This document shows, in pieces, positions 1 through 64,000 of a DNA stretch of 64,000 nt (its first letter is position 1; every line of letters begins with the position of its first letter). This stretch comes from Planctomycetaceae bacterium. Lineage in GTDB: Bacteria > Planctomycetota > Planctomycetia > Planctomycetales > Planctomycetaceae. The translations under genes were made by a program, and so were the position numbers. The stretch spans positions 1 through 64,000 of the forward strand of contig JAKFUG010000026.1 in NCBI GenBank assembly GCA_021732785.1, read 5' to 3'. Below the pieces are notes generated by a model. It saw nothing but the letters and a program-made list of their open reading frames with translations, searched no databases and had not been told where the DNA came from.

Positions 1-286
1 AACTCTTCCGCCACGCGATGGCGTAGGCCGCCCGACGGTGGCTCGGCCACCAGCCCCCACGCCGCGATCACTCCCCCGAAAAATCACACCAAACCCGCTG
101 GCTTCAATTACGCGGACAGGCTCCTAGTCGACGAACCGACCGATTTCAGGCCAGAGTCACTGCAAATCACCAACGATTCCGCCGGTGAATACTGGAATGG
201 ACAGCCTCGAGTTTTGTGGAACCTCGATAAAGCATCGCAGCGGTGGCATCGAGTTAAGACATCGCAGTGATAAGGAACATGGGCTG

Positions 287-422
287 AACTCGTTCCCATG
301 CACCGCGTGGGAACGTCCGGCCGCGACGCTCTGCGTCGCACGAGCGCTTCACACGGTAATGAAGAAAAACGACGCGGAGCGTCTCGGCCCTGCATTCCCA
401 CGCAGAGCGTGGGAACGAGATT
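287..422. repeat. Palindromic repeat family A, complete copy
   Basis: The left arm starts AACTCGTTCCCATGC and continues to CGACGCTCTGCGTCG. The right arm is its inverse, from CGACGCGGAGCGTC to CGTGGGAACGAG. The two could fold into a long imperfect hairpin. The same unit recurs split at 533-600 / 961-1014 and complete at 59422-59554, which supports a dispersed family. Confidence 0.85.
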
Positions 423-532
423 AAAAGGTGATGGATGCGATGCTTCGGTGAGGAAGAACATTGCAAAATGAAAATTGAAAATTGCAAAGTGCAAAATGAG
501 GGGATGGCGAAACCGGACAAGGCGAGGTCTTG

Positions 533-600
533 AACTCGTTCCCATGCTCCGCGTGGGAACGCCCGGCCGCGACGCTCTGCGTCGCACGAGCGCTTCACAG
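533..600. repeat. Family A repeat, left half
   Basis: Nearly identical to the left arm of the 287-422 copy, including the trailing CGCACGAGCGCTTCACA. The matching right half is not adjacent; it lies at 961-1014, beyond the small gene at 645-932. The gene therefore sits in the loop of a split element. Confidence 0.8.
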
Positions 601-644
601 CGTTTTGAACAAGGCCTACAGTTCCAACCGAATGAGGGAGAACG

Positions 645-932
645 ATGAGCGATTTCTTCGGCGTCGAACTTCCAGGAAGCGTTGTGATTGGCCTGTGGAT
701 TTTGATCGGCCTAGGATTTCTGATTGTCCAATCCCTATGGTATGCCAGAAGTATCCGACGAAACGAGGCGATACAACGGATCAGCGAAGCACAACAGGCT
801 CGAACTCAAGAACAGCAAGACCGGGCCGATGCTCAGCAGAGACAAGCACAAGAAGTCCTCGACAGGCAAGAAGCCTTGCTGACGCGGGTTGAAAAGTTGC
901 TACAACAATTTGAACAGGAGCGGAAGCCGTAA
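645..932 (+). CDS. Small membrane-anchored coiled-coil protein
   Basis: A 95-residue protein of unknown function. A hydrophobic segment spans about residues 10-31 (VVIGLWILIGLGFLIVQSLW). It is followed by a charged Gln/Glu/Arg-rich stretch (about residues 38-92) with heptad spacing, predicted to be a coiled coil. The architecture suggests a bitopic inner-membrane protein with a cytoplasmic helical tail, but no family was recognised. A purine-rich ribosome-binding site (GAGGGAGA) lies six to ten bases before the ATG and supports this start. It stands alone, bracketed by the two halves of a family A palindrome, and could be passenger DNA. Confidence 0.65.
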   Translation: MSDFFGVELPGSVVIGLWILIGLGFLIVQSLWYARSIRRNEAIQRISEAQQARTQEQQDRADAQQRQAQEVLDRQEALLTRVEKLLQQFEQERKP

Positions 933-960
933 TTCATGCGATTCAAACAGTGACCAAGAC

Positions 961-1014
961 GACGACGCGGAGCGTCTCGGCCGTGCGTTCCCACGCGGAG
1001 CATGGGAACGAGAG
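961..1014. repeat. Family A repeat, right half
   Basis: Matches the right arm of the 287-422 copy (GACGCGGAGCGTCTCGG, then a GTTCCCACGCGGAGC-type block). It is the inverted partner of 533-600. It is followed by an AT-rich block with TTTTGCACTTTGCA words (about 1035-1080), the reverse complement of words seen near 480. Confidence 0.8.
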
Positions 1015-1096
1015 GAAGATTTGAGTTCCGCGTCTTCCCATTTTGCACTTTGCATTTTTCACTGATCACTTTGCACTTTCCTCATCGAACCGCCCC

Positions 1097-2311
1097 ATGC
1101 TTACCCTCGATAAAGCACTCGCGCTCATCCATGAAACGCTCGCGCCATCGAAACCCGTTACATTGCCGTTGTCGCAGTGCCTCGGGCTGACGCTGGCGGC
1201 GGATGTTGTCAGCGGGATTGATTCGCCGCCGTTTGATAAGGCGTTGATGGATGGGTATGCGGTCTGTGCGGCGGATGTGGCGACCGGGGTGGCGACGCTG
1301 ACGATTCTGGAGCGGATCACGGCGGGGATGGTGCCGCGGGAGACGGTGCGGGCGGGGACGGCGACGCAGATTATGACCGGGGCACCGTTGCCGGCCGGGG
1401 CGGATGCCGTCGTGCGGATTGAAGACACCCGCGAAGAGGGCGACCGCGTGGTGATCCAAACCCGGCCCATCCAGCCAGAGCAGGACATCATCCGGCGGGC
1501 GGCGGCTCTCAAAGTCGGCGAAACGGTCCTCACTGCGGGGATGTTGATCACGCCGTCGCGGATCGGAGCGTTGGCGGAACTCGGAGTGGCGACGCCCTCG
1601 GTCCATCCGCGGCCGACGGTCGCCGTGCTCGCCACCGGGGATGAATTGGTGTCGGTCGATCAAACCCCGGGACCGGGGCAGATTCGCAATTCCAACGAGC
1701 CGATGCTCATTGCCCAGTTGCAAAGTTACGGCGTGACCCCGCAGCCGTTGGGCATCGCGCGGGATGTGAAAGAAGACCTCGCGGCGAAGATCGACGCCGG
1801 TCTGAAAGCCGATGTACTGGTGCTGTCGGGCGGCGTCTCGGCGGGGAAACTCGATCTCGTTCCGAGTACCCTCGCCGCCGCTGGGGTCGAAGAAGTCTTC
1901 CACAAAGTTGACATCCGTCCCGGTAAACCGATCTGGTTTGGAATCAAACGGCGGCCCGACGGCACCTCCTGCGCCGTATTCGGCTTGCCCGGAAATCCCG
2001 TCAGCAGTATGGTTTGCTGCGAATTGTTCGTCCGGACGGCTCTCCGCCGCATGCTGGGCCAGCCCGATCCGAATCCCCAGGTGGAACTGGGGTATCTGGT
2101 CCGGCCTTACACGATGCGGAGCGACCGGCCGACGTACTTCCCCGCCGAACTGACGCGCACACCGAACGGCTTGATCGCCCGGCTGGTGAATTGGCAGGGA
2201 TCGAGTGATTTACGGGCGACGGTGGAAGCCAACGGAATGGTTTTGCTGCCGCCCATCCAGCGAACTTTCACCTCGGAAGAAGTGGTGCAGGCCTATCGTT
2301 GGGGGAGTTGA
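1097..2311 (+). CDS. moeA: Molybdopterin molybdenumtransferase MoeA
   Basis: Inserts molybdenum into adenylylated molybdopterin, the last step of molybdenum cofactor synthesis in the cytoplasm. The product is 404 residues, typical for MoeA. Visible family motifs are PPFDKALMDGYAV near the N terminus, IMTGAPLPAGADAVV, VLATGDELV, the MoCF-domain loop VLSGGVSAGKLDLV, RPGKPIWFG and FGLPGNPVSSMV, ending in a beta-barrel domain IV. The frame is open further upstream, but those codons lie in AT-rich repeat sequence. The ATG at 1097, giving MLTLDKALALI, matches family N termini. No other cofactor gene is adjacent; lnt follows on the same strand after a 166-base repeat-bearing gap. Confidence 0.93.
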   Translation: MLTLDKALALIHETLAPSKPVTLPLSQCLGLTLAADVVSGIDSPPFDKALMDGYAVCAADVATGVATLTILERITAGMVPRETVRAGTATQIMTGAPLPAGADAVVRIEDTREEGDRVVIQTRPIQPEQDIIRRAAALKVGETVLTAGMLITPSRIGALAELGVATPSVHPRPTVAVLATGDELVSVDQTPGPGQIRNSNEPMLIAQLQSYGVTPQPLGIARDVKEDLAAKIDAGLKADVLVLSGGVSAGKLDLVPSTLAAAGVEEVFHKVDIRPGKPIWFGIKRRPDGTSCAVFGLPGNPVSSMVCCELFVRTALRRMLGQPDPNPQVELGYLVRPYTMRSDRPTYFPAELTRTPNGLIARLVNWQGSSDLRATVEANGMVLLPPIQRTFTSEEVVQAYRWGS

Positions 2312-2313
2312 AA

Positions 2314-2459
2314 AAATTCGAAGCACGAAATCCGAAATTCGAAGGAAATTCGAAAATTGAAAAGAAGCAAACATTCTTTCATGCACGCTTCAGTGAATGA
2401 TGTTTTCCTCTTTTATATTTAGAGCTTCCTTCGAATTTCGTGCTTCGGATTTCGAATTT
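2314..2459. repeat. 34-base imperfect inverted repeat between moeA and lnt
   Basis: Arms 2314-2347 and 2426-2459 share the outer blocks AAATTCGAA and CGAAATTCGAAGGAA in inverse orientation. The central ten bases of one arm are a rearranged version of the other. The element is AT-rich against GC-rich genes and resembles the AT-rich words near 480, 1040, 17700 and 30340. Confidence 0.7.
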
Positions 2460-2477
2460 ATTAGGAAGGGATTCCCG

Positions 2478-4334
2478 ATGTCCACCACGACCGCTCCGAG
2501 GTCTCAGCCGGTGACCGATCGCTCTGTGCAGGACATCATTGCGGCGGCGCGGGCACAGAAGAAGCAGCCGCGGACACGGGTGCCGATGCGCGGAGCCCTG
2601 CTGTTGTCGTTGGCGTCGGGTCTGCTGTTTTATCTCAGCTTCGCGCCGGTGGAGTTCAGCCCGCTGGCATGGCTCGCGCCGGTGCCGTTGTTGTGTCTGG
2701 TGCGGATCGAACAGCCAACGCGCCGCATGGGCTGGGCGTGCTACCTCGGCGGTCTGGCGTTCTTTGCCCCCGCGCTGCAATGGATGCGACTGGGTGACCC
2801 GACGATGTACATCGCCTGGTTAGCACTCGCTGGTTATCTGGCGATGACCTTCCCGGTGGCCGTCGGGTTGATGCGCGTGGCGGTCCATCGCTGGAAAGCG
2901 CCGCTGGTGATCGCCGCCCCGTTGATCTGGGTCGGTCTCGAATTCGCCCGGGCCCATTTGATGACCGGGTTCGCGTGGTACTTCATCGGTCATACACAAT
3001 ACCGTTGGCTCGAACTGATTCAGATCAGCGACCTCGTTGGTGCCTACGGCGTCAGTTTCATCATGATCGCGTCCGCCGCGGCGGTGGCCGGGATGATACC
3101 GATCGCGTGGATTCATCGTCTCGGTCTCGTCGATACGAACCAACCAATGCCCGCGGATGAGACCGATCAACCGCCGGTGACGATACGACCAGCTTCACTC
3201 ATTGATGGCGTTACGCCGGTGCGCACTTGGCCGGTGTTCGCCGCACTGGGGTTGCTTGCCGCCGTGTGGGGTTACGGAGCGGTGCGGCGCGGACAGGCGG
3301 ATTTCCAGCCCGGCCCGCGCGTGGCAATGATTCAAGGCAACTTCCTGGCGTCGCTGCGAATCCCCGAAGAAAAATTGATGCCGCAGTTTCTGATGCACAT
3401 GAAGCTCACCGGGTTGGCCGTCCGCGAACAGCCCGATCTGATCGTGTGGCCGGAAGGGATGTTCCGCTGGCCCCTCACGTCGGTCCCGGCGAACTGGACC
3501 GACGAACAAATGGAACAAGCCGCGCCGCACGTTCCCGTTGCCTTCTGGCATGACACCAACGTCCCGCGGACACTCGTCGGCGAAGCGGCCAAAACTGGCG
3601 CAGCGATGATCTACGGCATCGGCTGCGTCGACCTGACCGAAACCGGCGTGAAACAAACGAACTCCGCCATTCTGGTCAACGCCGAGCGCGGTATCGCCGG
3701 TCGGTACGACAAGATGCACCTCGTCCCCTTCGGCGAGTACATCCCCTTCCAGAAGTCGCTGCCGTGGCTGTCGAAGTTCACGCCGTACCCGCCGGACTTC
3801 GGTCTCGCCGCGGGATCACAAGCCGTGGTGTTCGATCACGCCAAATGGCGGATGGCCCCGGTGATCTGCTTTGAGGACACCGTGCCGCACCTCGTTCGGA
3901 ACATCGTCGATGGTGCCACCAAAGGGGACACTGAGCGGCCGGTCGATCTGCTCGTCAACCTGTCGAATGACGGCTGGTTTCACGGATCGAGCGGCCTCGA
4001 TCAGCACCTGATCACGTCGGCCTTTCGCGCGGTGGAATGCCGCACGCCGCTGGTCCGGGCCGTCAACACCGGCGTCTCCGCGGTGGTCGATGGCGACGGA
4101 GCCATCCGCGAACCGGATGTGATGATCGATGGCGACACACTCAAGAAGACGACGCTTGTCGATCCCAAAACCGGCCGCTGGCGGAAACAGCTCAACGCCA
4201 CGCTCGTCCAAACCGTCCCGCTCGACAACCGCCGCAGTCTCTACGTCCGCTACGGCGATTGGTTCGCGATGCTATGCTGCGCGACGTGCGTGTTCTGTGC
4301 GCTGACGGCGGTGCCATTCCGGCGAGCGTCTTAG
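2478..4334 (+). CDS. lnt: Apolipoprotein N-acyltransferase Lnt
   Basis: Transfers an acyl chain from phospholipid to the N-terminal cysteine of lipoproteins in the inner membrane. The 618-residue protein has a short polar N terminus, several membrane segments over about the first 290 residues (including LLLSLASGLLFYLSFAPVEF, typical of Lnt), and a nitrilase-fold domain from about residue 300. Likely catalytic residues are Glu in DLIVWPEGMF, Lys in YDKMHLVPFGEYIPF and Cys in APVICFED. An insertion follows the helix ending near residue 215. The start at 2478 has an AGGAAGGG ribosome-binding site 8 to 15 bases upstream; an upstream in-frame ATG lies in repeat DNA. The TAG stop is the first base group of an inverted repeat (4332-4407). 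Confidence 0.92.
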   Translation: MSTTTAPRSQPVTDRSVQDIIAAARAQKKQPRTRVPMRGALLLSLASGLLFYLSFAPVEFSPLAWLAPVPLLCLVRIEQPTRRMGWACYLGGLAFFAPALQWMRLGDPTMYIAWLALAGYLAMTFPVAVGLMRVAVHRWKAPLVIAAPLIWVGLEFARAHLMTGFAWYFIGHTQYRWLELIQISDLVGAYGVSFIMIASAAAVAGMIPIAWIHRLGLVDTNQPMPADETDQPPVTIRPASLIDGVTPVRTWPVFAALGLLAAVWGYGAVRRGQADFQPGPRVAMIQGNFLASLRIPEEKLMPQFLMHMKLTGLAVREQPDLIVWPEGMFRWPLTSVPANWTDEQMEQAAPHVPVAFWHDTNVPRTLVGEAAKTGAAMIYGIGCVDLTETGVKQTNSAILVNAERGIAGRYDKMHLVPFGEYIPFQKSLPWLSKFTPYPPDFGLAAGSQAVVFDHAKWRMAPVICFEDTVPHLVRNIVDGATKGDTERPVDLLVNLSNDGWFHGSSGLDQHLITSAFRAVECRTPLVRAVNTGVSAVVDGDGAIREPDVMIDGDTLKKTTLVDPKTGRWRKQLNATLVQTVPLDNRRSLYVRYGDWFAMLCCATCVFCALTAVPFRRAS

Positions 4335-4407
4335 CCCCCGGTCAATGACCGGGGAAAAATCGACGTCGCTCGAACCATGCCCCCCCATCATTGACGGGGG
4401 GCTAAGA
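4332..4407. repeat. Inverted repeat family F, overlapping the lnt stop codon
   Basis: The left arm, from TTAGCCCCCGGTCAATGA, and the right arm, TCATTGACGGGGGGCTAAG, are inverse. The left half is itself a palindrome (CCCCGGTCAATGACCGGGG). The TAG of lnt is the TAG of this element. A related palindrome is at 49406-49431. Confidence 0.8.
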
Positions 4408-4653
4408 CCGTAGGGTTTGACGGGTGGGTGGTGCCACGGGCAAAGGCTTTGGCTCGGCAGCGACTACTCAGGTGATCGCTCGAATCAAAAGTACTGGCGA
4501 CCCAAAGCGACCGCCAGTGGCACAGGCGGGAAGCGGCAGGGACTCATCCGCCTGCGGCACACCGATTCAACTACTTCAACAGAATGTTCAAGCCAAGTTC
4601 CACAAGAGTTCTCGCAGGCCTTCCGATTTTAATGCCGATGGCTTGGTCGACAT
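4408..4653. other. Non-coding spacer with degenerate family C repeat
   Basis: No convincing gene. About 4430-4530 contains GTGCCACGGGCAAAGGC facing GCGACCGCCAGTGGCAC, a decayed copy of the GTGCCACTGG palindrome found intact at 46788 and 48351. The rest shows no clear signal. Confidence 0.5.
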
Positions 4654-5745
4654 TCAAGCATCGGAAAACCTCCTGAGTAAGCATTCTGCCAACCCTTCGT
4701 CGATGAATAGAATGTTGCAAATTTGTGCATGCAGGGCGGCTTCCAATGCGATCACCTTCTCGCGAGAATCGGCGAGGAGCACCACGTCTACGTCGAGCCG
4801 ACGTGAGAGCGAGCGCAGCTCGTTATAGGATAGCGCCCGAATCAAACGCTCGTCCACTTCCCGCAAGGAGATATGCGAACCGTGCTCGTCGATGCCCAGG
4901 TAACCGATGGCTGCAGCGACGGAGGGATAACGCGAGCGGATTTCTGCAGGATCCAGTCCAAGGTGCTGTGTGAACTCCAAGGCAGTAAATTCGCGTTGAA
5001 ACGGCCCCACCGACAAGATGACGCATTCAGCCTGCCGGGCCGCTTGTTGGACCTCATCAATGGCCTTGTTCAGATACGGCCCACGAAACTGTGGTAAGCG
5101 ATACAGCCGCGACGTGGACAACTTGGTCGCCATCTTGACGGCATTTTCCGATGCCGCCTGCTCATAGGTGGGAGGATCCGCCACGATCGGCAGCGGCTGA
5201 ATATTGCGAAAGGGTTCGTACTGCAAAGCCTCGACAAAGTCAGCGACCGTGCGTCCGCCGTCGAGGACAGCCACCTGTCCGGTTCGATCCCGCTCCTGGT
5301 ACCATGCCGCTGCCATATTGGCAACATCCCTCCGACTCGTTCCGCCCACAACCACTTTCCGCAATGTCGGCAATTGATCCTGAAGCGCCTCGGATAACTG
5401 CAGGTTGATGGGACGATGGAAGGTGATTTGCACCAGCCCGGTCTGTTTCGCCAGTTTCAGCAGCCGACTCAAACTGGCAGGACTCGTGTTCAGCACTGAA
5501 GCCGCTTGTTTTTGCGACATTCCCCGGCCATAGCACAGTTCTGCCGCCGCAAGCGCCCGGCTCAGTTGCGATGAGTCAACGGGATCACTGAACTCGCTGT
5601 GGTCAGCCAATTCGATTCCTTCAATCCGTGGAAGTTCTTTCAATAACGGCCCAATCGCGCGGCTACTGGCCCAACAATTGCCTCTGGGTGGATTCACATC
5701 GAAAACCGCCTCGTATGGCAGGCTTTGTTGCGGGTCGCCATCCAC
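4654..5745 (-). CDS. SorC/DeoR-type sugar-binding transcriptional regulator
   Basis: A predicted DNA-binding repressor of the SorC family, which senses phosphorylated sugars. The 363-residue product has a helix-turn-helix at about residues 73-100 (MSQKQAASVLNTSPASLSRL) followed by FHRPINLQLSEALQ, and then a sugar-binding-like Rossmann domain to the C terminus (for example KVVVGGTSRRDVANMAA and VAVLDGGRTV). The N-terminal 50 residues are longer than usual and have no match I recognise. There is no adjacent sugar transport or kinase gene to indicate the ligand. The gene is convergent with lnt and divergent from the small gene at 5806. Confidence 0.8.
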   Translation of the reverse strand: MDGDPQQSLPYEAVFDVNPPRGNCWASSRAIGPLLKELPRIEGIELADHSEFSDPVDSSQLSRALAAAELCYGRGMSQKQAASVLNTSPASLSRLLKLAKQTGLVQITFHRPINLQLSEALQDQLPTLRKVVVGGTSRRDVANMAAAWYQERDRTGQVAVLDGGRTVADFVEALQYEPFRNIQPLPIVADPPTYEQAASENAVKMATKLSTSRLYRLPQFRGPYLNKAIDEVQQAARQAECVILSVGPFQREFTALEFTQHLGLDPAEIRSRYPSVAAAIGYLGIDEHGSHISLREVDERLIRALSYNELRSLSRRLDVDVVLLADSREKVIALEAALHAQICNILFIDEGLAECLLRRFSDA

Positions 5746-5805
5746 TGTGGTCGATTATAGATCAATCGCATTGGCGAATTGCCAACCGATCAAGGTGTTC
5801 TAATC

Positions 5806-6090
5806 ATGAAACGTCGCCTGGGCCATCGTCAAGAATCATTATCGGCGGTGGCCTCGATCTCTGAGGCTTACGGCCTGTACCAAAAATACATTCGCGATTT
5901 CCACAAGGATGGCGGTCCGGTCCGTCCACTGTTCACGTTGGAAGCGTTCACCGAATGGTGGCTGAAACTCTCCGATGAAGAGCAGGAAGAGACGTTTCTT
6001 CGCTACGAAGACGGCTATGAAGCTACCAGCATGGCAGCACGCGAGTCTGCAGCAAAGATGATCCGGAACCGCATTGTGCCGCGGAATTGA
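5806..6090 (+). CDS. Uncharacterised small protein
   Basis: A 94-residue, soluble-looking protein with two predicted helical parts: residues about 12-30 (SAVASISEAYGLYQKYIRDF) and an acidic region with LSDEEQEETFLRYEDGYE. No family was recognised. The ATG at 5806 is preferred over an in-frame TTG at 5779 because AAGGTG lies eight to fourteen bases before it. It is divergent from the SorC-type regulator (60 bases between starts), so that regulator might control it, but the sequence does not prove this. Confidence 0.55.
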   Translation: MKRRLGHRQESLSAVASISEAYGLYQKYIRDFHKDGGPVRPLFTLEAFTEWWLKLSDEEQEETFLRYEDGYEATSMAARESAAKMIRNRIVPRN

Positions 6091-6143
6091 GCTGGGTTGC
6101 TGTATCACGCCCGCTATGCCGCATTGATGACCCCGAACAGCGG

Positions 6144-6551
6144 CTAATGCCAGTTGCCGACGAAGACCTGATTCACCAGATCCGCAACGGGCTTGCCGGG
6201 ACCGGCGCGTCGATAAAACTCCTGTTCGACAACGTCCAATGTGGTTTTCGGCAACGATGGTGAAAACTTCAGTCCACCCATCGCCAGCAGGTCTTGAGCG
6301 AGCGCCCACAGTACAAGGGGTGTGATCTTCGGGGCTTGTGGAAGCCTATCATTGAGCAGGGCTGCCACCTCCTTGCAATAGTCCTTGACGAGGTTGTGTG
6401 GACACGTTTGATCTACAAAGTCCACATGAAACGAGAGGAGACTCTTACCCACCAGCTCTTCCATCTGGTCTACTGATAGTCCCGGCATTTGGTCGAGAAT
6501 TCGCGAACAAAATTCATTGACCGATGGAAACGTCTCGCTATTCAATGGCAT
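6144..6551 (-). CDS. Uncharacterised protein
   Basis: A 135-residue product without signal peptide or membrane segment. It has a mostly helical composition with conserved-looking segments such as LVLWALAQDLLAMGGL and DVVEQEFYRRAG. No family was recognised and the ribosome-binding site is weak. It lies 101 bases downstream of another unknown gene on the same strand (6653-7465), so the two may be co-transcribed. Codon use resembles neighbouring genes less well than the housekeeping genes do, which leaves some doubt. Confidence 0.5.
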   Translation of the reverse strand: MPLNSETFPSVNEFCSRILDQMPGLSVDQMEELVGKSLLSFHVDFVDQTCPHNLVKDYCKEVAALLNDRLPQAPKITPLVLWALAQDLLAMGGLKFSPSLPKTTLDVVEQEFYRRAGPGKPVADLVNQVFVGNWH

Positions 6552-6652
6552 GGATGAGCCCGGTATCGTGGCTGGTCGGTCGGAGATGGCAGCGGGTCAA
6601 TCGCGGGGTGATGTGCCGTCTGAGCGAGCAAACTATCAACGAGGCACGCAAG

Positions 6653-7465
6653 TCATCGTGGTGCGGTGACCAGTCTGTGAAGCCATAGCATCCGTTCGGC
6701 CTGTCGAAGCGGATCGGGCGCGTCACCATAACCGCCGCGCAGCCCCGAAGCGCGCAGGATCTGCAAGAGCGACCGGGGCAGCCCGCGGGACAATCCGGGT
6801 GTGAGCAGGATGTCTCCACGGCGGGCCAAGGGCAAATTGCTCACCGCGAGTTCAACGGTCTCGGCGATCGACACGCGAGCATGGATCTGGGCATCCCATG
6901 CCAAACTGCGGGTGCAATTCTCGACGGCAAGCGCGTCCTTCAGGCCAACAGCACCGGCCAACGCCTCAGCGAGGCCCTCGTCCGGCGATTGCGTCGGGCT
7001 CTCGAACCGCGCCAGATAGGCGTCACGGTACGGAAAGGATGTCTCGTCTAGAGTTTCACGACTGAGCTGCTGCTGCGCCATCGAGAAGCTGTTATGACAG
7101 GCGTGGACAAAATCGGCTTCCTTCGCCGAAGTCAATCTTGGCTCTGGTACGACTCCGTTGTACGGCGAGTGACGATAGAGCCGCTCGCAGGCCGCAATCA
7201 TCGATTCGGTCGAACCATCCAGCACGGCCAGCACAACCACCTGTGCTTCGGTAGTTGAGGGGAGTAGCCGCTGCAGCTTCCGGGCCGCTGACAGAGCATC
7301 GACTTCGGCCTTGTGCGCCAGGTAGTACTCAAATTGCGAAACGGTCTTCTTGGCTAGATAGTAATCCCGATCTGCGTCGCCCTTCGGCTCGCCGCGGACA
7401 GCCCAGAACTGCCGTGCGAGAACCTCTATCGTCAACTCCATTGTGGCCGTTGTCTGCGCCATCAT
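6653..7465 (-). CDS. Uncharacterised 270-residue protein
   Basis: A soluble, predominantly helical protein with no signal peptide. The N-terminal half contains FWAVRGEPKGDADRDYYLAK; the C-terminal half has LVRRG-like basic stretches and ends in LHRLVTAPR. No domain was recognised. GGGAGACT lies just before the ATG pair at 7465/7462, so either ATG may be used. It probably shares a transcript with the 6144-6551 gene. The 5' side is a 560-base spacer with decayed coding sequence and a strong inverted repeat. Confidence 0.55.
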   Translation of the reverse strand: MMAQTTATMELTIEVLARQFWAVRGEPKGDADRDYYLAKKTVSQFEYYLAHKAEVDALSAARKLQRLLPSTTEAQVVVLAVLDGSTESMIAACERLYRHSPYNGVVPEPRLTSAKEADFVHACHNSFSMAQQQLSRETLDETSFPYRDAYLARFESPTQSPDEGLAEALAGAVGLKDALAVENCTRSLAWDAQIHARVSIAETVELAVSNLPLARRGDILLTPGLSRGLPRSLLQILRASGLRGGYGDAPDPLRQAERMLWLHRLVTAPR

Positions 7466-7777
7466 AGTCTCCCACTGTCGTTCATGAGGTTTTTATGTTC
7501 TGAGTGGTCCAATGTCCCGACATGGGAGCGGATGATGACGCTTTTTCTTGAAAATGTCCACAGACTTCCTTGGGTATAGGCGTTGATCTGTCGGGATCTG
7601 ACAATGTGAGAAGCGGTCTGCATTGAGACATTCGACCGTAGATGAATTGAGGGAGTGACGTGTGATTTTTGCGGGTCGCGCTCGGTACCGGTATCGCACA
7701 GCAGTGAGAGGTTGCCGTTACATCTCGTGCCGTTCGATCGACCACATATCACGAAGCGTTTCACCATCGCCAAGATG

Positions 7778-7862
7778 TCGGATCACGTCCTTTTACTCGC
7801 GAATCGCTTCCTCTGGGCGACAAGGGTATCGCGATTTCCTGAACAACTTCCGCCGGGGCTGC
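7778..7862 (-). pseudogene. Decayed duplicate of the valS 3' end
   Basis: This stretch aligns with the 3' end of valS (about 8040-8126) with roughly three of four bases matching and two short gaps. One frame encodes the nine residues APAEVVQEI, identical to the valS C-terminal segment; a one-base deletion then shifts the frame for the rest. It looks like a relic of a local duplication. It has no start codon or ribosome-binding site and is not expected to be expressed. Confidence 0.65.
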
Positions 7863-7907
7863 GGCGGGGTGGCCCTGCTTGAGTGGTGACGGTCCTTGTG
7901 GATGTGC

Positions 7908-7994
7908 CACTGCTTCGGAGTCTTCGGAGAAGCAGTGTTTGTTAAGGACGAGTTGAAATAGTCGCACTGCTTCTCCGAAGACTCCGAAGCAGTG
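7908..7994. repeat. Perfect 30-base inverted repeat downstream of valS
   Basis: Arms 7908-7937 and 7965-7994 are exact reverse complements separated by 27 bases. Each arm is also nearly palindromic, beginning CACTGCTTC and ending GAAGCAGTG, so alternative small hairpins or a cruciform are possible. It lies between the valS relic and the valS stop codon at 8028. There is no clear T-run, so a terminator role is uncertain. The CACTG/CAGTG ends recall repeat family C. Confidence 0.9.
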
Positions 7995-8027
7995 GTACGA
8001 TGCACGCATCACACGCAGTGGCCCCCA

Positions 8028-11000
8028 TCACCCGCCGAGTTGTTGGATTACGTCCTCCGTACTCGCGAGTTGTTTTCGCAGCGTGACGAGGGTGTCGCGG
8101 ATTTCCTGGACGACTTCGGCGGGGGCGCGGTCCACGAAGCTGGTGTTGGTCAGCTTCTTTTCATGACCGGCGATGAAGCCGCGGATTTTTTCCGCTTCCT
8201 TTTGCTGCCGGGCGAGTTCCGCCGTGCGGTCGATGAGGCCTTCAAAGGGGAGAAAACCTTCGGCGTCGGTGAGCGTGAAACTCGCGGACGCCGCCGGGCG
8301 GGCGATATCCGGGCCGAGCGCTTCGAGCGTCGCTTTCGCGAGGTTCTCGAACTGCCCGCGGACCTGTTCCACATCGGCAGCGATCTCCGCGCGGCAGCGC
8401 AGATGAATCGGCACCGTCGCCGCGGGGCTGATGTTGTACACGCCGCGGAGATTCCGCACGGCGACAATCATGTCCTGCAGGCGTTGGAAGCGGGCTTCGA
8501 GCGCCGGTTGCCGGAAGCGTTCGAGACCCGTCGGCCACGGGGCGATGATGCAGGCTTTGGCGGCGGGTTGAGGGCTAAGGGCTAAGGGCTGAGGGACAGA
8601 CGGAGCCAAACGGTTTTCGTCGGGGCCAAGGGTTTCTTCGATCAATGCGGCGACGGATGTGTCACCGATTGTCGTTGGGCGTTCCGGGGCGATCTCGTTG
8701 AGGCGCTGCCACAGGTCTTCGGTGATGAACGGGGTGAACGGGTGCAGCAAGCGCAGGATGGTGTCGACCACGGTCACCAACACACGCTGGCAGTTCGCGC
8801 GAAGCCCAGGGACTGCGGTCCCTGGGATGTTCTCTTCCGATGATTCCACCACGCGCAGCCGCGGCTTGATCATCTCCAGATACCAGTCGCAGAACTCGTT
8901 CCACACGAATTCGCGCAGGGCACGGGTCGCCTGATCGAACTGGTACTTGTCGAGCAACCGCGTCACTTCATCGGTGACGGTCGCCAACCGGCTGAGAATC
9001 CAGCGGTCTTCCAGTGCGAGGTCGGCGTCGGTCACCGCTCCCGGCGTGTAACCCTCGAGATTGATCAGCGCGAAGCGGCAGGCGTTCCACAGTTTGTTGC
9101 AGAAGTTGCGGCCGTACTCGAAGCGCTCGCTGACCATCGACGCCACCGGTTCGCCCACATCGGCGTCGTAGTTCGCGCTGGTGTATTGCGAATCCCTCTT
9201 GCACTTCGGGCACTTCACCCGCGGCTTCTTGCCGTCCTTCGGCTTCGCTTTTTGATGTTCGAGTGTTTGTGGGATGAGGGCATCGCAATGCGGACAGGCA
9301 TAGCTGATCGGCAGCCGCACGTCCTGCGTTTCCCCGGCGAGGGACGCAATCGTGAACCGCAACCCGTCGGCTCCGTACTTCTCGATGAGGTCCAGCGGAT
9401 CAACGCCGTTCCCCTTCGACTTCGACATCCCCTGCCCAAAGCCGTCGAGAATCTTCGGGTGAACATGCACATGCTTGAACGGCACATTACCCATGTTGTA
9501 CAGCCCGGTCAGCACCATCCGCGCCACCCACAGCGTGATGATGTCGCGCGAGGTGACGAGGACCGATCCCGGATAGAAATAATCGAGGACAGTATTACCA
9601 GCCCGAAGCGCCAGCGCCGGGTTCTTCTCCGCCGCGAGAGACCCGTCGCTCGCGCTCCGGGCTTGTCCGGACTCCACCATGGGCGGATCGTGTTCCCGAT
9701 CCGGCCACCCCAGCGTCGCATGCGGCCACAACGCGGACGAGAACCATGTGTCGAGCACGTCTTCGTCTTGGGTGAAACCAGCGGCGTTGAGTTGCGCTTC
9801 GATTTTCGGATGACCGGCGTCAACGCACGCCAACAGCGTAGAACCATCGTCACCGACGTACTCGGTGGCAATGTGTTGATGTTGCTCCGCGGTCAATCCG
9901 GAAAGAGACCCGTCGCTTGCGCTCCGGGCTGGTTGGCTCTTGACTCTCGACTCTTGACTCTCGACTTTCTTCGACCACACGGGAATCCGGTGTCCCCACC
10001 ACAACTGCCGGCTGATGCACCAGTCCCGTTTTTCTTCGAGCCAGTCGAGATAGCTGTTGGCGTACCGTTCCGGGAAGAATTCGACATCGCGGTTTTTCAC
10101 GGCGTCCACGGCTTTGGTCGCCAGGTCGTCCATCTTCACGAACCACTGGTCGGACAGGTACGGCTCGATCGCCGTCTTGCTGCGGTCGCTGAACTTCAAC
10201 GGAATCGTGCGGTCTTCCACCTTCTCGAAGCAGCCTGCCTGCTCCATCGCCGTCACTACCGCGTCGCGCACGGCGAGCCGGTCCAGCCCCGCATACGGCC
10301 CGGCGTTCTCGTTGAACGTGCCATCGGGATTGAGCAGGTTGATGGGGTCGCCCATCTTCTCTTTATTGCGGGTCCAGCAGGCATAATCGTTGGGGTCATG
10401 CGCCGGCGTGACCTTCACGCAACCGGTGCCAAGCTCTTTGTCGGCGAGGAGCGCATCGGCAATGATCGGGATCAACCGGCCATTGAGCGGAATCTGAACG
10501 TGCTTGCCGATGAGGTCGAGATAGCGCTCATCGGTGGGATGCACGCAGACCGCGGTGTCGCCCAGCATCGTCTCCGGCCGCGTGGTCGAAAACGAAATCT
10601 TTCTGTCTGTCGGCTGGCCATTCGCGTCCGCCACGGGATACGAAAAGGTCCAGAATTGGCCGGCGACATCTTCGGTATAGACTTCATCATCGGCGACGGC
10701 GGTCTGGAGGAACGTATCCCAGTTCACCAGCCGCTTGCCGCGGTAGATGAGGCCGTCGCGGAACATTTTGAAGAACGTCCGCCGCACGGCTTTCGAGCAG
10801 ACCTCGTCCAGCGTGAACCGCACCCGCCGCCAGTCGCAACTGGCCCCGAGCTTCTTCTGCTGGCCGATGATCCGTTTTTCGTACTCGTCCTTCCACTTCC
10901 AGATGCGGGCGACGAGAGCCTCGCGGCCGATGTCGTGCCGGGTGAGGTTTTCCTGCTCCTTCATGCGGCGTTCGACCACGGCCTGCGTGGCAATCCCCGC

Positions 11001-11255
11001 ATGATCGGTGCCGGGCATCCAGAGCGCGACGTACCCCTGCATGCGCCGCCAGCGGGTGAGCAGGTCTTGAATCGTGCCGTTGAGCGCATGCCCCATGTGC
11101 AGCGCCCCCGTCACGTTCGGCAGCGGAATCATGATCACATGCGGCGGCTTCTCCGGATCGGGATCGGCATTGAAGTAGCCGTGCGATTCCCAGAACGGAA
11201 ACCACTGCGCTTCCGCGGCGGACGGATCATACTGCTTGGGGATCTCGGTGGGCAT
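8028..11255 (-). CDS. valS: Valyl-tRNA synthetase with repeat-derived insertions
   Basis: Charges tRNA-Val with valine. The 1075-residue class I synthetase is longer than most (about 880-950). The HIGH motif is HMGH at residues 53-56, and the editing domain and LDTWFSSALWPHATLGWPD are present. The KMSKS motif reads GMSKS (first Lys replaced, second kept). Near residues 640-680 a zinc-ribbon-like insert has CPHC and CPKC pairs. The C terminus is a coiled-coil tRNA-binding arm. Two surface-loop insertions (about residues 429-453 and 530-552) are translated intergenic repeats, both giving the peptide ARSASDGSL. The start is five bases after vapC, so valS is the likely last gene of the cimA operon. 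Confidence 0.95.
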   Translation of the reverse strand: MPTEIPKQYDPSAAEAQWFPFWESHGYFNADPDPEKPPHVIMIPLPNVTGALHMGHALNGTIQDLLTRWRRMQGYVALWMPGTDHAGIATQAVVERRMKEQENLTRHDIGREALVARIWKWKDEYEKRIIGQQKKLGASCDWRRVRFTLDEVCSKAVRRTFFKMFRDGLIYRGKRLVNWDTFLQTAVADDEVYTEDVAGQFWTFSYPVADANGQPTDRKISFSTTRPETMLGDTAVCVHPTDERYLDLIGKHVQIPLNGRLIPIIADALLADKELGTGCVKVTPAHDPNDYACWTRNKEKMGDPINLLNPDGTFNENAGPYAGLDRLAVRDAVVTAMEQAGCFEKVEDRTIPLKFSDRSKTAIEPYLSDQWFVKMDDLATKAVDAVKNRDVEFFPERYANSYLDWLEEKRDWCISRQLWWGHRIPVWSKKVESQESRVKSQPARSASDGSLSGLTAEQHQHIATEYVGDDGSTLLACVDAGHPKIEAQLNAAGFTQDEDVLDTWFSSALWPHATLGWPDREHDPPMVESGQARSASDGSLAAEKNPALALRAGNTVLDYFYPGSVLVTSRDIITLWVARMVLTGLYNMGNVPFKHVHVHPKILDGFGQGMSKSKGNGVDPLDLIEKYGADGLRFTIASLAGETQDVRLPISYACPHCDALIPQTLEHQKAKPKDGKKPRVKCPKCKRDSQYTSANYDADVGEPVASMVSERFEYGRNFCNKLWNACRFALINLEGYTPGAVTDADLALEDRWILSRLATVTDEVTRLLDKYQFDQATRALREFVWNEFCDWYLEMIKPRLRVVESSEENIPGTAVPGLRANCQRVLVTVVDTILRLLHPFTPFITEDLWQRLNEIAPERPTTIGDTSVAALIEETLGPDENRLAPSVPQPLALSPQPAAKACIIAPWPTGLERFRQPALEARFQRLQDMIVAVRNLRGVYNISPAATVPIHLRCRAEIAADVEQVRGQFENLAKATLEALGPDIARPAASASFTLTDAEGFLPFEGLIDRTAELARQQKEAEKIRGFIAGHEKKLTNTSFVDRAPAEVVQEIRDTLVTLRKQLASTEDVIQQLGG
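9601..9662. repeat. Family B inverted repeat inside valS
   Basis: Arms GCCCGAAGCGCCAGCGCCGGG (9601-9622) and ACCCGTCGCTCGCGCTCCGGG (9641-9662) are imperfect inverses. They match the intergenic element at 15235-15312. The element is read in frame within valS and adds residues including PALALRAG and ARSASDGSL. Confidence 0.85.
9905..9972. repeat. Family B arm plus GACTCT-rich repeat inside valS
   Basis: A single family B arm (AGACCCGTCGCTTGCGCTCC) is followed by reiterated GACTCTCGACT / GACTCTTGACT words. The same word array occurs between operon 1 genes at about 32862-32890. In valS it is translated in frame as a charged loop with SQESRVKSQ and ARSASDGSL. Confidence 0.85.
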
Positions 11256-11260
11256 GAAAG

Positions 11261-11713
11261 TTAGGGAACCTGTGTGGTCAGAGGGTTGATCACTTCACCA
11301 GCATGGTTGGACCGGAGGCGGGTGAAGTGACTGTCGTTAAGAGTAAGTAGATGATCGACTTTTGCTTTCAGCGCCGCTTGAACAATGATGGCGTCGAAAA
11401 CAATACCGCCACGTTCATGTGCCTGCATCAGCCGTTGAAGACATTCGGTGTAATCCGCTTCGGTCAATTCAACAATCTTGGCGAATTGCAGAATCTTTTC
11501 GTTGAGTATTCGCCAAACCTGTTGGGTCGTAAACTGCGGCGAGGATTTGATCGATGTCAGGACGCGATAAAACTCAGCCAGTGAGTGACATGAGACGAAC
11601 AGGTCAATCCGGCCTGCAGAAGCCGCTTCCAGCCACGGTCGACTAACACCATGATGAAGATGGTCCGTTACCGTGGCCGCGACCAGAACCGATGTATCGA
11701 ACATCACGTTCAT
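11261..11713 (-). CDS. PIN-domain ribonuclease toxin, VapC-like
   Basis: A 150-residue PIN-domain protein, probably an RNase toxin of a type II pair. The first acidic residue is in MFDTSVLVAA. A second acidic position is in CHSLAEFYRVL, a third in GIVFDAIIVQAAL, and a fourth in LLTLNDSHF, the usual PIN layout. It overlaps the upstream small gene by four bases (ATGA), as toxin-antitoxin pairs do. It ends five bases before the valS start, so an intact transcript from the cimA promoter would run through it into valS. The RNA target cannot be read from sequence. Confidence 0.85.
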   Translation of the reverse strand: MNVMFDTSVLVAATVTDHLHHGVSRPWLEAASAGRIDLFVSCHSLAEFYRVLTSIKSSPQFTTQQVWRILNEKILQFAKIVELTEADYTECLQRLMQAHERGGIVFDAIIVQAALKAKVDHLLTLNDSHFTRLRSNHAGEVINPLTTQVP

Positions 11714-11994
11714 TCAAACGGTCCGTACAGAAGCTGCTGCGTTCTCTCTTCATCAAGTCGGCGTCGAACTTCTTCGGGATCTTCCAACAGCTTACCTGTC
11801 CATACTAAGACGCCGTTGATGCGTTTCAACATCGGATCATCGGTGTCTTCGATCGTTGGCTGAGAGGCAGGTTCGATCTCATCAACGACGACTGTCACGA
11901 GGTGGGGTCCGGGACTAACGGCGACGGCTGCTTGCCCGGTGACCGTGAACCGTCCCTCGGCGTCGAATTCGGCAATGGTTTCGATGCGAATCAT
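11710..11994 (-). CDS. Putative VapB-like antitoxin
   Basis: A 94-residue protein just upstream of the PIN-domain gene and overlapping it by four bases. Residues 3-20 (RIETIAEFDAEGRFTVTG) predict a beta-rich N-terminal part. The C-terminal half is acidic and helical (LEDPEEVRRRLDEERTQQ), suited to toxin binding. I do not recognise a standard AbrB or RHH DNA-binding domain, so the antitoxin call rests on position, size and overlap. It starts 28 bases after the Uma2-family gene on the same strand. Confidence 0.65.
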   Translation of the reverse strand: MIRIETIAEFDAEGRFTVTGQAAVAVSPGPHLVTVVVDEIEPASQPTIEDTDDPMLKRINGVLVWTGKLLEDPEEVRRRLDEERTQQLLYGPFE

Positions 11995-12022
11995 GGGAAA
12001 TTACTTTCAGTCCATGACGAGT

Positions 12023-12670
12023 TCAAGGCTCGTAACGATGCGGCAGCAGATCGTCGATGGCGAGCGTCCATGGTTCCGCGTCAGACAAACTCAAGTCGAC
12101 CGTCATTCCGCGGCGGAAGATATCGCATTTTGAGTACCCTTTTGCAGGGGATTTCGGCTTGGTGCGAACGATCAATGTGTCGTCGGCAAGGTTCACGATC
12201 CAGTAGACTGGAATTCCCGACTGTCCGTATAAATCGGCCTTGTCATATTGATCGAGCGAGAGTGATGTTTGCGAGACCTCAACGGCTAACGCCACATCGG
12301 CCGCGGTTGGCAGTGCATCAAAATAGTCACCAGGACCGCCATTCAAAATGCACAGATCAGGCTCGGGTGCGCTGTCACCGCTGCAGATGACCGGTCCCTG
12401 CTGCTGCACATGAAATTCATCTGCAGATAGCAACTGCTCAAGGAGTTGAGCCAACAACTTAATCGCAAGGAGATGTCGCGGTCCCTGTGTCATGGCTACG
12501 GTTGGTCCGTCTCGACGATCCTTGAACAACAACATCCCATCGATGAGTTCGATCGGGGCTCCTTCGCGCAGAATACCGACCGCCATCATTTTCATATACT
12601 GATCCACGGTAATCGGGACCACGGCGGGCGATCCGTGCTGGACCAGATGCGCCATCAGTTGAAGTGACAT
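12023..12670 (-). CDS. Uma2-family PD-(D/E)XK protein
   Basis: A 215-residue member of the Uma2 family (putative restriction-endonuclease fold, abundant in cyanobacteria and planctomycetes, function largely unknown). Family signatures are GAPIELIDGMLLF near residue 35, EPDLCIL, the ALAVEVSQTSLSLDQYDKADLY segment carrying the acidic and Lys catalytic-like residues, and SGIPVYWIVNL. Its ATG lies two bases after the cimA stop codon, with AGGGA inside the end of cimA as ribosome-binding site, so it is translated from the cimA transcript. It was probably acquired into the operon. Confidence 0.85.
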   Translation of the reverse strand: MSLQLMAHLVQHGSPAVVPITVDQYMKMMAVGILREGAPIELIDGMLLFKDRRDGPTVAMTQGPRHLLAIKLLAQLLEQLLSADEFHVQQQGPVICSGDSAPEPDLCILNGGPGDYFDALPTAADVALAVEVSQTSLSLDQYDKADLYGQSGIPVYWIVNLADDTLIVRTKPKSPAKGYSKCDIFRRGMTVDLSLSDAEPWTLAIDDLLPHRYEP

Positions 12671-12672
12671 TT

Positions 12673-14247
<1,575 letters not shown>

Positions 14248-14300
14248 GTTTTTACCTTGAGAACTTCCCACGGACGGCAGTCCGTGGGCTTCTGGAAAAC

Positions 14301-14364
14301 AAAAAACCCTCAGGGGCGACCTGAGGGTGGACTGCGTTCGTTCGCTGAATCCCAGAGGTCGCTA
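14301..14364 (-). promoter_or_regulatory. Transcription attenuator with antiterminator/terminator choice
   Basis: The terminator stem pairs 14306-14314 (ACCCTCAGG) with 14320-14328 around a five-base loop, followed on the minus strand by a run of T (14305-14301). A competing arm, minus-strand GCGACCT (14362-14356), pairs exactly with AGGTCGC (14322-14316) inside the terminator. It extends by GGG (14353-14351) with CCC (14327-14325) across a two-base mismatch. The upstream arm begins at the last base of the leader stop codon. A ribosome finishing the leader would mask it and allow termination; a ribosome stalled at the Ile/Val codons would leave it free to form the antiterminator. Confidence 0.82.
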
Positions 14365-14448
14365 GGTGTGTCGTCCAATAATAATCACGATCGCGCCGAC
14401 CCGTTCCCGAGGCGAGACGACAGCGGTGGTGGAGACGACGGACAACAT
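14362..14448 (-). CDS. Val/Ile-rich leader peptide of the cimA operon
   Basis: A 28-residue open frame beginning MLSVVSTTAVVS and ending VGAIVIIIGRHT. Of its 28 codons six are Val and four are Ile, including the cluster Ile-Val-Ile-Ile-Ile just before the stop. AGAGGA lies seven to twelve bases upstream of the ATG. The peptide probably has no function of its own. It would act as a ribosome-stalling sensor of charged tRNA-Ile and tRNA-Val, as the E. coli ilv leaders do. It is too short for usual gene callers. Confidence 0.8.
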   Translation of the reverse strand: MLSVVSTTAVVSPRERVGAIVIIIGRHT

Positions 14449-14473
14449 GAACGATTCCTCTGCAATCTTCCTG

Positions 14474-14502
14474 AGTATAGGCCGCGAAACGGGTTGAGTC
14501 AA
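14474..14502 (-). promoter_or_regulatory. Sigma70-like promoter of the cimA leader
   Basis: On the minus strand TTGACT (14502-14497) and TATACT (14479-14474) are separated by exactly 17 bases. Transcription would start near 14467, about 20 bases before the leader peptide ATG, which is typical for amino-acid attenuators. The promoter lies immediately after the end of the ubiX-like gene. Confidence 0.8.
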
Positions 14503-14518
14503 ACGGAATTCTCACCGT

Positions 14519-15220
14519 TTAGCCGCGTTGGACCGTGGGTGTGCCCCAGCGTTTGGTCAAGTCGTGCCGCACGCCGAGCTGGTCACAGATGCGGGCGACG
14601 ACGAAATCGACGAGGTCCGAAATGTCCTGCGGTTCGTGATAGAAGCCGGGCATCGCGGGGAGAATGACCGCCCCTTGATCGGACAGCGTTTTCATGTTGC
14701 CGAGCGCGATCCCACTGAGCGGCGTCTCGCGCGGGACGACGATCAGCTTGCGGCGTTCTTTCAAATGGACATCCGCCGCGCGGTGAATCAGGTTCTGTGA
14801 TTGTCCCGTGGCGATGCAGGCCAAAGTGCCGCCGGAGCAGGGGCAGATTACCATGCCGTCGGTGAGGAACGACCCGCTGGCAATCCCGGCGTGGAAGTCG
14901 CGGTAGTGGTGGTAGATCATCTTGCCGACGTAGATTTCGCTATCACTGAAGACCGAACTGTTATGCGAGACCGCCGCCGGATGCGGCCGCAGTCGCCGCA
15001 GCGGGCTTGTCTCCGGGACCGTCTCCGGTTTGGGGATCAGCGTGGCTTCGTCGATTTTGTTGAGATCGAGTTGGAGGCCAAGTTCGTGCTGAAAGACTTC
15101 CGCCGCCGCGGGGCTGATGGTGACGTGGACCGTCCGTCCGCAAGCAATGAGGACTTCCAGCAGCCGCACGGCATAGATGGCCCCGCTGGCACCGGTGATG
15201 GCGACGACAAGATCACGCAT
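14519..15220 (-). CDS. UbiX-like flavin prenyltransferase
   Basis: Makes prenylated FMN, the cofactor of UbiD decarboxylases. The 233-residue flavoprotein has the N-terminal nucleotide-binding loop VVAITGASGAIYAVRLLE, then MVICPCSGGTLACIATG and KLIVVPRETPLS, all UbiX signatures. A UbiD-family gene lies in the same cluster (16084-17502), with a MenG-type methyltransferase between, so the likely role is supplying cofactor for a late menaquinone decarboxylation (MqnM-type). It is separated from menG by a 26-base inverted repeat element, so co-transcription is possible but not assured. Confidence 0.9.
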   Translation of the reverse strand: MRDLVVAITGASGAIYAVRLLEVLIACGRTVHVTISPAAAEVFQHELGLQLDLNKIDEATLIPKPETVPETSPLRRLRPHPAAVSHNSSVFSDSEIYVGKMIYHHYRDFHAGIASGSFLTDGMVICPCSGGTLACIATGQSQNLIHRAADVHLKERRKLIVVPRETPLSGIALGNMKTLSDQGAVILPAMPGFYHEPQDISDLVDFVVARICDQLGVRHDLTKRWGTPTVQRG

Positions 15221-15234
15221 GGGTTATCGTTCTT

Positions 15235-15312
15235 ACGAGCCCGAAGCGCGAGCGCCGGGTTCTTTGTTTGAGAGTGATTCAAAGAGACCCGGCGCTCGCG
15301 CTTCGGGCTCGT
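15235..15312. repeat. Family B inverted repeat, complete copy
   Basis: Perfect 26-base arms at 15235-15260 and 15287-15312, with core GAAGCGCGAGCGCCGGGT, flank a 26-base loop. This intact intergenic copy explains the related sequences inside valS (9601-9662 and 9905-9930) and a single arm at 24420-24442. It lies between menG and ubiX. Confidence 0.9.
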
Positions 15313-15319
15313 ATCTGGT

Positions 15320-16087
15320 TCAACGTACGGGTTTCTGTCCGATGTACAACGTCGCAATGCCGAACGTCAGCGGCGTGTGGGTCACGTTTTCCAAACCCCA
15401 TGCCGTCAACTTGTCCGCAAGCGCTTTGCCGTACGGAAACTCCGAGACCGAATCGGGCAGGTAATTGTACGCGGCCTGTTTATTCTTCGCGAAGAACTGA
15501 CCGATCCGTGGCAGCACGTTCTTGAAGTACCACTTGTAGACGGAGCGGAACACGGTGTTCGTCGGCAGCGAGAACTCCAGAATGCACACGCGGCCGCCGG
15601 GCTGACAGACGCGGGTCATTTCCTTCACGCCGCGTTCCGTGTCGGAAACGTTCCGCAAACCGAACGCGACCGACACAATCTGAAAGCGGTCGCTCTCGAA
15701 CGGTAACGTCTGTGTGTCCGCTTCGAGGAACTGCATGGACGCGGCTTGCGGTTGTTTCGTCGCGGCGATACGGTCTCGCTTTTTCTCAGCGATCCGCAGC
15801 ATCTCGGGTGTGAAATCGGTGCCGACGACTTCGATTTTCCCGCGGCCTTTGTTCCAGTAGGCGATGGCCAGATCGCCGGTGCCGGTGCAGACATCGAGAA
15901 TCGGTGCGTCTCCTTTCGGAGCACACGCACGGACGGTGCGCCAGCGCCAATAGACATCGGTGCCGCCGGACAGCAAATGGTTTAAGAAGTCATAACGGCC
16001 GGAGATTTCGCCGAACATCTGCCGGACGCGTTCGCCCGATTTGTCGACGCCGGCGTTGGCAGGTTCGACCACAGCGGTGGCGGTCAC
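15320..16087 (-). CDS. menG: Demethylmenaquinone methyltransferase (MenG/UbiE)
   Basis: Methylates demethylmenaquinone with S-adenosylmethionine in the last step of menaquinone synthesis. The 255-residue protein has the UbiE/MenG N-terminal signature MFGEISGRYDFLNHLLSGG, SAM motif I LDVCTGTGDLAIAYW, and the family block FGLRNVSDTERGVKEM, then PGGRVCILEFS. The start chosen is the GTG at 16087, which overlaps the upstream UbiD-like gene's stop by four bases (GTGA). A longer frame exists but would overlap the upstream gene by 46 bases. The overlap indicates translational coupling. Confidence 0.93.
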   Translation of the reverse strand: MTATAVVEPANAGVDKSGERVRQMFGEISGRYDFLNHLLSGGTDVYWRWRTVRACAPKGDAPILDVCTGTGDLAIAYWNKGRGKIEVVGTDFTPEMLRIAEKKRDRIAATKQPQAASMQFLEADTQTLPFESDRFQIVSVAFGLRNVSDTERGVKEMTRVCQPGGRVCILEFSLPTNTVFRSVYKWYFKNVLPRIGQFFAKNKQAAYNYLPDSVSEFPYGKALADKLTAWGLENVTHTPLTFGIATLYIGQKPVR

Positions 16088-17502
16088 AATGTTTCTCCCA
16101 AGCGAGGCGGTAATCCGAGTTCGACCCAACGATCTCGCAACCGCTGTCGCAGGTCGACCGAGGCCGATGTCGTTTCGTGATGCTGTTTGCGGGTGGCGTC
16201 GATGCCGAGTTTTCCGATGAGGCCGTTCTGCGCGGACAGATCATCCATCGCGGCGGTGCCGGTGACGCGCAGCATATCGCGATCGGCATCGACATTCGCG
16301 GCGACTGCGGACCAAACCGCATCGGCCCGGCGAACATTAACATCGGCGTCGACCACAACGATCAGTTTCGCCGTCATCCCGCGCGGATGGCCCCACAGGG
16401 CGTGCATTAACTGCCGGGCATGACCGGGATATTGCGGCCGCAGACTAACGAACAGCGTGTCTTCCCCACGACCGGATGAAGGGGCGTGCCAGTCGACCAG
16501 ATCCGGCAGCGCGGCTTGCAGACTCGGCAGGAACATCCGCTCGGCGGCGTGTCGCAACCAGTAATCCTCTTGCGGCGACGGCCCCCAGATCATCGCGGGC
16601 AACAACGGATTCGCCCGATGGGTCAGCGCGGTGACCAGCATCACCGGTTGCTCGCCGCCGCGGCCCAATCGCCCCCCGGAGAGTGCAACCGCGGGGACAT
16701 CTTCGATCGCAGCGTCCGCAGCCAAACCAGCGGGATGCAGAAACCCTTCGATGATCCATTCGGCATGTGCGGGGATTTCGAGGTCATGCGACCGGCACCG
16801 TGCGATTTCGAGATCCTTGCCACGCAGGCAAACGTCCCATAGAAAGCCCGCGGGGGTGCCCGGCCAACTGCGCGATGTCGCGGCGAGCGTATGCAATGGA
16901 TCACCACCGAGCGCAATCGCCACCGGCCATTGCCGATCGGAGTTCGTCAGTCGCGGCGTGATCGATCCGTAGGGCGGCAGGTGCAACGCAACGCGGGCGC
17001 GGTCCAGCCATTGCACTGGAATGCGGTCGATGAACCGTTCACCCGTGTGCGGATCGCCGATGATCACGAGACCGGAGTGCAAAACAGGATTGGCTTCCCC
17101 CGGATGCCGCGGCACCGGCAGATCGAACAGATTGACATCGCGGCCGAGGCGGATCACCTGTTGAGCGGGGGCCTGCCGTGATAATTTTGGCGTCCAAATC
17201 GAGTGTGACACCGCAGCAGGATGCTGAAATCCATCCCACGGGACCGGGCGTTGGGCGAGATCATCCACGCCGAGCGCTTTGCAGATGCGTCGCAAGCTGC
17301 CAAGGAGATTCGTCACGACCGGGAACGAGTTGTTCCGCACATTGGCGAAGACGAGCACCGGGCCGCCATCACCGCTGGATTGCACGACCTGATTCGTGAT
17401 CGCCGCGATCTCTTCGGCGGAATCGACTGACGCCGCGATGCGCACGATGTCGCCGGTGTCCTGCAGGACCGCGAGGAAATCGCCCAAGGAATCGTACGGC
17501 AT
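16084..17502 (-). CDS. UbiD-family prenyl-FMN decarboxylase
   Basis: A 472-residue decarboxylase of the UbiD family, dependent on prenylated FMN. Family segments include YDSLGDFLAVLQDTGDIVRI at the N terminus, VIRLGRDVNLFDLPVPRH, HSGLVIIGDPHTGERF and GMTAKLIVVVDADVNV. It is the first gene of the ubiD-menG-(repeat)-ubiX cluster. In organisms using the futalosine route, paired UbiD/UbiX-like proteins (MqnL/MqnM) act on a prenylated naphthoate. The MenG neighbour supports that assignment here, but substrate cannot be proved from sequence. Confidence 0.88.
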   Translation of the reverse strand: MPYDSLGDFLAVLQDTGDIVRIAASVDSAEEIAAITNQVVQSSGDGGPVLVFANVRNNSFPVVTNLLGSLRRICKALGVDDLAQRPVPWDGFQHPAAVSHSIWTPKLSRQAPAQQVIRLGRDVNLFDLPVPRHPGEANPVLHSGLVIIGDPHTGERFIDRIPVQWLDRARVALHLPPYGSITPRLTNSDRQWPVAIALGGDPLHTLAATSRSWPGTPAGFLWDVCLRGKDLEIARCRSHDLEIPAHAEWIIEGFLHPAGLAADAAIEDVPAVALSGGRLGRGGEQPVMLVTALTHRANPLLPAMIWGPSPQEDYWLRHAAERMFLPSLQAALPDLVDWHAPSSGRGEDTLFVSLRPQYPGHARQLMHALWGHPRGMTAKLIVVVDADVNVRRADAVWSAVAANVDADRDMLRVTGTAAMDDLSAQNGLIGKLGIDATRKQHHETTSASVDLRQRLRDRWVELGLPPRLGETL

Positions 17503-17584
17503 GCGGAGGCTCGACCTGCGATGCGGGGATGAAGAACGGGATTATAGCAGATGGGAAGCGACAGCGGGGGGAGGGGAAATGGAG

Positions 17585-17711
17585 AATGAGGAATGGGAAG
17601 AACTCCGTCGCTTGCGATTAGCCGAATCGCAGCGCTCGCGATGGTTCGCTTTGAACCGCGGACGCGGTGGCCTGCAAAGCGCAAGCGAGGGAGTTCTTCT
17701 CATTCCTCATT
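17585..17711. repeat. 32-base near-perfect inverted repeat
   Basis: Arms 17585-17616 (AATGAGGAATGGGAAGAAC to CGCTTGCG) and 17680-17711 are inverse apart from two mismatches. The loop has its own GCGCTCGCGATGG-type sequence. It fills the spacer between the divergent ubiD-like gene and the 17772 gene; I see nothing else in 17503-17771. Confidence 0.8.
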
Positions 17712-17771
17712 TTGCACTCTTCATTTTCTTTTGCCTTGTGACCGGGAACACCACCTCTGTAGTGTACCCTC

Positions 17772-18173
17772 ATGGATGAATTGCCCCCGAAATCGTTTGC
17801 CGAACTCGCCCGATCACGCCGTGGCTGGATCGACGGCATTCTGAAACCGTGGTGTCAGCAGGCCGCGCGGAAAGACCTGCGGCTGGCGGAGTTGGAGTGG
17901 ATCGACATCGCGGGGAAAGTGGACGCCGGGAAGACATTATGGGCGTGGGCGTGGAGCCGGTTCCCCGAAGCCGTACACGACGATCTCGGCCTGGACGAAA
18001 CCGTGGAATTGACCGTCTCGCTGAAAAGCGGGCAGACGATTTATGGTTTCCCGGATGCCCGTGAAAGTACCGATGGGCAACTGGTGCTGTGGGCACGCGA
18101 TGAAGACACCGGCGAACTACAACAGCGCGGGCCGTTTTCGATTGATGATGTCGAAGGCATCAGAAGGATGTAG
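17772..18173 (+). CDS. Uncharacterised conserved-looking small protein
   Basis: A 133-residue soluble protein with no signal peptide. It has a Trp-rich middle (TLWAWAWSRFPEAVHDD), then LTVSLKSGQTIYGFPDARE, resembling small beta-barrel modules that bind nothing I can name. It ends FSIDDVEGIRRM. No family was recognised. There is no strong ribosome-binding site before the ATG. It is convergent with the HlyD-type gene, with 33 bases between stops. Confidence 0.55.
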   Translation: MDELPPKSFAELARSRRGWIDGILKPWCQQAARKDLRLAELEWIDIAGKVDAGKTLWAWAWSRFPEAVHDDLGLDETVELTVSLKSGQTIYGFPDARESTDGQLVLWARDEDTGELQQRGPFSIDDVEGIRRM

Positions 18174-18206
18174 GCGAGTCCTGCGATCGGCAAATCGCAA
18201 GCGAAG

Positions 18207-19325
18207 TCAGCGCGGTGGTTCGACGATCACGCGGGTGCCGATGGCGAGTTCTGGCCAGATGCGGCCGATCGATGTGATTCGCACGGGCACCATCGGTTCG
18301 TCGCTGTTGCGGAGCGTCTGCGGGCCGACTTCCGCCACCGCCCCGGCGAGCCGTTCCTGTCCGGGGAAGATCAACGACAACTTGACCCCGGTGCGGTATT
18401 CTCCCGCGAGCGCCGAAGGGACATGCAGCATCAGGAACCGTTGCTCCTGATCGTGCAGTTCGACAATCGTTTCCCCCGCCGCCACGGCTTCGCCGACGTG
18501 TTTCGCCCACAAACCGACGCGGCCGTGGCCTTCACTGGTGATCGTCAAACCGGGAATCTGTTCTTCCAGCGCCGTTAATTCTGTCCGCGACTGCTTCACC
18601 CGCGTTTCGGCGAGATCGACGCCCACCGAGGTGCGAATCTTGGTTTCCAGCGTCGCGCCGAGTTGCTTCAATTCCGCCATCCGGTCTTCACAAAGCTTGA
18701 TCTGCACATCGAGCGCTTCGATGGAACTCGCGGCGGCGTCTTCTTTCAACAACACTTGCAGCCGCGCGGGGTTCGGCGGTTCTTCCAGGAACGACAGCGG
18801 GCGAATCAACCCCTCGGTCACGGAGTTGCTGGATGCCAGACTGACGGTCGTCAACTGCTCTTTCCATGCAAGCTGTTCTACCTGCCGGTTGATTTTTTCC
18901 TTGAGGTAACCGGCGGACTTGAGTTGGGTTTCAAAGACTTCGGCTTGCAACTCGCGATGCCGCCATTGCAGGTCGACTTCGGCCTGGGCCTGCACTTTTT
19001 TCAGTTCGACTTCGCGGGCTTCGATTTCCTGTTTCTGCGACGCGATTTTCGCCGACAGGCGGTCGTCCATCAGCCGCAGCAACGGGGTGCCGGGAGCGAC
19101 GACGTCTCCCTCGGCGACGAACAGTTCGGCGATCTTCGCCGGTCGCCCGGCGGCAATCACATTTGTTTTGGCCTGCAGCGTTCCCTTCTGGCTATCCGCG
19201 ACGGGTTGCTGTAAACGACCGCTGAGCGCCATGCCAGCGAGCAGCGCGGCCCCCCCGAAGAGGATCACTCGCAACCATGACGTGCGGCCGGACTGGGGCG
19301 AAGGCGTAGCGGAGACAGTCGACAT
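18207..19325 (-). CDS. HlyD-type periplasmic adaptor protein
   Basis: A 372-residue membrane-fusion/adaptor protein. A single N-terminal membrane segment (about residues 16-34, LRVILFGGAALLAGMAL) is followed by a biotinyl-lipoyl half (IAELFVAEGDVVAPGTPLLRL), a long coiled coil (about residues 95-250) and the second half-lipoyl plus barrel (VGEAVAAGETIVEL, GVKLSLIFPGQERLAGAV). The frame extends upstream, but the ATG at 19325, giving MSTVSATPSPQSG, matches a short cytoplasmic tail. No inner-membrane pump or outer-membrane channel is adjacent, so the exported substrate is unknown. Confidence 0.8.
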   Translation of the reverse strand: MSTVSATPSPQSGRTSWLRVILFGGAALLAGMALSGRLQQPVADSQKGTLQAKTNVIAAGRPAKIAELFVAEGDVVAPGTPLLRLMDDRLSAKIASQKQEIEAREVELKKVQAQAEVDLQWRHRELQAEVFETQLKSAGYLKEKINRQVEQLAWKEQLTTVSLASSNSVTEGLIRPLSFLEEPPNPARLQVLLKEDAAASSIEALDVQIKLCEDRMAELKQLGATLETKIRTSVGVDLAETRVKQSRTELTALEEQIPGLTITSEGHGRVGLWAKHVGEAVAAGETIVELHDQEQRFLMLHVPSALAGEYRTGVKLSLIFPGQERLAGAVAEVGPQTLRNSDEPMVPVRITSIGRIWPELAIGTRVIVEPPR

Positions 19326-19573
19326 CCGGATCCATCCTGATGAGCAACACCGGCGCAGGCGAGCCACGCCCGAGAAGAGGCGGACTCTGTTATCCCATCG
19401 GCATTCGCGGCGCATTCGATTCGTCCGGAACCTGTCGCGGACGCATAACCGCCGGGGCACCACGCCAGAGTTTGCCCAGCCCGAAAAGTCGCCAGCTTAT
19501 CGCTCGACAATGTACGCTATCATTTGTACACTATATTGCAAATTGTTGAGTCACCTTTTGAAAGTCCACCGCC
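19326..19573. promoter_or_regulatory. Intergenic region with direct repeats and possible promoter
   Basis: Two TGTACRCTAT direct repeats at 19511-19520 and 19525-19534 overlap a possible promoter for the 19574 gene (TCGACA at 19504, 17-base gap, TACACT at 19527). The ten bases GTACACTATA (19526-19535) recur exactly at 51280-51289 upstream of the XRE regulator. This suggests a shared operator but is unproven. The left part shows nothing else. Confidence 0.45.
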
Positions 19574-20320
19574 GTGATTCTGCCCGCCGAATGGTCCGAA
19601 TCGTGCGATGCCGTCGCGGGGGAATTGCTGTCTGCGGCCGGGGTCGAATCGCCACCGTTCGATATGTTCGTGCTGGCGGAACGGTTGAAGTTGGGCGTCG
19701 CATGGGATGCTGCGCAGTCGGGACGCGGGCGGTTGCTGCGGCTGAACGGCGACCCGGCGATTTTTCTCCGCCCCGATGAACGCCCCGAACGGCTGCAATG
19801 GGCCATGGCTCACGAAATCGGCGAAACCGCCGCTTGGCGTGTCGCGCAACGCATGGGGCTCGCTGCCGACGATCTTCTGCCGCGACAACGGGAAGGTTTG
19901 GCCAATCAGTTGGCGAACCGGTTGTTGTTACCGCGGGCCTGGTGGGACGCAGCGATTCACACGTGCGGACAACATTTACCGCGGTTGAAGCAGCGTTTTC
20001 CCACTGCGAGTCATGAACTGATCGCATGGCGCTTGCTCGATGGGACCGATGCCAAGCTGGTGACCATCATCGATAACGGTCAGGTCACCCGTCGGCGGGC
20101 GAATTTCGTGCGGCGTTGTCCAATTCCTTCGGCCGATGAACAAAACTGTTGGGAAGTCGCCCGACAAGCAGGGGAAGCCGCTTCCGACCGCGTCCGGGCA
20201 TTGTTCCCCGTAGAAGTGACCGCACGGTGTCACGCCTGGGCGATTCACGAAGCGCACTGGCAACGGGAGATCGCCGTCACATGGGTCGATCTCGATGCGG
20301 AACTCGTGCCGGAATGGTGA
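19574..20320 (+). CDS. ImmA/IrrE-like protein with altered metal site
   Basis: A 248-residue protein resembling ImmA/IrrE metallopeptidases, which cleave XRE-type repressors. The expected HExxH reads HEIGE (about residues 78-82), with the final His replaced by Glu. The downstream helix EGLANQLANRLLLP matches the family's E-x-x-AN-x-F/L-A-x-x-L-L-x-P. The C-terminal part (about 140-248) is a Trp-rich extension. The loss of the second His may weaken or change zinc binding. The start is a GTG with a weak ribosome-binding site. An XRE regulator exists elsewhere in the window (50626), not adjacent. Confidence 0.65.
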   Translation: MILPAEWSESCDAVAGELLSAAGVESPPFDMFVLAERLKLGVAWDAAQSGRGRLLRLNGDPAIFLRPDERPERLQWAMAHEIGETAAWRVAQRMGLAADDLLPRQREGLANQLANRLLLPRAWWDAAIHTCGQHLPRLKQRFPTASHELIAWRLLDGTDAKLVTIIDNGQVTRRRANFVRRCPIPSADEQNCWEVARQAGEAASDRVRALFPVEVTARCHAWAIHEAHWQREIAVTWVDLDAELVPEW

Positions 20321-20396
20321 CGCGAACGCCAGCGGGCCACTTCACTGGAAGTGGGGTGTGCTCCCACGAGGCAAAGGCGTTTGCTACGATGTCCGC

Positions 20397-21026
20397 ATGA
20401 AAATTATTGCAGGGCGATTGCGACGGCGGCTGTTGTTGACGAATCCCGGAATGACCACCCGGCCGATGATGCAGCGCGCCAAGGTGATGCTGTTCGATTA
20501 CATCCGCATGTACCTGCCGGGGGCGCGCGTCGCGGATCTCTTTTGCGGGGCGGGAACGCTCGGTTTCGAGTCGCTGAGCCGCGGGGCCAAAAGCGTGGTC
20601 TTTGGCGAGCGCGATCACCGGGCGCATGAATATCTCGTGAAGAATGCTCACGCTTTGGGCGTCACCGACGACGTCCTCTGCTGGCGGATCGACATCGCCA
20701 AATCGTCGCTGAAGCCCAAAGGGGCCAAGGAGTGGTATCCCTACGACATCGTCTTCTTCGACCCACCGTATGTGGCGGCGAAAGAAGTGCAACCGGGCGG
20801 CGCTTTGCATCGGTGCATCGTGCGGCTCGCCCGGCCGGATATCACCGCGCCGGAATGCCGGTTGATTATGCGCACGCCGAAGGAAGAGGAATATCCGCTC
20901 CCGGCACCGTGGCATACGGTGCAGGAACTCGTCGTCGCCAGCATGCGGATTCTCATCGCCCAGAAATCGCTGGATGAAGTCGTTACGGATGCGGACGATG
21001 AGGGAATGGATGAAGACGCGGAATAG
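20397..21026 (+). CDS. rsmD: 16S rRNA (guanine-N2) methyltransferase RsmD
   Basis: Methylates G966 of 16S rRNA (E. coli numbering) during small-subunit assembly. The 209-residue protein starts MKIIAGRLRRRLL, as RsmD does. It has TRPMMQRAKVMLFDYI, the SAM loop VADLFCGAGTLGFESLSRGA and the catalytic FFDPPY. The start at 20397 fits the family; the frame upstream overlaps the previous gene. It ends with an acidic tail (DADDEGMDEDAE), which is unusual. It follows the ImmA-like gene after 76 bases. Confidence 0.92.
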   Translation: MKIIAGRLRRRLLLTNPGMTTRPMMQRAKVMLFDYIRMYLPGARVADLFCGAGTLGFESLSRGAKSVVFGERDHRAHEYLVKNAHALGVTDDVLCWRIDIAKSSLKPKGAKEWYPYDIVFFDPPYVAAKEVQPGGALHRCIVRLARPDITAPECRLIMRTPKEEEYPLPAPWHTVQELVVASMRILIAQKSLDEVVTDADDEGMDEDAE

Positions 21027-21105
21027 ATGGGCACTGTTTGAATCTCCGCGAGGCGCGAAACCGCAAGCGGAGTCGGTGGCCTGATGGTGGGATTCAAGAG
21101 GGAGA

Positions 21106-22461
21106 TCATTCCACGTCGGCGGTCAGGTCCCCGGCGTTGCGGGTGGAGAGTCGACGTAGTACCTCGGCGTCGGTGTGGTTCGGAAAGAACTTCACATGAC
21201 CGTCGGCGAACAGCAGCCACGCTCCTGTCCGGGCGGCATTGCCGAAGCCACTGCTGCCTTTGTTGAGTCCCACCCCCGGCACGCGGAAGTTTTCGGGGTC
21301 GCCCCACGCGGGATAGCGTTCGCCGATTTCCCCGGCCATCAGCGTCGATGCCAGCCCATCGGTGACATCCTCCGCGGTGAGGGCCTGGCCGGCACGAAAC
21401 ACGCCTGCCCCTTGCGTCTCGCCGCGCGGTGATTTCACATCACCCCCCACACCACTGAAATGCGACACGGCGAAACCGCCGCCATTGAGAGCGCGATTTC
21501 CTCCGGCCGCGAAGTATCCGACCACCGCTTGACTCATCGCGGGGCGATTCACGGGTTCGTCATACGCTTGCGACAAATCGATCCGGGCATAGAGCGGGCG
21601 CTCGCCCACAAACGGCAGGATCGCCGTCATCCAACTGTGTCCGCCCCGCGCACGGCCTTCATGATCGCGCATGATTGTCCCGCCGATGGGAAAGGAACCA
21701 AACGATTGCTGATACTCACCGACCGCGATCCCCATCCGTTGCAGATGGAGCTTGGTATTCCGACCGGAACGCAGATCGCGGTGAGCATTTCCCGCCGGAC
21801 TGAAGACGTACGGCCCCAGCAGCAATGCCAGCGCACCGGCCATGCCGCCGACACTGACTTTCCAACGTTCGCGGCGATCGATCGGCCCGGTGGCCGTCCA
21901 TTCCGCCGCAGCGAGAACAAGGGCCCCGAACCCGCAGACCGCGGTGATCATCGACAACCAGAAGAGGCCGAACCACGCCATCGCCGACATTGGCAACGCC
22001 GCGATGCCCAGCAGCAGCGCTTGCCATCCGCGCGATTTCGTCGCCGCCGCTTCTTTGTGTTCGAAGGCAAATTCTTCGCCGAGCGCATCGTCGGCGGTGG
22101 CTTCCGCGGCAATCGCAATGGCCGCTTCAAGGGGCTCTTCATCGACGGCGTCTTCGTCCGGTTGGTCGCCCTCATTGACCAGTTCGAAGGGTTCGAGTTC
22201 CTCGTCTGCGGCATCGATTTCGGTGGGCGATGGGTTCGCCGAACGGTCTCGCATGACGGACCACAACCCGCGCGGGCTGGGGCGCTCGTCCGTCGGTTCC
22301 GGAGCGACGGCCGCAGGTTTCACATCGGCGGCGGGGGGTTCGACAGTTGACTCTGCCGGCGCGTCGGTGCTCTGCATCACGCTCCAGAGACCCCGCATTT
22401 TCGCGGGTTTCGCCGGCGCGTTGCCGTCCGGGGGCGGATCAGCGGCAGACGGCGTAGTCAT
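21106..22461 (-). CDS. DUF1559-type protein with acidic N-terminal region
   Basis: A 451-residue protein. The C-terminal half resembles DUF1559 of planctomycetes (HSWMTAILPFVGERPLYARI, then LLFADGHVKFFPNHTD). In the middle are two or three membrane segments (about residues 145-190 and 205-225). The N-terminal 130 residues are Pro/Ala/Glu-rich and carry the motif RGLWSVM twice (about residues 23-29 and 64-70), a likely short linear binding motif. Classical DUF1559 proteins start with a pilin-like N-methylation signal; this one does not. GAGG precedes the ATG by six to nine bases. It follows the permease gene by 71 bases on the same strand. Confidence 0.78.
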   Translation of the reverse strand: MTTPSAADPPPDGNAPAKPAKMRGLWSVMQSTDAPAESTVEPPAADVKPAAVAPEPTDERPSPRGLWSVMRDRSANPSPTEIDAADEELEPFELVNEGDQPDEDAVDEEPLEAAIAIAAEATADDALGEEFAFEHKEAAATKSRGWQALLLGIAALPMSAMAWFGLFWLSMITAVCGFGALVLAAAEWTATGPIDRRERWKVSVGGMAGALALLLGPYVFSPAGNAHRDLRSGRNTKLHLQRMGIAVGEYQQSFGSFPIGGTIMRDHEGRARGGHSWMTAILPFVGERPLYARIDLSQAYDEPVNRPAMSQAVVGYFAAGGNRALNGGGFAVSHFSGVGGDVKSPRGETQGAGVFRAGQALTAEDVTDGLASTLMAGEIGERYPAWGDPENFRVPGVGLNKGSSGFGNAARTGAWLLFADGHVKFFPNHTDAEVLRRLSTRNAGDLTADVE

Positions 22462-22532
22462 CGTGCTGCCTCATGGTGTCCCATACCGGCGCGCGGGGAA
22501 GTGACATGCGCTCGCCGTCTTTAACGATCTTC

Positions 22533-24233
22533 TTAACCTTGATCCAGCGTCGATCGACCGAGGGCGACATCGAACTCGCTGACTGCGGGAACGAGCATCG
22601 CATACGCCGTGAATCCGTAGGCCGCCGAGATGAACAAGCTGACGCCCAAGGTCTGACCGAGCAGAAAACTCGTGATCGCATAGAACGTGCAGAAGGGCAG
22701 AATCGCCGATGCCAACGTGAGGGCGGGTGACGGATTGCGATGGGTCAACGTCGCCCACAGTCCGAGACTTCCGCCGAGAATGAAGACGAGGAAACTTGGG
22801 AGTTGCACCGCGAACGAAGACCGGGCCTGCACGATCAGCAGCATGCACAGGAAGATGCCGACGAAGAGGAAGAACATCGTGGCGAGGCTGTTGGCAATGG
22901 CGGCGCGGGAACTGCCGTAGGTCAAACCGAAGTGCAGACCGAGCATCGCGGCGAAGAAAATCAGCACGGCCAGACCGACGAACAGATAGCTCGCATTCTC
23001 GACCGACACGCGCCCGATGGCCGTTTGCCAGATCAGGAACAGCAATGGTGCCGCGGTCACTTCGAGCGTGTTGAACAGAATCCCGCCGAGCTTGCCGTAA
23101 ACGAATTCTGCCGCCGTCAATTCGGTGACGAGGAGCAACTCCAGCGTGCTCGCATCGCGTTCGCTGGTGAGTGCCGTGACCGCCTGCGTGTTGACCAGCA
23201 ACAAAGCGAGCAGTCCGATGCCGATGAACGCGAATCCGGCGGGCGTCACCATCCCCATTACCAGCGGGGCATTCGCCGGGATGCCCGAGACGACGTACGC
23301 CGCCGCCGCCGCAACCACCAGGTAAGCCAGCTTGATGAAGACGGTTTTACGTCCGTACGCGCGGGTCATCATTTCCCGCCAGATGACCGGATTCTCCCAC
23401 ACGGTCCGGGCATGCCGCGTTCGTTCGGTTTCCCCTTCGGCTTCGGTCCGGGCTTCGGTCAGCGTGCGCGACGGGTTCCAGATTCGCAACTGCACCACCG
23501 TCGCGGTGACCAGACCCGCGGCGAGCAATCCCAACTCCAGCACGCTCCACAAGGTCGCCGTCGCAAAGTGAGGGACATTGAACGGATCGAGCACCGTCAG
23601 CACGGCCCGAAACGGATTCAGTCCGGCCACCCACGCGGCCCCGGTGAACCACAACACCGTCTCGATCAAGGCGAGCCACAACACGACACCGATGAGCGAA
23701 ATCGCCAGCGTCTGAAAGGTCTGCTCGCGCCAAAAGGCGACGAGCGACCCCCATGCCGCACACGTCACCCCGACAATGCACGAGATCGCAAGGATGCAGC
23801 CGATCTGCGTTTGCGAGACACCCCCCAACCACGAAATCAGCACGAATGCCGGGTAGGAAATGCCGACCAGCAACAGCGGCAACATCAGGCTCGCCAGCAG
23901 TTTTCCCAGCACGAGTTCGGCGTCGCGCAAGTCGGTCATCAACAACAGCAACAGCGTCCGCCGATCTTTTTCCTGGGCGACATTCCCCGCGGAGAAGAGG
24001 ACGGAGAAAAACATCACCAGCGTGATTTGCACCACGGCGAAAATCTGAAAGACCAGTTCGCCGAAGCGGGCAATGTCGGCGAGATTGCGGACCTGCTGCC
24101 AGCCAAACGTCACCTGAGCCGCGGTGTACATCAGCACAAACAAGGCACCGAGATAACCGGCCCGCAGCAGAAAATGTTTCACCTGCCGCGGCGCGGTGAG
24201 CGCTTCGCGAACCAACAAGGGACCGGCAAACAC
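22533..24233 (-). CDS. ABC-2 type transporter permease, double-length
   Basis: A membrane protein of about 566 residues with roughly 12 membrane segments in two related halves: the first around AQEKDRRTLLLLLMTDLRDAE, the second around TALTSERDASTLELLLVTELT. Both carry the E-K/R-D-x-x-T-L-x-L-L-L signature of ABC-2 permeases. The likely role is export or gliding/NatB-type transport, with the ATPase not in this window. The start is uncertain: the GTG at 24233 (AGGA eight bases upstream) gives VFAGPLLVREAL, matching planctomycete homologue N termini. A longer frame runs to 24392 through a terminator hairpin and is rejected. Confidence 0.82.
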   Translation of the reverse strand: MFAGPLLVREALTAPRQVKHFLLRAGYLGALFVLMYTAAQVTFGWQQVRNLADIARFGELVFQIFAVVQITLVMFFSVLFSAGNVAQEKDRRTLLLLLMTDLRDAELVLGKLLASLMLPLLLVGISYPAFVLISWLGGVSQTQIGCILAISCIVGVTCAAWGSLVAFWREQTFQTLAISLIGVVLWLALIETVLWFTGAAWVAGLNPFRAVLTVLDPFNVPHFATATLWSVLELGLLAAGLVTATVVQLRIWNPSRTLTEARTEAEGETERTRHARTVWENPVIWREMMTRAYGRKTVFIKLAYLVVAAAAAYVVSGIPANAPLVMGMVTPAGFAFIGIGLLALLLVNTQAVTALTSERDASTLELLLVTELTAAEFVYGKLGGILFNTLEVTAAPLLFLIWQTAIGRVSVENASYLFVGLAVLIFFAAMLGLHFGLTYGSSRAAIANSLATMFFLFVGIFLCMLLIVQARSSFAVQLPSFLVFILGGSLGLWATLTHRNPSPALTLASAILPFCTFYAITSFLLGQTLGVSLFISAAYGFTAYAMLVPAVSEFDVALGRSTLDQG

Positions 24234-24366
24234 AACAGCTTCCTGAAAAAACGTCGAGCATTCCGCCGCGGGGAGTATACCGTGTACGCCGAAGCCGCCA
24301 CTACTGTTGGCGGTTCCCGTTTCTGCTTGCCGATTCGCAGGACGCCCCGGTCCGCGGTGAAAAAAA

Positions 24367-24401
24367 CGCGGCCCGGTGTGTCGGAGACACACCGGGCCGC
24401 G
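24367..24401 (-). terminator. Intrinsic terminator after flgE
   Basis: A perfect 16-base stem (24367-24382 with 24386-24401, loop GGA) is followed on the minus strand by seven T (24366-24360). It ends the flgE transcript. Confidence 0.92.
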
Positions 24402-24419
24402 TGGGATTGAGTGACGAGG

Positions 24420-24442
24420 ACCCGGCGCTCGCGCTGCGGGCT
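24420..24442. repeat. Family B single arm
   Basis: ACCCGGCGCTCGCGCTGCGG matches an arm of the 15235-15312 element. It lies between the flgE stop codon and its terminator. Confidence 0.7.
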
Positions 24443-24450
24443 TGTTGACG

Positions 24451-26175
24451 TTATCGTCCGAGCTGCAAGAGTTCGTCGACGAGGTTTTGCACGGAGGAAA
24501 TGACCCGCGCGTTACCGCGGTAGTTCGTGGAAGCGACGATCAAATCAACGAGGTTTTTGCCGATGTCGGTATTCGAGAGTTCAATCGCCCCGGCACGGAT
24601 GGAACCGACGCCGAAGGTGCTGGGAGCCACGTAGAAGGGACTGCCGGAGCTGACCCCTTCCTTGAACGTCGTCGAGCCGTCTTCAACCAGACCATCGGGG
24701 TTCGAGAAGCGGGCCAGCGTGATTTGCCCCAGCGCGCGGATGATGCCGTTGTCGAAGACGCCGTTGATGACGCCGCTTTCGTCGATCACGAAGCTCTGCA
24801 ATGTTCCGGGAGGTGAACCGTCCTGCGAATTGAGGTTCAACTTGGTGCTCCCCGATCCGTTGGCGATCCCGGAAATCTGCGTGAAGTCGATGGTGACCTG
24901 CATTGGACTGACCGCCGCAGTATCGTCCCGATGCAGCGAGAACGTTGCTTTGCCACCCTCAGACACCACGCCGTCACTGTTGAAATCGAAGGTTCCCGTC
25001 GCAATCGCTACGTCGCTCCGGCTGTCTTCCACGCTCTCGACGTACCAGCGATAAGTCGTTTTCCCCGCGCTCCGGCTTTCCAGGCTGGCGGTGGCGCGGA
25101 CGTTGATCGGTTGCCCCAACGAGTCGTACAGCACGAAATCGGTCGAGGTCCCTTCGCCGACCGCCTCCTGATTTTTGGTGAAGGTAATACTGACCGAGCC
25201 CGTGGGAGTCTTGATGTCCCCATTGGAAGTATCGATATCGTTGACGGCACCGGCATTCCCCACAATCTGAATCGCCCCGCCGGCCGTCAATGTGATTCCC
25301 GGTGCCACGGTGACCGGCGGCACGGTCGTGCTACTCCCATCATTCGGAATAGTGGGATCATCCGCCTGGGTCTGAATCGCCAGGGAATCGTTCATGTAAT
25401 CGAGGAAATTCTGCAGCGTCGATGTCGCAGTCACCTCGAATTCTGTCGGTTGAATCGGGCGGCCCCCTTTCAAGGGCGAGTAATTGATTTTCTGCCCATC
25501 GGTAAACAGCGCTGTGGTGGTTGTGGAATTCCGCACATCCGTGAGGAGCGTGGCCCCCGTTACCGGAGCCAGTGCATTGGCGTTATCCCGCAAGTTTTCA
25601 CTCGTGGCAATCGTCCCGCGATCGCTGAGCGTGCCCTTGGGAAACAGCGAGCCTTGCAACGACAAGGACGATGTCTGTTGCGCGACATGCAGATCTCCCA
25701 GCGGAATGTGGAGCTCGGTCAATTGCGTCGTAACGAGATTGAAGTTGTTATCAACGCCGTATCCCTGAACGAACATCCCTTGGTCGTTGACCAACGCCGC
25801 CTGACTATTCAGTGAAAAATTGCCGTTGCGGGAATAGACGATCCCGTTGGAACCATTCAACACGAAGAAGCCGTTGCCCTGAATGGCGAGATCGGAAGGG
25901 CTGGTGCTGTTGCTGATACTCCCTTGGGTGAAGTCGCGGGAGATGACACTCACCGAAGCTCCCAAACCGACCTGTCGGGGATTTGTTCCCCCGGCACTGG
26001 CGGTCGGCCGCGAACCGACGCTGAGGGTCCGCGACAACTGCGTCTGGAACCGCGTCGTCGACGCCTTGAACCCGTTCGTCCCGGCGTTGGCAATGTTGTT
26101 GCCGAGGACGTCGATCGTGCTTTCGTTGAGCGACAAGCCGTTTAGTGAGGTATTCAGTGCAGATGTCAGACCCAT
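24451..26175 (-). CDS. flgE: Flagellar hook protein FlgE
   Basis: Builds the extracellular flagellar hook. The 574-residue protein starts MGLTSALNTSLNGLSLNEST and has the axial-protein signature LGNNIANAGTNGFKAS (about residues 20-35). The LAIQGNGFFVL / VYSRNGNFSLN block follows, then FlgE D2-like inserts. The conserved C terminus ends IELSNTDIGKNLVDLIVAS and a helix ending in LLQLGR. GGAGGA lies eight bases before the ATG at 26175, so the longer frame upstream is rejected. No other flagellar gene is in the window. A strong terminator follows. Confidence 0.93.
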   Translation of the reverse strand: MGLTSALNTSLNGLSLNESTIDVLGNNIANAGTNGFKASTTRFQTQLSRTLSVGSRPTASAGGTNPRQVGLGASVSVISRDFTQGSISNSTSPSDLAIQGNGFFVLNGSNGIVYSRNGNFSLNSQAALVNDQGMFVQGYGVDNNFNLVTTQLTELHIPLGDLHVAQQTSSLSLQGSLFPKGTLSDRGTIATSENLRDNANALAPVTGATLLTDVRNSTTTTALFTDGQKINYSPLKGGRPIQPTEFEVTATSTLQNFLDYMNDSLAIQTQADDPTIPNDGSSTTVPPVTVAPGITLTAGGAIQIVGNAGAVNDIDTSNGDIKTPTGSVSITFTKNQEAVGEGTSTDFVLYDSLGQPINVRATASLESRSAGKTTYRWYVESVEDSRSDVAIATGTFDFNSDGVVSEGGKATFSLHRDDTAAVSPMQVTIDFTQISGIANGSGSTKLNLNSQDGSPPGTLQSFVIDESGVINGVFDNGIIRALGQITLARFSNPDGLVEDGSTTFKEGVSSGSPFYVAPSTFGVGSIRAGAIELSNTDIGKNLVDLIVASTNYRGNARVISSVQNLVDELLQLGR

Positions 26176-26417
26176 GACAGACGTCCTCCGTGTTCGGCAA
26201 GCCGGATGCAAACGGGTCTCAACACACCAGTCGCACAACACGGTGCGACGTGCGAAGACCACAAAATTCCCCGATTCCATCCGGGGCCCCGTCTTCCTAT
26301 CGGACATCTGCCGGGCGCATCCGCGCCACGAAATCCTTCGTTACGACCGGGACTTTCCACCTGCGTCGGACAACCGTCACAGCCCGCAAAGTTTGACTCC
26401 ACGGAAACTCGGCAACG

Positions 26418-26651
26418 TCAACGCGGAGTGGCGGTGGAACTATCGCCGATTTCCGACGGGACCTCAGACGGCGCGGGACGGAAATCTTTCACGGCGCGGG
26501 TGGCGGCCTGCTGCGATTGCCCCAAGGCAAACACGGCCAGCACGAACAGCGCCAGAACCCCCATGCCGACAATCAGATAGGCAAACAACGATTCCACACC
26601 CCGGCCGTGGGGCAACTCCGCATCGGCACTCTCGAAATGATGTTCCGCCAT
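26418..26651 (-). CDS. Small single-span membrane protein
   Basis: A 77-residue product with one hydrophobic segment (about residues 22-43, LFAYLIVGMGVLALFVLAVF), a polar N terminus and a Gln/Ala/Pro-rich tail. No family was recognised. It lies 242 bases upstream of flgE on the same strand and might share regulation, though nothing in sequence shows a flagellar role. The ribosome-binding site is weak (GGACG). Confidence 0.5.
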   Translation of the reverse strand: MAEHHFESADAELPHGRGVESLFAYLIVGMGVLALFVLAVFALGQSQQAATRAVKDFRPAPSEVPSEIGDSSTATPR

Positions 26652-27256
26652 GAATTTCGTCCGGTAGGCGCAGCGACGGTGCGGGTCTCAGTTGCGGTGG
26701 GCAAGGGCGCGCAGATCAGCCTTTCCGCAGGGGCGGGGCGCGGAAGGGAAACCGCGTAAAAACCTCACCAGAGCAGACACCGTGCCAGAGCGCCGAAAAA
26801 ACGGGTTCGATGAACATAACCTCTTTTCTTGAAATGAGATGCACAAGATACGGGGCCACCGCATTCACGGACCGCGCTGTTCCCTTTCGTAAACAAAATG
26901 TTTCGAGACTCGGCAGATTGATGATTTCTGTTCGCCGATTCGACAATCTCCGAGTCCCCATTCCCTGTCGCGGGTTGAACTGAATGCCGGGCTTTTCGGT
27001 CGTGGGTCAGTTTGAAGAGTCGGGGCGGGGGCCCCGACCTGGGGATGAGAAAATTAACCTAAAATCATAGGTCGGGGCCCCTGCCCCGACGCCTCGGGAT
27101 TCAAACAGACCCACGACCGGCTTTTCAAAAGAAATCGCACCTTCAAATAGACGTTACGTCTGTTGGCTCTTGGGCGGAGTATGGTATTCTCGATGACAGC
27201 CCGTTGATGAATGGCTGCAGGTGGGTTGACGACGAAGGTCAACAAGGAGTTCTTCG
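26652..27256. other. Spacer with repeat family D
   Basis: No gene is supported between the small membrane gene and 27257. About 26760-26990 is a moderately AT-rich stretch without recognisable signals. The remainder is the palindromic family D element (27001-27115) and the 5' region of the next gene. Confidence 0.6.
27001..27115. repeat. Palindromic repeat family D, copy 1
   Basis: The arm 27001-27040 (GTGGGTCAGTTTGAAGAG, then GGGGCCCCGACCT) faces 27069-27115 (AGGTCGGGGCCCC, then TTCAAACAGACCCACG). A second copy lies at 43963-44051 with the same order and loop words (GGATGAGAAAA). Confidence 0.88.
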
Positions 27257-27970
27257 ATGAATTCGGGGCGAGACTTTTTGATTGCGGCCACGTTGATCAT
27301 GGGCGTCGGGTTGATCCTGCACGCTGCCGATGGGGGCGCTTCTTCCGAACCGGTCATCGCCCGGCTTCAGCCGTTCCAGAATCTCATCGGACCGTGGCGG
27401 GGAATCGGACAACCGAAGCGCGGCTCCAATGCCGGGGCCTGGAAGGAAACGCTCGACACCGCCTGGGACCTGAAGAAAGACCAGACCGGCATCCGCTGGT
27501 CGGCCAAAGACGCCACGCAATGGAAGTCCGCCTGGCTGAGTTCCCCCCGCGAGAATGAATTCGTCCTGAAGGCCACCCTTGCCGATGACACCGTTCGCGA
27601 ATATCACGGCAAACTCGACAAGGACCGCCTCGCACTCGAAACGACACCGGCTGACGGACAGGACGTGCATCGTGCAACGCTGACGCTGCTCAACGAAAAC
27701 CGCTGGACGCTGCTGCTCGAACGCCGCGGCGGTCAGCAATCGTTCTATCAACGCATCGCCGAGATCGGCTATCAGCGCGAAGGAACACGCCTCGCCGTCG
27801 GCGGAACCAGCGGTCCCGAATGCGTCGTCACCGGCGGCTTGGGAACCATCGCCGTCCAGCACGCGAGCAAAACCTACTACGTCTGCTGCACCGGTTGCCG
27901 CGACGCCTTCAACGACGATCCGGAAGGCATCCTGAAAGCGTACGCCGAACGCAAAGCCGCGAAGAAATAA
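27257..27970 (+). CDS. Secreted protein with YHS/TRASH-like metal domain
   Basis: A 237-residue protein with an N-terminal signal peptide (residues 1-24, FLIAATLIMGVGLILHAADG). A beta-rich central domain around LIGPWRGIGQPKRG resembles lipocalin-like folds. The C-terminal module GPECVVTGGLGTI then TYYVCCTGCRDAFNDDP resembles YHS/TRASH metal-binding domains (Cys residues spaced as C-x-n-CC-x-x-C). It may sense or bind a heavy metal in the periplasm. AAGGAG lies eight bases before the ATG. It is convergent with the broken Uma2 gene. Confidence 0.72.
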   Translation: MNSGRDFLIAATLIMGVGLILHAADGGASSEPVIARLQPFQNLIGPWRGIGQPKRGSNAGAWKETLDTAWDLKKDQTGIRWSAKDATQWKSAWLSSPRENEFVLKATLADDTVREYHGKLDKDRLALETTPADGQDVHRATLTLLNENRWTLLLERRGGQQSFYQRIAEIGYQREGTRLAVGGTSGPECVVTGGLGTIAVQHASKTYYVCCTGCRDAFNDDPEGILKAYAERKAAKK

Positions 27971-27977
27971 GCCGCGA

Positions 27978-28612
27978 TCAAATCACTTTCAACTCGCGCA
28001 GCACCTCGATGGGATTCCGCGGCGGGTCAGTCCACAGCCATTCGGGTTTGAGAAACCAGCCGGGGATCACGGTCGAGGCAATGCGTCCCTCCACGATGGG
28101 AAGCGGCCGGTACACGCCATCGGCATCGAGCGCAGCGGCTTCGACAATCTCCGCTTGCGGGTCGACGATCCAATACTCGCGGATGCCGAACGCCTCGTAC
28201 TCCTGAGACTTCACGCGGTAATCGCGACTGGTGCTTTCCGGCGCAACGATTTCCAAATCCAGATCGGGTGGACCGTCGCAGTAGCGATGTTTGATGATGC
28301 TCCGACGTGCAGCGGAGATAAACATCAAATCCGGCAATCGACGACGCGGCGGATCCGGATTCCGCACGGCGAAATTGGGACCGCGAATTTCACCGAATTC
28401 GCGACTGGCGACGTACCCATAAAGAGCAATCAGACACAGTTGGCGAACTCGGCATGTCCGAAGTGTAGTGGGAAGTATTCGACAGACCCATCCACCCACT
28501 CACCGGTCCAAAGCTCGTCGTCCCAGCGATCATACTCCGCTTCGGTCATTGGTATCGGTGATGGAAGAACGAGTTCCTCATCATCGCCGACATCCATCGA
28601 GACCGTGACCAT
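27978..28612 (-). pseudogene. Uma2-family gene with frameshift
   Basis: The N-terminal part is encoded in one frame (28612-28430: MTEAEYDRWDDELW, GEWVDGSVEYFP, HAEFANCV) and the rest in another (GYVASREFGEIRGPNFAVR, RRLPDLMFISAARRS, ESTSRDYRVKSQEYEAFG, IREYWIVDP). The frame switches near 28437-28443. Joined, they give a normal-length Uma2 protein ending KVI. It is either a recent pseudogene or a base-calling error. Because the two parts are undamaged otherwise, the shift is recent. Confidence 0.8.
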
Positions 28613-28621
28613 AGATTTCCT

Positions 28622-30046
28622 TTACCGAACCGCAGCAGCAGCTCGCGGCGTGCCGCGCAACTTCGTCCCCAGATCGGACAACAACTCGTACATCAGATTC
28701 AGCGACTCGCGCACCTGGTTCGCAGTGATTGTTAACGGCGGGCTGACACGGAGCACTTTGCCAGCCAGCGCACCGAGGAGATGAATCCCTTCGCCGTTGC
28801 GGCCGACGTAACACGTCTCCACAATCTTCGCCGCGACATCCGCCGGGGTGTGATCGCCGACCGCGGCACATTCGATCCCGAAGACCACCCCTTCGCCGCG
28901 CACGTGGGCAATCAGCCCGGTTTCTTTCAACCGATCGAGTCCCGCAAAGAACAACGGCGTCAGTTGTGCGATGTGCGGAATCAGGTTCTGGTCCGCATAC
29001 TCATCGAGTGTCGCCACCACGGCGGCGCTGGAGAGCGGATTCGCGCTCCATGTATCTGACGCTTCGCCGAACTTCATGTGGGCCGTGATCGACTTATTAC
29101 ACGCGACGGCCGCGACCGGAACGCCGTTGCCGAGACCTTTGCCGAGAATCACCATGTCCGGTTCAACAGCGTATTTCTCGAACGCGAACAGCTTGCCCGT
29201 GCGTCCGAAGTTGGCCTGCACTTCGTCGAACAGGAACAGGATGTCGTGTTCGCGGCAGAAGCGTTGCAGCAGGTGGTGATACTTCGCCGGGGGATGGAAA
29301 CTGCCGCCGCCGCCGAGGTACGGTTCCGTAATCAAGCACGTCAGCCGTGGACCATACTGATTCCACAGCGCCGTCAGTTCCTGTTCGTAGCGTTCCAGCG
29401 GGATCGCGTCGCCGTTAACGGAATGGTCGCTGATCTCTTCCATCGGGAAGCTGATGAACTTCACGCGCGGATCGCGTTCCATGTCCTTCTCAGACCCCGT
29501 CACCGCATTGGCAAAGCCCTTCTTGCCGTGGAAGCCGTACCGCGTCGCGAGAATCATGTCGCGCGTGCGGTCCCGGGCGAGTGAGGCGTAGATCGCTTTG
29601 TGAACCGCTTCCGATCCCGATGCCGCCCAGACGATTTGATCGAACCGTTTGCCGTACGGCGTCGCTTTCAACGCCGCCAACAGTTTCGACACGGCCTGCG
29701 TTTCAATCTCGGTGATGCCGTTGTAGGCCGTCAGCGTCATCGTTTCCGCATAGTGATCGGCGGCGGTTTCCGGCGCGCCGAACAGCATGTCCGATGACCA
29801 GTTCATGTTCTTCGCGAACCGTTGCAGCCATCGCCGCGGGTTGTGACCGAGGTTTGCCACCAGCACGCCCGAGGTGAAGTCGTACAGTTTGCGGCCTTCC
29901 GGGGTGAAGTGGAACACGCCCGCCGATTTGGCAAAGACCGCCTGCGTAGGAGTGAAGGTGCGGAGCGCCTGCGGTTCGGACTCGGCGACCACCGCCCGGG
30001 CCGCATTGGAACGAACTTCACCGGCAAACTGAATCGGCTGGGCCAT
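28622..30046 (-). CDS. Class III (PLP-dependent) aminotransferase
   Basis: A 474-residue pyridoxal-phosphate aminotransferase of class III (acetylornithine/4-aminobutyrate type). It shows IVWAASGSEAVHKAIYAS, the PLP-contact LFDEVQANFGRTG, and the Schiff-base Lys in MVILGKGLGNGVPVAAV. The substrate cannot be read from sequence. GAGGA lies five to seven bases before the ATG at 30046; an upstream in-frame ATG is less likely. It starts ten bases upstream of the Uma2 remnant stop on the same strand (28612), so the two may be co-transcribed. Confidence 0.9.
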   Translation of the reverse strand: MAQPIQFAGEVRSNAARAVVAESEPQALRTFTPTQAVFAKSAGVFHFTPEGRKLYDFTSGVLVANLGHNPRRWLQRFAKNMNWSSDMLFGAPETAADHYAETMTLTAYNGITEIETQAVSKLLAALKATPYGKRFDQIVWAASGSEAVHKAIYASLARDRTRDMILATRYGFHGKKGFANAVTGSEKDMERDPRVKFISFPMEEISDHSVNGDAIPLERYEQELTALWNQYGPRLTCLITEPYLGGGGSFHPPAKYHHLLQRFCREHDILFLFDEVQANFGRTGKLFAFEKYAVEPDMVILGKGLGNGVPVAAVACNKSITAHMKFGEASDTWSANPLSSAAVVATLDEYADQNLIPHIAQLTPLFFAGLDRLKETGLIAHVRGEGVVFGIECAAVGDHTPADVAAKIVETCYVGRNGEGIHLLGALAGKVLRVSPPLTITANQVRESLNLMYELLSDLGTKLRGTPRAAAAVR

Positions 30047-30058
30047 GAGAATCCTCAA

Positions 30059-30477
30059 TCATCGGCGGGGGACAATGGGCGGCAGGCGAAGAGCGCTGTC
30101 ACATTCTCGCCAATCCGCCGGGCGCTCTCAAGAGACACTTCGTTTCCGAGAATGTTCGCGTCGCTGAATCGACTCGTAATACCGATCCCAACAATGAACG
30201 GCGCGTTGTGTGGAACCCGCTCATCAAGCGGAGCGTGATGGCGACGATGGTGGCCATCACGCTCCGCGTGATGAGCGGCACGTTTCTAAACGCGCGGATG
30301 ATTCCTGGAATGCGTATAAAAGGCGATTGGCAATTGAAAAATAGGAAATGAAAATTGGATACGCGAAGAGTTTCCGCGGGCCTTTTCCGAGCGATTGGCA
30401 ATTCTCAATTCCTAATTGCCAATCGCTGTTTTCTTTGCGGAATGAGTGAAACAATCGCACTGTATGATGAGATAAAA
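30059..30477. other. Repeat-rich spacer
   Basis: No gene is supported. It holds an inverted repeat with 15-base arms at 30228-30242 and 30253-30267 (GCGGAGCGTGATGGC), family H at 30273-30314 and AT-rich words near 30330-30425 (GGCAATTGAAAAATAGG, then GCGATTGGCAATTC facing GAATTGCCAATCGC-like sequence). Confidence 0.65.
30273..30314. repeat. Repeat family H, copy 1
   Basis: GAGCGGCACGTTTCTAAAC followed by GCGCGGATGATTCCTGGAATGC. The second copy at 41360-41401 differs at a few positions only. Confidence 0.85.
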
Positions 30478-30507
30478 GAAGCTCGGGGAAAGAGCTCCCC
30501 GAGCTTC
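30478..30507 (-). terminator. Intrinsic terminator of operon 1
   Basis: A 12-base stem (30478-30489 with 30496-30507; GAAGCTCGGGGA) with a six-base loop is followed on the minus strand by CTTCTTTTATC. It lies 31 bases after the stop codon of the WD40 gene. Confidence 0.85.
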
Positions 30508-30538
30508 AAAAGCTTAACGGATTCACGACACCGATGCA

Positions 30539-32779
30539 CTATTGTGCCGACGCCGTTTGCTGCTGTTGTTGCAACGCGGCTTGCAGGCGTTCCACGCGGG
30601 CTTTCGCCGCGGCGGCAACGTCTGCGGCATTCTTCGCGGCCCCGGCGGCATCGTCGATCTGCTTCTGCTGTTCCGGAGTCACCACCGCGGCAGCGACGGC
30701 CTTGTCAGCTTCGACCTTCTTCGCCGCGGCGAGTTCTTGCGCCGTTTTCAATGCAGCGGCGGTATCCACCACCGCTTTATCGGCGGCGGCTTTATCGGTC
30801 GCGGCTTTCACTTGCGCGGCTTTTGCCGTCGCCAAAGCCACGTTTGCAGCGGCCACGGCGTCACTCCTGGCTGCGACCTGTGTCAGCAGTTCGGCTTTCT
30901 TCTGAGTTGCGGTCACCACCGCCGTCAGCGAATCCGCAGCCGCTTTGACCGCCACAGCAGCGGCTTGCTTGGCGGCGGCGTCTTCCGGCTTGGCTTCCGC
31001 GGCGAGTTGAGCCGGGCCGACAGCGGCTTCGGCAACCGCGGCGGCATCCGTCGCGGCTTTGAGCGCGGCGGTGGCATCGGTGACCACCTTCACGGCCGCA
31101 TCCTTTTCGGCCTGCGACTTGGTCTGTGCCGTCTGAGCGTTCACCGCATTCGTATCGGCGGTCTGCATGGCTTGCGTCTTAACGACCACATCGGCATCCG
31201 CGCCGGCTTTGGCTTTCGTGGCGGGATCCACGGCGGCGGTGGCATCGGCGAAGACTTTCATCGCGGCTTCCGCAGCGGCTTTCCGATCGGCGACACCCTT
31301 CTGCAATGCAGCTAATTGGGCGGCGGTTTGCGCGGCGGCGGCATCGGCCTGGGCAATCGTTGCCCGGGCTTGCTCGATCCGTGACGCCAGCGCGGGCGGA
31401 TTCGTCGACAACTGCCCGAGAGCCGCTCCATCTTTCCCATTGAAGACCGAGACGTTGCCCAGGAGATCGCCCGCAAAGAGCCGTTCGGTTTCTGAACAGT
31501 AAGCGACTTCCGTGGGGATGGCTGGCAGTCCGGGAAAGTTCCGCGGATTGTTGCCCGCGGCGTCCCACATCTTCGGCACGTTATCGCGACCGACCGTCAC
31601 GATGCGGCCATCGCGGACGATTTCGACCGACGTCGACCCGCCGCCGTGAGCACCGATGTTCTTCGCGAGATTGCCGTTCTGCATTTCCCACAACTTCACC
31701 GTGGTGTCTTCGCAGGCGGACGCCAGCAGGTTCCCGTCCGGCGACCAGCAGACATCGGTAATCACATTCGTGTGACCATTCAACACGTAGAACTCACGAC
31801 CGGTGAACGCTTCCCACACGATGAGCCCGTTGCTCCGGTCGGCGGTGGCGAGCAGCACGCCGTCCGGGCTGAATTCGAGCGACGTGATCCAGTCGGTGTG
31901 TTTTTTCTTTTCGTACATCATCTCGCCGGTGGCGACGTTGTAAACGCGGACGATTTTCTTCGGACCGCCGAGGGCGATCATCGTCTGATCGGGGCTGACA
32001 TCGGCGGCAAGGACCACATCGTACTCGTCACCAATTTCCGCAACGCGCTTGCCGGTTTTGACATCGAACAGCACGACCTTGCCCGAATGGGAACCATGAC
32101 CGCCGGCGGCCATCAGCAGTTGGCTGTTGCGGCTGAATTTAAGGACGTGCGGCTGACCTTCGGGGAAGGGCAGAACGCCGACGAGTTCCAGCGACGTTGT
32201 ATCGTACAGCAGGACTTGCTTATGACCCGACACAGCGACCAGCGGAGCCCATGGACTGGTGGCAAGGGCCGTCACGCCGTTGGCCCGCGACGAAACCAGC
32301 AACGGATCAATGCGGAGATTCTCGGGCATCACCGGCGGCCCGGCCGGGCGCTGGTTGGACACTTCGACCTTGGCGACCATCGACGTTTTCTTGGGCTTTG
32401 CGGTGCTGCCGGAGTTTTCGAGGGCACCCCCTTCGATCCACTTCTTGATGAGGGCGAGATTTTCGTCCGGCAGCTTCGGCGCATTCGGCGGCATTTTCGG
32501 TTCAGAAAGATGTGCCACCACGCGGAACAGGATGCTGCCATCGGCGTCACCATCAGTCGCGACGACGGTGCCGGAGGCCCCGCCGCGCATCATCGCTCCG
32601 AAGTTATCAAGGACGAGGTCGCCCTTCTTGTCGTTCGCGTTGTGGCACGACCCGCACTTCTCGCGCAGCAACGGCAAGACGTGTTGCTCGTAAGTGATCT
32701 TTTCCGCGGGCTTGGCCTCTTCGGCGAACGTCATCGCCGAAAACAGCAACAGTCCCACCGTCATTGTCAGACGCATCAT
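30539..32779 (-). CDS. Secreted haem-binding-like and WD40 repeat protein with Ala-rich coiled coil
   Basis: A 746-residue exported protein. It has a signal peptide (residues 1-20) and a planctomycete cytochrome-type domain with CGSCH (about residue 43) and a MPPNAP segment. A beta-propeller of WD40-like repeats follows, including VLNGHTNVITDVCWSPDGNL and HTDWITSLEFSPDGVLL. The last about 270 residues are almost entirely Ala/Lys/Asp/Val with heptad character. It is the last gene of operon 1 after the DUF1549 gene, so it may belong to a surface electron-transfer or degradative complex. The ATG at 32779 has GGAGA about nine bases upstream. Confidence 0.82.
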   Translation of the reverse strand: MMRLTMTVGLLLFSAMTFAEEAKPAEKITYEQHVLPLLREKCGSCHNANDKKGDLVLDNFGAMMRGGASGTVVATDGDADGSILFRVVAHLSEPKMPPNAPKLPDENLALIKKWIEGGALENSGSTAKPKKTSMVAKVEVSNQRPAGPPVMPENLRIDPLLVSSRANGVTALATSPWAPLVAVSGHKQVLLYDTTSLELVGVLPFPEGQPHVLKFSRNSQLLMAAGGHGSHSGKVVLFDVKTGKRVAEIGDEYDVVLAADVSPDQTMIALGGPKKIVRVYNVATGEMMYEKKKHTDWITSLEFSPDGVLLATADRSNGLIVWEAFTGREFYVLNGHTNVITDVCWSPDGNLLASACEDTTVKLWEMQNGNLAKNIGAHGGGSTSVEIVRDGRIVTVGRDNVPKMWDAAGNNPRNFPGLPAIPTEVAYCSETERLFAGDLLGNVSVFNGKDGAALGQLSTNPPALASRIEQARATIAQADAAAAQTAAQLAALQKGVADRKAAAEAAMKVFADATAAVDPATKAKAGADADVVVKTQAMQTADTNAVNAQTAQTKSQAEKDAAVKVVTDATAALKAATDAAAVAEAAVGPAQLAAEAKPEDAAAKQAAAVAVKAAADSLTAVVTATQKKAELLTQVAARSDAVAAANVALATAKAAQVKAATDKAAADKAVVDTAAALKTAQELAAAKKVEADKAVAAAVVTPEQQKQIDDAAGAAKNAADVAAAAKARVERLQAALQQQQQTASAQ

Positions 32780-32861
32780 CGTCAGTTTTCTCCGACCGGA
32801 TTTCGTCACTCGCGCCGCATCTTGTGATGTCTGCAAAGCGCAAGCGCGGTGTTTCTCTGGC

Positions 32862-32892
32862 TCTTGACTCTCGACTCTTCGCTCTCGACTCA
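32862..32892. repeat. GACTCT-type reiterated words
   Basis: GGCTCTTGACTCTCGACTC and related words lie between the DUF1549 and WD40 genes. The same words are found in frame within valS (9937-9972). Confidence 0.75.
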
Positions 32893-35322
32893 TTAGTGAT
32901 TGAATACAAACTCACGGCTGTTGAGCAGGGCCCAGTAAATGTCGTCGAGAGGCTGCTTCAGGTTCTTGCCGTCCGCGGGAATCAGCGGCGTCAGGGCCGC
33001 CATTTCTTCGGCCGATGGTTTCCGGCTGAGGCAGCGAATGTAGATTTTCTCGACGATCTGCGGCGGGGTCAGGCCTTCTTTCAACCACACGGCGACCAGA
33101 TTTCCCTGTTGAATCTTCTGGTTCGTGGCTTCGCCGTTGAGCAGATGCAGCGCCTGCGACAACGTCGGTTCCATCTTCACTTCGCACGAACAGGCCGTTT
33201 CGCGCGTCGCCCGGCCGAACGTGGTGAGGAAGTATGTGCTCGTGGCCCCGTCGGCGATCTGCACGGCCCGCGAACCGATGGGCAATCGCGGGAACTTGTC
33301 CTTCGTAGTCGTCACCTGGCTCAGCACGTCGAGCATCGATTCGGCTTTGATGCGCCGCAGTTGCTGCCGGGCGAAGTTGCGTTCATCGAGTTCATTCGTC
33401 GGGTTGCTCTCCGTCGACCGCTGATACGCTTCCGACTGGCAGATTTCGCGAATCAGTTTCCGCATGTCGTAGTTCGATTCGGTGAACCGTTTGGCGAGTT
33501 CTTTCAGCAACGGTTCGTTCGAGGGCGGGTTGCTGACGCGCACATCGTCGACCGGCTCGATGATGCCGATGCCGAAGAAATGGTGCCAAATCCGGTTCGT
33601 AAAGTTCTGCGCGAAGAACGGATTCTGCGGCGATGCCAGCCAGTCGGCGAGGACTTCGCGACGATCTTTGCCAGCGACTTCGGCTTTCCCGGCACCGAGG
33701 TAGAACGGTTCCATCACGCGGCCGCCCACCGGATGGTTGACGTTTCCGCCGCCGGAGTTGAAGACGATCGTTTCACGGTAATCTTCACCTTGTTTGCGGC
33801 CGATCTGCGAGAAGAACGCGGCGAAGGAGTAGTAATCGTCCTGGGTCCATTTATCGAACGGATGATTGTGGCACTGGGCACATTGCGTCCGCATGCCGAG
33901 GAAGATCTGCGCGACGTTCTCCGACACCTTCAGCGTGTCGCGTTCGATCTGGTAGAAGTTGGTCTGCGGGGTTTTGAACGTGCCGCCGGACGCGCCGAGG
34001 ACATCGCGGACCATCTTGTCGAGCGGGACATTGGCCGCAATCTGTTCGCTGAGCCACGTGTAGTAGAGCGCGATCGACTTGGTGCTCGTCTGGTTGGACG
34101 ACCGCATCATCAGCCATTCGGCCCACTTCGAAACCCACACTTCGGTGAATTCTTTGCGCGTCAACAGTTCGTCGACCAGTTTGTCGCGCTTGTCCGGTTC
34201 GGTGCTCGACATGAACTGCTGGTACTCGGCTTCATCGGGGAGCATGCCCACGAGATCGAGATACACGCGCCGCAAAAACACTTCATCGGAACACCGCGGG
34301 GCGGGGTCCATTCGCAATTGTTTGAGCTTCAGGTTGACGAGTTCATCGATGTAGTTGCGGCTGGGGTTCGCCTTGTCTTCCCATTGCAGTCCCTTCGGCA
34401 GCACGATGAATCGCGAGCCGACGGTGTAGGTGGAAAACCGGGCCATCACGAAGGCTTCGCCGCGTGCCCCGGCAGTGATGACGCCATCGGGGGAGATGGC
34501 CGCCGACGTATCATTGCTCGACAGGAACAACGCCTGCGTGGTGATGTCGCGATCGGTCCCGTCCGAGTACATCGCCCGCACGGTGACCTGCTGCGTGGTC
34601 CCTTCGCCATCAAGCACGCCCGACGACGGGTAGAGTTCAATCCCCGTCACCGTCGCGACCGTGGGCGGATCGAGCGGACAACCGGCGGTGATCCACTCGA
34701 CGAGGGTCTTGTTCAATTCCGAATCGGCTTCGAAGCGCTTGCCGCCCGTATGGGGAACGACGCCGATCGATTTCTCAATCAGCAGACTCGCCATCGGCAC
34801 GGCGAGATCGATGCGACGACCGGGAAGTTCGCGGGTAATCCGCATGTGGTCACCGTCCGGATCGAAACCGAACAGCGACAAGCGGAAGCCGTCTTTCCCG
34901 CGCGCCGCACCGTGGCAACTCCCCGTATTGCAGCCCGACTTCATGAAGACCGGCATCACATCGAGCTTATAGCTGATCTGCCGGACTTCCGTGGCCCGTT
35001 CGACCTTCACCGGCACGACGACCATCTGTCCGCCGAATTCGACTTTCAGTTCGGTTTGCCCATCCGCGACGGGATAAAACGATTGCCCGTCGCGCCGGAG
35101 CAGCGCCGGATTCGCCACGGTAATCGCGGCTTCCTTACCGACATCGCGGGTAATACCGTCGCTATACACCGCCTGGATGGCGAGCAGTTGCCGATCTTGC
35201 GCTGTGGTGAGGTTCACATCGGCGGGGAAGACAATCAGCTTCTGCAAGTCCGCCGCGGAAGCGATGGACAAGCCGCCAAAACACGCCAGCGTGACGAAGG
35301 TTCGAGAGACCGTTCTCAACAT
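32893..35322 (-). CDS. DUF1549/DUF1553 secreted protein, operon 1
   Basis: An 809-residue exported protein of the planctomycete DUF1549-DUF1553 type. A signal peptide (residues 1-23) is followed by an Ig-like N-terminal part and a haem-like segment SGCNTGSCHGAARG. A second Ig-like section follows, then DUF1549 (LVNLKLKQLRMDPAPRCS, LVGMLPDEAEYQQFM), CAQCHNHPFDKW (CxxCH), and DUF1553 (REVLADWLASPQNPFFA, IWHHFFGIGIIEPVDDVR, TLSQALHLLNGE). The start at 35322 has AGGA seven bases before it. It shares an operon with DUF1501 and PPC proteins; the biochemical role of these families is not established. Confidence 0.92.
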   Translation of the reverse strand: MLRTVSRTFVTLACFGGLSIASAADLQKLIVFPADVNLTTAQDRQLLAIQAVYSDGITRDVGKEAAITVANPALLRRDGQSFYPVADGQTELKVEFGGQMVVVPVKVERATEVRQISYKLDVMPVFMKSGCNTGSCHGAARGKDGFRLSLFGFDPDGDHMRITRELPGRRIDLAVPMASLLIEKSIGVVPHTGGKRFEADSELNKTLVEWITAGCPLDPPTVATVTGIELYPSSGVLDGEGTTQQVTVRAMYSDGTDRDITTQALFLSSNDTSAAISPDGVITAGARGEAFVMARFSTYTVGSRFIVLPKGLQWEDKANPSRNYIDELVNLKLKQLRMDPAPRCSDEVFLRRVYLDLVGMLPDEAEYQQFMSSTEPDKRDKLVDELLTRKEFTEVWVSKWAEWLMMRSSNQTSTKSIALYYTWLSEQIAANVPLDKMVRDVLGASGGTFKTPQTNFYQIERDTLKVSENVAQIFLGMRTQCAQCHNHPFDKWTQDDYYSFAAFFSQIGRKQGEDYRETIVFNSGGGNVNHPVGGRVMEPFYLGAGKAEVAGKDRREVLADWLASPQNPFFAQNFTNRIWHHFFGIGIIEPVDDVRVSNPPSNEPLLKELAKRFTESNYDMRKLIREICQSEAYQRSTESNPTNELDERNFARQQLRRIKAESMLDVLSQVTTTKDKFPRLPIGSRAVQIADGATSTYFLTTFGRATRETACSCEVKMEPTLSQALHLLNGEATNQKIQQGNLVAVWLKEGLTPPQIVEKIYIRCLSRKPSAEEMAALTPLIPADGKNLKQPLDDIYWALLNSREFVFNH

Positions 35323-35349
35323 TTTCAATTCCTGCATATTTCGCTGAGG

Positions 35350-35640
35350 CTATTCCGCCAGGCGGGGATGCCAATAGGTCAAGTTGCGCTTATCGTGGGC
35401 AAGGACATGGATCACGTCACCTTCAACACGATAAATCACAAGGTAGGAAAACTTCTGAACTCGACGAAACCGAGAATCCCGATACAAAGCCGGGCCTGCA
35501 TCAGTGATTTCCACGAGGTCTCGAACAACAACATCGACAGCCTTCGCGAATCTCAGCCCCAAGCCCTGTTGCTGTCGTTGGTAATAGCGGATGGCTTCCT
35601 CAAAATCGCTTTGTGCTCCCTCATGGAAGCGGGAGTTCAT
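35350..35640 (-). CDS. ParE/RelE-family toxin
   Basis: A 96-residue toxin of the ParE/RelE superfamily. The N terminus has SDFEEAIRYYQRQQQGLG (helix pair) and the C-terminal strand region YRDSRFRRVQKFSYLVIYRVEG is followed by VIHVLAHDKRNLTYWHPR, a typical family ending. The ATG overlaps the antitoxin stop by four bases. It lies between the PPC and DUF1549 genes of operon 1 with only 27 bases to the next start, so the pair was inserted without breaking the operon. Confidence 0.9.
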   Translation of the reverse strand: MNSRFHEGAQSDFEEAIRYYQRQQQGLGLRFAKAVDVVVRDLVEITDAGPALYRDSRFRRVQKFSYLVIYRVEGDVIHVLAHDKRNLTYWHPRLAE

Positions 35641-35933
35641 AATTCACCATTCTCCAGCCGCTGATAGATACTGCGAAACACCTCTTCAGCAGGAATCAAC
35701 TTTGCCGTCCCATCGTCGATCGATTTCATTCGACGATCAAGTTCGGCCTTCAATTCATCCGTCAAAAACCCTGGTGGTAACTCTGTGAGGGAAAGATCCC
35801 GTCCTTCGTACGAATCGTCCAAACTATCCAGCAACAACGTCGCCAGTTCGCCCCGCATTTCGGAGGGGAGCCGCAGCGCATCCTCGAACAGAGCAGTAAT
35901 CTTGTCTTGGGGAATGGCCGTCGTGGTCGACAT
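35637..35933 (-). CDS. Antitoxin of the ParE/RelE pair
   Basis: A 98-residue antitoxin of the addiction-module type paired with ParE-like toxins. It shows LFEDALRLPSEMRGELATLL, then LLDSLDD and AELDRRMKSIDDG, followed by LIPAEEVF, typical of this family. The start may be either ATG of the pair at 35936/35933 or a TTG at 35948; 35933 was chosen because it gives MSTTTAIPQDK. It begins 15 bases downstream of the PPC protein stop codon and overlaps the toxin by four bases. Confidence 0.85.
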   Translation of the reverse strand: MSTTTAIPQDKITALFEDALRLPSEMRGELATLLLDSLDDSYEGRDLSLTELPPGFLTDELKAELDRRMKSIDDGTAKLIPAEEVFRSIYQRLENGEL

Positions 35934-35948
35934 CATTTTCTCGTTCAA

Positions 35949-38435
35949 TCAATTCCCGCCAGCGGGTTTGGCTTCCGCGGCGGGCGGGGCATTCTGCGCT
36001 TCCAGCCGTTGCTTCTGTTCCAGCCGCAATTGTTCCAATCGCGTCAATCGTTTCACCGGTTGACCGGCGGGAGGCATCGGGGGGGCTGCCGCGGGAGCCG
36101 CCGCCGCGACCGGGGTCTCGGGCTTCTTCGGCAACGGTTGATCGATGCGGAGGACACCATTGCCGATGTTGTGCGTCACCGGTTCGCCCTGTTCGGTAAT
36201 CACGATCTGGCAGAACAAACTCTTCGAGGTCGTCACGGGAGCATCGGCCTCGGCTTTCACCTTGAAGACCAGTTCCTTGGTGTCCTTGTTGATCTCGATG
36301 GGTGTGGTCGCCACCTTGTTGGGAAGCCCGAGCAGTTGAACCTGCGCATTGCCTTCAAACGCTTTCGGCACTTCCAGCGTCGCCACAAATTCCGTCTCCG
36401 CCCCTTGCTCGACGGCCGCCTGCTGGAATTTCAGTTGGACATACGGTGCCGCGATGTTCATCGTCACGAAGGGCGAGGCGACCATTACCGGGCCATTGCC
36501 CACGGTTGCTTCCCCACGGATGGAAATCTTGTGGGCACGCACTTCCGCATTCCCCGCGGCGTTGCAGTCGATGAAGGCTTCCGTCTGACCTTCCGCGATC
36601 GAAACTTCGCGGCTGCTGTTCATTCCCGGCGGGTTGAGCAACACCTCGATCTTGATCGGGGCGGTGAACCCTTCGGCACGGGTGGCCACCACTTTCAGTC
36701 GCAGTTGTCCACTCTGCACCAGCGGCGCTTTCGGTTCGACCACTTGCAGGCTGAAGGGGACCGCCTGGGCGACTGCGACGGCAAGGGACGGCATCGCTTC
36801 GGTGAAGAACGGCGTGTTGTTCTGACCGCGAACCATCACGCAATCCTGGTGGGTGCGTCCACCGACCAGAACGGCCGGTTGTGCGGGATCGGCAAGCTTG
36901 CTCAGAATCTGGCCGAGCTTGCCTCCGACCGGCGCATCGGGCGCGGCGACCAGCAGCAGTTGGGCCACGGCTTGTCCCGGGGCAAGAGCGAACGATTCAA
37001 TCGTCACGCCGGGCGGCAGGTTTTCACCCACGAAATCCAGCGGACCACCGAAATCACGCCGAGTCGCGGTCACCAGCAAAGGAAACCGATTTCCCTGCGG
37101 AATGGTCAGTTTGGGTTCGACATATTGCACGAACTCATTCACCGAGAGTTGCAGCGCGGGAGCGACCGGAGTGACTTCCACCCGGTAATGGAAGGCATTG
37201 CCGCCGCGGCCGAGGTGATCGCGAACGCCGATGAAGTATTCTCCATCCGCGGGAACGGCGAAACGCAGATAGGAATCGGGGCCGCCGGAATCATCGTTCG
37301 CGGCGATGCCACCCCCTTGAGCGTTGTAGATCGTCAACACCGGATCGAGTTCGGAGCGCAACCGCCGGGCATAGACATGGACTTCAAAGGCCTGGCCCTT
37401 CGTCGCCGTGAAACCGAAAAAATCCTGGTCTTTCGGCGCTTGCAGAATGCCATTGTAGGCCGCCGGTGCCGGACCTTTGGTCGCCTGTGCGACGGCGTCG
37501 TTCGGTTCCTGTTCGATCACATTGTCGAGATCGGAAATGCGGAATACGAACCCCGAGGGCGAGATCCCTTTCGGGTCTTCCGCGAAGGCGGCAAAGTTTT
37601 CCGGACGTTCCCCGGGGACGTTGATCGTGCCCGCCAATTCACCGGCGATATCCCCGTAGAACTTTACGGGAACCGCTTGCCCCGGACGTCCGCCCGCAGG
37701 AACGATGGCCCGCGGTCGGGGAAATGTGCCGATGTGGCAACGGTACTGGTTCCCCGCCCCGTAAGACGTTTCCCGAATTTGAACGATGTATTTCCCGTCC
37801 GCCGGGGCCACCACCGAGGCAATGCCGTCCTGATACACCAGCGCGGCGTCATCGCTCGTCGACAATTCGAAGCGGTCTTCGTTCAAGATCGCCACATACA
37901 CATCGAAGAAGCTATCCCCGAGGCGAATCGCTTCCACTTCCGCGGTGATCCGATCGCCCTGCTTCGCTTCCACGACAAAGTAATCGACGTCTTCGTTGGC
38001 GATGGCCCCTTCGACGGTGGAGTTCATCGGCACCGGTTGCGGCTTGATGAATTCGCTGTTCGGCTCGACTTCCGCCACCGCGGGGAGTGCCCCGACGCGA
38101 AACGTCCGCATATCCGACACGCCGGTATTCGTCCGGACGCGGATGTGTTTGGTGCCGAGCACGCAATCGGCCGCGATTTTCAGTTTCGCTTTGACCTGTT
38201 TGTCGTTAACGATTTCGAGGCTGGCGACTTCGATGCCGGGCTCGTAAATCATCAGTTCTTTGGCGTCATCGAGGCGTTGCCCGTTGAGGGTCACCTCGAT
38301 TTCGGTGCCGCGCTGCCCGCCGCGGGGCAAGATGTTGCCCAGTTGCGGTGCCGTCGCGAAGACGGAAGTGCCAATGAGGCAGAACCCTGCGAACGCAAGA
38401 CACGAAACGAAGCACGGCAGATGCCGACGCGACAT
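35949..38435 (-). CDS. Secreted PPC-domain protein, operon 1
   Basis: An 828-residue exported protein with a signal peptide (residues 1-27). An IPT/TIG-like N-terminal part (ILPRGGQRGTEIEVTLNGQ) is followed by two pre-peptidase C-terminal (PPC) domains (AEVEPNSEFIKPQPVP ... and IEQEPNDAVAQATKG ...). Bacterial Ig-like repeats follow, and a Pro/Ala/Gln-rich tail. No enzyme domain is visible. Planctomycetes encode many such proteins next to DUF1501 and DUF1549 genes, where they may be surface scaffold or carbohydrate-binding components. A G-rich ribosome-binding site precedes the ATG. Confidence 0.88.
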   Translation of the reverse strand: MSRRHLPCFVSCLAFAGFCLIGTSVFATAPQLGNILPRGGQRGTEIEVTLNGQRLDDAKELMIYEPGIEVASLEIVNDKQVKAKLKIAADCVLGTKHIRVRTNTGVSDMRTFRVGALPAVAEVEPNSEFIKPQPVPMNSTVEGAIANEDVDYFVVEAKQGDRITAEVEAIRLGDSFFDVYVAILNEDRFELSTSDDAALVYQDGIASVVAPADGKYIVQIRETSYGAGNQYRCHIGTFPRPRAIVPAGGRPGQAVPVKFYGDIAGELAGTINVPGERPENFAAFAEDPKGISPSGFVFRISDLDNVIEQEPNDAVAQATKGPAPAAYNGILQAPKDQDFFGFTATKGQAFEVHVYARRLRSELDPVLTIYNAQGGGIAANDDSGGPDSYLRFAVPADGEYFIGVRDHLGRGGNAFHYRVEVTPVAPALQLSVNEFVQYVEPKLTIPQGNRFPLLVTATRRDFGGPLDFVGENLPPGVTIESFALAPGQAVAQLLLVAAPDAPVGGKLGQILSKLADPAQPAVLVGGRTHQDCVMVRGQNNTPFFTEAMPSLAVAVAQAVPFSLQVVEPKAPLVQSGQLRLKVVATRAEGFTAPIKIEVLLNPPGMNSSREVSIAEGQTEAFIDCNAAGNAEVRAHKISIRGEATVGNGPVMVASPFVTMNIAAPYVQLKFQQAAVEQGAETEFVATLEVPKAFEGNAQVQLLGLPNKVATTPIEINKDTKELVFKVKAEADAPVTTSKSLFCQIVITEQGEPVTHNIGNGVLRIDQPLPKKPETPVAAAAPAAAPPMPPAGQPVKRLTRLEQLRLEQKQRLEAQNAPPAAEAKPAGGN

Positions 38436-38628
38436 GAGGCCCCCCTCAGCCGGCTCGACAGTTCATACGGAGGGGAACTGTTGCCGGCAGCGACGTCGAA
38501 AAAACAGGCAGGAACGAACACAGGCGGGATACGCCGTCACGGAGGGGCGGTTTGATACGACCCTCCGTGACCTCAGCATGTCATGCTCGCGGGCAAATGC
38601 AACCCGCGAATCGAATCATCATCTCGAA
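38436..38628. other. Short spacer within operon 1
   Basis: The 193 bases between the DUF1501 stop and the PPC start contain GACCCTCCGTGACCTC facing GTCACGGAGGGGCGG-type sequence (about 38538-38573), a short inverted repeat. No gene is seen. Confidence 0.5.
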
Positions 38629-39957
38629 TTAGGCGAGGATTTCTTTGATCACCTGTCCGCCATCGCAAATTTCGATCGGACGATCGCCCGGAGCCATCAA
38701 TTCCTTGTCGGCGTTGATGCCCATGCAATGGTAAACCGTGGTGAACAAATTTTCCGGACCGACCGGGTTTTCTTCGGGTTCCGAAGCGGTCGAATTGGAC
38801 GATCCGTAGATCATCCCACTCTTGATGCCGCCACCGGCCAACACCACGCTGAAAACCTTCGGATAGTGATCGCGGCCGGAGTTGGCATTGATCTTCGGTG
38901 TGCGGCCGAATTCCGACGACACCATCACCAGCGTTTCCTTGAGCAGCCCGGTCCGCTCCAGATCGCGGATGAGCGTCGAGAAACCCTGATCGAACTGCGG
39001 CATCTGCTGCTTGAAACCCGCAACGATGTTGTTGTGCATGTCCCAGCCGCCGTAGGTCAGGTTGACCAGACGGACACCAGCCTGCACCAGCCGCCGGGCG
39101 AGCAACATGCGAGCACCGGCGGTGTTGCGACCGTATTCGTCGCGAACGGCATCCGTTTCCTTCGACAAATCGAAGGCCAACCGCGCATCCGGCGAGCTGA
39201 TCAGGCTGTAGGCCCGATCGTAGAATGTGTCCATCGCCTTCAGATCGTCGGATTTTTCACGCTTCTGGAAGTAAGCGTTGACCGCTTCCAAAGCCGTGCG
39301 ACGCGTGGCGAAACGGGATTCATCGACACCGTTCGGCAGGTCGAGATCGCGCACCTTGTAGCCATTGTTGGCCGGGTCGCTGCCGAGGCTGAACGGCGCA
39401 AACGCCGAACTGAGGTACCCGCTGCCGGCGAATTCGTTCGCCATGCTGGGAACGGCGACGTACGGCGGGAGGTTGTTCCGCGGACCATATTCATGGCTGA
39501 TCACCGAGCCGATGCTCGGGAACTGCAGCGCCGGGCTGGGACGATAGCCCGTGTACATATTGTGCGTGCCGCGTTCGTGGGCGGCTTCACCGTGGGTCAT
39601 CGAGCGGATGACGCAGAGTTTGTCGGCAACATCGGCGGTCTTGGCGAGCGTTTCGCCGAACTGTTCGCCGGAGATTTTCGTGGCGACCTGCTTCATTTCG
39701 CCGCGATATTCGATCGGGGCGAACGGCTTCGGGTCGAACGATTCCTGGTGAGCCATCCCACCGGGCAGATAGATGTGAATGATCGACTTTGCCGTGCCTT
39801 CGAAGTTCTTGTAGTCCTTCAGATCGGCGTAAGCCGACTCGGTACGGAGCAACGTGGGAAGCGTCAGCCCGACGCCCGCGCCGGCCAGCATGCCGACCGA
39901 CAGAAATCCGCGACGGTTCAACCGCTCGAAATGAGCGGGATTGCACGAGTTCGACAT
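38629..39957 (-). CDS. DUF1501 (sulfatase-fold) Tat-exported protein, operon 1
   Basis: A 442-residue protein of the DUF1501 family, alkaline-phosphatase/sulfatase-like fold, function unproven. A twin-arginine signal (RLNRRGFLSVGMLAG) opens it. Conserved features include YLPGGMAHQESFDPKPFAP, MTHGEAAHERGTHNMYTGY, and VNLTYGGWDMHNN, then VMVSSEFGRTPKIN and GRDHYPKVFSVVLAGGG. Two ATGs (39963, 39957) are close; 39957 has GGAG at about nine bases. It is the first gene of operon 1. The promoter region 40048-40398 is shared with a divergent GDSL gene. Confidence 0.93.
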   Translation of the reverse strand: MSNSCNPAHFERLNRRGFLSVGMLAGAGVGLTLPTLLRTESAYADLKDYKNFEGTAKSIIHIYLPGGMAHQESFDPKPFAPIEYRGEMKQVATKISGEQFGETLAKTADVADKLCVIRSMTHGEAAHERGTHNMYTGYRPSPALQFPSIGSVISHEYGPRNNLPPYVAVPSMANEFAGSGYLSSAFAPFSLGSDPANNGYKVRDLDLPNGVDESRFATRRTALEAVNAYFQKREKSDDLKAMDTFYDRAYSLISSPDARLAFDLSKETDAVRDEYGRNTAGARMLLARRLVQAGVRLVNLTYGGWDMHNNIVAGFKQQMPQFDQGFSTLIRDLERTGLLKETLVMVSSEFGRTPKINANSGRDHYPKVFSVVLAGGGIKSGMIYGSSNSTASEPEENPVGPENLFTTVYHCMGINADKELMAPGDRPIEICDGGQVIKEILA

Positions 39958-40047
39958 AACCATCACTCCAGGCAGGTGGGTTTGAGGGGCGAACCCTCGG
40001 TGGGAAACGAGGCGCAAACACAATTGGGCGGCCATCCCAGCCGTCAC

Positions 40048-40398
40048 ACCAGATCACTCGCTCCGGAGCGATCACGTTATTTCATAAGGAACATCACAAG
40101 GCAGCGAGAAACGTTCGTCGTAAAACGACGTCCGTTCCCCAATTTTCATCGGGGGGGCGATTCGGCAGGTGTCTCAGGCAGGTTGCCCGATGGTGAGCCT
40201 TCGTCTTAACGGACGTCAACCCATTTTCCACCGGACACTACCTTATCGGCGTCGCATCGGAAAAGTCAAGCGCATTCTTGCTCCGCGGGAAAAATCGGGC
40301 GGACACGTTGACGATCCGCGACGACCCAACCGGCAGAAATTGCCGATTCCGAATTTTGATGGTTACCGGAATTGTCGTAGGATCAGGAACCCCTCGAA
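40048..40398. promoter_or_regulatory. Divergent intergenic region with palindrome
   Basis: It contains CGTCGTAAAACGACG (about 40119-40133), a palindrome with 6-base arms, a possible operator between operon 1 and the GDSL gene. No gene is seen; the rest has no obvious repeat. Confidence 0.35.
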
Positions 40399-41331
40399 AT
40401 GCGACCTCCCGAATCGACTTCCCTCATGGACGAACCCACTTTCCTGCTCCGCGCGGTCACTTGGCACTTCGGCAGCGGCGATGCGTTCTTCGTCGGCTGG
40501 GGATTGGTCGTGCTTGCGTCCGCGCTATACGCTCGCGGCGCGAAACGAAGCCGCGTGTTTTTGGTGGGGATCTTGGCGCTCATTTGGCTGATCCTCGCCG
40601 ACGTCATTCCTGTCTCACCTCAGTTTCGGGATTGGGTTCTGTTCCTTGCCATACTGCGGATTCTCGTCGGGCGAAAAACTCTTCAGCCACGCGGAACATT
40701 GATCCTTTTCGCGATTTCTGTGGCACCTGTCTGCATTAGCGAACTGTTCAATCAATGGCCGATCCAGCACGTCGCGCCGAAAGCCGCCAGCGTGGCGATC
40801 ATTGGCGATTCCGTCACCGCGGGGTTGAATGCGGGGGATCACACCTGGCCGCGGCAGTTGGCGGAAGCCACCGGTCGGACGGTGTACGACGCCTCGCAAC
40901 AGGGCGCAACGGTGAAATCTGCCCTCACGCAACTCGAAAAACTCGACGGTCGCGGCGACGTGTTGTGGATTGAAATCGGCGGCAACGACATCCTCGAAAG
41001 CCTGCCGTCGGATGTGTATGCCGAGCGGTTGGACGAGCTTCTTGCGGCGACGACGCAGCGTTACAAGCAAGTCGTGCTGATGGAAATCCCGGCTCCCCCC
41101 GGCGGTGGCCGCTATGGTGCCACTCAACGTCGCCTGGCCGCGAAGTATCGCCTGCCACTGGTTCCGAAGCGGCAGTTTGTCGGAGTGCTCACTTCGAAGG
41201 GAGGCACGCAAGATGGCGTGCATCTGGCGAATGCCGGACATCAGCAGATGGCCGAGGTCGTGCAACGCGCCCTCGGATGGCCACGTCAGGGTGCGGGCAA
41301 AGACAACGGGCCTTACCTCCGTTGCGAATGA
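40399..41331 (+). CDS. GDSL/SGNH-family hydrolase with membrane region
   Basis: A 310-residue protein. Its N-terminal third has three membrane segments (about 20-110). A GDSL-type esterase domain follows: GDSVTAG (block I, catalytic Ser), IEIGGNDIL (block III) and DGVHLANAGHQQMA (block V with the Asp-x-x-His). The substrate is unknown; such proteins deacylate lipids or carbohydrates. The start may be 40399 or an ATG at 40426 (MDEPTFLLRA). It is divergent from operon 1. Confidence 0.85.
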   Translation: MRPPESTSLMDEPTFLLRAVTWHFGSGDAFFVGWGLVVLASALYARGAKRSRVFLVGILALIWLILADVIPVSPQFRDWVLFLAILRILVGRKTLQPRGTLILFAISVAPVCISELFNQWPIQHVAPKAASVAIIGDSVTAGLNAGDHTWPRQLAEATGRTVYDASQQGATVKSALTQLEKLDGRGDVLWIEIGGNDILESLPSDVYAERLDELLAATTQRYKQVVLMEIPAPPGGGRYGATQRRLAAKYRLPLVPKRQFVGVLTSKGGTQDGVHLANAGHQQMAEVVQRALGWPRQGAGKDNGPYLRCE

Positions 41332-41359
41332 GACCGCTCCTAATAATGAACAGTGCGTT

Positions 41360-41401
41360 GAGCGGCACGGTTCAAAACGCGCGGAGGATTCCTGGAATGC
41401 G
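41360..41401. repeat. Repeat family H, copy 2
   Basis: GAGCGGCACGGTTCAAAAC followed by GCGCGGAGGATTCCTGGAATGC, near-identical to 30273-30314. It lies downstream of the GDSL gene. Confidence 0.85.
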
Positions 41402-41488
41402 AATGAGTGCGTTTTGCCAGCACGCAGCGCGCGTGCAGGACCGTCCCCCGATGGCGGACGGTCCTGCCAGACGCTTTTTCACTCGCGA

Positions 41489-43684
41489 TTACTGCGGCAG
41501 GATGGGACCCTGGTTTTCCGGCTTCGTGGCGTCCAACGGGCTCGGCACGAGCGGTTGACCATCGGCACCAATCACCGGCGAAAGCGGGGTCGGCGAACCG
41601 CCGGCACCCACCGGCGGCGGAGCCGGGATCAATCGCAACGTCGGTTGATCAATCGGCGTCGGTTGAGCGACAGTAGCGGCCGTTTGCCGTTCGAAGACCA
41701 ACGCATCCTTATCGTTCACCCACAACTGGAAACGATCAACCCCCAGCGACTGCACTTTCGCCACCAGCGTTTCCTGACCTGCGGATTCGAGAATCAACCG
41801 GTCATTCGCCGCGGTGTAGCGGCCCGTCTGTTTGACCACGGCTCCATCGGCCGGAGTCACCTGCCAGTCGAACTGCAGGGCATCATTCAAGTTGAGTTCG
41901 AAACGGCTGCCATTCGCCGATGCACGCCACCGTCCGATGAGATCGGTATCGGGCACGGTGCCGGCGGCTTCCGTTCCTGCCGCAGGAGCCGGGGGCTCGT
42001 TGGTTTGCGTCAACGAATCGAGCAGTTTCTTGGCAACGACATCCTTCGGCTCGAGTTCGACCACCTTTTTCAGTTGGGCCGTCGCGGCTTCGGGATAATT
42101 GGTCACCATATAGAAGTAAGCCAACACAAACCGCAACGCTGGGTCTTTCTGATCATTGCGCGTGGTGTCTTCCAACTTGCGAAGTTGCGCTTCGTAGGTT
42201 TCTGCGTTGGGGTACAACCCGCGCAGTGTCGCCCAATCCATTCCGGGAGCCACGGCCAGCAGGGCGTTCAGTGTCGCCGCGGCCGGGCGGTATTCCCCCA
42301 GAGCGAACAGCGTCACGCCACGAAGTTCATGCACGACGGTATCGTTCGGCAACTGCGGGATGGCTTGATCGAGTTTGGTCAAGGCTCCCTGATAATCGCC
42401 GTTGCGGAAGTCGGTCCGCGCGGCGTCGACCAGTGCGTACGCCGCAGAATTACTCGCATCGGTGGCGTCGCTGGCGGGTTGTTGCGGCAACGCAACCGGC
42501 TGCGAATAATACGTCACCGGCAGCGACGCATAGGCCGGCTGAACTAATGTTACACAGTAGGGGTTATAGTATGATCCATAACCATATCCGTAACCGCCGT
42601 ATCCCCAGGGACTGTAGTATCCACCGAGCCCCCAATACCGGGCGCCCCAATAGAATGGTGCATAATAGCCGAAGCCCCAATATCCACCCCAGGCACCGTA
42701 GTACCAGTTGTGGTGATGATGGTTGACGCCGTTATTGCGCCAGGCGTTATTCCAATTGCCATTATTCGCGCCTCCCACACCACCGTTATGATGCGCGCCG
42801 CCGAGGCCCCAGTTTCCGTGATTGTTGCCATTGTGGTGCGACTGGAACTGCGGCAGGTTTTGCCCGCCGTGATGCAGTCCGTTCTTCACACCGCCCAGAT
42901 GGTTCAGCGACGCGGTGTTCACCCCCGGCTGATGTCCACCGATATGGGGGTGATTGCCGAGCGGATTGTTCCCGCCAATCGTGGGTTTGAAGGTCCCATG
43001 GTTGCCAGTCGCATTGGTGCCGTTCAAACCACCCAAACTGGAGAGGTGATGATTGGCGTTCAGTCCGGGCAGGTTGTTGCCGTGGCCGTTTCCGAGGACG
43101 CCATTGGCAATCGCGCCGTGATTGCCCGTCAGATACGGATTATGACCGCCGCCGTTGAGCACGCCTGGCGACGGCGTGGCATGGTTCGGATGTTGCCCGA
43201 ACGTGGTGACCGACCGGGGGGTGATGCCGTTGCCATTGTTCGGCAGGCCGGGGTGATTCGTCACGCCGTTGTGTGTGGGAAGCGACCAGTTGTTGTGCGT
43301 CGCATTGTGGCCGGGCTGGAATTGCTGAATGCCCTGCGCGCCGAGACGCGGCTGAGCGTTCTGCAGTCCCGGCGAGTGAAACTGTGTGGACGGCAGCGAC
43401 CGGGGTGCCTGGAAGGAATGCGACGGCACCGAGAAGTTATGGCTCGGTGCGCTGAATGAATGGGACGGTGCTGAGAAATGGCTTCCGCCGCCGAAATGCG
43501 CTCCGCCAAAACTTCCACCACCACCCATGTGTCCACCGGAGAAGCCGCCCCCCATGTGTCCACCGCCGATATGGCCCCCGCCGCCGCCATGTCCGTGTGC
43601 GGCCCAGCTCATGGCTGGGCCTTGCGCTAAGGTCACGAAGACGGTGAGCCCGACCAGCCACCGTTGTTGAATGTGTCGCACCAT
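41489..43684 (-). CDS. Secreted His/Gly/Asn-rich protein with TPR region
   Basis: A 731-residue exported protein. After a signal peptide (residues 1-28) comes a long low-complexity region of about 370 residues rich in His, Gly, Asn and Ser (HGGGGGHIGGGHMGGG, then FSAPSHSF repeats). A Tyr/Gly-rich block (YWGFGYYAPFYWGARYW) follows, then a TPR-like segment around LVDAARTDFRNGDYQGAL. It ends in a beta-rich domain and a Pro-rich tail. The His-rich part could bind metal, but this is only inference. AAGGGGAAAC lies just before the ATG. Confidence 0.78.
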   Translation of the reverse strand: MVRHIQQRWLVGLTVFVTLAQGPAMSWAAHGHGGGGGHIGGGHMGGGFSGGHMGGGGSFGGAHFGGGSHFSAPSHSFSAPSHNFSVPSHSFQAPRSLPSTQFHSPGLQNAQPRLGAQGIQQFQPGHNATHNNWSLPTHNGVTNHPGLPNNGNGITPRSVTTFGQHPNHATPSPGVLNGGGHNPYLTGNHGAIANGVLGNGHGNNLPGLNANHHLSSLGGLNGTNATGNHGTFKPTIGGNNPLGNHPHIGGHQPGVNTASLNHLGGVKNGLHHGGQNLPQFQSHHNGNNHGNWGLGGAHHNGGVGGANNGNWNNAWRNNGVNHHHHNWYYGAWGGYWGFGYYAPFYWGARYWGLGGYYSPWGYGGYGYGYGSYYNPYCVTLVQPAYASLPVTYYSQPVALPQQPASDATDASNSAAYALVDAARTDFRNGDYQGALTKLDQAIPQLPNDTVVHELRGVTLFALGEYRPAAATLNALLAVAPGMDWATLRGLYPNAETYEAQLRKLEDTTRNDQKDPALRFVLAYFYMVTNYPEAATAQLKKVVELEPKDVVAKKLLDSLTQTNEPPAPAAGTEAAGTVPDTDLIGRWRASANGSRFELNLNDALQFDWQVTPADGAVVKQTGRYTAANDRLILESAGQETLVAKVQSLGVDRFQLWVNDKDALVFERQTAATVAQPTPIDQPTLRLIPAPPPVGAGGSPTPLSPVIGADGQPLVPSPLDATKPENQGPILPQ

Positions 43685-44188
43685 TGTTTCCCCTTATTTC
43701 GCTGGCGAGGTTCTGGGGCCCGACCTGTGTCGCACAGCGCATTCTGCATTCGATCCCGCGGAGCAGCACAACGAGACGTTCCACCCGGAACGATCACCAT
43801 CGCTTCACGCTCGGACGCGAGAGTTGCATCTCTATCTTCTTATTCTACCCAAACCGGGACCGCTCACGAGCCTCTTCTTCAGAATTCTCGAACCTGTAAG
43901 TAACCGGTGGCCAACCGTCGCAATCTGCCGGTCGCGGTGAGTGGTCATTTCGATGCCAGGGAGTGGGTCAGTTTGAGGAGTCGGGGCAGGGGCCCCGACC
44001 TATGGATGAGAAAACCAACTGGAAATCAGAGGTTGGGGCCCCCGCCCCGACATTCTTCCGTGGAAACTCCATCACGACCCGATGTCCAACTGCTGGACGG
44101 GGGTGTGCCCCAGACGTCATAGTGGAGGATTGAGCCGCGTGCGTGTCCGTTGCTCCTGCATCCCTCCCGCCTGAACGAGTTCCGACCG
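43685..44188. other. Spacer with repeat family D, copy 2
   Basis: No gene is supported. The family D element at 43963-44051 matches 27001-27115. The remaining parts (43690-43960 and 44060-44188) show no clear structure. Confidence 0.6.
43963..44051. repeat. Palindromic repeat family D, copy 2
   Basis: GTGGGTCAGTTTGAGGAG and GGGGCAGGGGCCCCGACCT are followed by the loop words GGATGAGAAAA and then the inverse arm ending GCCCCGAC. The outer half-site of the right arm is missing compared with copy 1. Confidence 0.85.
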
Positions 44189-46765
44189 ATGTCGATCCGC
44201 GTCACATGCACCGCGTGCGGTCGGGTGTTTCGCGTGGAGGAGCAATTCGCCGGGCGCGTGGGGCGGTGTCCCAATGCCGATTGCCGCACGAAATACCGCG
44301 TTCCCAAGGCCCCGCTGCACGACGAACCGGAAGCCTCATCGAAACCCTCCGCGCGGAAGAGTCTGCGGTGGGGGAAAAAGACCGCCAAGCCGGCAAAGTC
44401 GCGCCGCAAAGCCCCCGTGGGTTGGATCGTGGGCTTCACCGCAATCGGGCTGCTCGTGATCGTCGGCGGATTCGCGCTGCGCCGTTCGGGACAAGGGGGT
44501 AACGCCACCAACGGTGTCGCCCAGGCGGCCGAGGTTCAGCCGACATTCATCACGCATGGCATCCCGCTGGCCAAAAAATACTGCTTTGATTGCCACAGCG
44601 GCATGGAGCCCGAAGGGGGCATCGCGTTCGATGGCGTGACGGACGACCGTTCGGTGTTGAAATCCCGCAAGATGTGGGTCCGCGCGCTCGATCTGATTCA
44701 GCAAGGGGTGATGCCCCCCGCCGATGCGCCGCAACCGACCGCCGCGGAGAAAGAACAACTCGCCGGGTTACTCGACAAGACGTTGAACTACGTCGATTGC
44801 AGCCAGGGGGTCGATCCCGGCCGCGTGACGATCCGCCGGTTGAATCGGAACGAGTACAACAACACCGTGCGCGATCTGGTCGGCGTCGACTTTCGCCCCG
44901 CCGAAGATTTTCCGTCCGATGACGTGGGGTACGGTTTCGATAACATCGGCGATGTGCTGTCGCTGCCGCCGTTGCTGATGGAGAAGTATCTCGACGCGGC
45001 GGATTCGATTGCCCGGGAGTCGATCATTGCCATCGACCCGAAAGCACCGAAGACGCAGATCGCGGAGGCACGGGATCTGACATTGGGACCATCGGCACAA
45101 CGCAACCGCGACGTCGTGGGCATCAATTCCGACGGACACGTGTCCGCCAGCTTTGAAGTGAAGTTATCCGGCACATACCGCATCGTGACCCGCGCGGCGG
45201 AACAGCGCGCCGGTGACGAAGCCGCGAAAATGGAACTCCGCGTGGACGGCGAAAAGGTCGCCGTCTTCGATGTGAAAGCCCGGCAGAACAAGCCGGAAAA
45301 CTACGACCAGGAATTGTCGCTGACCCGCGGCGGGCATGAAATCGCGGCGGTTTTTCTCAACGATTACTACGACCCCAAGAAGAAAGAAGACCGCAATCTG
45401 TTCGTGCAGTCGATTCAGTTGGAAGGCCCGCTGGTGGTGGACCCCGATGCCTATCCGTCGGCCCATCGCCAATTGGTCGAACACCGTCCGTCGGCAGACA
45501 AGACCGTCAATTACGCGGTGCGCACCAACCTGCGACCGTTCGTGAAACGCGCGTTTCGGCGACCCGTCAACGACGACGAACTCGATGGTTATGTCCGTCT
45601 GGTGGAAGGACGAATCACCGCAGGCGACACGTTCGAACAGGCGATGCAGCAAGCCCTCACCGCCGTGCTGGTCTCGCCGCATTTCCTCTTCCGTATCGAA
45701 ACCGATCGCCAGCCGGATAACCCCGCCGATCGGCACACACTGAACGAGTACGAACTGGCCACGCGGCTGTCGTATTTCCTGTGGTCGAGCCTGCCCGATG
45801 ATGAGTTATTTGCGCTCGCGGAAAAGAACGAACTGCATCGCGATGACGTGCTGGAAGCGCAGGTCAAACGGATGCTGCACGATGAGAAGGCGCAGGCGCT
45901 CGTTGATAACTTCGCCGAGCAATGGCTGCAACTGCGCGTGTTGAACGAGATCACGCCCGATCCCGAAAAGTTCCCGCAGTTCACGCCCGCCCTGCGGAAC
46001 GATATGAAAGAAGAAACCAAACGGCTCTTCGCCCATATCATGCACGAAGACCTGAGCCTGCTGGAACTGCTCGATGCACCTTACTCGTTCATCAACGAAC
46101 GGCTCGCGGAGCACTATGGCTTGCCCGAGGTAAAGGGCGAGGAATTTCAGAAGGTCAGCCTGGAAGGAACCGTTCGGGCCGGGCTGTTGACCCACGGCAG
46201 CGTGATGACCATGACCTCGAACCCGGACCGCACATCGCCGGTGAAGCGCGGCAAGTGGATTATGGAAGTCGTTCTCAATACGCCCCCGCCGCCCCCGCCC
46301 GCGAATGTTCCCGAACTGGAAGCGACCAAAGCGCCGGAAGGATCGACACTGCGCGAACAGTTGCAGCTTCATCGAAGCAACGCCTCATGTGCCTCGTGTC
46401 ATCGGGTGATGGACGAACTCGGTTTCGGACTGGAAAACTTCGATGCCATTGGGCGCTATCGCGAGACCGATGGCACCCATCCGCTCGATACGTCCGGCGA
46501 ACTTCCCGGCGGCATGCAGTTCCGCGGCCCCAAAGAACTGGCGGTGGTGCTGAAGCAACGGGAACTCGACTTCGGCCGCAGCGTGATCGAAAAGATGCTC
46601 ACCTACGCGCTCGGCCGCCCGGTCGAGTATTACGACCGCTGCACGCAGAACACGATTCTGGAACAGACCAAAGCGAACGATTTTCGCTTCTCGTCGCTAG
46701 TCACCGCCATCACCCGCAGCGAGGTCTTCCGCATGCGTCGCGGCGAAGAACCGCACCGCGATTGA
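44189..46765 (+). CDS. Zinc-ribbon, membrane-anchored DUF1592-type protein
   Basis: An 858-residue fusion. An N-terminal zinc ribbon (CTACGRVFRVEEQ then GRCPNADC, residues 7-32) is followed by a basic linker and a membrane segment (about 76-98). The planctomycete cytochrome-like domain (KKYCFDCHSG, MPPADAP), DUF1587 (RLNRNEYNNTVRDLVGVD), DUF1595 (FVKRAFRRPVNDDELDGYV), DUF1592 (LNEYELATRLSYFLWSSLP), DUF1588 (MTMTSNPDRTSPVKRGKWIM) and DUF1585 (FGRSVIEKMLTYALGRPVEY) follow in that order. The usual version has a signal peptide; here a cytoplasmic zinc ribbon replaces it, which is unusual. The start is the ATG at 44189 before the ribbon. Confidence 0.9.
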   Translation: MSIRVTCTACGRVFRVEEQFAGRVGRCPNADCRTKYRVPKAPLHDEPEASSKPSARKSLRWGKKTAKPAKSRRKAPVGWIVGFTAIGLLVIVGGFALRRSGQGGNATNGVAQAAEVQPTFITHGIPLAKKYCFDCHSGMEPEGGIAFDGVTDDRSVLKSRKMWVRALDLIQQGVMPPADAPQPTAAEKEQLAGLLDKTLNYVDCSQGVDPGRVTIRRLNRNEYNNTVRDLVGVDFRPAEDFPSDDVGYGFDNIGDVLSLPPLLMEKYLDAADSIARESIIAIDPKAPKTQIAEARDLTLGPSAQRNRDVVGINSDGHVSASFEVKLSGTYRIVTRAAEQRAGDEAAKMELRVDGEKVAVFDVKARQNKPENYDQELSLTRGGHEIAAVFLNDYYDPKKKEDRNLFVQSIQLEGPLVVDPDAYPSAHRQLVEHRPSADKTVNYAVRTNLRPFVKRAFRRPVNDDELDGYVRLVEGRITAGDTFEQAMQQALTAVLVSPHFLFRIETDRQPDNPADRHTLNEYELATRLSYFLWSSLPDDELFALAEKNELHRDDVLEAQVKRMLHDEKAQALVDNFAEQWLQLRVLNEITPDPEKFPQFTPALRNDMKEETKRLFAHIMHEDLSLLELLDAPYSFINERLAEHYGLPEVKGEEFQKVSLEGTVRAGLLTHGSVMTMTSNPDRTSPVKRGKWIMEVVLNTPPPPPPANVPELEATKAPEGSTLREQLQLHRSNASCASCHRVMDELGFGLENFDAIGRYRETDGTHPLDTSGELPGGMQFRGPKELAVVLKQRELDFGRSVIEKMLTYALGRPVEYYDRCTQNTILEQTKANDFRFSSLVTAITRSEVFRMRRGEEPHRD

Positions 46766-46787
46766 TCGCTGCGTCGCCGGATGGATT

Positions 46788-46859
46788 TGTGTGCCACTGG
46801 CTCTGCCAGTGTCTTTGCCTTCGAAGAAAAGACCGCACTGGCGGTGCCAGTGGCACACA
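46788..46859. repeat. Palindromic repeat family C, copy 1
   Basis: TGTGTGCCACTGGCTCTGCC and the inverse GCGGTGCCAGTGGCACACA enclose a loop with TCTTTGCCTTCGAAGAAAAGA. It lies 23 bases after the DUF1592 gene. Copy 2 is at 48351-48419. Confidence 0.88.
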
Positions 46860-47003
46860 GCGATCCTCGGTCTTTGCACAAAACTAATGGGACGGACTTT
46901 CCGGCCGTCTGTGGTTTGTTATTCTGTTGTCTCACAGGGAGGACTCCCTCCCCTCCGGGCCAATTCCATTCCAGACGACTTCCCTTGAAAAGGAATGGCG
47001 ACG

Positions 47004-48332
47004 ATGAGCGACAGGGTGCAGATCGTCTGCCGCGGTTGTGAAGCCAAATTGGCCATGCCGGGAACGCCGGACCAATTGATCAACCGCAAGGTCCGTTGCC
47101 CGAAGTGTCAGATGAAGTTCATCGCGCGGCCGGAGATGATCACGGTGGTGACCCCCGCCGCCGTCAGTCAGACCACAAAGCCGACAACCCCCGCCCCCGT
47201 CAAGCGGAAGCCCGCCCGCCCGGCGGAGGAGATCTTCGACGACGCCGAGCACTTCGATGACGTCGAAATTCTCGAAGACGAGGAGGACGACGAACTCCCC
47301 ACCGCGCCGCGGGTTCCGTCATCGCGACCGAAGCGCTCTTCCCAGCGCGATGAACCCGATGAGTCGCCGACGGCTGCCAAAAAGAAGAAAAAGAAAAAGT
47401 CCAGACCGCCCGCGGAACGGTCCTTCGGCACCGCTGTGGTATTGTGGACGCTGGGAGGCATCGCCGGCGGATTTCTCGGCGGCGGATTGTGGTGGGTGAT
47501 CGCCTACACCACGGGCTGGAACGTCTGGTATCTGTCGGTTCTCACGGGCACCCTGGTGGGGGCCGGTGTCCGCCTGGGAGCGGCACAGTACGAAGGCTGG
47601 ATGCCCGCGGTCACCGCCGTGTTGATTGCGATCTTCGCGATTTTCTTCAGTAAATTCACGCTGAATTACACGGTGTACTTCGACGAAATGCCCGGCCTCG
47701 GCGGCAGTGCGAGCCATGTCGCCAGCTTAACGGAAGAGGAAGTCCTGGTGGACTACGCCACGACCGTTATCGGCGATGAGTACCGCAAGCAAGGCAAATC
47801 CGTCGAACATCCGCGGATTGACGAAGACGATTTCGACGACGATTCCGACAAGGGAGTGCTCAACCCGGAATTGTGGAAAGAAGCCGAGACACGCTGGAAA
47901 GCGATGCCCGCTCAGGAACAGGCGGCTTATCGACAAAACATGGTCGACCGCAATCTGGGAATCGACCGGCAATCGCTGATCCAGACGGTGGCCCAGCAGG
48001 AAGTTGCCCCCGAGTTCATCGCCGCACAAAAGCCGGTCCACATGACTCCGCAACAATTGGCGGATGTCGACGACGATCACATCTACAACGCGGAAGTCCT
48101 GCAGGAAGCCGAGAAGCGTTTTGACGCGAAATCACCCGAGCAGAAGGCGGCGATGATCGCCACCCTGCGGACAGAACACGAAGCCGCCGAAAAGACCCTT
48201 GCCGGGTTGGCATTCACGATTGTTTTGATCGGAACGATCCTCAGCTTTGTGTGGCCCAGCAATCTGATCTGCCTGATTCTGGCGTGCATCTCGGCGTACC
48301 AGATCGGCAATTATGACGGCGTGACGACCTGA
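47004..48332 (+). CDS. Zinc-ribbon membrane protein of unknown function
   Basis: A 442-residue protein. An N-terminal zinc ribbon (CRGCEAKLAMPG, RCPKCQ) is followed by a long acidic/basic linker (EDEEDDELP, then KKKKKKKSRPP). Three membrane segments follow (about residues 141-215), then a soluble helical region (about 225-400) and two more membrane segments near the C terminus (about 400-435). The topology resembles scaffold proteins of planctomycetes, but no family was recognised. The ATG at 47004 is preferred because AAGGA then stands about nine bases before it; another in-frame ATG is at 46995. Confidence 0.7.
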   Translation: MSDRVQIVCRGCEAKLAMPGTPDQLINRKVRCPKCQMKFIARPEMITVVTPAAVSQTTKPTTPAPVKRKPARPAEEIFDDAEHFDDVEILEDEEDDELPTAPRVPSSRPKRSSQRDEPDESPTAAKKKKKKKSRPPAERSFGTAVVLWTLGGIAGGFLGGGLWWVIAYTTGWNVWYLSVLTGTLVGAGVRLGAAQYEGWMPAVTAVLIAIFAIFFSKFTLNYTVYFDEMPGLGGSASHVASLTEEEVLVDYATTVIGDEYRKQGKSVEHPRIDEDDFDDDSDKGVLNPELWKEAETRWKAMPAQEQAAYRQNMVDRNLGIDRQSLIQTVAQQEVAPEFIAAQKPVHMTPQQLADVDDDHIYNAEVLQEAEKRFDAKSPEQKAAMIATLRTEHEAAEKTLAGLAFTIVLIGTILSFVWPSNLICLILACISAYQIGNYDGVTT

Positions 48333-48350
48333 TGTGATGATCCATCGCTT

Positions 48351-48419
48351 GTGTGCCACTGGCTCTGCCAGTGCCGTCTTTCTCCGATCGGAAAGACACT
48401 GGCAGAGCCAGTGGCACAC
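48351..48419. repeat. Palindromic repeat family C, copy 2
   Basis: GTGTGCCACTGGCTCTGCC at one end and the inverse GGCAGAGCCAGTGGCACAC at the other, enclosing TCTTTCTCCGATCGGAAAGA, itself a perfect inner palindrome. It lies between two convergent genes (stops at 48332 and 48433). Confidence 0.9.
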
Positions 48420-48432
48420 GGTGACAGAGGTT

Positions 48433-49323
48433 CTATGTGCCGCGGCGTTGCGTGCGCTGCGAGAACAGCGCGGCGAGCGACGTTCCCACCGGGCGATCGG
48501 TGGGCAAAAGCAGCGCATCGAACCGCAGTTCCCGCGCGAGGCCACGCAGTCGTCCGAGATGACGCTCGAACTCCTCGAGGTACGCCCGCTTCAAAGCCCG
48601 CGGGTCGACCGCCCGCGGACCCCACGCTTCCAATCCCTGAAACAACGTCGGTTCCTGAAACGGAAACGACGCTTCCGCGGGGTCGATGATTTGCACCAGC
48701 ACCACGTCATGACGACGAAAACTCAGGTGCCGCAGCCCGCGCTCCAGGGAATCGAAATCGTCGAAGAAATCGCTGATGAGAATCACCACCCCCCGGCGAA
48801 CCTGCCGTTCGGCGAACTCCTGCAGCATTGCCCCGATGTTCGATTCCCCCACGGGCGCGGCTTGTTCCAGCACGCGACACAATTCCCGCAATTGCTGCGT
48901 CGTGCTCTGTGGTCGCAAGGCCGGATGCAGCGCCGTATCGAACGTCGATAACCCCACGGCATCGCGCTGCTGGATCACGATGTACGCGATCGCCGCCGCG
49001 ACCCAGCGTGCATACTCCAGTTTCGAGACCGCCGCCTTGTCGGACTGATACAGCATCGATTCGCTGGTATCGACCAGCAGGTGGCACGCGAAGTTCGTTT
49101 CTTCGTCGAACTGCTTGAGGTAATAGCGGTCGGTCTTGCCGAAGACCTTCCAGTCGACATACCGCAGATCATCGCCGGGAACGTATTCGCGATGCTCGGC
49201 GAACTCGACCGAGAACCCGCGGTAGGGGCTTTTATGCACCCCGGCGAGATACCCTTCCACGATCAACCGGGCCTTCAATTCCAGGCCCTGCACTTCAATC
49301 AATCGCGTCGGGTCGAGCAGCAT
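48433..49323 (-). CDS. DUF58 domain protein
   Basis: A 296-residue cytoplasmic DUF58 protein. Its centre is the segment VHKSPYRGFSVEFAEHREYVPGD, then RYVDWKVFGKTDRYYLKQF, the DUF58 signature, followed by a von Willebrand A-like fold with LLVDTSESMLY (MIDAS-like DxSxS) and ILISDFFDDF. DUF58 genes usually neighbour MoxR ATPase and membrane vWA genes; none lies in the window, so this is an isolated copy. The gene is convergent with the zinc-ribbon membrane protein across the family C palindrome. Confidence 0.9.
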   Translation of the reverse strand: MLLDPTRLIEVQGLELKARLIVEGYLAGVHKSPYRGFSVEFAEHREYVPGDDLRYVDWKVFGKTDRYYLKQFDEETNFACHLLVDTSESMLYQSDKAAVSKLEYARWVAAAIAYIVIQQRDAVGLSTFDTALHPALRPQSTTQQLRELCRVLEQAAPVGESNIGAMLQEFAERQVRRGVVILISDFFDDFDSLERGLRHLSFRRHDVVLVQIIDPAEASFPFQEPTLFQGLEAWGPRAVDPRALKRAYLEEFERHLGRLRGLARELRFDALLLPTDRPVGTSLAALFSQRTQRRGT

Positions 49324-49337
49324 GGGAAGCCCACCGT

Positions 49338-49431
49338 GAGCGGCACGGCGCTAGCCGCCGGTGTGTTAAACCCTACGGAACCGGCGGCTAGCGCCGTGCC
49401 GCTCTCCCCCGGTCATTGACCGGGGGTTAAG
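49338..49431. repeat. Perfect 25-base inverted repeat (family G) with adjacent family F palindrome
   Basis: G arms 49338-49362 (GAGCGGCACGGCGCTAGCC...) and 49380-49404 are exact inverses. Abutting them is the palindrome CCCCCGGTCATTGACCGGGG (49406-49425) ending in TTAAG (to 49431), a relative of the family F element at 4332-4407. It lies between DUF58 and DinB genes. Confidence 0.88.
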
Positions 49432-49442
49432 ACGGCGTGGAA

Positions 49443-49934
49443 TTAGATAACGACCGGTTTGCCGAGCGCCCGGCGGACGGGGACGAATTGACCGGCGTGC
49501 ATCATGGTGTGCGTGGCGATGAGCGTGAAGAGGCCCCCCATCGTGGGCACGAGACCACGCAACGGTTCGGGGCTGGGTGTGTCGAGACTGGCTTCGGGAT
49601 AGCTTTCCAATGCGGCCATCGACGCGGCAAAGCTCTTGTCGAGCAGGTCCAGATATTCCTGCTTCGTGCAGAACCGGGTGGGATCGTCACTGCCGACGGT
49701 CTCTTTGGAATGCTTTTCGGCAAAGCCCTCGGGAAGCGCCGCTCCGGCACCGGGGACGGCCATGTTGACCAGACTTGCTTCCGAGGCGATGAGATGTCCC
49801 AACTGCCAGGCGATATGATTGCACCCCGGACCAGGACGCTTCATAAGTTCCGCATCGGTCAGGTCGCCGGTGTACGCCTTCAGCACCATTTGCCCCAGCC
49901 GGGCGGCTTCCCGAATCGCGTCTTTTGCTTGCAT
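49443..49934 (-). CDS. DinB-family protein
   Basis: A 163-residue DinB/YfiT-type four-helix protein. Helix one has MVLKAYTGDLTDAEL. The metal-binding His residues are suggested by IAWQLGHLIASE and IATHTMMHAGQFVPVRRALG. Family members act as metal-dependent thiol-linked enzymes or have no known role. AAGGTG lies eight bases before the ATG; a longer frame is rejected because the region upstream lacks family similarity. Neighbouring genes give no clue. Confidence 0.85.
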   Translation of the reverse strand: MQAKDAIREAARLGQMVLKAYTGDLTDAELMKRPGPGCNHIAWQLGHLIASEASLVNMAVPGAGAALPEGFAEKHSKETVGSDDPTRFCTKQEYLDLLDKSFAASMAALESYPEASLDTPSPEPLRGLVPTMGGLFTLIATHTMMHAGQFVPVRRALGKPVVI

Positions 49935-50075
49935 GACTTTGCACCTTGAATTCTTGAACGAGGCAGACCGGCCACAGTGGCAATCGTGGCCTGGAAACGA
50001 GTGTGACCGAACGCGAACGTCGCCACAAGTGACGTCCCTTCTGCGACGCGAGGGACGGCATGGGGGCATAAAAAA

Positions 50076-50101
50076 ACGGACGGCCCGTGGAGGCCGTCCG
50101 T
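50076..50101 (-). terminator. Intrinsic terminator after the lipoprotein gene
   Basis: A 10-base stem ACGGACGGCC / GGCCGTCCGT (50076-50085, 50092-50101) with a six-base loop is followed on the minus strand by seven T (50076-50070). It ends the 50127-50408 transcript. Confidence 0.9.
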
Positions 50102-50126
50102 TCGTTGTGTCATGGGAGAAACGCGC

Positions 50127-50408
50127 TTACTCGGCTTTCTTTTCCGGAGCGGCTTCTTCGGGCTTCTTTTCTTCGACCGGCTTGGCTTCCGGAGTCGTTT
50201 CCGTGGGCAGAACCGGAGTTTCGGTCTTCGGCGTTTCGGCAGGCATGGTCGCTGGCGTCGGGACTTCTGCACCACCGCCCGTGGTGGAACCCGATTGACC
50301 GCCTGGTGCCGGCTTGATCGGCAGAGTGCCTGTGCTCTTCATCGGGGGTTCACAGCCCAATTGCCACATCGCACACGCCACCAGCAACGCACCGCTCAAT
50401 TTTCGCAT
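50127..50408 (-). CDS. Small Pro/Glu-rich lipoprotein
   Basis: A 93-residue lipoprotein with a type II signal peptide (residues 1-19; lipobox LGC with Cys about residue 19). It is followed by a Pro/Thr/Glu/Lys-rich, likely disordered tail ending in PEEAAPEKKAE. No domain is visible. The ATG at 50408 is used; a GTG at 50420 gives a less usual start. The terminator lies close behind. It may anchor or space other envelope components, but nothing in the sequence shows which. Confidence 0.7.
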   Translation of the reverse strand: MRKLSGALLVACAMWQLGCEPPMKSTGTLPIKPAPGGQSGSTTGGGAEVPTPATMPAETPKTETPVLPTETTPEAKPVEEKKPEEAAPEKKAE

Positions 50409-50625
50409 GGAATCTCTCACTCATTCTCAAAGGGATCAGAAGGGGGGCGAACCGGACCCGTGTTGGGCCGATTTTCCATCGCGGCCGCCCGCAACACTGA
50501 AGACTCCGTCCACCCGGCCTTTATTCCCCAGTATTACAAGGCGGTCGCGAAGGGATTGCAACCACCAACCGGCAGCGTTCCCGGTCTTCGCGGAATTGGG
50601 CACTCCGTCGGCCGTACAGTTTTCC

Positions 50626-51186
50626 TCATTTTTCAGGCGACTTCGTGGTCGAGGGATGCGGAACGACGGTGACGGATCTGTACAGACCCTCGATCACTTG
50701 CCGGGCCGCATCACGCAGATGGGTTTGCAGAATGATCTGTAACTGGGCGAGCGTCTGGCGGTCGGCTTCCATCCGTTCGAGCGATTGCATCACCCCGGCG
50801 GCGGTCATCGCGCCGCCGACGCCGAACTGGCTGACGAGCGTATCCTGTTCTGCTGGCGAGAGTTGCTGAAATCGCTCCGGAAGCCGTTCCCGCAGCGCTG
50901 CAACCGCGGGGTTCGTGGCGCGATCAAAGGCCGTCTGTTCAGAAATGACGTCAATTGATGCAGGTGGAGAGCGTTCCACCATGCGGGCGGAGGCGAGCAC
51001 TTCCGGCGAAATCTCGAGCAGTTCGCCCACCTTTTTCAGGGTCGACGCATGCGGTTCCTGCACGGTTCCGCGCTCGAGCTGCACCAGGGTCGTGCGCGAA
51101 ACCCCGGCTTTTTCGGCTAATTCCGACTGGTTCCACCCCTTGCGAATCCGGCCACTCCGGATCAATTCAGCGAGCGAGGGAGACAT
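50626..51186 (-). CDS. XRE-family transcriptional regulator
   Basis: A 186-residue DNA-binding protein. An N-terminal Cro/C1-type helix-turn-helix spans about residues 5-62 (IRKGWNQSELAEKAGVSRTT then LVQLERGTVQEP and LKKVGELLEI). The C-terminal part (about 85-186) is helical with no recognised domain; it includes LPERFQQLSPAEQDTLVSQFG. It is divergent from a tiny gene at 51352. The gap carries a short palindromic sequence (51278-51292) and two ACTATACG words, candidate self-operators. Confidence 0.85.
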   Translation of the reverse strand: MSPSLAELIRSGRIRKGWNQSELAEKAGVSRTTLVQLERGTVQEPHASTLKKVGELLEISPEVLASARMVERSPPASIDVISEQTAFDRATNPAVAALRERLPERFQQLSPAEQDTLVSQFGVGGAMTAAGVMQSLERMEADRQTLAQLQIILQTHLRDAARQVIEGLYRSVTVVPHPSTTKSPEK

Positions 51187-51351
51187 TGCGAAAGCCTCTC
51201 GGTACGACTCAAAAACCAGCCACAGAACGCTATTTCTGAACTATACGATACATTTCGCAACAAATCGATTGATTCAAACGTACACTATACGTAAAATATG
51301 CGGATGTCGACACCTAACGTGTCCGGAAGCTCTTTGTGGAAGGAAATTCTC
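51187..51351. promoter_or_regulatory. Divergent operator/promoter region
   Basis: ACGTACACTATACGT (51278-51292) is an inverted repeat with 5-base arms around CACTA. Another copy of its core, AACTATACGATA, begins at 51239. GTACACTATA (51280-51289) recurs upstream of the ImmA-like gene at 19526-19535. The sites are consistent with an autoregulated XRE regulator. Confidence 0.5.
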
Positions 51352-51570
51352 ATGGTTCGGGAAGTCCGTGTGGCCTGGAATGACCCCGCTGAACAGCAGC
51401 GATTTCGAGCGCTCCCCCTCGAAGACGATGACGCCGAAGACGGGGAGGACTCCCCGCTTGAACCGCCGCCCCAACGGCGTTGTTCGCGCCGCGGCCGTCG
51501 TCCGGGCAGCGATCATCACCCCGCGGGAACAACCGCACCGTTATCGAATCCACCGGACACCGGCGATTAG
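51352..51570 (+). CDS. Tiny protein of unknown function
   Basis: A 72-residue product starting MVREVRVAWNDPAEQQRF, acidic in the middle (EDDDAEDGED) and then Pro/Arg-rich. No family was recognised. AAGGA lies eight bases before the ATG, which supports translation. It is divergent from the XRE regulator and precedes another tiny gene by 53 bases, so the two may form a small operon. Confidence 0.45.
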   Translation: MVREVRVAWNDPAEQQRFRALPLEDDDAEDGEDSPLEPPPQRRCSRRGRRPGSDHHPAGTTAPLSNPPDTGD

Positions 51571-51623
51571 CAAATCGGAACAGCGATTCCCTTTCGTCCC
51601 CGTCCTTCACAGGAGGCCCACCC

Positions 51624-51815
51624 ATGCCGGGCGTGATTTTTCGCAAGCAGATTTCGATTTTCATCCCCCTCACCGATTGGAAAGCGATGCGGATGGAGGC
51701 CGCCGCGCAGCGCATTCCTATCACCGAATTGTGTCGCTGCTGGATGGAACCGGGGCTGCGCTCTCTCCGACAACAACCCACGACGTCGCCGCCGCGCAAC
51801 ACCGACGAAGCTTGA
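51624..51815 (+). CDS. Small ribbon-helix-helix-like protein
   Basis: A 63-residue protein: a basic strand (FRKQISIFIPLTDWK) is followed by two helices (MRMEAAAQRI, TELCRCWMEPGLRSL), a layout like ribbon-helix-helix DNA-binding proteins or antitoxins. A perfect AGGAGG lies eight bases upstream of the ATG, a much better ribosome-binding site than most nearby genes have. No toxin gene is adjacent. Confidence 0.55.
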   Translation: MPGVIFRKQISIFIPLTDWKAMRMEAAAQRIPITELCRCWMEPGLRSLRQQPTTSPPRNTDEA

Positions 51816-51866
51816 TCTTCGCTGTTCATGTGATTTTGAATCCCATCACTCTTCCCAGGATTGGCC

Positions 51867-52241
51867 ATGACAAATTGTTCTGATTCCCCTGCACGGCGGC
51901 GTTATCCCAGCGATTTATCCGATGAGCGCTGGCAAGCTGTTTCGGCATTGGTGCCGCCTCCAAAAGCGGTTGGACGGCCGCGCGAACGGGCGGTGCGCGA
52001 GATTGTTGATGCGATCAACTACCATTGGGAAACCGGTTGTGCGTGGCGGATGCTGCCGCACGATTTCCCTCCGTGGGGGACGGTTTACGCCTATTTTCGC
52101 AAGTGGCAGCGTCTTGGTGTGTTGAAACCCGTTCGCGACGAATTGCTGCGGCCAACGAGTCGTGCCAGACCGTCCCACCGCCGCAATCCCCAGCCCGCGG
52201 TGCGCGCCTTTCAGAACCCGGAGATCGTGCCGGCATCGTGA
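51867..52241 (+). pseudogene. IS5-type transposase, N-terminal fragment
   Basis: The N-terminal part encodes an IS5-family (DUF4096) transposase: RRYPSDLSDERWQAVSALVP, VGRPRERAVREIVDAINY, CAWRMLPHDFPPWGTVYAYF, RKWQRLGVLKPV. After about residue 95 the frame loses similarity. No DDE catalytic core follows and I see no intact terminal repeats, so this is a dead insertion fragment. The sequence to about 52370 shows broken remains. Confidence 0.85.
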
Positions 52242-52491
52242 ACCGCAGGAATCGAAACTGTTCGGCGGCACGGATTTTCGCGCAACATCGGTATTCGCGA
52301 TTGCTTGCCACGCTTCAATGCTCGATAATCGATGCCTCACGTCGTTTTCGCGGGCCACGGCGATGTGAATTCCCTGACCCGCTGCGCGGGACTTTTCACG
52401 GTGGGTTGATCTGACTCACCGTGAGTTCGTTGTTTTCATTTCTTCGCATGATCCCCACGGCTTTGTTATTCCTCATCGAAGGGACCGCGCT
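52242..52491. other. Decayed spacer upstream of the kinase gene
   Basis: It contains remnant sequence after the IS5 fragment and a short inverted repeat CACGGTG...CACCGTG (about 52398-52424). No gene is seen. Confidence 0.5.
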
Positions 52492-54108
52492 ATGCCCACC
52501 GAACAACCGGAACGCAGCCCGCCCGCTGTCCCGGGACGCAAACCCTCGCCGGCAAAAACCAACGCCGCCGATCTGGGAGAAACCTTCGTGACGAAAGACG
52601 GCACCCCCGCAGACAAACCTCCGGCCGCCAAACCCGGTTCGGGCTCCACCGCCGGGCGGACCATTGGGGACTTCGAACTCACCCGCAAGCTCGGTCAGGG
52701 GGGCATGGGGGAAGTGTGGCTGGCGAAGCAAACCAGCCTCGATCGCGTGGCGGCGGTCAAGCTCCTCGCCAAACATCTCGCGGAAAAAGACGACTTCGTC
52801 AAACGCTTCTATCGCGAAGCGAAAGCGATGGCCAAGGTCGACCATCCGCAAGCCGTGCGCGTGTTCGCTGTCGCCGAGGGAGTCGATTCCGCGGACGGGG
52901 TCAACAAGCACTACGTCGCCATGGAATTCGTGGACGGCAAGAGCGTGCAGGACTGGCTGGAAAAGCAGGGTCAACTTTCCGTCGGCGACGCACTCTACAT
53001 CACGCTGCGGTGTGCGGAAGCGCTGGAACACGCCCACAAGCTGCAGATGATTCACCGGGACATCAAGCCCGACAACATCATGGTGACCAGTAAAGGGGGC
53101 GTGAAAGTCGCCGACTTCGGTTTGGCGAAAGCGCTCGATGATGAAGAATTTTCGATGACGCAAAGCGGTACCGGTCTCGGCACGCCGTATTACATGGCCC
53201 CCGAACAGGCTCGCAACGCCAAGTATGTCGACGGTCGCAGCGACATTTATGCCCTCGGGGCCACGCTGTATCACCTGTTGACGGGCAAACTCCCTTTCAC
53301 CGGCGATTCGCTGATCGAACTCATCAAAGCGAAGGAAGCCGGGCGGTTTGAGCCCGCGCGGCGAACGAACAAGGACGTGCCCGAAAAACTCGATCTCATC
53401 CTCGACAAGATGATGGCAAAGGACCCGGACAATCGCTTCAAAGATTGCGGCGAAGTGATCCGCATGTTGTCGGCATTGGGAATCGCCGGGACGTCACTGA
53501 GTTTCATTGATGCGAAGGATAAAGTCTCGGTCGCCACCGCGGCGGCAGCGACTCCCGCCAACCGACCCGCCGCCAAGCCCGCCGCCAAAGCCGCACCGGC
53601 GACCACGGCGACGGGCGGCGACACGTTGTGGTACGTGCAATATCACACGAAAGAGGGCAAAGACAACATCGCCAAATGGACCACGCCGCAGGTGTTGCAG
53701 GCGCTGCGAGCGGGAGCCATTGATTCCAAGGCGAAGGTCAAGAAGCAATCGAATGACGCGTTCCTGCCGATCGCGCAATTCAGCGAGTTTGAAACGATCG
53801 TGCAGGGATTGCTCATCAAGCAGCGGGCCGACAAAAAAGCGGGCGACATGAAGTCGATGTATGCCCAGATCGACAAACAGGAGAAATGGCACAAGACCTC
53901 GAAATGGCTGAAGGGGCTCTTTTCCGGTGCGGTGGGGTTTGCCGGTTTTCTCGTTTATCTGGGCATCATTGGGGCCGTGCTGGTGGGCGGGTACTTCGCC
54001 TGGCAGACGTATGGCGGAAAGATTACCGAGAGTGCCGGACTGAAAGCGAAACCCGCCGACAGTTCGGGACAATCGCCGCAGCCGGGGACATCGCAACCGC
54101 CGAAATAA
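52492..54108 (+). CDS. Ser/Thr protein kinase with GYF-like domain and membrane anchor
   Basis: A 538-residue Hanks-type kinase. A disordered N terminus (about 1-57) is followed by the kinase domain: glycine loop LGQGGMGEVWLA (68-79), catalytic Lys90, HRDIKPDN with Asp190, ADFGLA with Asp208, and GTPYYMAPEQ. After an Ala/Lys/Thr-rich linker comes a domain like GYF_2 (LWYVQYHTKEGKDN then WTTPQVLQALRAGAID), about 375-430. A membrane segment (about 476-506) comes late, so the kinase would face the cytoplasm with a short periplasmic tail. It is followed by a secreted hydrolase-like gene after 42 bases. Targets are unknown. Confidence 0.93.
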   Translation: MPTEQPERSPPAVPGRKPSPAKTNAADLGETFVTKDGTPADKPPAAKPGSGSTAGRTIGDFELTRKLGQGGMGEVWLAKQTSLDRVAAVKLLAKHLAEKDDFVKRFYREAKAMAKVDHPQAVRVFAVAEGVDSADGVNKHYVAMEFVDGKSVQDWLEKQGQLSVGDALYITLRCAEALEHAHKLQMIHRDIKPDNIMVTSKGGVKVADFGLAKALDDEEFSMTQSGTGLGTPYYMAPEQARNAKYVDGRSDIYALGATLYHLLTGKLPFTGDSLIELIKAKEAGRFEPARRTNKDVPEKLDLILDKMMAKDPDNRFKDCGEVIRMLSALGIAGTSLSFIDAKDKVSVATAAAATPANRPAAKPAAKAAPATTATGGDTLWYVQYHTKEGKDNIAKWTTPQVLQALRAGAIDSKAKVKKQSNDAFLPIAQFSEFETIVQGLLIKQRADKKAGDMKSMYAQIDKQEKWHKTSKWLKGLFSGAVGFAGFLVYLGIIGAVLVGGYFAWQTYGGKITESAGLKAKPADSSGQSPQPGTSQPPK

Positions 54109-54150
54109 GTTGTAGCCCAGGCCAGCTTCCTTTCCGGAGATTCCGTGGTG

Positions 54151-56508
54151 ATGACGCGCGCGGCTTCTCGATTCCTGCAAAGCCGCGCTTGTGTCGGCTT
54201 CGTCGTGTCGCTGCTGTTGTCCGGTTTAATCACCGCGTACGCCGGTGAGGTGCGCCTCAAAAATGGGACCGTGTTACAGGGGCGGCCGTCGAAGCTTTTT
54301 TCGCTGGCCAAACCGGTGAATCCGCCCAATGCGCCGGTCGCCAGTTTTCCCGTCGTCATGGTGCAAACCGGCGGAGCAACACCGTGGCAACGGTACTACG
54401 TTCCCTATCGGCAGATCCCCGACTCCGGTCTGGTGATGGACGCCGAAGTCGCGCGGCAGGATGAATTCAGCGTTTTTCATCTCAAAGGAAGCCGTTCGTT
54501 CATCGTGAAGAATGTCGGCTCCATCACGGATTCGACTGCGTTCGATCAGAACGGCCGCCGCCGGGTGACACTCCAGACCGAGCGCGAGCCCCTCAACATC
54601 ACGCAGGGGATCACCCGGCTGACGCCCACGCATGTGGATATTTCCTCGCTCAATTATCAATGGGATTTCAGCCTCGCTTTGAATCAGCTTCCCGAAGCCA
54701 CCGTGCTGGAGATTCTCCACAATCCGGTCGTCTGCAAGCCCGACAATCCGCAAGACCGCATGGCCCGCGCTCGCTTCTGCATTCAGGCGGGCTGGTACCC
54801 CGTTGCCGAAGAAGAATTAACCGCAATCGCCCGGGACTTCACCGATCTGACCGCGCAAGTGGACACGATCCGGCAGGAACTTCGGCAACTCTTCGCGCGC
54901 GATGTGCTGCGGGAACTCAACCGCCGGAAAGAATGCGGCCAATTCCAACTCGCCGAAGAATCCGCCCGCAAAATTCCCTCCAACCTGGGAGCCGGGATTG
55001 CCCGCGAAGTGCAACGCTTTCTCGGGGAACTACAACAAACGCGCACCACGCTGGTGAATGTCCGCAATCTGCTGGGGGAACTCCAGGCGAAACTCCCTGC
55101 GGATGATTTCACCAAACAGGTCGCGGCGATGCGGTCCGAGTTGAACGACGAACTCGGTCCGCACGGCTTATCGCGGATGTTGCCCTTTCTCCAAGCGGAA
55201 ACCGATGCGCAGCTCACCGCCGAGGAAAAGCTCGGTTTGGCTTACAGCGGCTGGGTGCTGGGGGCGGAAGGAGCCGATACGGATTTGCGGCGCGCCCATC
55301 GCCTGTGGGAGGCCCGGTTGTGGGTGACCGAGTACCTGCGGGCCGATAACCCCGTCGTGCGGGCCGAAATCTATGGCAAGCTGCAAGGGCTCGAAGGGAT
55401 CAGTCCGGGCACGATCCGTTTGCTGCTGAAACAACTTCCCCCGCCGCGCGACGCCGAAGGGATTCCGACCGGCGCGCCCTACCGTGTGGAAGTTCCCGCC
55501 GGAACGGTGACCGGGGTGAATGTCGCCTACTGGGTGGTTCTCCCGCCGGAGTACTCGCCGCAGCATCGGTATCCCGCGATCGTTGCCCTGTCTCCGGGAG
55601 CGAACGGCATCGAATCGACGGCGCAGTGGTGGGCCGGAACCGACGAGCATCCCGGCTGGGCTCAACGCCGCGGGACCATCGTCATCCTGCCCGAATATCT
55701 TCCCGAGGGCATGAAGGAATACACCGGCAGTCCGACGGCGCATGCGGCGGTCATCGAAGCGTTGCGCGATGCCCGGTTGCGGTTCGCGATCGATTCCGAC
55801 CGCGTCTTCCTCGCCGGTCACGGCCTCGGCGGCGACGCGGCATTCGACATCGGTATGACGCATCCCGATGAATTCGCCGGCGTAATCCCCATCAGTGCTC
55901 AGTGTCCCGAATATGCGTTCCTGACGCGCGACAACGCCGAGCAAACCGCGTGGTATCTCATCCGGGGGGAACTCACCAGCGACGCGAATCTGTTCACCAT
56001 GCGATTGTTCGACGATGTGTGCAAGAAATCCGGCCCGCGTCTCGATTTGATTTATTGCCAATACCTGGGCCGCGGGGCCGAACGCTACGGCGATGAACTG
56101 CCCAAGCTCTTCGACTGGATGGAACTGCATCGCCGGGCCGTGGTGCCGAAGGAATTCGACTATGCTTGCCTGCGTCAAACCGATGACCGCGCCCATTGGG
56201 TGACGATGCTCAATCTCCCGCGGAACTACATCCTGCCCGCCCCGACGAACGACCGCGCCGGTGTGAAGTTGATGGAACTCACCGCGCGGGTCTCCGACGG
56301 CAACACGCTCTATATCAAATCACAGGCCGCGGGATTCCTGTTACGATTGAATGATGAGATCGTGAACTTCGACAAGCGCGTGACGATTCACATCAATACA
56401 AAACGCAAGTACCACGACTTCGTCAAAGCGGAACTGTCGACGATGCTCGACGATTACCGCCGCCACGGCGACCGCCAGCGCATCGCCCAGGTGGTGCTGC
56501 AGTTTTAG
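54151..56508 (+). CDS. Secreted alpha/beta-hydrolase-like protein
   Basis: A 785-residue protein with a signal peptide (residues 1-33). An N-terminal beta region with KNGTVLQGRPSKLF and a helical middle (about 190-390) are followed by an alpha/beta-hydrolase-like domain: GHGLGGDAAFDIGMTHP holds G-x-G-x-G in the nucleophile position but lacks the usual Ser, so activity is uncertain. It has YPAIVALSPGA before and QCPEYAFLTRDN after. Start codons GTG, GTG and ATG lie in a row (54145-54153); the ATG at 54151 was taken. The gene follows the kinase closely. Confidence 0.75.
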   Translation: MTRAASRFLQSRACVGFVVSLLLSGLITAYAGEVRLKNGTVLQGRPSKLFSLAKPVNPPNAPVASFPVVMVQTGGATPWQRYYVPYRQIPDSGLVMDAEVARQDEFSVFHLKGSRSFIVKNVGSITDSTAFDQNGRRRVTLQTEREPLNITQGITRLTPTHVDISSLNYQWDFSLALNQLPEATVLEILHNPVVCKPDNPQDRMARARFCIQAGWYPVAEEELTAIARDFTDLTAQVDTIRQELRQLFARDVLRELNRRKECGQFQLAEESARKIPSNLGAGIAREVQRFLGELQQTRTTLVNVRNLLGELQAKLPADDFTKQVAAMRSELNDELGPHGLSRMLPFLQAETDAQLTAEEKLGLAYSGWVLGAEGADTDLRRAHRLWEARLWVTEYLRADNPVVRAEIYGKLQGLEGISPGTIRLLLKQLPPPRDAEGIPTGAPYRVEVPAGTVTGVNVAYWVVLPPEYSPQHRYPAIVALSPGANGIESTAQWWAGTDEHPGWAQRRGTIVILPEYLPEGMKEYTGSPTAHAAVIEALRDARLRFAIDSDRVFLAGHGLGGDAAFDIGMTHPDEFAGVIPISAQCPEYAFLTRDNAEQTAWYLIRGELTSDANLFTMRLFDDVCKKSGPRLDLIYCQYLGRGAERYGDELPKLFDWMELHRRAVVPKEFDYACLRQTDDRAHWVTMLNLPRNYILPAPTNDRAGVKLMELTARVSDGNTLYIKSQAAGFLLRLNDEIVNFDKRVTIHINTKRKYHDFVKAELSTMLDDYRRHGDRQRIAQVVLQF

Positions 56509-56516
56509 GAGCCACG

Positions 56517-57002
56517 ATGAATACCGACCCGTCCCCGGTGGCGATCCGTCGATCCCGGCCCGCGCTGCGATTCGCCACGGTCATTGTCGGGCTGCTGCTG
56601 ATCGGCGCTGCGATCGCATGGCGATTCGAACTCTTGCCGGGATCACACGCCAAGCCGCCGGCGAATTCGATCATGGTGATCGCACCATACCGTTATCAGG
56701 GAACGTGGGTCTTCGATGATCCTTCCGCGGGCCTGGTGAAAGAGCCCTTCGTGGCCGGTGTTCCAGAGATGATCGATGTCCTCGTCAAGGACATCCCAAG
56801 CGCGGACAAAGGCTTTCGATTGTTGTTCAGTTCGCAGCCGTTTCCGGGACATCAAAAGGTGCTGAACTGGCTGCGGGGCGATGGCGGCGGCAACTATTAC
56901 GCTTTCGACGACCCGCCGATGGAAGGTTGGATCTGCCCCGCGATGTTCAAGTATTACGACAAAGCCCCCGCCCATCTCTACGTGAAAGCAGAAACCAAGT
57001 AG
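56517..57002 (+). CDS. Membrane-anchored DUF6717-like protein
   Basis: A 161-residue protein with an N-terminal membrane segment (about 18-36). The soluble part has IMVIAPYRYQGTWVFDDPS, LVKEPFVAGVPEMIDVLVKD, GFRLLFSSQPFPGHQ and MEGWICPAMFKYYDKAP, which I associate with the DUF6717 family. Function unknown. It starts eight bases after the hydrolase-like gene's stop. Its TAG stop is part of a family E palindrome. Confidence 0.75.
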   Translation: MNTDPSPVAIRRSRPALRFATVIVGLLLIGAAIAWRFELLPGSHAKPPANSIMVIAPYRYQGTWVFDDPSAGLVKEPFVAGVPEMIDVLVKDIPSADKGFRLLFSSQPFPGHQKVLNWLRGDGGGNYYAFDDPPMEGWICPAMFKYYDKAPAHLYVKAETK

Positions 57003-57076
57003 GGTTTGCCGAGTCTTCGAGGCGAACCACCGCTGTGACAATTCCCGGTTCGCCTCGCGGACTCGGCAAACCCTAC
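56999..57076. repeat. Repeat family E, copy 1, between convergent stops
   Basis: The 30-base arms GTAGGGTTTGCCGAGTC... (56999-57028) and ...GACTCGGCAAACCCTAC (57047-57076) are inverse with few mismatches. The DUF6717 stop TAG (57000-57002) and the stop of the minus-strand PPC gene (57073-57075) lie at the mirror-image ends. Copy 2 is at 60945-61024. Confidence 0.9.
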
Positions 57077-59403
57077 CGTTGCGGCACGTCGATAATCACC
57101 GACGTTTCCGATTTCACCAAACCCAAACCCGGTTGCATCGCGGTGGCGCGGAATAGCAATGTCTGTTCGCCGATGAGCTTCGGATCATTCGCGAAGTGCA
57201 GCGTGATGGAGGTTTGCGTGTCCGTCGGTGACAGCGACTGCCCTTCCGCGCGGATGAGTCCCGTTTGCTTCTCGGTGGGCACGAACTCCAGCGTCAACGG
57301 TTCGCGAAATTCAGCGACGCGGGACACCGTGAGGGGAATGCTCACGTCACCGCCGAGGTGTGCCTGATACTCCGCCGGGGCGTGAGCGAGTTTCATGAGC
57401 GCCCCCTCGGGAAGGATGCCGAGCCGGAGTTCCATCCGTTGCAGCAACGTGCGGACATTCCCCTGCGGATCGGGCATGGTCACGCGGCCGTTGAGAATCA
57501 TCCGGCTGGTCTTCGTGGTCTCCATCCACTCGGGCACGAAGATCGGATAATCGACGCGCTTCGCTTCCGGTTCGATCACGAATTCGTCACTGGCCAGTCC
57601 TTGCCGATGCCGTTGCTGCTTGGCAGTCATCTCCAGCGTGATCGGCCCGGCGAAGCCTTCAAGACGGTCTATCAACAGCGGAAAGCGGTAAGTGCTGCCG
57701 CGGCGGATTTTCTTGACGTCATCCAATCCTTCGGGCGTGATCTTGATTCGCGGCTTCATCGTCGACGCGATAACCAGCGTCTTGACAGTCCGCGTAACCG
57801 GCGTGCCGGAGAGCGTCATCGTCGCTTGCACCGTCACCAACCCGGCTGTGACCGCGGCACCGGCGGCACTGGTGACATCGACCGTGAGGTCACTTTTTCC
57901 TTCCGCGATGGTCAACCCTTCCGGCACGGTGAGCCCCGGCGGCAGCCCCTGAATCGAGAGCGCGATCGGACCTTTGAAATCACCTTGACGCACCACCTTC
58001 ACCGGCAGCGGGGCTGTCGACCCCAGCGATACCGCCAGCAGATCGGGAACCGTGAACGTGACGTCTTCCCGCGGCTTGTCGAAGCTCAACCGATAGACCG
58101 CGCCGCGATGCCCACTGTGTCCAGAACGGTCGCTCACATGCACCGTGTAGACGCCGTCTTCCGGCGCGGTGAAGGTCAGTGCCGGATCGGTCGACCCCGG
58201 TGAATCATCCGCGGCGGCCACTTCTTTTCCCGCGGGATTCATGAGCCGCAGATCGAGATCGAGGGGCCACTCCAGACTCGACGATTGACCCTTGATGGAC
58301 CACGCGTCGCCCTTCTTGAATGTCACCGGATAAACGTCAGTCCCGAAGCGGACATCGAGCGTGCCGGTGATCGCCGCGGGGAGTTCGCCCAGCGCGGTCC
58401 CTTCGATTAATTCCGTGTGATCGCTGAGAGCGAAGTCATACGGCGTCGCTTTACCGAACGGCGTTTCGAGCCCATACGGCAACGATGGTACGGCGGGATC
58501 GGACGGGAACGTGACGTCTTTCGTGACGGATTCGCGAAGGACGGCTCCGGTTGCGATGCCGTAACCGATAAACTCGACCGGGCGTGTTTCCCCCCGTTTT
58601 CCCGCGGCGGGAATGGCGGCGATCAATCCCGGCCCGGGCGTGATGACGAGCCGATAGACGTACGAGCGGTCCCCCGCGAAATCGACATCGTGCAGACTGA
58701 TCACATAGTCGCGGTGGGCTTCCGCCACGAATGTGGTCCGCAGATCGAGCCCTTCGGTCCCGGCGAGATCCACGAGCTTCCGGCCGGTGTCGTCGGTCAC
58801 CTGCAACATGCCATGCAGGCCCATCGGGTTCGTCGGCGACGTCAACGATCGTGCCAGCAGTTCCAACGTGACCAGCCCCGACTGTGCCGGACGCAGGCGA
58901 TAACGGTCGATTTCCTCGATGCGCCGAATCTGTCCCGACACGACGACCGGCAACGCGGGCAGCAGTTGCGGACCATCGGTCGAAGATTGTTCGAGCACTT
59001 CCGGAAAGCGGCCGATGTGCAGCACGCCCGCCGGCGAAATGCCGTTCGCGTTCGCCACCTGCCACTTCACCAGGCCCGGAGGAACATCGGCGGGGACGGT
59101 CAGCCGGGCTTTGAATTCGCGCGGCAACGGCCACGCATACCCGCGGGCTTTGGCTCCAAACCAGTAGGGCGGCTCGGTGATGAGGACTTCCGTGGGCGGA
59201 CCGAGCAGTTCGAGTTTGACCCGCGGATCATGCACAAACAACTGCATGTCCGGCGTCCAGTCGTATCCGCCGAGCGTGACGTCGACCGTTGTCCCCGCTT
59301 GTGCTCCGGCGGGCAAGACGTATCCAATCTCCGGCGCGAGCTGCGCCGATGACCGCGACGCCATCGCGATGAATAGTAGCAGCCCTGTCAGCAGGCAGCG
59401 CAT
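57073..59403 (-). CDS. Secreted PPC-domain protein, operon 2
   Basis: A 776-residue exported protein with a signal peptide (residues 1-20). An IPT-like start (YVLPAGAQAGTTVDVTLGGYDW) is followed by PPC/Ig-like modules and a long C-terminal series of Ig-like domains (VKVVRQGDFKGPIALSIQGLP, LLIDRLEGFAGPITLEM). It parallels the 35949-38435 protein of operon 1 but is shorter and has few sequence details in common. The gene is last in operon 2 (DUF1549, DUF1501, PPC). The ribosome-binding site is weak, and a family A repeat lies just upstream. Confidence 0.85.
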   Translation of the reverse strand: MRCLLTGLLLFIAMASRSSAQLAPEIGYVLPAGAQAGTTVDVTLGGYDWTPDMQLFVHDPRVKLELLGPPTEVLITEPPYWFGAKARGYAWPLPREFKARLTVPADVPPGLVKWQVANANGISPAGVLHIGRFPEVLEQSSTDGPQLLPALPVVVSGQIRRIEEIDRYRLRPAQSGLVTLELLARSLTSPTNPMGLHGMLQVTDDTGRKLVDLAGTEGLDLRTTFVAEAHRDYVISLHDVDFAGDRSYVYRLVITPGPGLIAAIPAAGKRGETRPVEFIGYGIATGAVLRESVTKDVTFPSDPAVPSLPYGLETPFGKATPYDFALSDHTELIEGTALGELPAAITGTLDVRFGTDVYPVTFKKGDAWSIKGQSSSLEWPLDLDLRLMNPAGKEVAAADDSPGSTDPALTFTAPEDGVYTVHVSDRSGHSGHRGAVYRLSFDKPREDVTFTVPDLLAVSLGSTAPLPVKVVRQGDFKGPIALSIQGLPPGLTVPEGLTIAEGKSDLTVDVTSAAGAAVTAGLVTVQATMTLSGTPVTRTVKTLVIASTMKPRIKITPEGLDDVKKIRRGSTYRFPLLIDRLEGFAGPITLEMTAKQQRHRQGLASDEFVIEPEAKRVDYPIFVPEWMETTKTSRMILNGRVTMPDPQGNVRTLLQRMELRLGILPEGALMKLAHAPAEYQAHLGGDVSIPLTVSRVAEFREPLTLEFVPTEKQTGLIRAEGQSLSPTDTQTSITLHFANDPKLIGEQTLLFRATAMQPGLGLVKSETSVIIDVPQR

Positions 59404-59421
59404 AAGGTTATGTCTCTTCGC

Positions 59422-59554
59422 AACTCGTTCCCATGCTCCGCGTGGGACCGGGCGGCCGCGACGCTCTGCGTCGCCTTCTTACTGGAATCACAATCATTCA
59501 TGCGACGCGGAGCGTCGCGACCATGCGTTCCCACGCGGAGCGTGGGAACGAGTT
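59422..59554. repeat. Palindromic repeat family A, third site
   Basis: A complete copy like 287-422: AACTCGTTCCCATGC on the left and CGTGGGAACGAGTT on the right, with GACGCTCTGCGTCG and GACGCGGAGCGTC inside. It sits between the DUF1501 and PPC genes of operon 2. Confidence 0.88.
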
Positions 59555-59570
59555 CGAAACTCGTTCGAAT

Positions 59571-60911
59571 TTACGCAATCAATCCCGGAATCAACTTGCC
59601 GCCGTTGACCAAGGGGACCGGGCGGCCGAGCGGGTCGGGGTATTCTTTGTTGGCGTCGATCCCCATTAGCGTGTGAATCGTGCGAAGCAGATCAGCGACG
59701 CTGACCGGGTCGCTGGTCGGTGCGGCGGCTTGGGCATCGGTCGAACCGATGATCTGTCCCGGCCTGATACCGCCACCGGCAAAGAGAATGCACTGGGCCA
59801 TCGACCAGTGATCGCGTCCCGCCTGCGCATTCACCCGCGGCGTGCGGCCCATCTCACCCATCATCACGACGAGCGTGCTGTCGAGCAGACCCCGTTGTTC
59901 GAGATCCGTCACGAGGGCATAAAACGCCTGATCGGCTGGCGGAATCAAATCCGTCTTCAAGCTTGGAAAACAGTTGAAATGGACATCCCAACCAGGGGCA
60001 TCAATTCCGACAAACCGGCAACCGGCTTCCACCAGACGGCGGCCGAGCAGCGCACATTGACCGATCTGTGACATGCCGTACGACTCGCGGACTGGTGCCG
60101 GTTCGGACTGAATGTGGAATGCTTTGCGGGCCTCCGGCGAGTTGATGAGATCGTACGCCTTGGTGTAATACGTCGACATCGCCGCCGCACGACCGATCCG
60201 CCGGCGTTCGCTTTCCAGACCGGCGAGCAGTTTCTGACGCAGGGCCGCACGAGACTCCGTCAAACCGTCCACTCGGCCGAGATCTTTCACCTCGAAATCG
60301 GGCTGACTGGGATCGGCTTCAATCACGAACGGCGCGTACTCGGCACCGAGGAAACCCGGCCCCCCGGCGGAACTCGGATGGGGCATGTTGATGTACGCCG
60401 GAACCTTCCCGTTGGACCCGAGTTCGCGGCCGACGAACGACCCAAGTGAGGGGAAGACGTCGTTGGTGGGGATGGGATGTTCGCCATCGGGAAAGGTCGG
60501 CTTGTGGCCGGTCATCACGTAGTAGGCACCGGTGCTATGGCCGTTGTCGTTATGTGAATGACTGCGGACGACGGTGAACTTATCGGTGATCGTCGCACAC
60601 TTCCGGCAATGTTCGGTGAAGATCACGCCCGGTGTTTTCGTGGCGATGGGATCGAACGGCCCGCGGATTTCGATCGGCGCATCGGGCTTGGGGTCCCACA
60701 TGTCCTGCTGCGGCGGTCCCCCTTCCAGGAAGATAAAAATGCAGCTTTTCGCCTTGCCAGGACGCGCCGTGGGGGACGCCTCCTGCGCCGCGAGCAGTTG
60801 CGGCAACGTCAACCCGCCGAAGAGGCCGGTCGACCCCAACCGCAGCATCTGCCGTCGTGAAACACCGTCGCAACGACGTCGCGATGGTGAACCAAAGGGA
60901 ATGTGGAACAT
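59571..60911 (-). CDS. DUF1501 (sulfatase-fold) Tat-exported protein, operon 2
   Basis: A 446-residue DUF1501 protein with a Tat signal (SRRQMLRLGSTGLFGG). It has FLEGGPPQQDMWDPKPDAP, VRSHSHNDNGHSTGAYYVM, DAPGWDVHFN and VVMMGEMGRTPRVNA, then GRDHWSMAQCILFAGGG. It is a distant paralogue of 38629-39957, with its own version of each conserved block. It lies between DUF1549 and PPC genes. The start is the ATG at 60911. Confidence 0.93.
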   Translation of the reverse strand: MFHIPFGSPSRRRCDGVSRRQMLRLGSTGLFGGLTLPQLLAAQEASPTARPGKAKSCIFIFLEGGPPQQDMWDPKPDAPIEIRGPFDPIATKTPGVIFTEHCRKCATITDKFTVVRSHSHNDNGHSTGAYYVMTGHKPTFPDGEHPIPTNDVFPSLGSFVGRELGSNGKVPAYINMPHPSSAGGPGFLGAEYAPFVIEADPSQPDFEVKDLGRVDGLTESRAALRQKLLAGLESERRRIGRAAAMSTYYTKAYDLINSPEARKAFHIQSEPAPVRESYGMSQIGQCALLGRRLVEAGCRFVGIDAPGWDVHFNCFPSLKTDLIPPADQAFYALVTDLEQRGLLDSTLVVMMGEMGRTPRVNAQAGRDHWSMAQCILFAGGGIRPGQIIGSTDAQAAAPTSDPVSVADLLRTIHTLMGIDANKEYPDPLGRPVPLVNGGKLIPGLIA

Positions 60912-60944
60912 CGATCATTCTCACTTCAACTGACAATGGAGACC

Positions 60945-61024
60945 GTAGGGTTTGCCGAGTCTTCGAGGCGAACCGATTGTTGTTTAACCGGCGTGGTTCG
61001 CCTCGCGGACTCGGCAAACCCTAC
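60945..61024. repeat. Repeat family E, copy 2
   Basis: Arms 60945-60974 and 60995-61024 match those of copy 1. They are followed by a partial third arm (ACTCGGTAAACCCTACC, about 61027-61043). The element lies between DUF1501 and DUF1549 of operon 2. Confidence 0.88.
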
Positions 61025-61050
61025 CAACTCGGTAAACCCTACCAACGACT

Positions 61051-63462
61051 TTACTGAATAAACAAAAACTCTTTCGTGTTCAGCACCGACCAGAACACGT
61101 CTTCCACAGCGGCGCGACGGTCGGTCCCTTCCGTGTTGAACGCACTCCGTAATACGGCCCGTTCTTCGGATGTCGGCACGCGCGATAACGTCAGCAGATA
61201 AATTTCGTCGAGAACCTCGTCGATGGATTGCGGCGAGTTCGCCAGCCGCCGGGCGGTGCCACGTTTGTGATTGATTTTCTCGTTGATTTCCGGCGAATTC
61301 AGCAAATGTAATGCCTGAGTGATGCTCGGTTCGTTACTCCGTTCGCACTCGCACACACTGGCCCGAACAGGGCGGCCGAAGATGCGGAAGAAGTAGGACG
61401 GCATGCGGTTGTCCCACACTTGAATCGAACGGTAACCGTCGGGCCAGCCGTTGAACTTTTCCGCGACGCCGGTCACCTGGCTGAGGGCGTCGAGCAACAC
61501 TTCGGCGGGCATGGCTTTCGGGCGGGCATGCGAAAAATGCTGCGTGTCTTCGCTGTTGCCGTCGTTCGCCACGGCACTGAGTTGATACGCCTGCGACGCC
61601 AGCAGCGTCTTCGTGAAGGCTTTGAGATCGTACTTCACGGCGATCATGTGCGCGACGAGCGCATTCATCAGCGGTTCATTGGTCGCGGGGTTGGTCGCAC
61701 GAATGTCGTCGATCGGTTCCACCAAACCGCGACCGAAATAATGCGCCCAGGTCCGATTCGCAATCGCCTTCGCAAAGAAGGGATTATCGGGAGACGTCAT
61801 CCATGTCACGAAGACCTGGCGGCGGTCCATCACGTTCTCGAAGCTGGCGGTCGGGGCTCCCAACGCGCGGGCCGCCACTGGTTCGCCGGTGCGGGGATGT
61901 TTCTGGTCGGTCCCCGGTTTGGTGATGATGGCTTCCGTACCGTTCGGCAACCGTTTCGTCGCGCAGCCGGTGAAGAAGCCGACGAGGCCGGTGTAATCGT
62001 CCTGGCTCCAGCGTTCACTCGGATGATGATGGCATTGGGCACATTCAATCCGCACGCCGAGAAACAACTGGCTCACCGACCGGGCGGCAACTTCCGGGGT
62101 ATCGAGCGCTTTGAAAAATCCGGCGGGGCTTTCGGCTTGAATCGGTCCTTGCGCCGTCAGAATCTCCCGCGCCATTTCGTCGAAGGGACGGTTCGCCGCG
62201 AACTGCGCCCGTAACCAGCGCGTCATCCCGACGGTGCCGGGCGTGGTGATCTTGATCTTGTCGGCCCGCAAAATATCGGCCCACTGCATCGCCCAATAGT
62301 CGGCGTATTCGGGACGGTTCAGCAGGGCATCAACCAATTTGGCTCGTTTATCCGGTGACGGATCGGCGAGGAACTGCCGGGCTTCGGCGGCCGTTGGCAA
62401 CGTGCCGATGGTGTCGAGCGCGACGCGGCGCAGAAAGGTGGCATCGTCGATGGGTTCGCTGGGGGGAATGCCGAGCCGCACGAGTTTGTCGCCGATGTGC
62501 GTGTCGATGAAGTTCTTTTCCACAGGCCGCGTGGATGACGGATTCGGACGCGGCAGGGCAATCCGGCACGTGGTCACCTGATCGAGATACCGCACGAGAA
62601 TCGCCGCTTCACCGGGAACCGCCGTCGATTCCATCAAGCCGTGCGGTGTCGTGCCAACAATCTGCGGTGCGTTTGAAACATACTCGGCCTGATGCGTCAC
62701 ACATTGACGACGCCCGGCGGCATCGATCGCCGTGACACGGAGTTGCTGGCTCGACGACGGCAGCATCACCAAGTCGGCGGGTTCGACTTCGAGCTTCACC
62801 ACCGGCTGATCGGCGGGGGAAGTCAACGGGGCGCCTTCGCGAACCCACCGCAGCAACAGCGCATAGTGCGGGCTGCTGTGATCGATCTTCAGACCGCCCC
62901 CGTGCGGCATGCGGGCCGTTCCCTTGAGGAGCAGCAGGCTGGCATCGGGATGCGACAGATCCAACCGGCGACCGCGGCCTTCTTTCACGAGCGCGTCATA
63001 GTCCGATTCGTCATCGAAACCGAACAAACTCAACTTGAAGCCGTTCTGTCCTTCGGCTTTGCCGTGACACCCGCCGGAGTTACACCGGGCCTTGGTCAGC
63101 AACGGTTGCACGTCGTACCGAAACGAAACCGGCACCGGCTGTTGCCAGCTCGTCACCGAGATGGGAACGGTTAACTGGTCATTACCGCGGCGAATGGTGA
63201 GCGTGGTGGTCCCTTCGCCTTGCGGAAAGAGTTGACCGTGCGGCGTCACGCGGGCGATGGACGGATCGGCAACGAGATACTCGACGCCGCGCGTGAGGTC
63301 CCGTTTCGTGGAACCGTCGGTTTCCGTCACGAGCAATTGCTGCGAGGTTTCCGGCCGGTCGAGCAGCACGGTGGTGGGGCTCACGTCCAGCGGCGCGGCT
63401 TCACTGTTTTGAAGAAGCCAGCCCGAACCGCAGAGGATCGCCAATCGCAACAACGCACGCAT
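61051..63462 (-). CDS. DUF1549/DUF1553 secreted protein, operon 2
   Basis: An 803-residue exported protein. A signal peptide (residues 1-22) is followed by an Ig-like region, a haem-like segment KARCNSGGCHGKAEG, DUF1549 (VRLGIPPSEPIDDATFLRRV), CAQCHHHPSERW and DUF1553 (RQVFVTWMTSPDNPFFA, WAHYFGRGLVEPIDDIR, SITQALHLLNSPEIN). It parallels 32893-35322 in operon 1 with clear but limited identity. The ATG at 63462 is preferred to upstream starts (GGATGAG about eight bases before). It is the first gene of operon 2. Confidence 0.92.
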   Translation of the reverse strand: MRALLRLAILCGSGWLLQNSEAAPLDVSPTTVLLDRPETSQQLLVTETDGSTKRDLTRGVEYLVADPSIARVTPHGQLFPQGEGTTTLTIRRGNDQLTVPISVTSWQQPVPVSFRYDVQPLLTKARCNSGGCHGKAEGQNGFKLSLFGFDDESDYDALVKEGRGRRLDLSHPDASLLLLKGTARMPHGGGLKIDHSSPHYALLLRWVREGAPLTSPADQPVVKLEVEPADLVMLPSSSQQLRVTAIDAAGRRQCVTHQAEYVSNAPQIVGTTPHGLMESTAVPGEAAILVRYLDQVTTCRIALPRPNPSSTRPVEKNFIDTHIGDKLVRLGIPPSEPIDDATFLRRVALDTIGTLPTAAEARQFLADPSPDKRAKLVDALLNRPEYADYWAMQWADILRADKIKITTPGTVGMTRWLRAQFAANRPFDEMAREILTAQGPIQAESPAGFFKALDTPEVAARSVSQLFLGVRIECAQCHHHPSERWSQDDYTGLVGFFTGCATKRLPNGTEAIITKPGTDQKHPRTGEPVAARALGAPTASFENVMDRRQVFVTWMTSPDNPFFAKAIANRTWAHYFGRGLVEPIDDIRATNPATNEPLMNALVAHMIAVKYDLKAFTKTLLASQAYQLSAVANDGNSEDTQHFSHARPKAMPAEVLLDALSQVTGVAEKFNGWPDGYRSIQVWDNRMPSYFFRIFGRPVRASVCECERSNEPSITQALHLLNSPEINEKINHKRGTARRLANSPQSIDEVLDEIYLLTLSRVPTSEERAVLRSAFNTEGTDRRAAVEDVFWSVLNTKEFLFIQ

Positions 63463-63597
63463 GCGGCAACTCATCCGTACAGAAGCCCAATGAAATCCGA
63501 GGCTGTGGTTGTGCGGAGCGATCACACATCGACGTCAGTTTATCCTTTGCCGGCGGCAAACGAAAGACCGAACGCTTCAAAAGCATCAATGAAAAGA

Positions 63598-63619
63598 CCC
63601 AGGGATCGGAATCCCTGGG
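63598..63619 (-). terminator. Intrinsic terminator after the right-edge gene
   Basis: A 9-base stem CCCAGGGAT / ATCCCTGGG (63598-63606, 63611-63619) with a CGGA loop, then TCTTTTC on the minus strand. T-rich sequence (GTTTTTTC) on the plus side suggests it may work in both directions. Confidence 0.75.
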
Positions 63620-63660
63620 CTTCTGTTTTTTCGATGATCGCCGTGGCCAATCAACAATGA

Positions 63661-64000
63661 TTACCAGGAGACATCTTCCGCGGGCGGCAGCGGCGGGATG
63701 GACGGGATCGATTGCCCGACCGGAGAGTAGTAAGCGGACATCAGCGGATAGGCATCGCTGGACGGCATCACCGGCTGGCCTTGTCCGACCCGAATGTACT
63801 GCGGCGAACCCGCGGGCATCGGCGCACCGTAACCATATGCGCTGGTATACGGACTCGGTTGATAGGTGTACGGAGCGTACTCAGGACGACCGTAAGCGCT
63901 CGCACAGCCGGTCGGCAGAGCGTATTGACCAATCATCGGGTTCGGCAGGTAGGTATACGGAGCGTATTCCGGCTGACCGTACGAGGCGGCACAGCCGTAG
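63661..64000 (-). CDS. Tyr/Pro-rich tandem-repeat protein, 5' end outside window
   Basis: The frame is open to the window edge without a stop, so the gene is cut. At least two copies of a roughly 20-residue repeat are visible: YGCAASYGQPEYAPYTYLPN and GCASAYGRPEYAPYTYQPSP. They are followed by a non-repeating Pro/Ser-rich end (IPSIPPLPPAEDVSW). Such Tyr/Pro repeats are typical of disordered surface or wall proteins; no enzymatic domain is visible. A Met in the middle (63936) is internal rather than the start. Confidence 0.65.
   Translation of the reverse strand, partial: YGCAASYGQPEYAPYTYLPNPMIGQYALPTGCASAYGRPEYAPYTYQPSPYTSAYGYGAPMPAGSPQYIRVGQGQPVMPSSDAYPLMSAYYSPVGQSIPSIPPLPPAEDVSW

Follow-up and report, generated by a model that had tools for sequence, protein, structure and literature searches.

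Introduction

Ribosome-mediated attenuation is a textbook mechanism of transcription control. The leader ilvL of the E. coli ilvGMEDA operon carries runs of Ile and Val codons together with Leu codons, its nascent RNA is antiterminated when the ribosome stalls on the control codons, and a terminator follows 22 nt after the stop codon. The E. coli leaders leuL and trpL, which have other codons and serve other genes, show the same switching behaviour in the calculation that we use below. In pheST-like attenuators, an aminoacyl-tRNA synthetase gene is attenuated by its own amino acid. For the actinobacteria, terminators and short ORFs that contain runs of Ile/Val/Leu were described upstream of ilvB, together with a Leu-run ORF before leuA; altering the control codons at S. 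coelicolor ilvB was reported to be without effect, and the LEU element to be a pseudoknot in which the Shine-Dalgarno sequence of leuA takes part (PMC1262725, whose accessible text also names the pheST attenuator and mentions no planctomycetes). At ilvBNC of C. glutamicum, terminator, antiterminator and anti-antiterminator hairpins were tested by mutation, according to the accessible part of PMC11857589. The ilvD leader of S. aureus, which is Leu-rich, is linked to CodY and precedes the ilv-leu operon, mediates peptide-dependent attenuation of branched-chain synthesis; the accessible text does not contain the word citramalate (PMC5794164). As for planctomycetes, the accessible part of PMC4833913 gives a statistic on leader genes near start codons and mentions no citramalate, cimA, ilv or leuA, while a term look-up in PMC2965389 finds neither planctomycetes nor ilv. 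The preliminary description of the locus studied here knew of no well-described planctomycete example, in agreement with our search of open-licence PMC titles and abstract starts (supplements lay outside its scope), which gave no description of a planctomycete, cimA or cimA–valS attenuator.

Here we report a planctomycete locus that, we are confident from its sequence and that of its relatives, encodes a putative ribosome-mediated transcription attenuator of the trp/ilv-leader type, which would sense both Ile and Val ahead of a cimA–valS operon. Very probably, it is the charging of tRNA-Ile and of tRNA-Val that this switch reads, and the regulated unit is most likely the cimA–valS operon and not cimA alone. 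The locus shares with ilvL the Ile/Val codon runs and the terminator behind the leader, whereas it has almost no Leu codons and its target is cimA and probably valS instead of the ilv genes; moreover, its antiterminator arm starts within the stop codon, while the duplex at the ilvL stop region is worth just -3.9 kcal/mol. In contrast to pheST, a single leader would here serve both a biosynthetic gene and the synthetase gene of another amino acid. Branched-chain codon-run ORFs with terminators are common to our locus and to the actinobacterial leaders, and the C. glutamicum attenuator serves a branched-chain operon as well, but this is ilvBNC rather than cimA/valS and lies in another phylum. 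The peptide-dependent attenuation of the S. aureus leader is what we propose here as well.

Results and Discussion

The window, by which we mean the complete 64-kb stretch of DNA analyzed, carries all elements on its minus strand (Table 1). The features of the attenuator class are present in the sequence: an ORF between promoter and gene, an intrinsic terminator, codons for the pathway amino acids and an antiterminator that shares the terminator 5' arm. The first base of the antiterminator 5' arm is the last base of the leader stop codon, and its partner CCCtcAGGTCGC contains most of the terminator 5' arm. The preliminary description had read the promoter, the AGAGGA site, the leader with its six Val and four Ile codons, the antiterminator at the stop codon and the terminator correctly in every detail, and its naming of the downstream gene as cimA holds with a score well above the model cut-off. 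The leader element occurs only once in its own genome.

Table 1. Features of the cimA leader region and of the genes behind it (window positions).
Feature	Position	Strand	Remarks
Sigma-70-like promoter TTGACT-17-TATACT	14474..14502	-	10/12 consensus; TTGACT 14502-14497, TATACT 14479-14474
Shine-Dalgarno-like AGAGGA	14456..14461	-	7 nt 5' of leader ATG 14448; read directly
Leader peptide ORF MLSVVSTTAVVSPRERVGAIVIIIGRHT	14362..14448	-	28 codons + TAG; 6 Val, 4 Ile
Antiterminator 5' arm GCGACCTctGGG	14351..14362	-	duplex -19.2 kcal/mol, z -4.1
Antiterminator 3' arm CCCtcAGGTCGC	14316..14327	-	overlaps terminator 5' arm and loop
Intrinsic terminator with T tail	14301..14328	-	9-bp stem 14328-14306; -15.6 kcal/mol
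cimA, citramalate synthase	12673..14247	-	TIGR00977 668.6 bits, cut-off 450
215-aa ORF of presumed operon, possibly Uma2-like	12023..12670	-	2 nt after cimA; no NCBIfam match
94-aa ORF, possible antitoxin	11710..11994	-	by position only; no NCBIfam match
PIN-domain VapC-like ORF	11261..11713	-	TIGR00028 52.8 bits, under cut-off 73.6
valS, valine--tRNA ligase, final gene of presumed operon	8028..11255	-	TIGR00422 884.4 bits, cut-off 612.1

Taken by itself, without its relatives, the window is statistically not compelling. We found one promoter-like site in the window alone where shuffles predict 1.2, five terminator-like sites in 12500-17600 where 4.7 are expected, and a folding z of only -1.68 for the whole leader. 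The 64-kb window contains no tRNA genes. Two neighbouring features were also noted. The palindrome CCCACGGACTGCCGTCCGTGGG at 14267-14288 follows the terminator and precedes cimA; with similar copies at several places in the genome, it resembles a small dispersed repeat rather than a part of the switch. Genes of the UbiX, menG/ubiE and UbiD families stand just 5' on the same strand (14519-17502), ubiX ending at 14519 directly upstream of the leader promoter.

We therefore turn to the relatives. The best 80 of 588 confirmed contig stretches, 49 loci from relatives' genomes and the window gave 130 sources (window, L002-L081, L083-L131; the cimA matches G017, G028, G041, G048 and G054 were left out), which became 124 upstream regions after removal of five duplicates and of L078, which has no anchor; L067, without a start codon, was retained with a nominal start. 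A leader with at least 5 Ile/Val in 10 residues and a strong terminator beginning -10 to 70 nt from its stop codon was found in 64 of these 124 regions, the best 80 of 588 included, compared with a mean of 0.2 and a maximum of 2 in ten dinucleotide-shuffle sets; because the shuffles keep dinucleotides but not relatedness, the 64 are not 64 independent events, and two of them (L057 and L091) look false. The distance from stop codon to terminator is 19-50 nt in 63 of the 64, and the records concerned carry names such as Schlesneria, Gimesia, Gemmata, Lacipirellula limnantheis, strain ZRK32 and Sedimentisphaerales. The other 60 of the 124 regions (again with the best 80 of 588) show no leader with terminator, which is commoner among the less similar relatives.

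The codon content points the same way. In this sample with its best 80 of 588, at least 6 Ile/Val in 10 residues occur in the upstream short ORFs of 40/124 regions, compared with 0.47 per shuffle set and with 1/124 on the reverse strand. Ile plus Val gives the largest mean excess over shuffles among 190 residue pairs in these short ORFs; the runners-up pair Ile with another residue, some at a higher z. The final 16 codons of the 71 leaders with at least 4 Ile/Val are 22% Ile, 13% Val and 3% Leu, a description of leaders that were selected for Ile/Val. A promoter of at least 10/12 stands upstream of 28 of these 71 leaders, the window among them (shuffle mean 0.3, maximum 2). Constraint on the leader codons within close pairs is weak: across 8 such pairs, Ile/Val codons are replaced in 12/62 cases, not much below the 22/82 for other codons.

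The leaders are specific for their gene. One scan applied to all loci returned Ile/Val leaders at 62 of the 124 cimA regions, and at least 5 Leu at just one of them (at least 4 Leu at eight), with the best 80 of 588 included in both counts. At leuA, which encodes a Leu-synthesis enzyme homologous to the cimA product, the same scan gave the mirror image: no Ile/Val leader among 20 loci, and at least 5 Leu in 13/20 (at least 4 Leu in 14). Neither Ile/Val nor Leu leaders appeared in the about 500 nt before ilvB (0/27), ilvC (0/24) and trpE (0/26), a range in which leaders heading longer operons would be missed, and a whole-locus scan of ilvC returned two chance-like matches only. A looser scan of 20 planctomycete genomes (L140-L159) detected Leu-run leaders with terminators before leuA in 15; the leader of the own genome (L140) is MMSVTMRLLSLLLTR, and relatives have, for example, MNQTLRLLALLLLPHIG and MNQNLLLLQLLLITPGC. 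For the 15 leuA antiterminators, too, pairing is better with the partner from the same locus than after swapping (60/20,000 permutations as good). These leaders are the nearest planctomycete counterpart of E. coli leuL.

Citramalate leads to Ile, so that the Val codons in a cimA leader required an explanation. We find it behind cimA. Of the 95 non-redundant loci with enough sequence (duplicates L083, L093 and L094 excluded), 54 have a valS signature behind cimA in the same orientation and none has one in antisense; the gap is within about 150 nt in 30 of the 54. For 55 of the 71 leader loci we compared leader codons with the position of valS (L006, L008, L017, L037, L072 and L088 left out). 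The last 20 leader codons contain on average 3.14 Val where valS stands behind cimA (36 loci, one without Val) and 0.54 where it stands elsewhere (13 loci, eight without Val; p 1.1e-6), whereas Ile is high in both groups, with 3.83 and 4.62, respectively. The linked member has more Val in all seven independent, non-overlapping linked/unlinked pairs from the CimA tree, from which L091 was left out (Wilcoxon p 0.016 for Val, 0.125 for Ile). The assignment includes a genome search for the 22 loci without valS in the first 1.5 kb, mostly in draft assemblies, which showed three to be linked after all (L028, L085, L090) and placed valS on another contig for 13 (for one, about 8 kb upstream); the other six are the loci left out above. 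Thus, the Val count follows the position of valS, and valS explains the Val codons in a way that cimA alone does not. In the simplest reading, the Val codons would sense charged tRNA-Val on behalf of valS, and the Ile codons would sense the Ile supply on behalf of cimA.

We considered whether a Val leader travels with valS when the gene is detached and reject this idea: none of the 13 detached valS genes has its own Val leader with a terminator (about 95 nt of upstream sequence were available for one), and two have a Val-containing ORF without a terminator.

The same attenuator could instead govern cimA only, with valS driven mainly by its own promoter and the Val codons being tolerated substitutes for Ile. 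We consider this improbable, though it is the strongest of the alternatives. Ile and Val codons are indeed similar in sequence, the stretch 11829-11802 holds a weak promoter-like site (9/12, with 1.0 expected by chance), and an adjacent valS says nothing about whether an attenuator is called (valS adjacent in 33 of 55 loci with one vs 21 of 40 without). Against this stand the seven pairs, in which Val follows valS while Ile shows no matching rise in the linked members, and the arrangement in the window, where the genes from cimA to valS lie on one strand at spacings of 2 nt, 28 nt, a 4-nt overlap and 5 nt, with no terminator-like site in 11150-12800. We thus favour the cimA–valS operon as the regulated unit. 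The preliminary description had proposed an ilv-type attenuator of cimA; the type stands, with recurring leaders and covarying arms, while its target is most likely cimA–valS rather than cimA by itself.

Two further observations concern these genes. The three small ORFs that separate cimA and valS (11261-12670) give the impression of an inserted toxin-antitoxin pair, since many other species have less than 150 nt at this place. The best match of the own genome to the threonine deaminase model TIGR01127 reaches 47.9 bits at a cut-off of 378.75, so that cimA may be the Ile entry step there. Absence of threonine deaminase from the relatives is not established: 0/21 genomes score above the cut-off, several reach about 240-320 bits, and just 5 of 14 control genomes exceed it.

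We propose the following mechanism. Transcription would start about 20 nt 5' of the leader ATG, with a ribosome trailing the RNA polymerase through the leader. As long as tRNA-Ile and tRNA-Val are charged, the ribosome would get to the stop codon and cover the antiterminator arm, the terminator would form, and transcription would end ahead of cimA. When either tRNA is uncharged, the ribosome would stall on the Ile/Val codons and leave the antiterminator arm free to capture the terminator 5' arm first, so that the polymerase would continue into cimA and most likely on to valS. CimA would then restore the Ile supply and ValRS the charged tRNA-Val.

The pairing data are in line with this scheme. 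The segment from three codons before the stop codon to the terminator pairs with its partner, taken as terminator 5' arm plus loop, better than shuffled sequence does (z < -1.5 in 57 of 71 loci, mean z -2.6). Antiterminator arms paired with their own partners give -17.1 kcal/mol and with swapped partners -13.1, a swap between species costing 4 kcal/mol on average; none of 20,000 partner-swap permutations was as good as the true pairing, and again none of 20,000 when we used 48 cluster representatives. Since swapped partners pair worse, the two arms change together. Conserved leader codons and covarying stems, named in the preliminary description as the signs to look for in orthologous cimA regions, are hence both found. 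In 46/71 loci, the leader stop codon contributes one or more bases to the pairing of the arm, so that a ribosome positioned there would cover the arm.

Folding of the full-length RNA at equilibrium proved uninformative about switching. The terminator wins (P 0.73-0.94 in the window for stalls on GAIVIII), switching appears in only 12 of 70 loci, and the E. coli controls behave alike, which means that the decision must be kinetic. We therefore folded nascent RNA that ended at the terminator loop and was taken as free from 13 nt past the first base of the A-site codon. In the window, a stall anywhere up to two codons past the last Ile has the terminator arm paired upstream with a calculated probability of 0.65, compared with 0.20 when the ribosome is at the stop codon, so that by calculation the antiterminator is free upon a control-codon stall and covered at the stop. 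For the E. coli leaders trpL, ilvL and leuL, this procedure yields 0.4-0.75 with the ribosome on the control-codon runs and 0.01-0.02 once it is at the stop codon. In the planctomycete set, the value for the best Ile/Val stall is above 0.5 in 71/71 loci; at the stop codon, the mean is 0.30 and values below 0.1 are reached in just 6/71, which is less clean than in E. coli. A segment 1:2 pause or protector hairpin finds no support as a general feature (mean z -0.11 over 71 loci); in the minimum free energy fold of the window, CAGAGG near the leader start pairs with CCTCTG of segment 2.

Some relatives carry an additional element. The 15-nt sequence GCGCAGGGAGTGCGC lies inside the Ile/Val leader right after the conserved Ile codons in 14 distinct genomes, upstream of cimA (L132-L138, L267, L270, L275, L276, L278, L293, L294), and the leader consensus around it is ccgATCGcnATTacCgcnGCGCAGGGAGTGCGC. 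It forms a hairpin GCGCR-GGGAG-YGCGC with a GGGAG loop and reads A-Q-G-V-R. The element is kept at the nucleotide level: third codon positions are conserved, and the sole stem variant is a paired change. Its variants are a final T in one genome and GCGCGGGGAGCGCGC in another; the Gemmata leader L050 has a looser version, and the window leader lacks it. We inspected 27 other places with the sequence or a degenerate form, a part of all known places, and none lies before cimA. Tentatively, these leaders might be composite sensors in which tRNA sensing is joined by another input, through protein binding or a programmed pause, although we regard this as less likely than not. A CsrA-type site would be one candidate role for the hairpin.

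Such a hairpin could bind a factor, and a terminator with an antiterminator needs no translation. Control by a T-box, a riboswitch or an RNA-binding protein acting through the terminator, with the short ORF being incidental, is nevertheless very unlikely: no Rfam family, T-box or other leader family, reaches its gathering score within the window, the choice of leader codons goes with the gene and with the genes next to it, and the antiterminator arm pairs into the stop codon in the 46 loci mentioned above. Weakest of all is a constitutive terminator between ubiX and cimA with an ORF that arose by chance, which would fit the nearby ubiX end that it could serve and the non-significant statistics of the window alone, and which we consider extremely improbable given the recurrence together with the leader, the promoter between ubiX and the leader, and the covariation of the antiterminator.

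Conclusion

In summary, we find that Ile/Val leaders with terminators recur upstream of planctomycete cimA genes, that their antiterminator arms covary, and that their Val codons accompany valS. The mechanism that this suggests is a known one; new would be its planctomycete setting at cimA or cimA–valS and a codon choice that appears to follow the operon content. A phylum with unusual cell biology would thereby gain a classical translation-coupled switch, which would make ribosome–polymerase coupling directly testable in these organisms. That Val codons are lost when cimA is not followed by valS amounts to a natural experiment, in which leader codons evolve with the content of the operon. Together with leuA, the planctomycetes have two homologous entry enzymes, each placed behind a leader for its own product.
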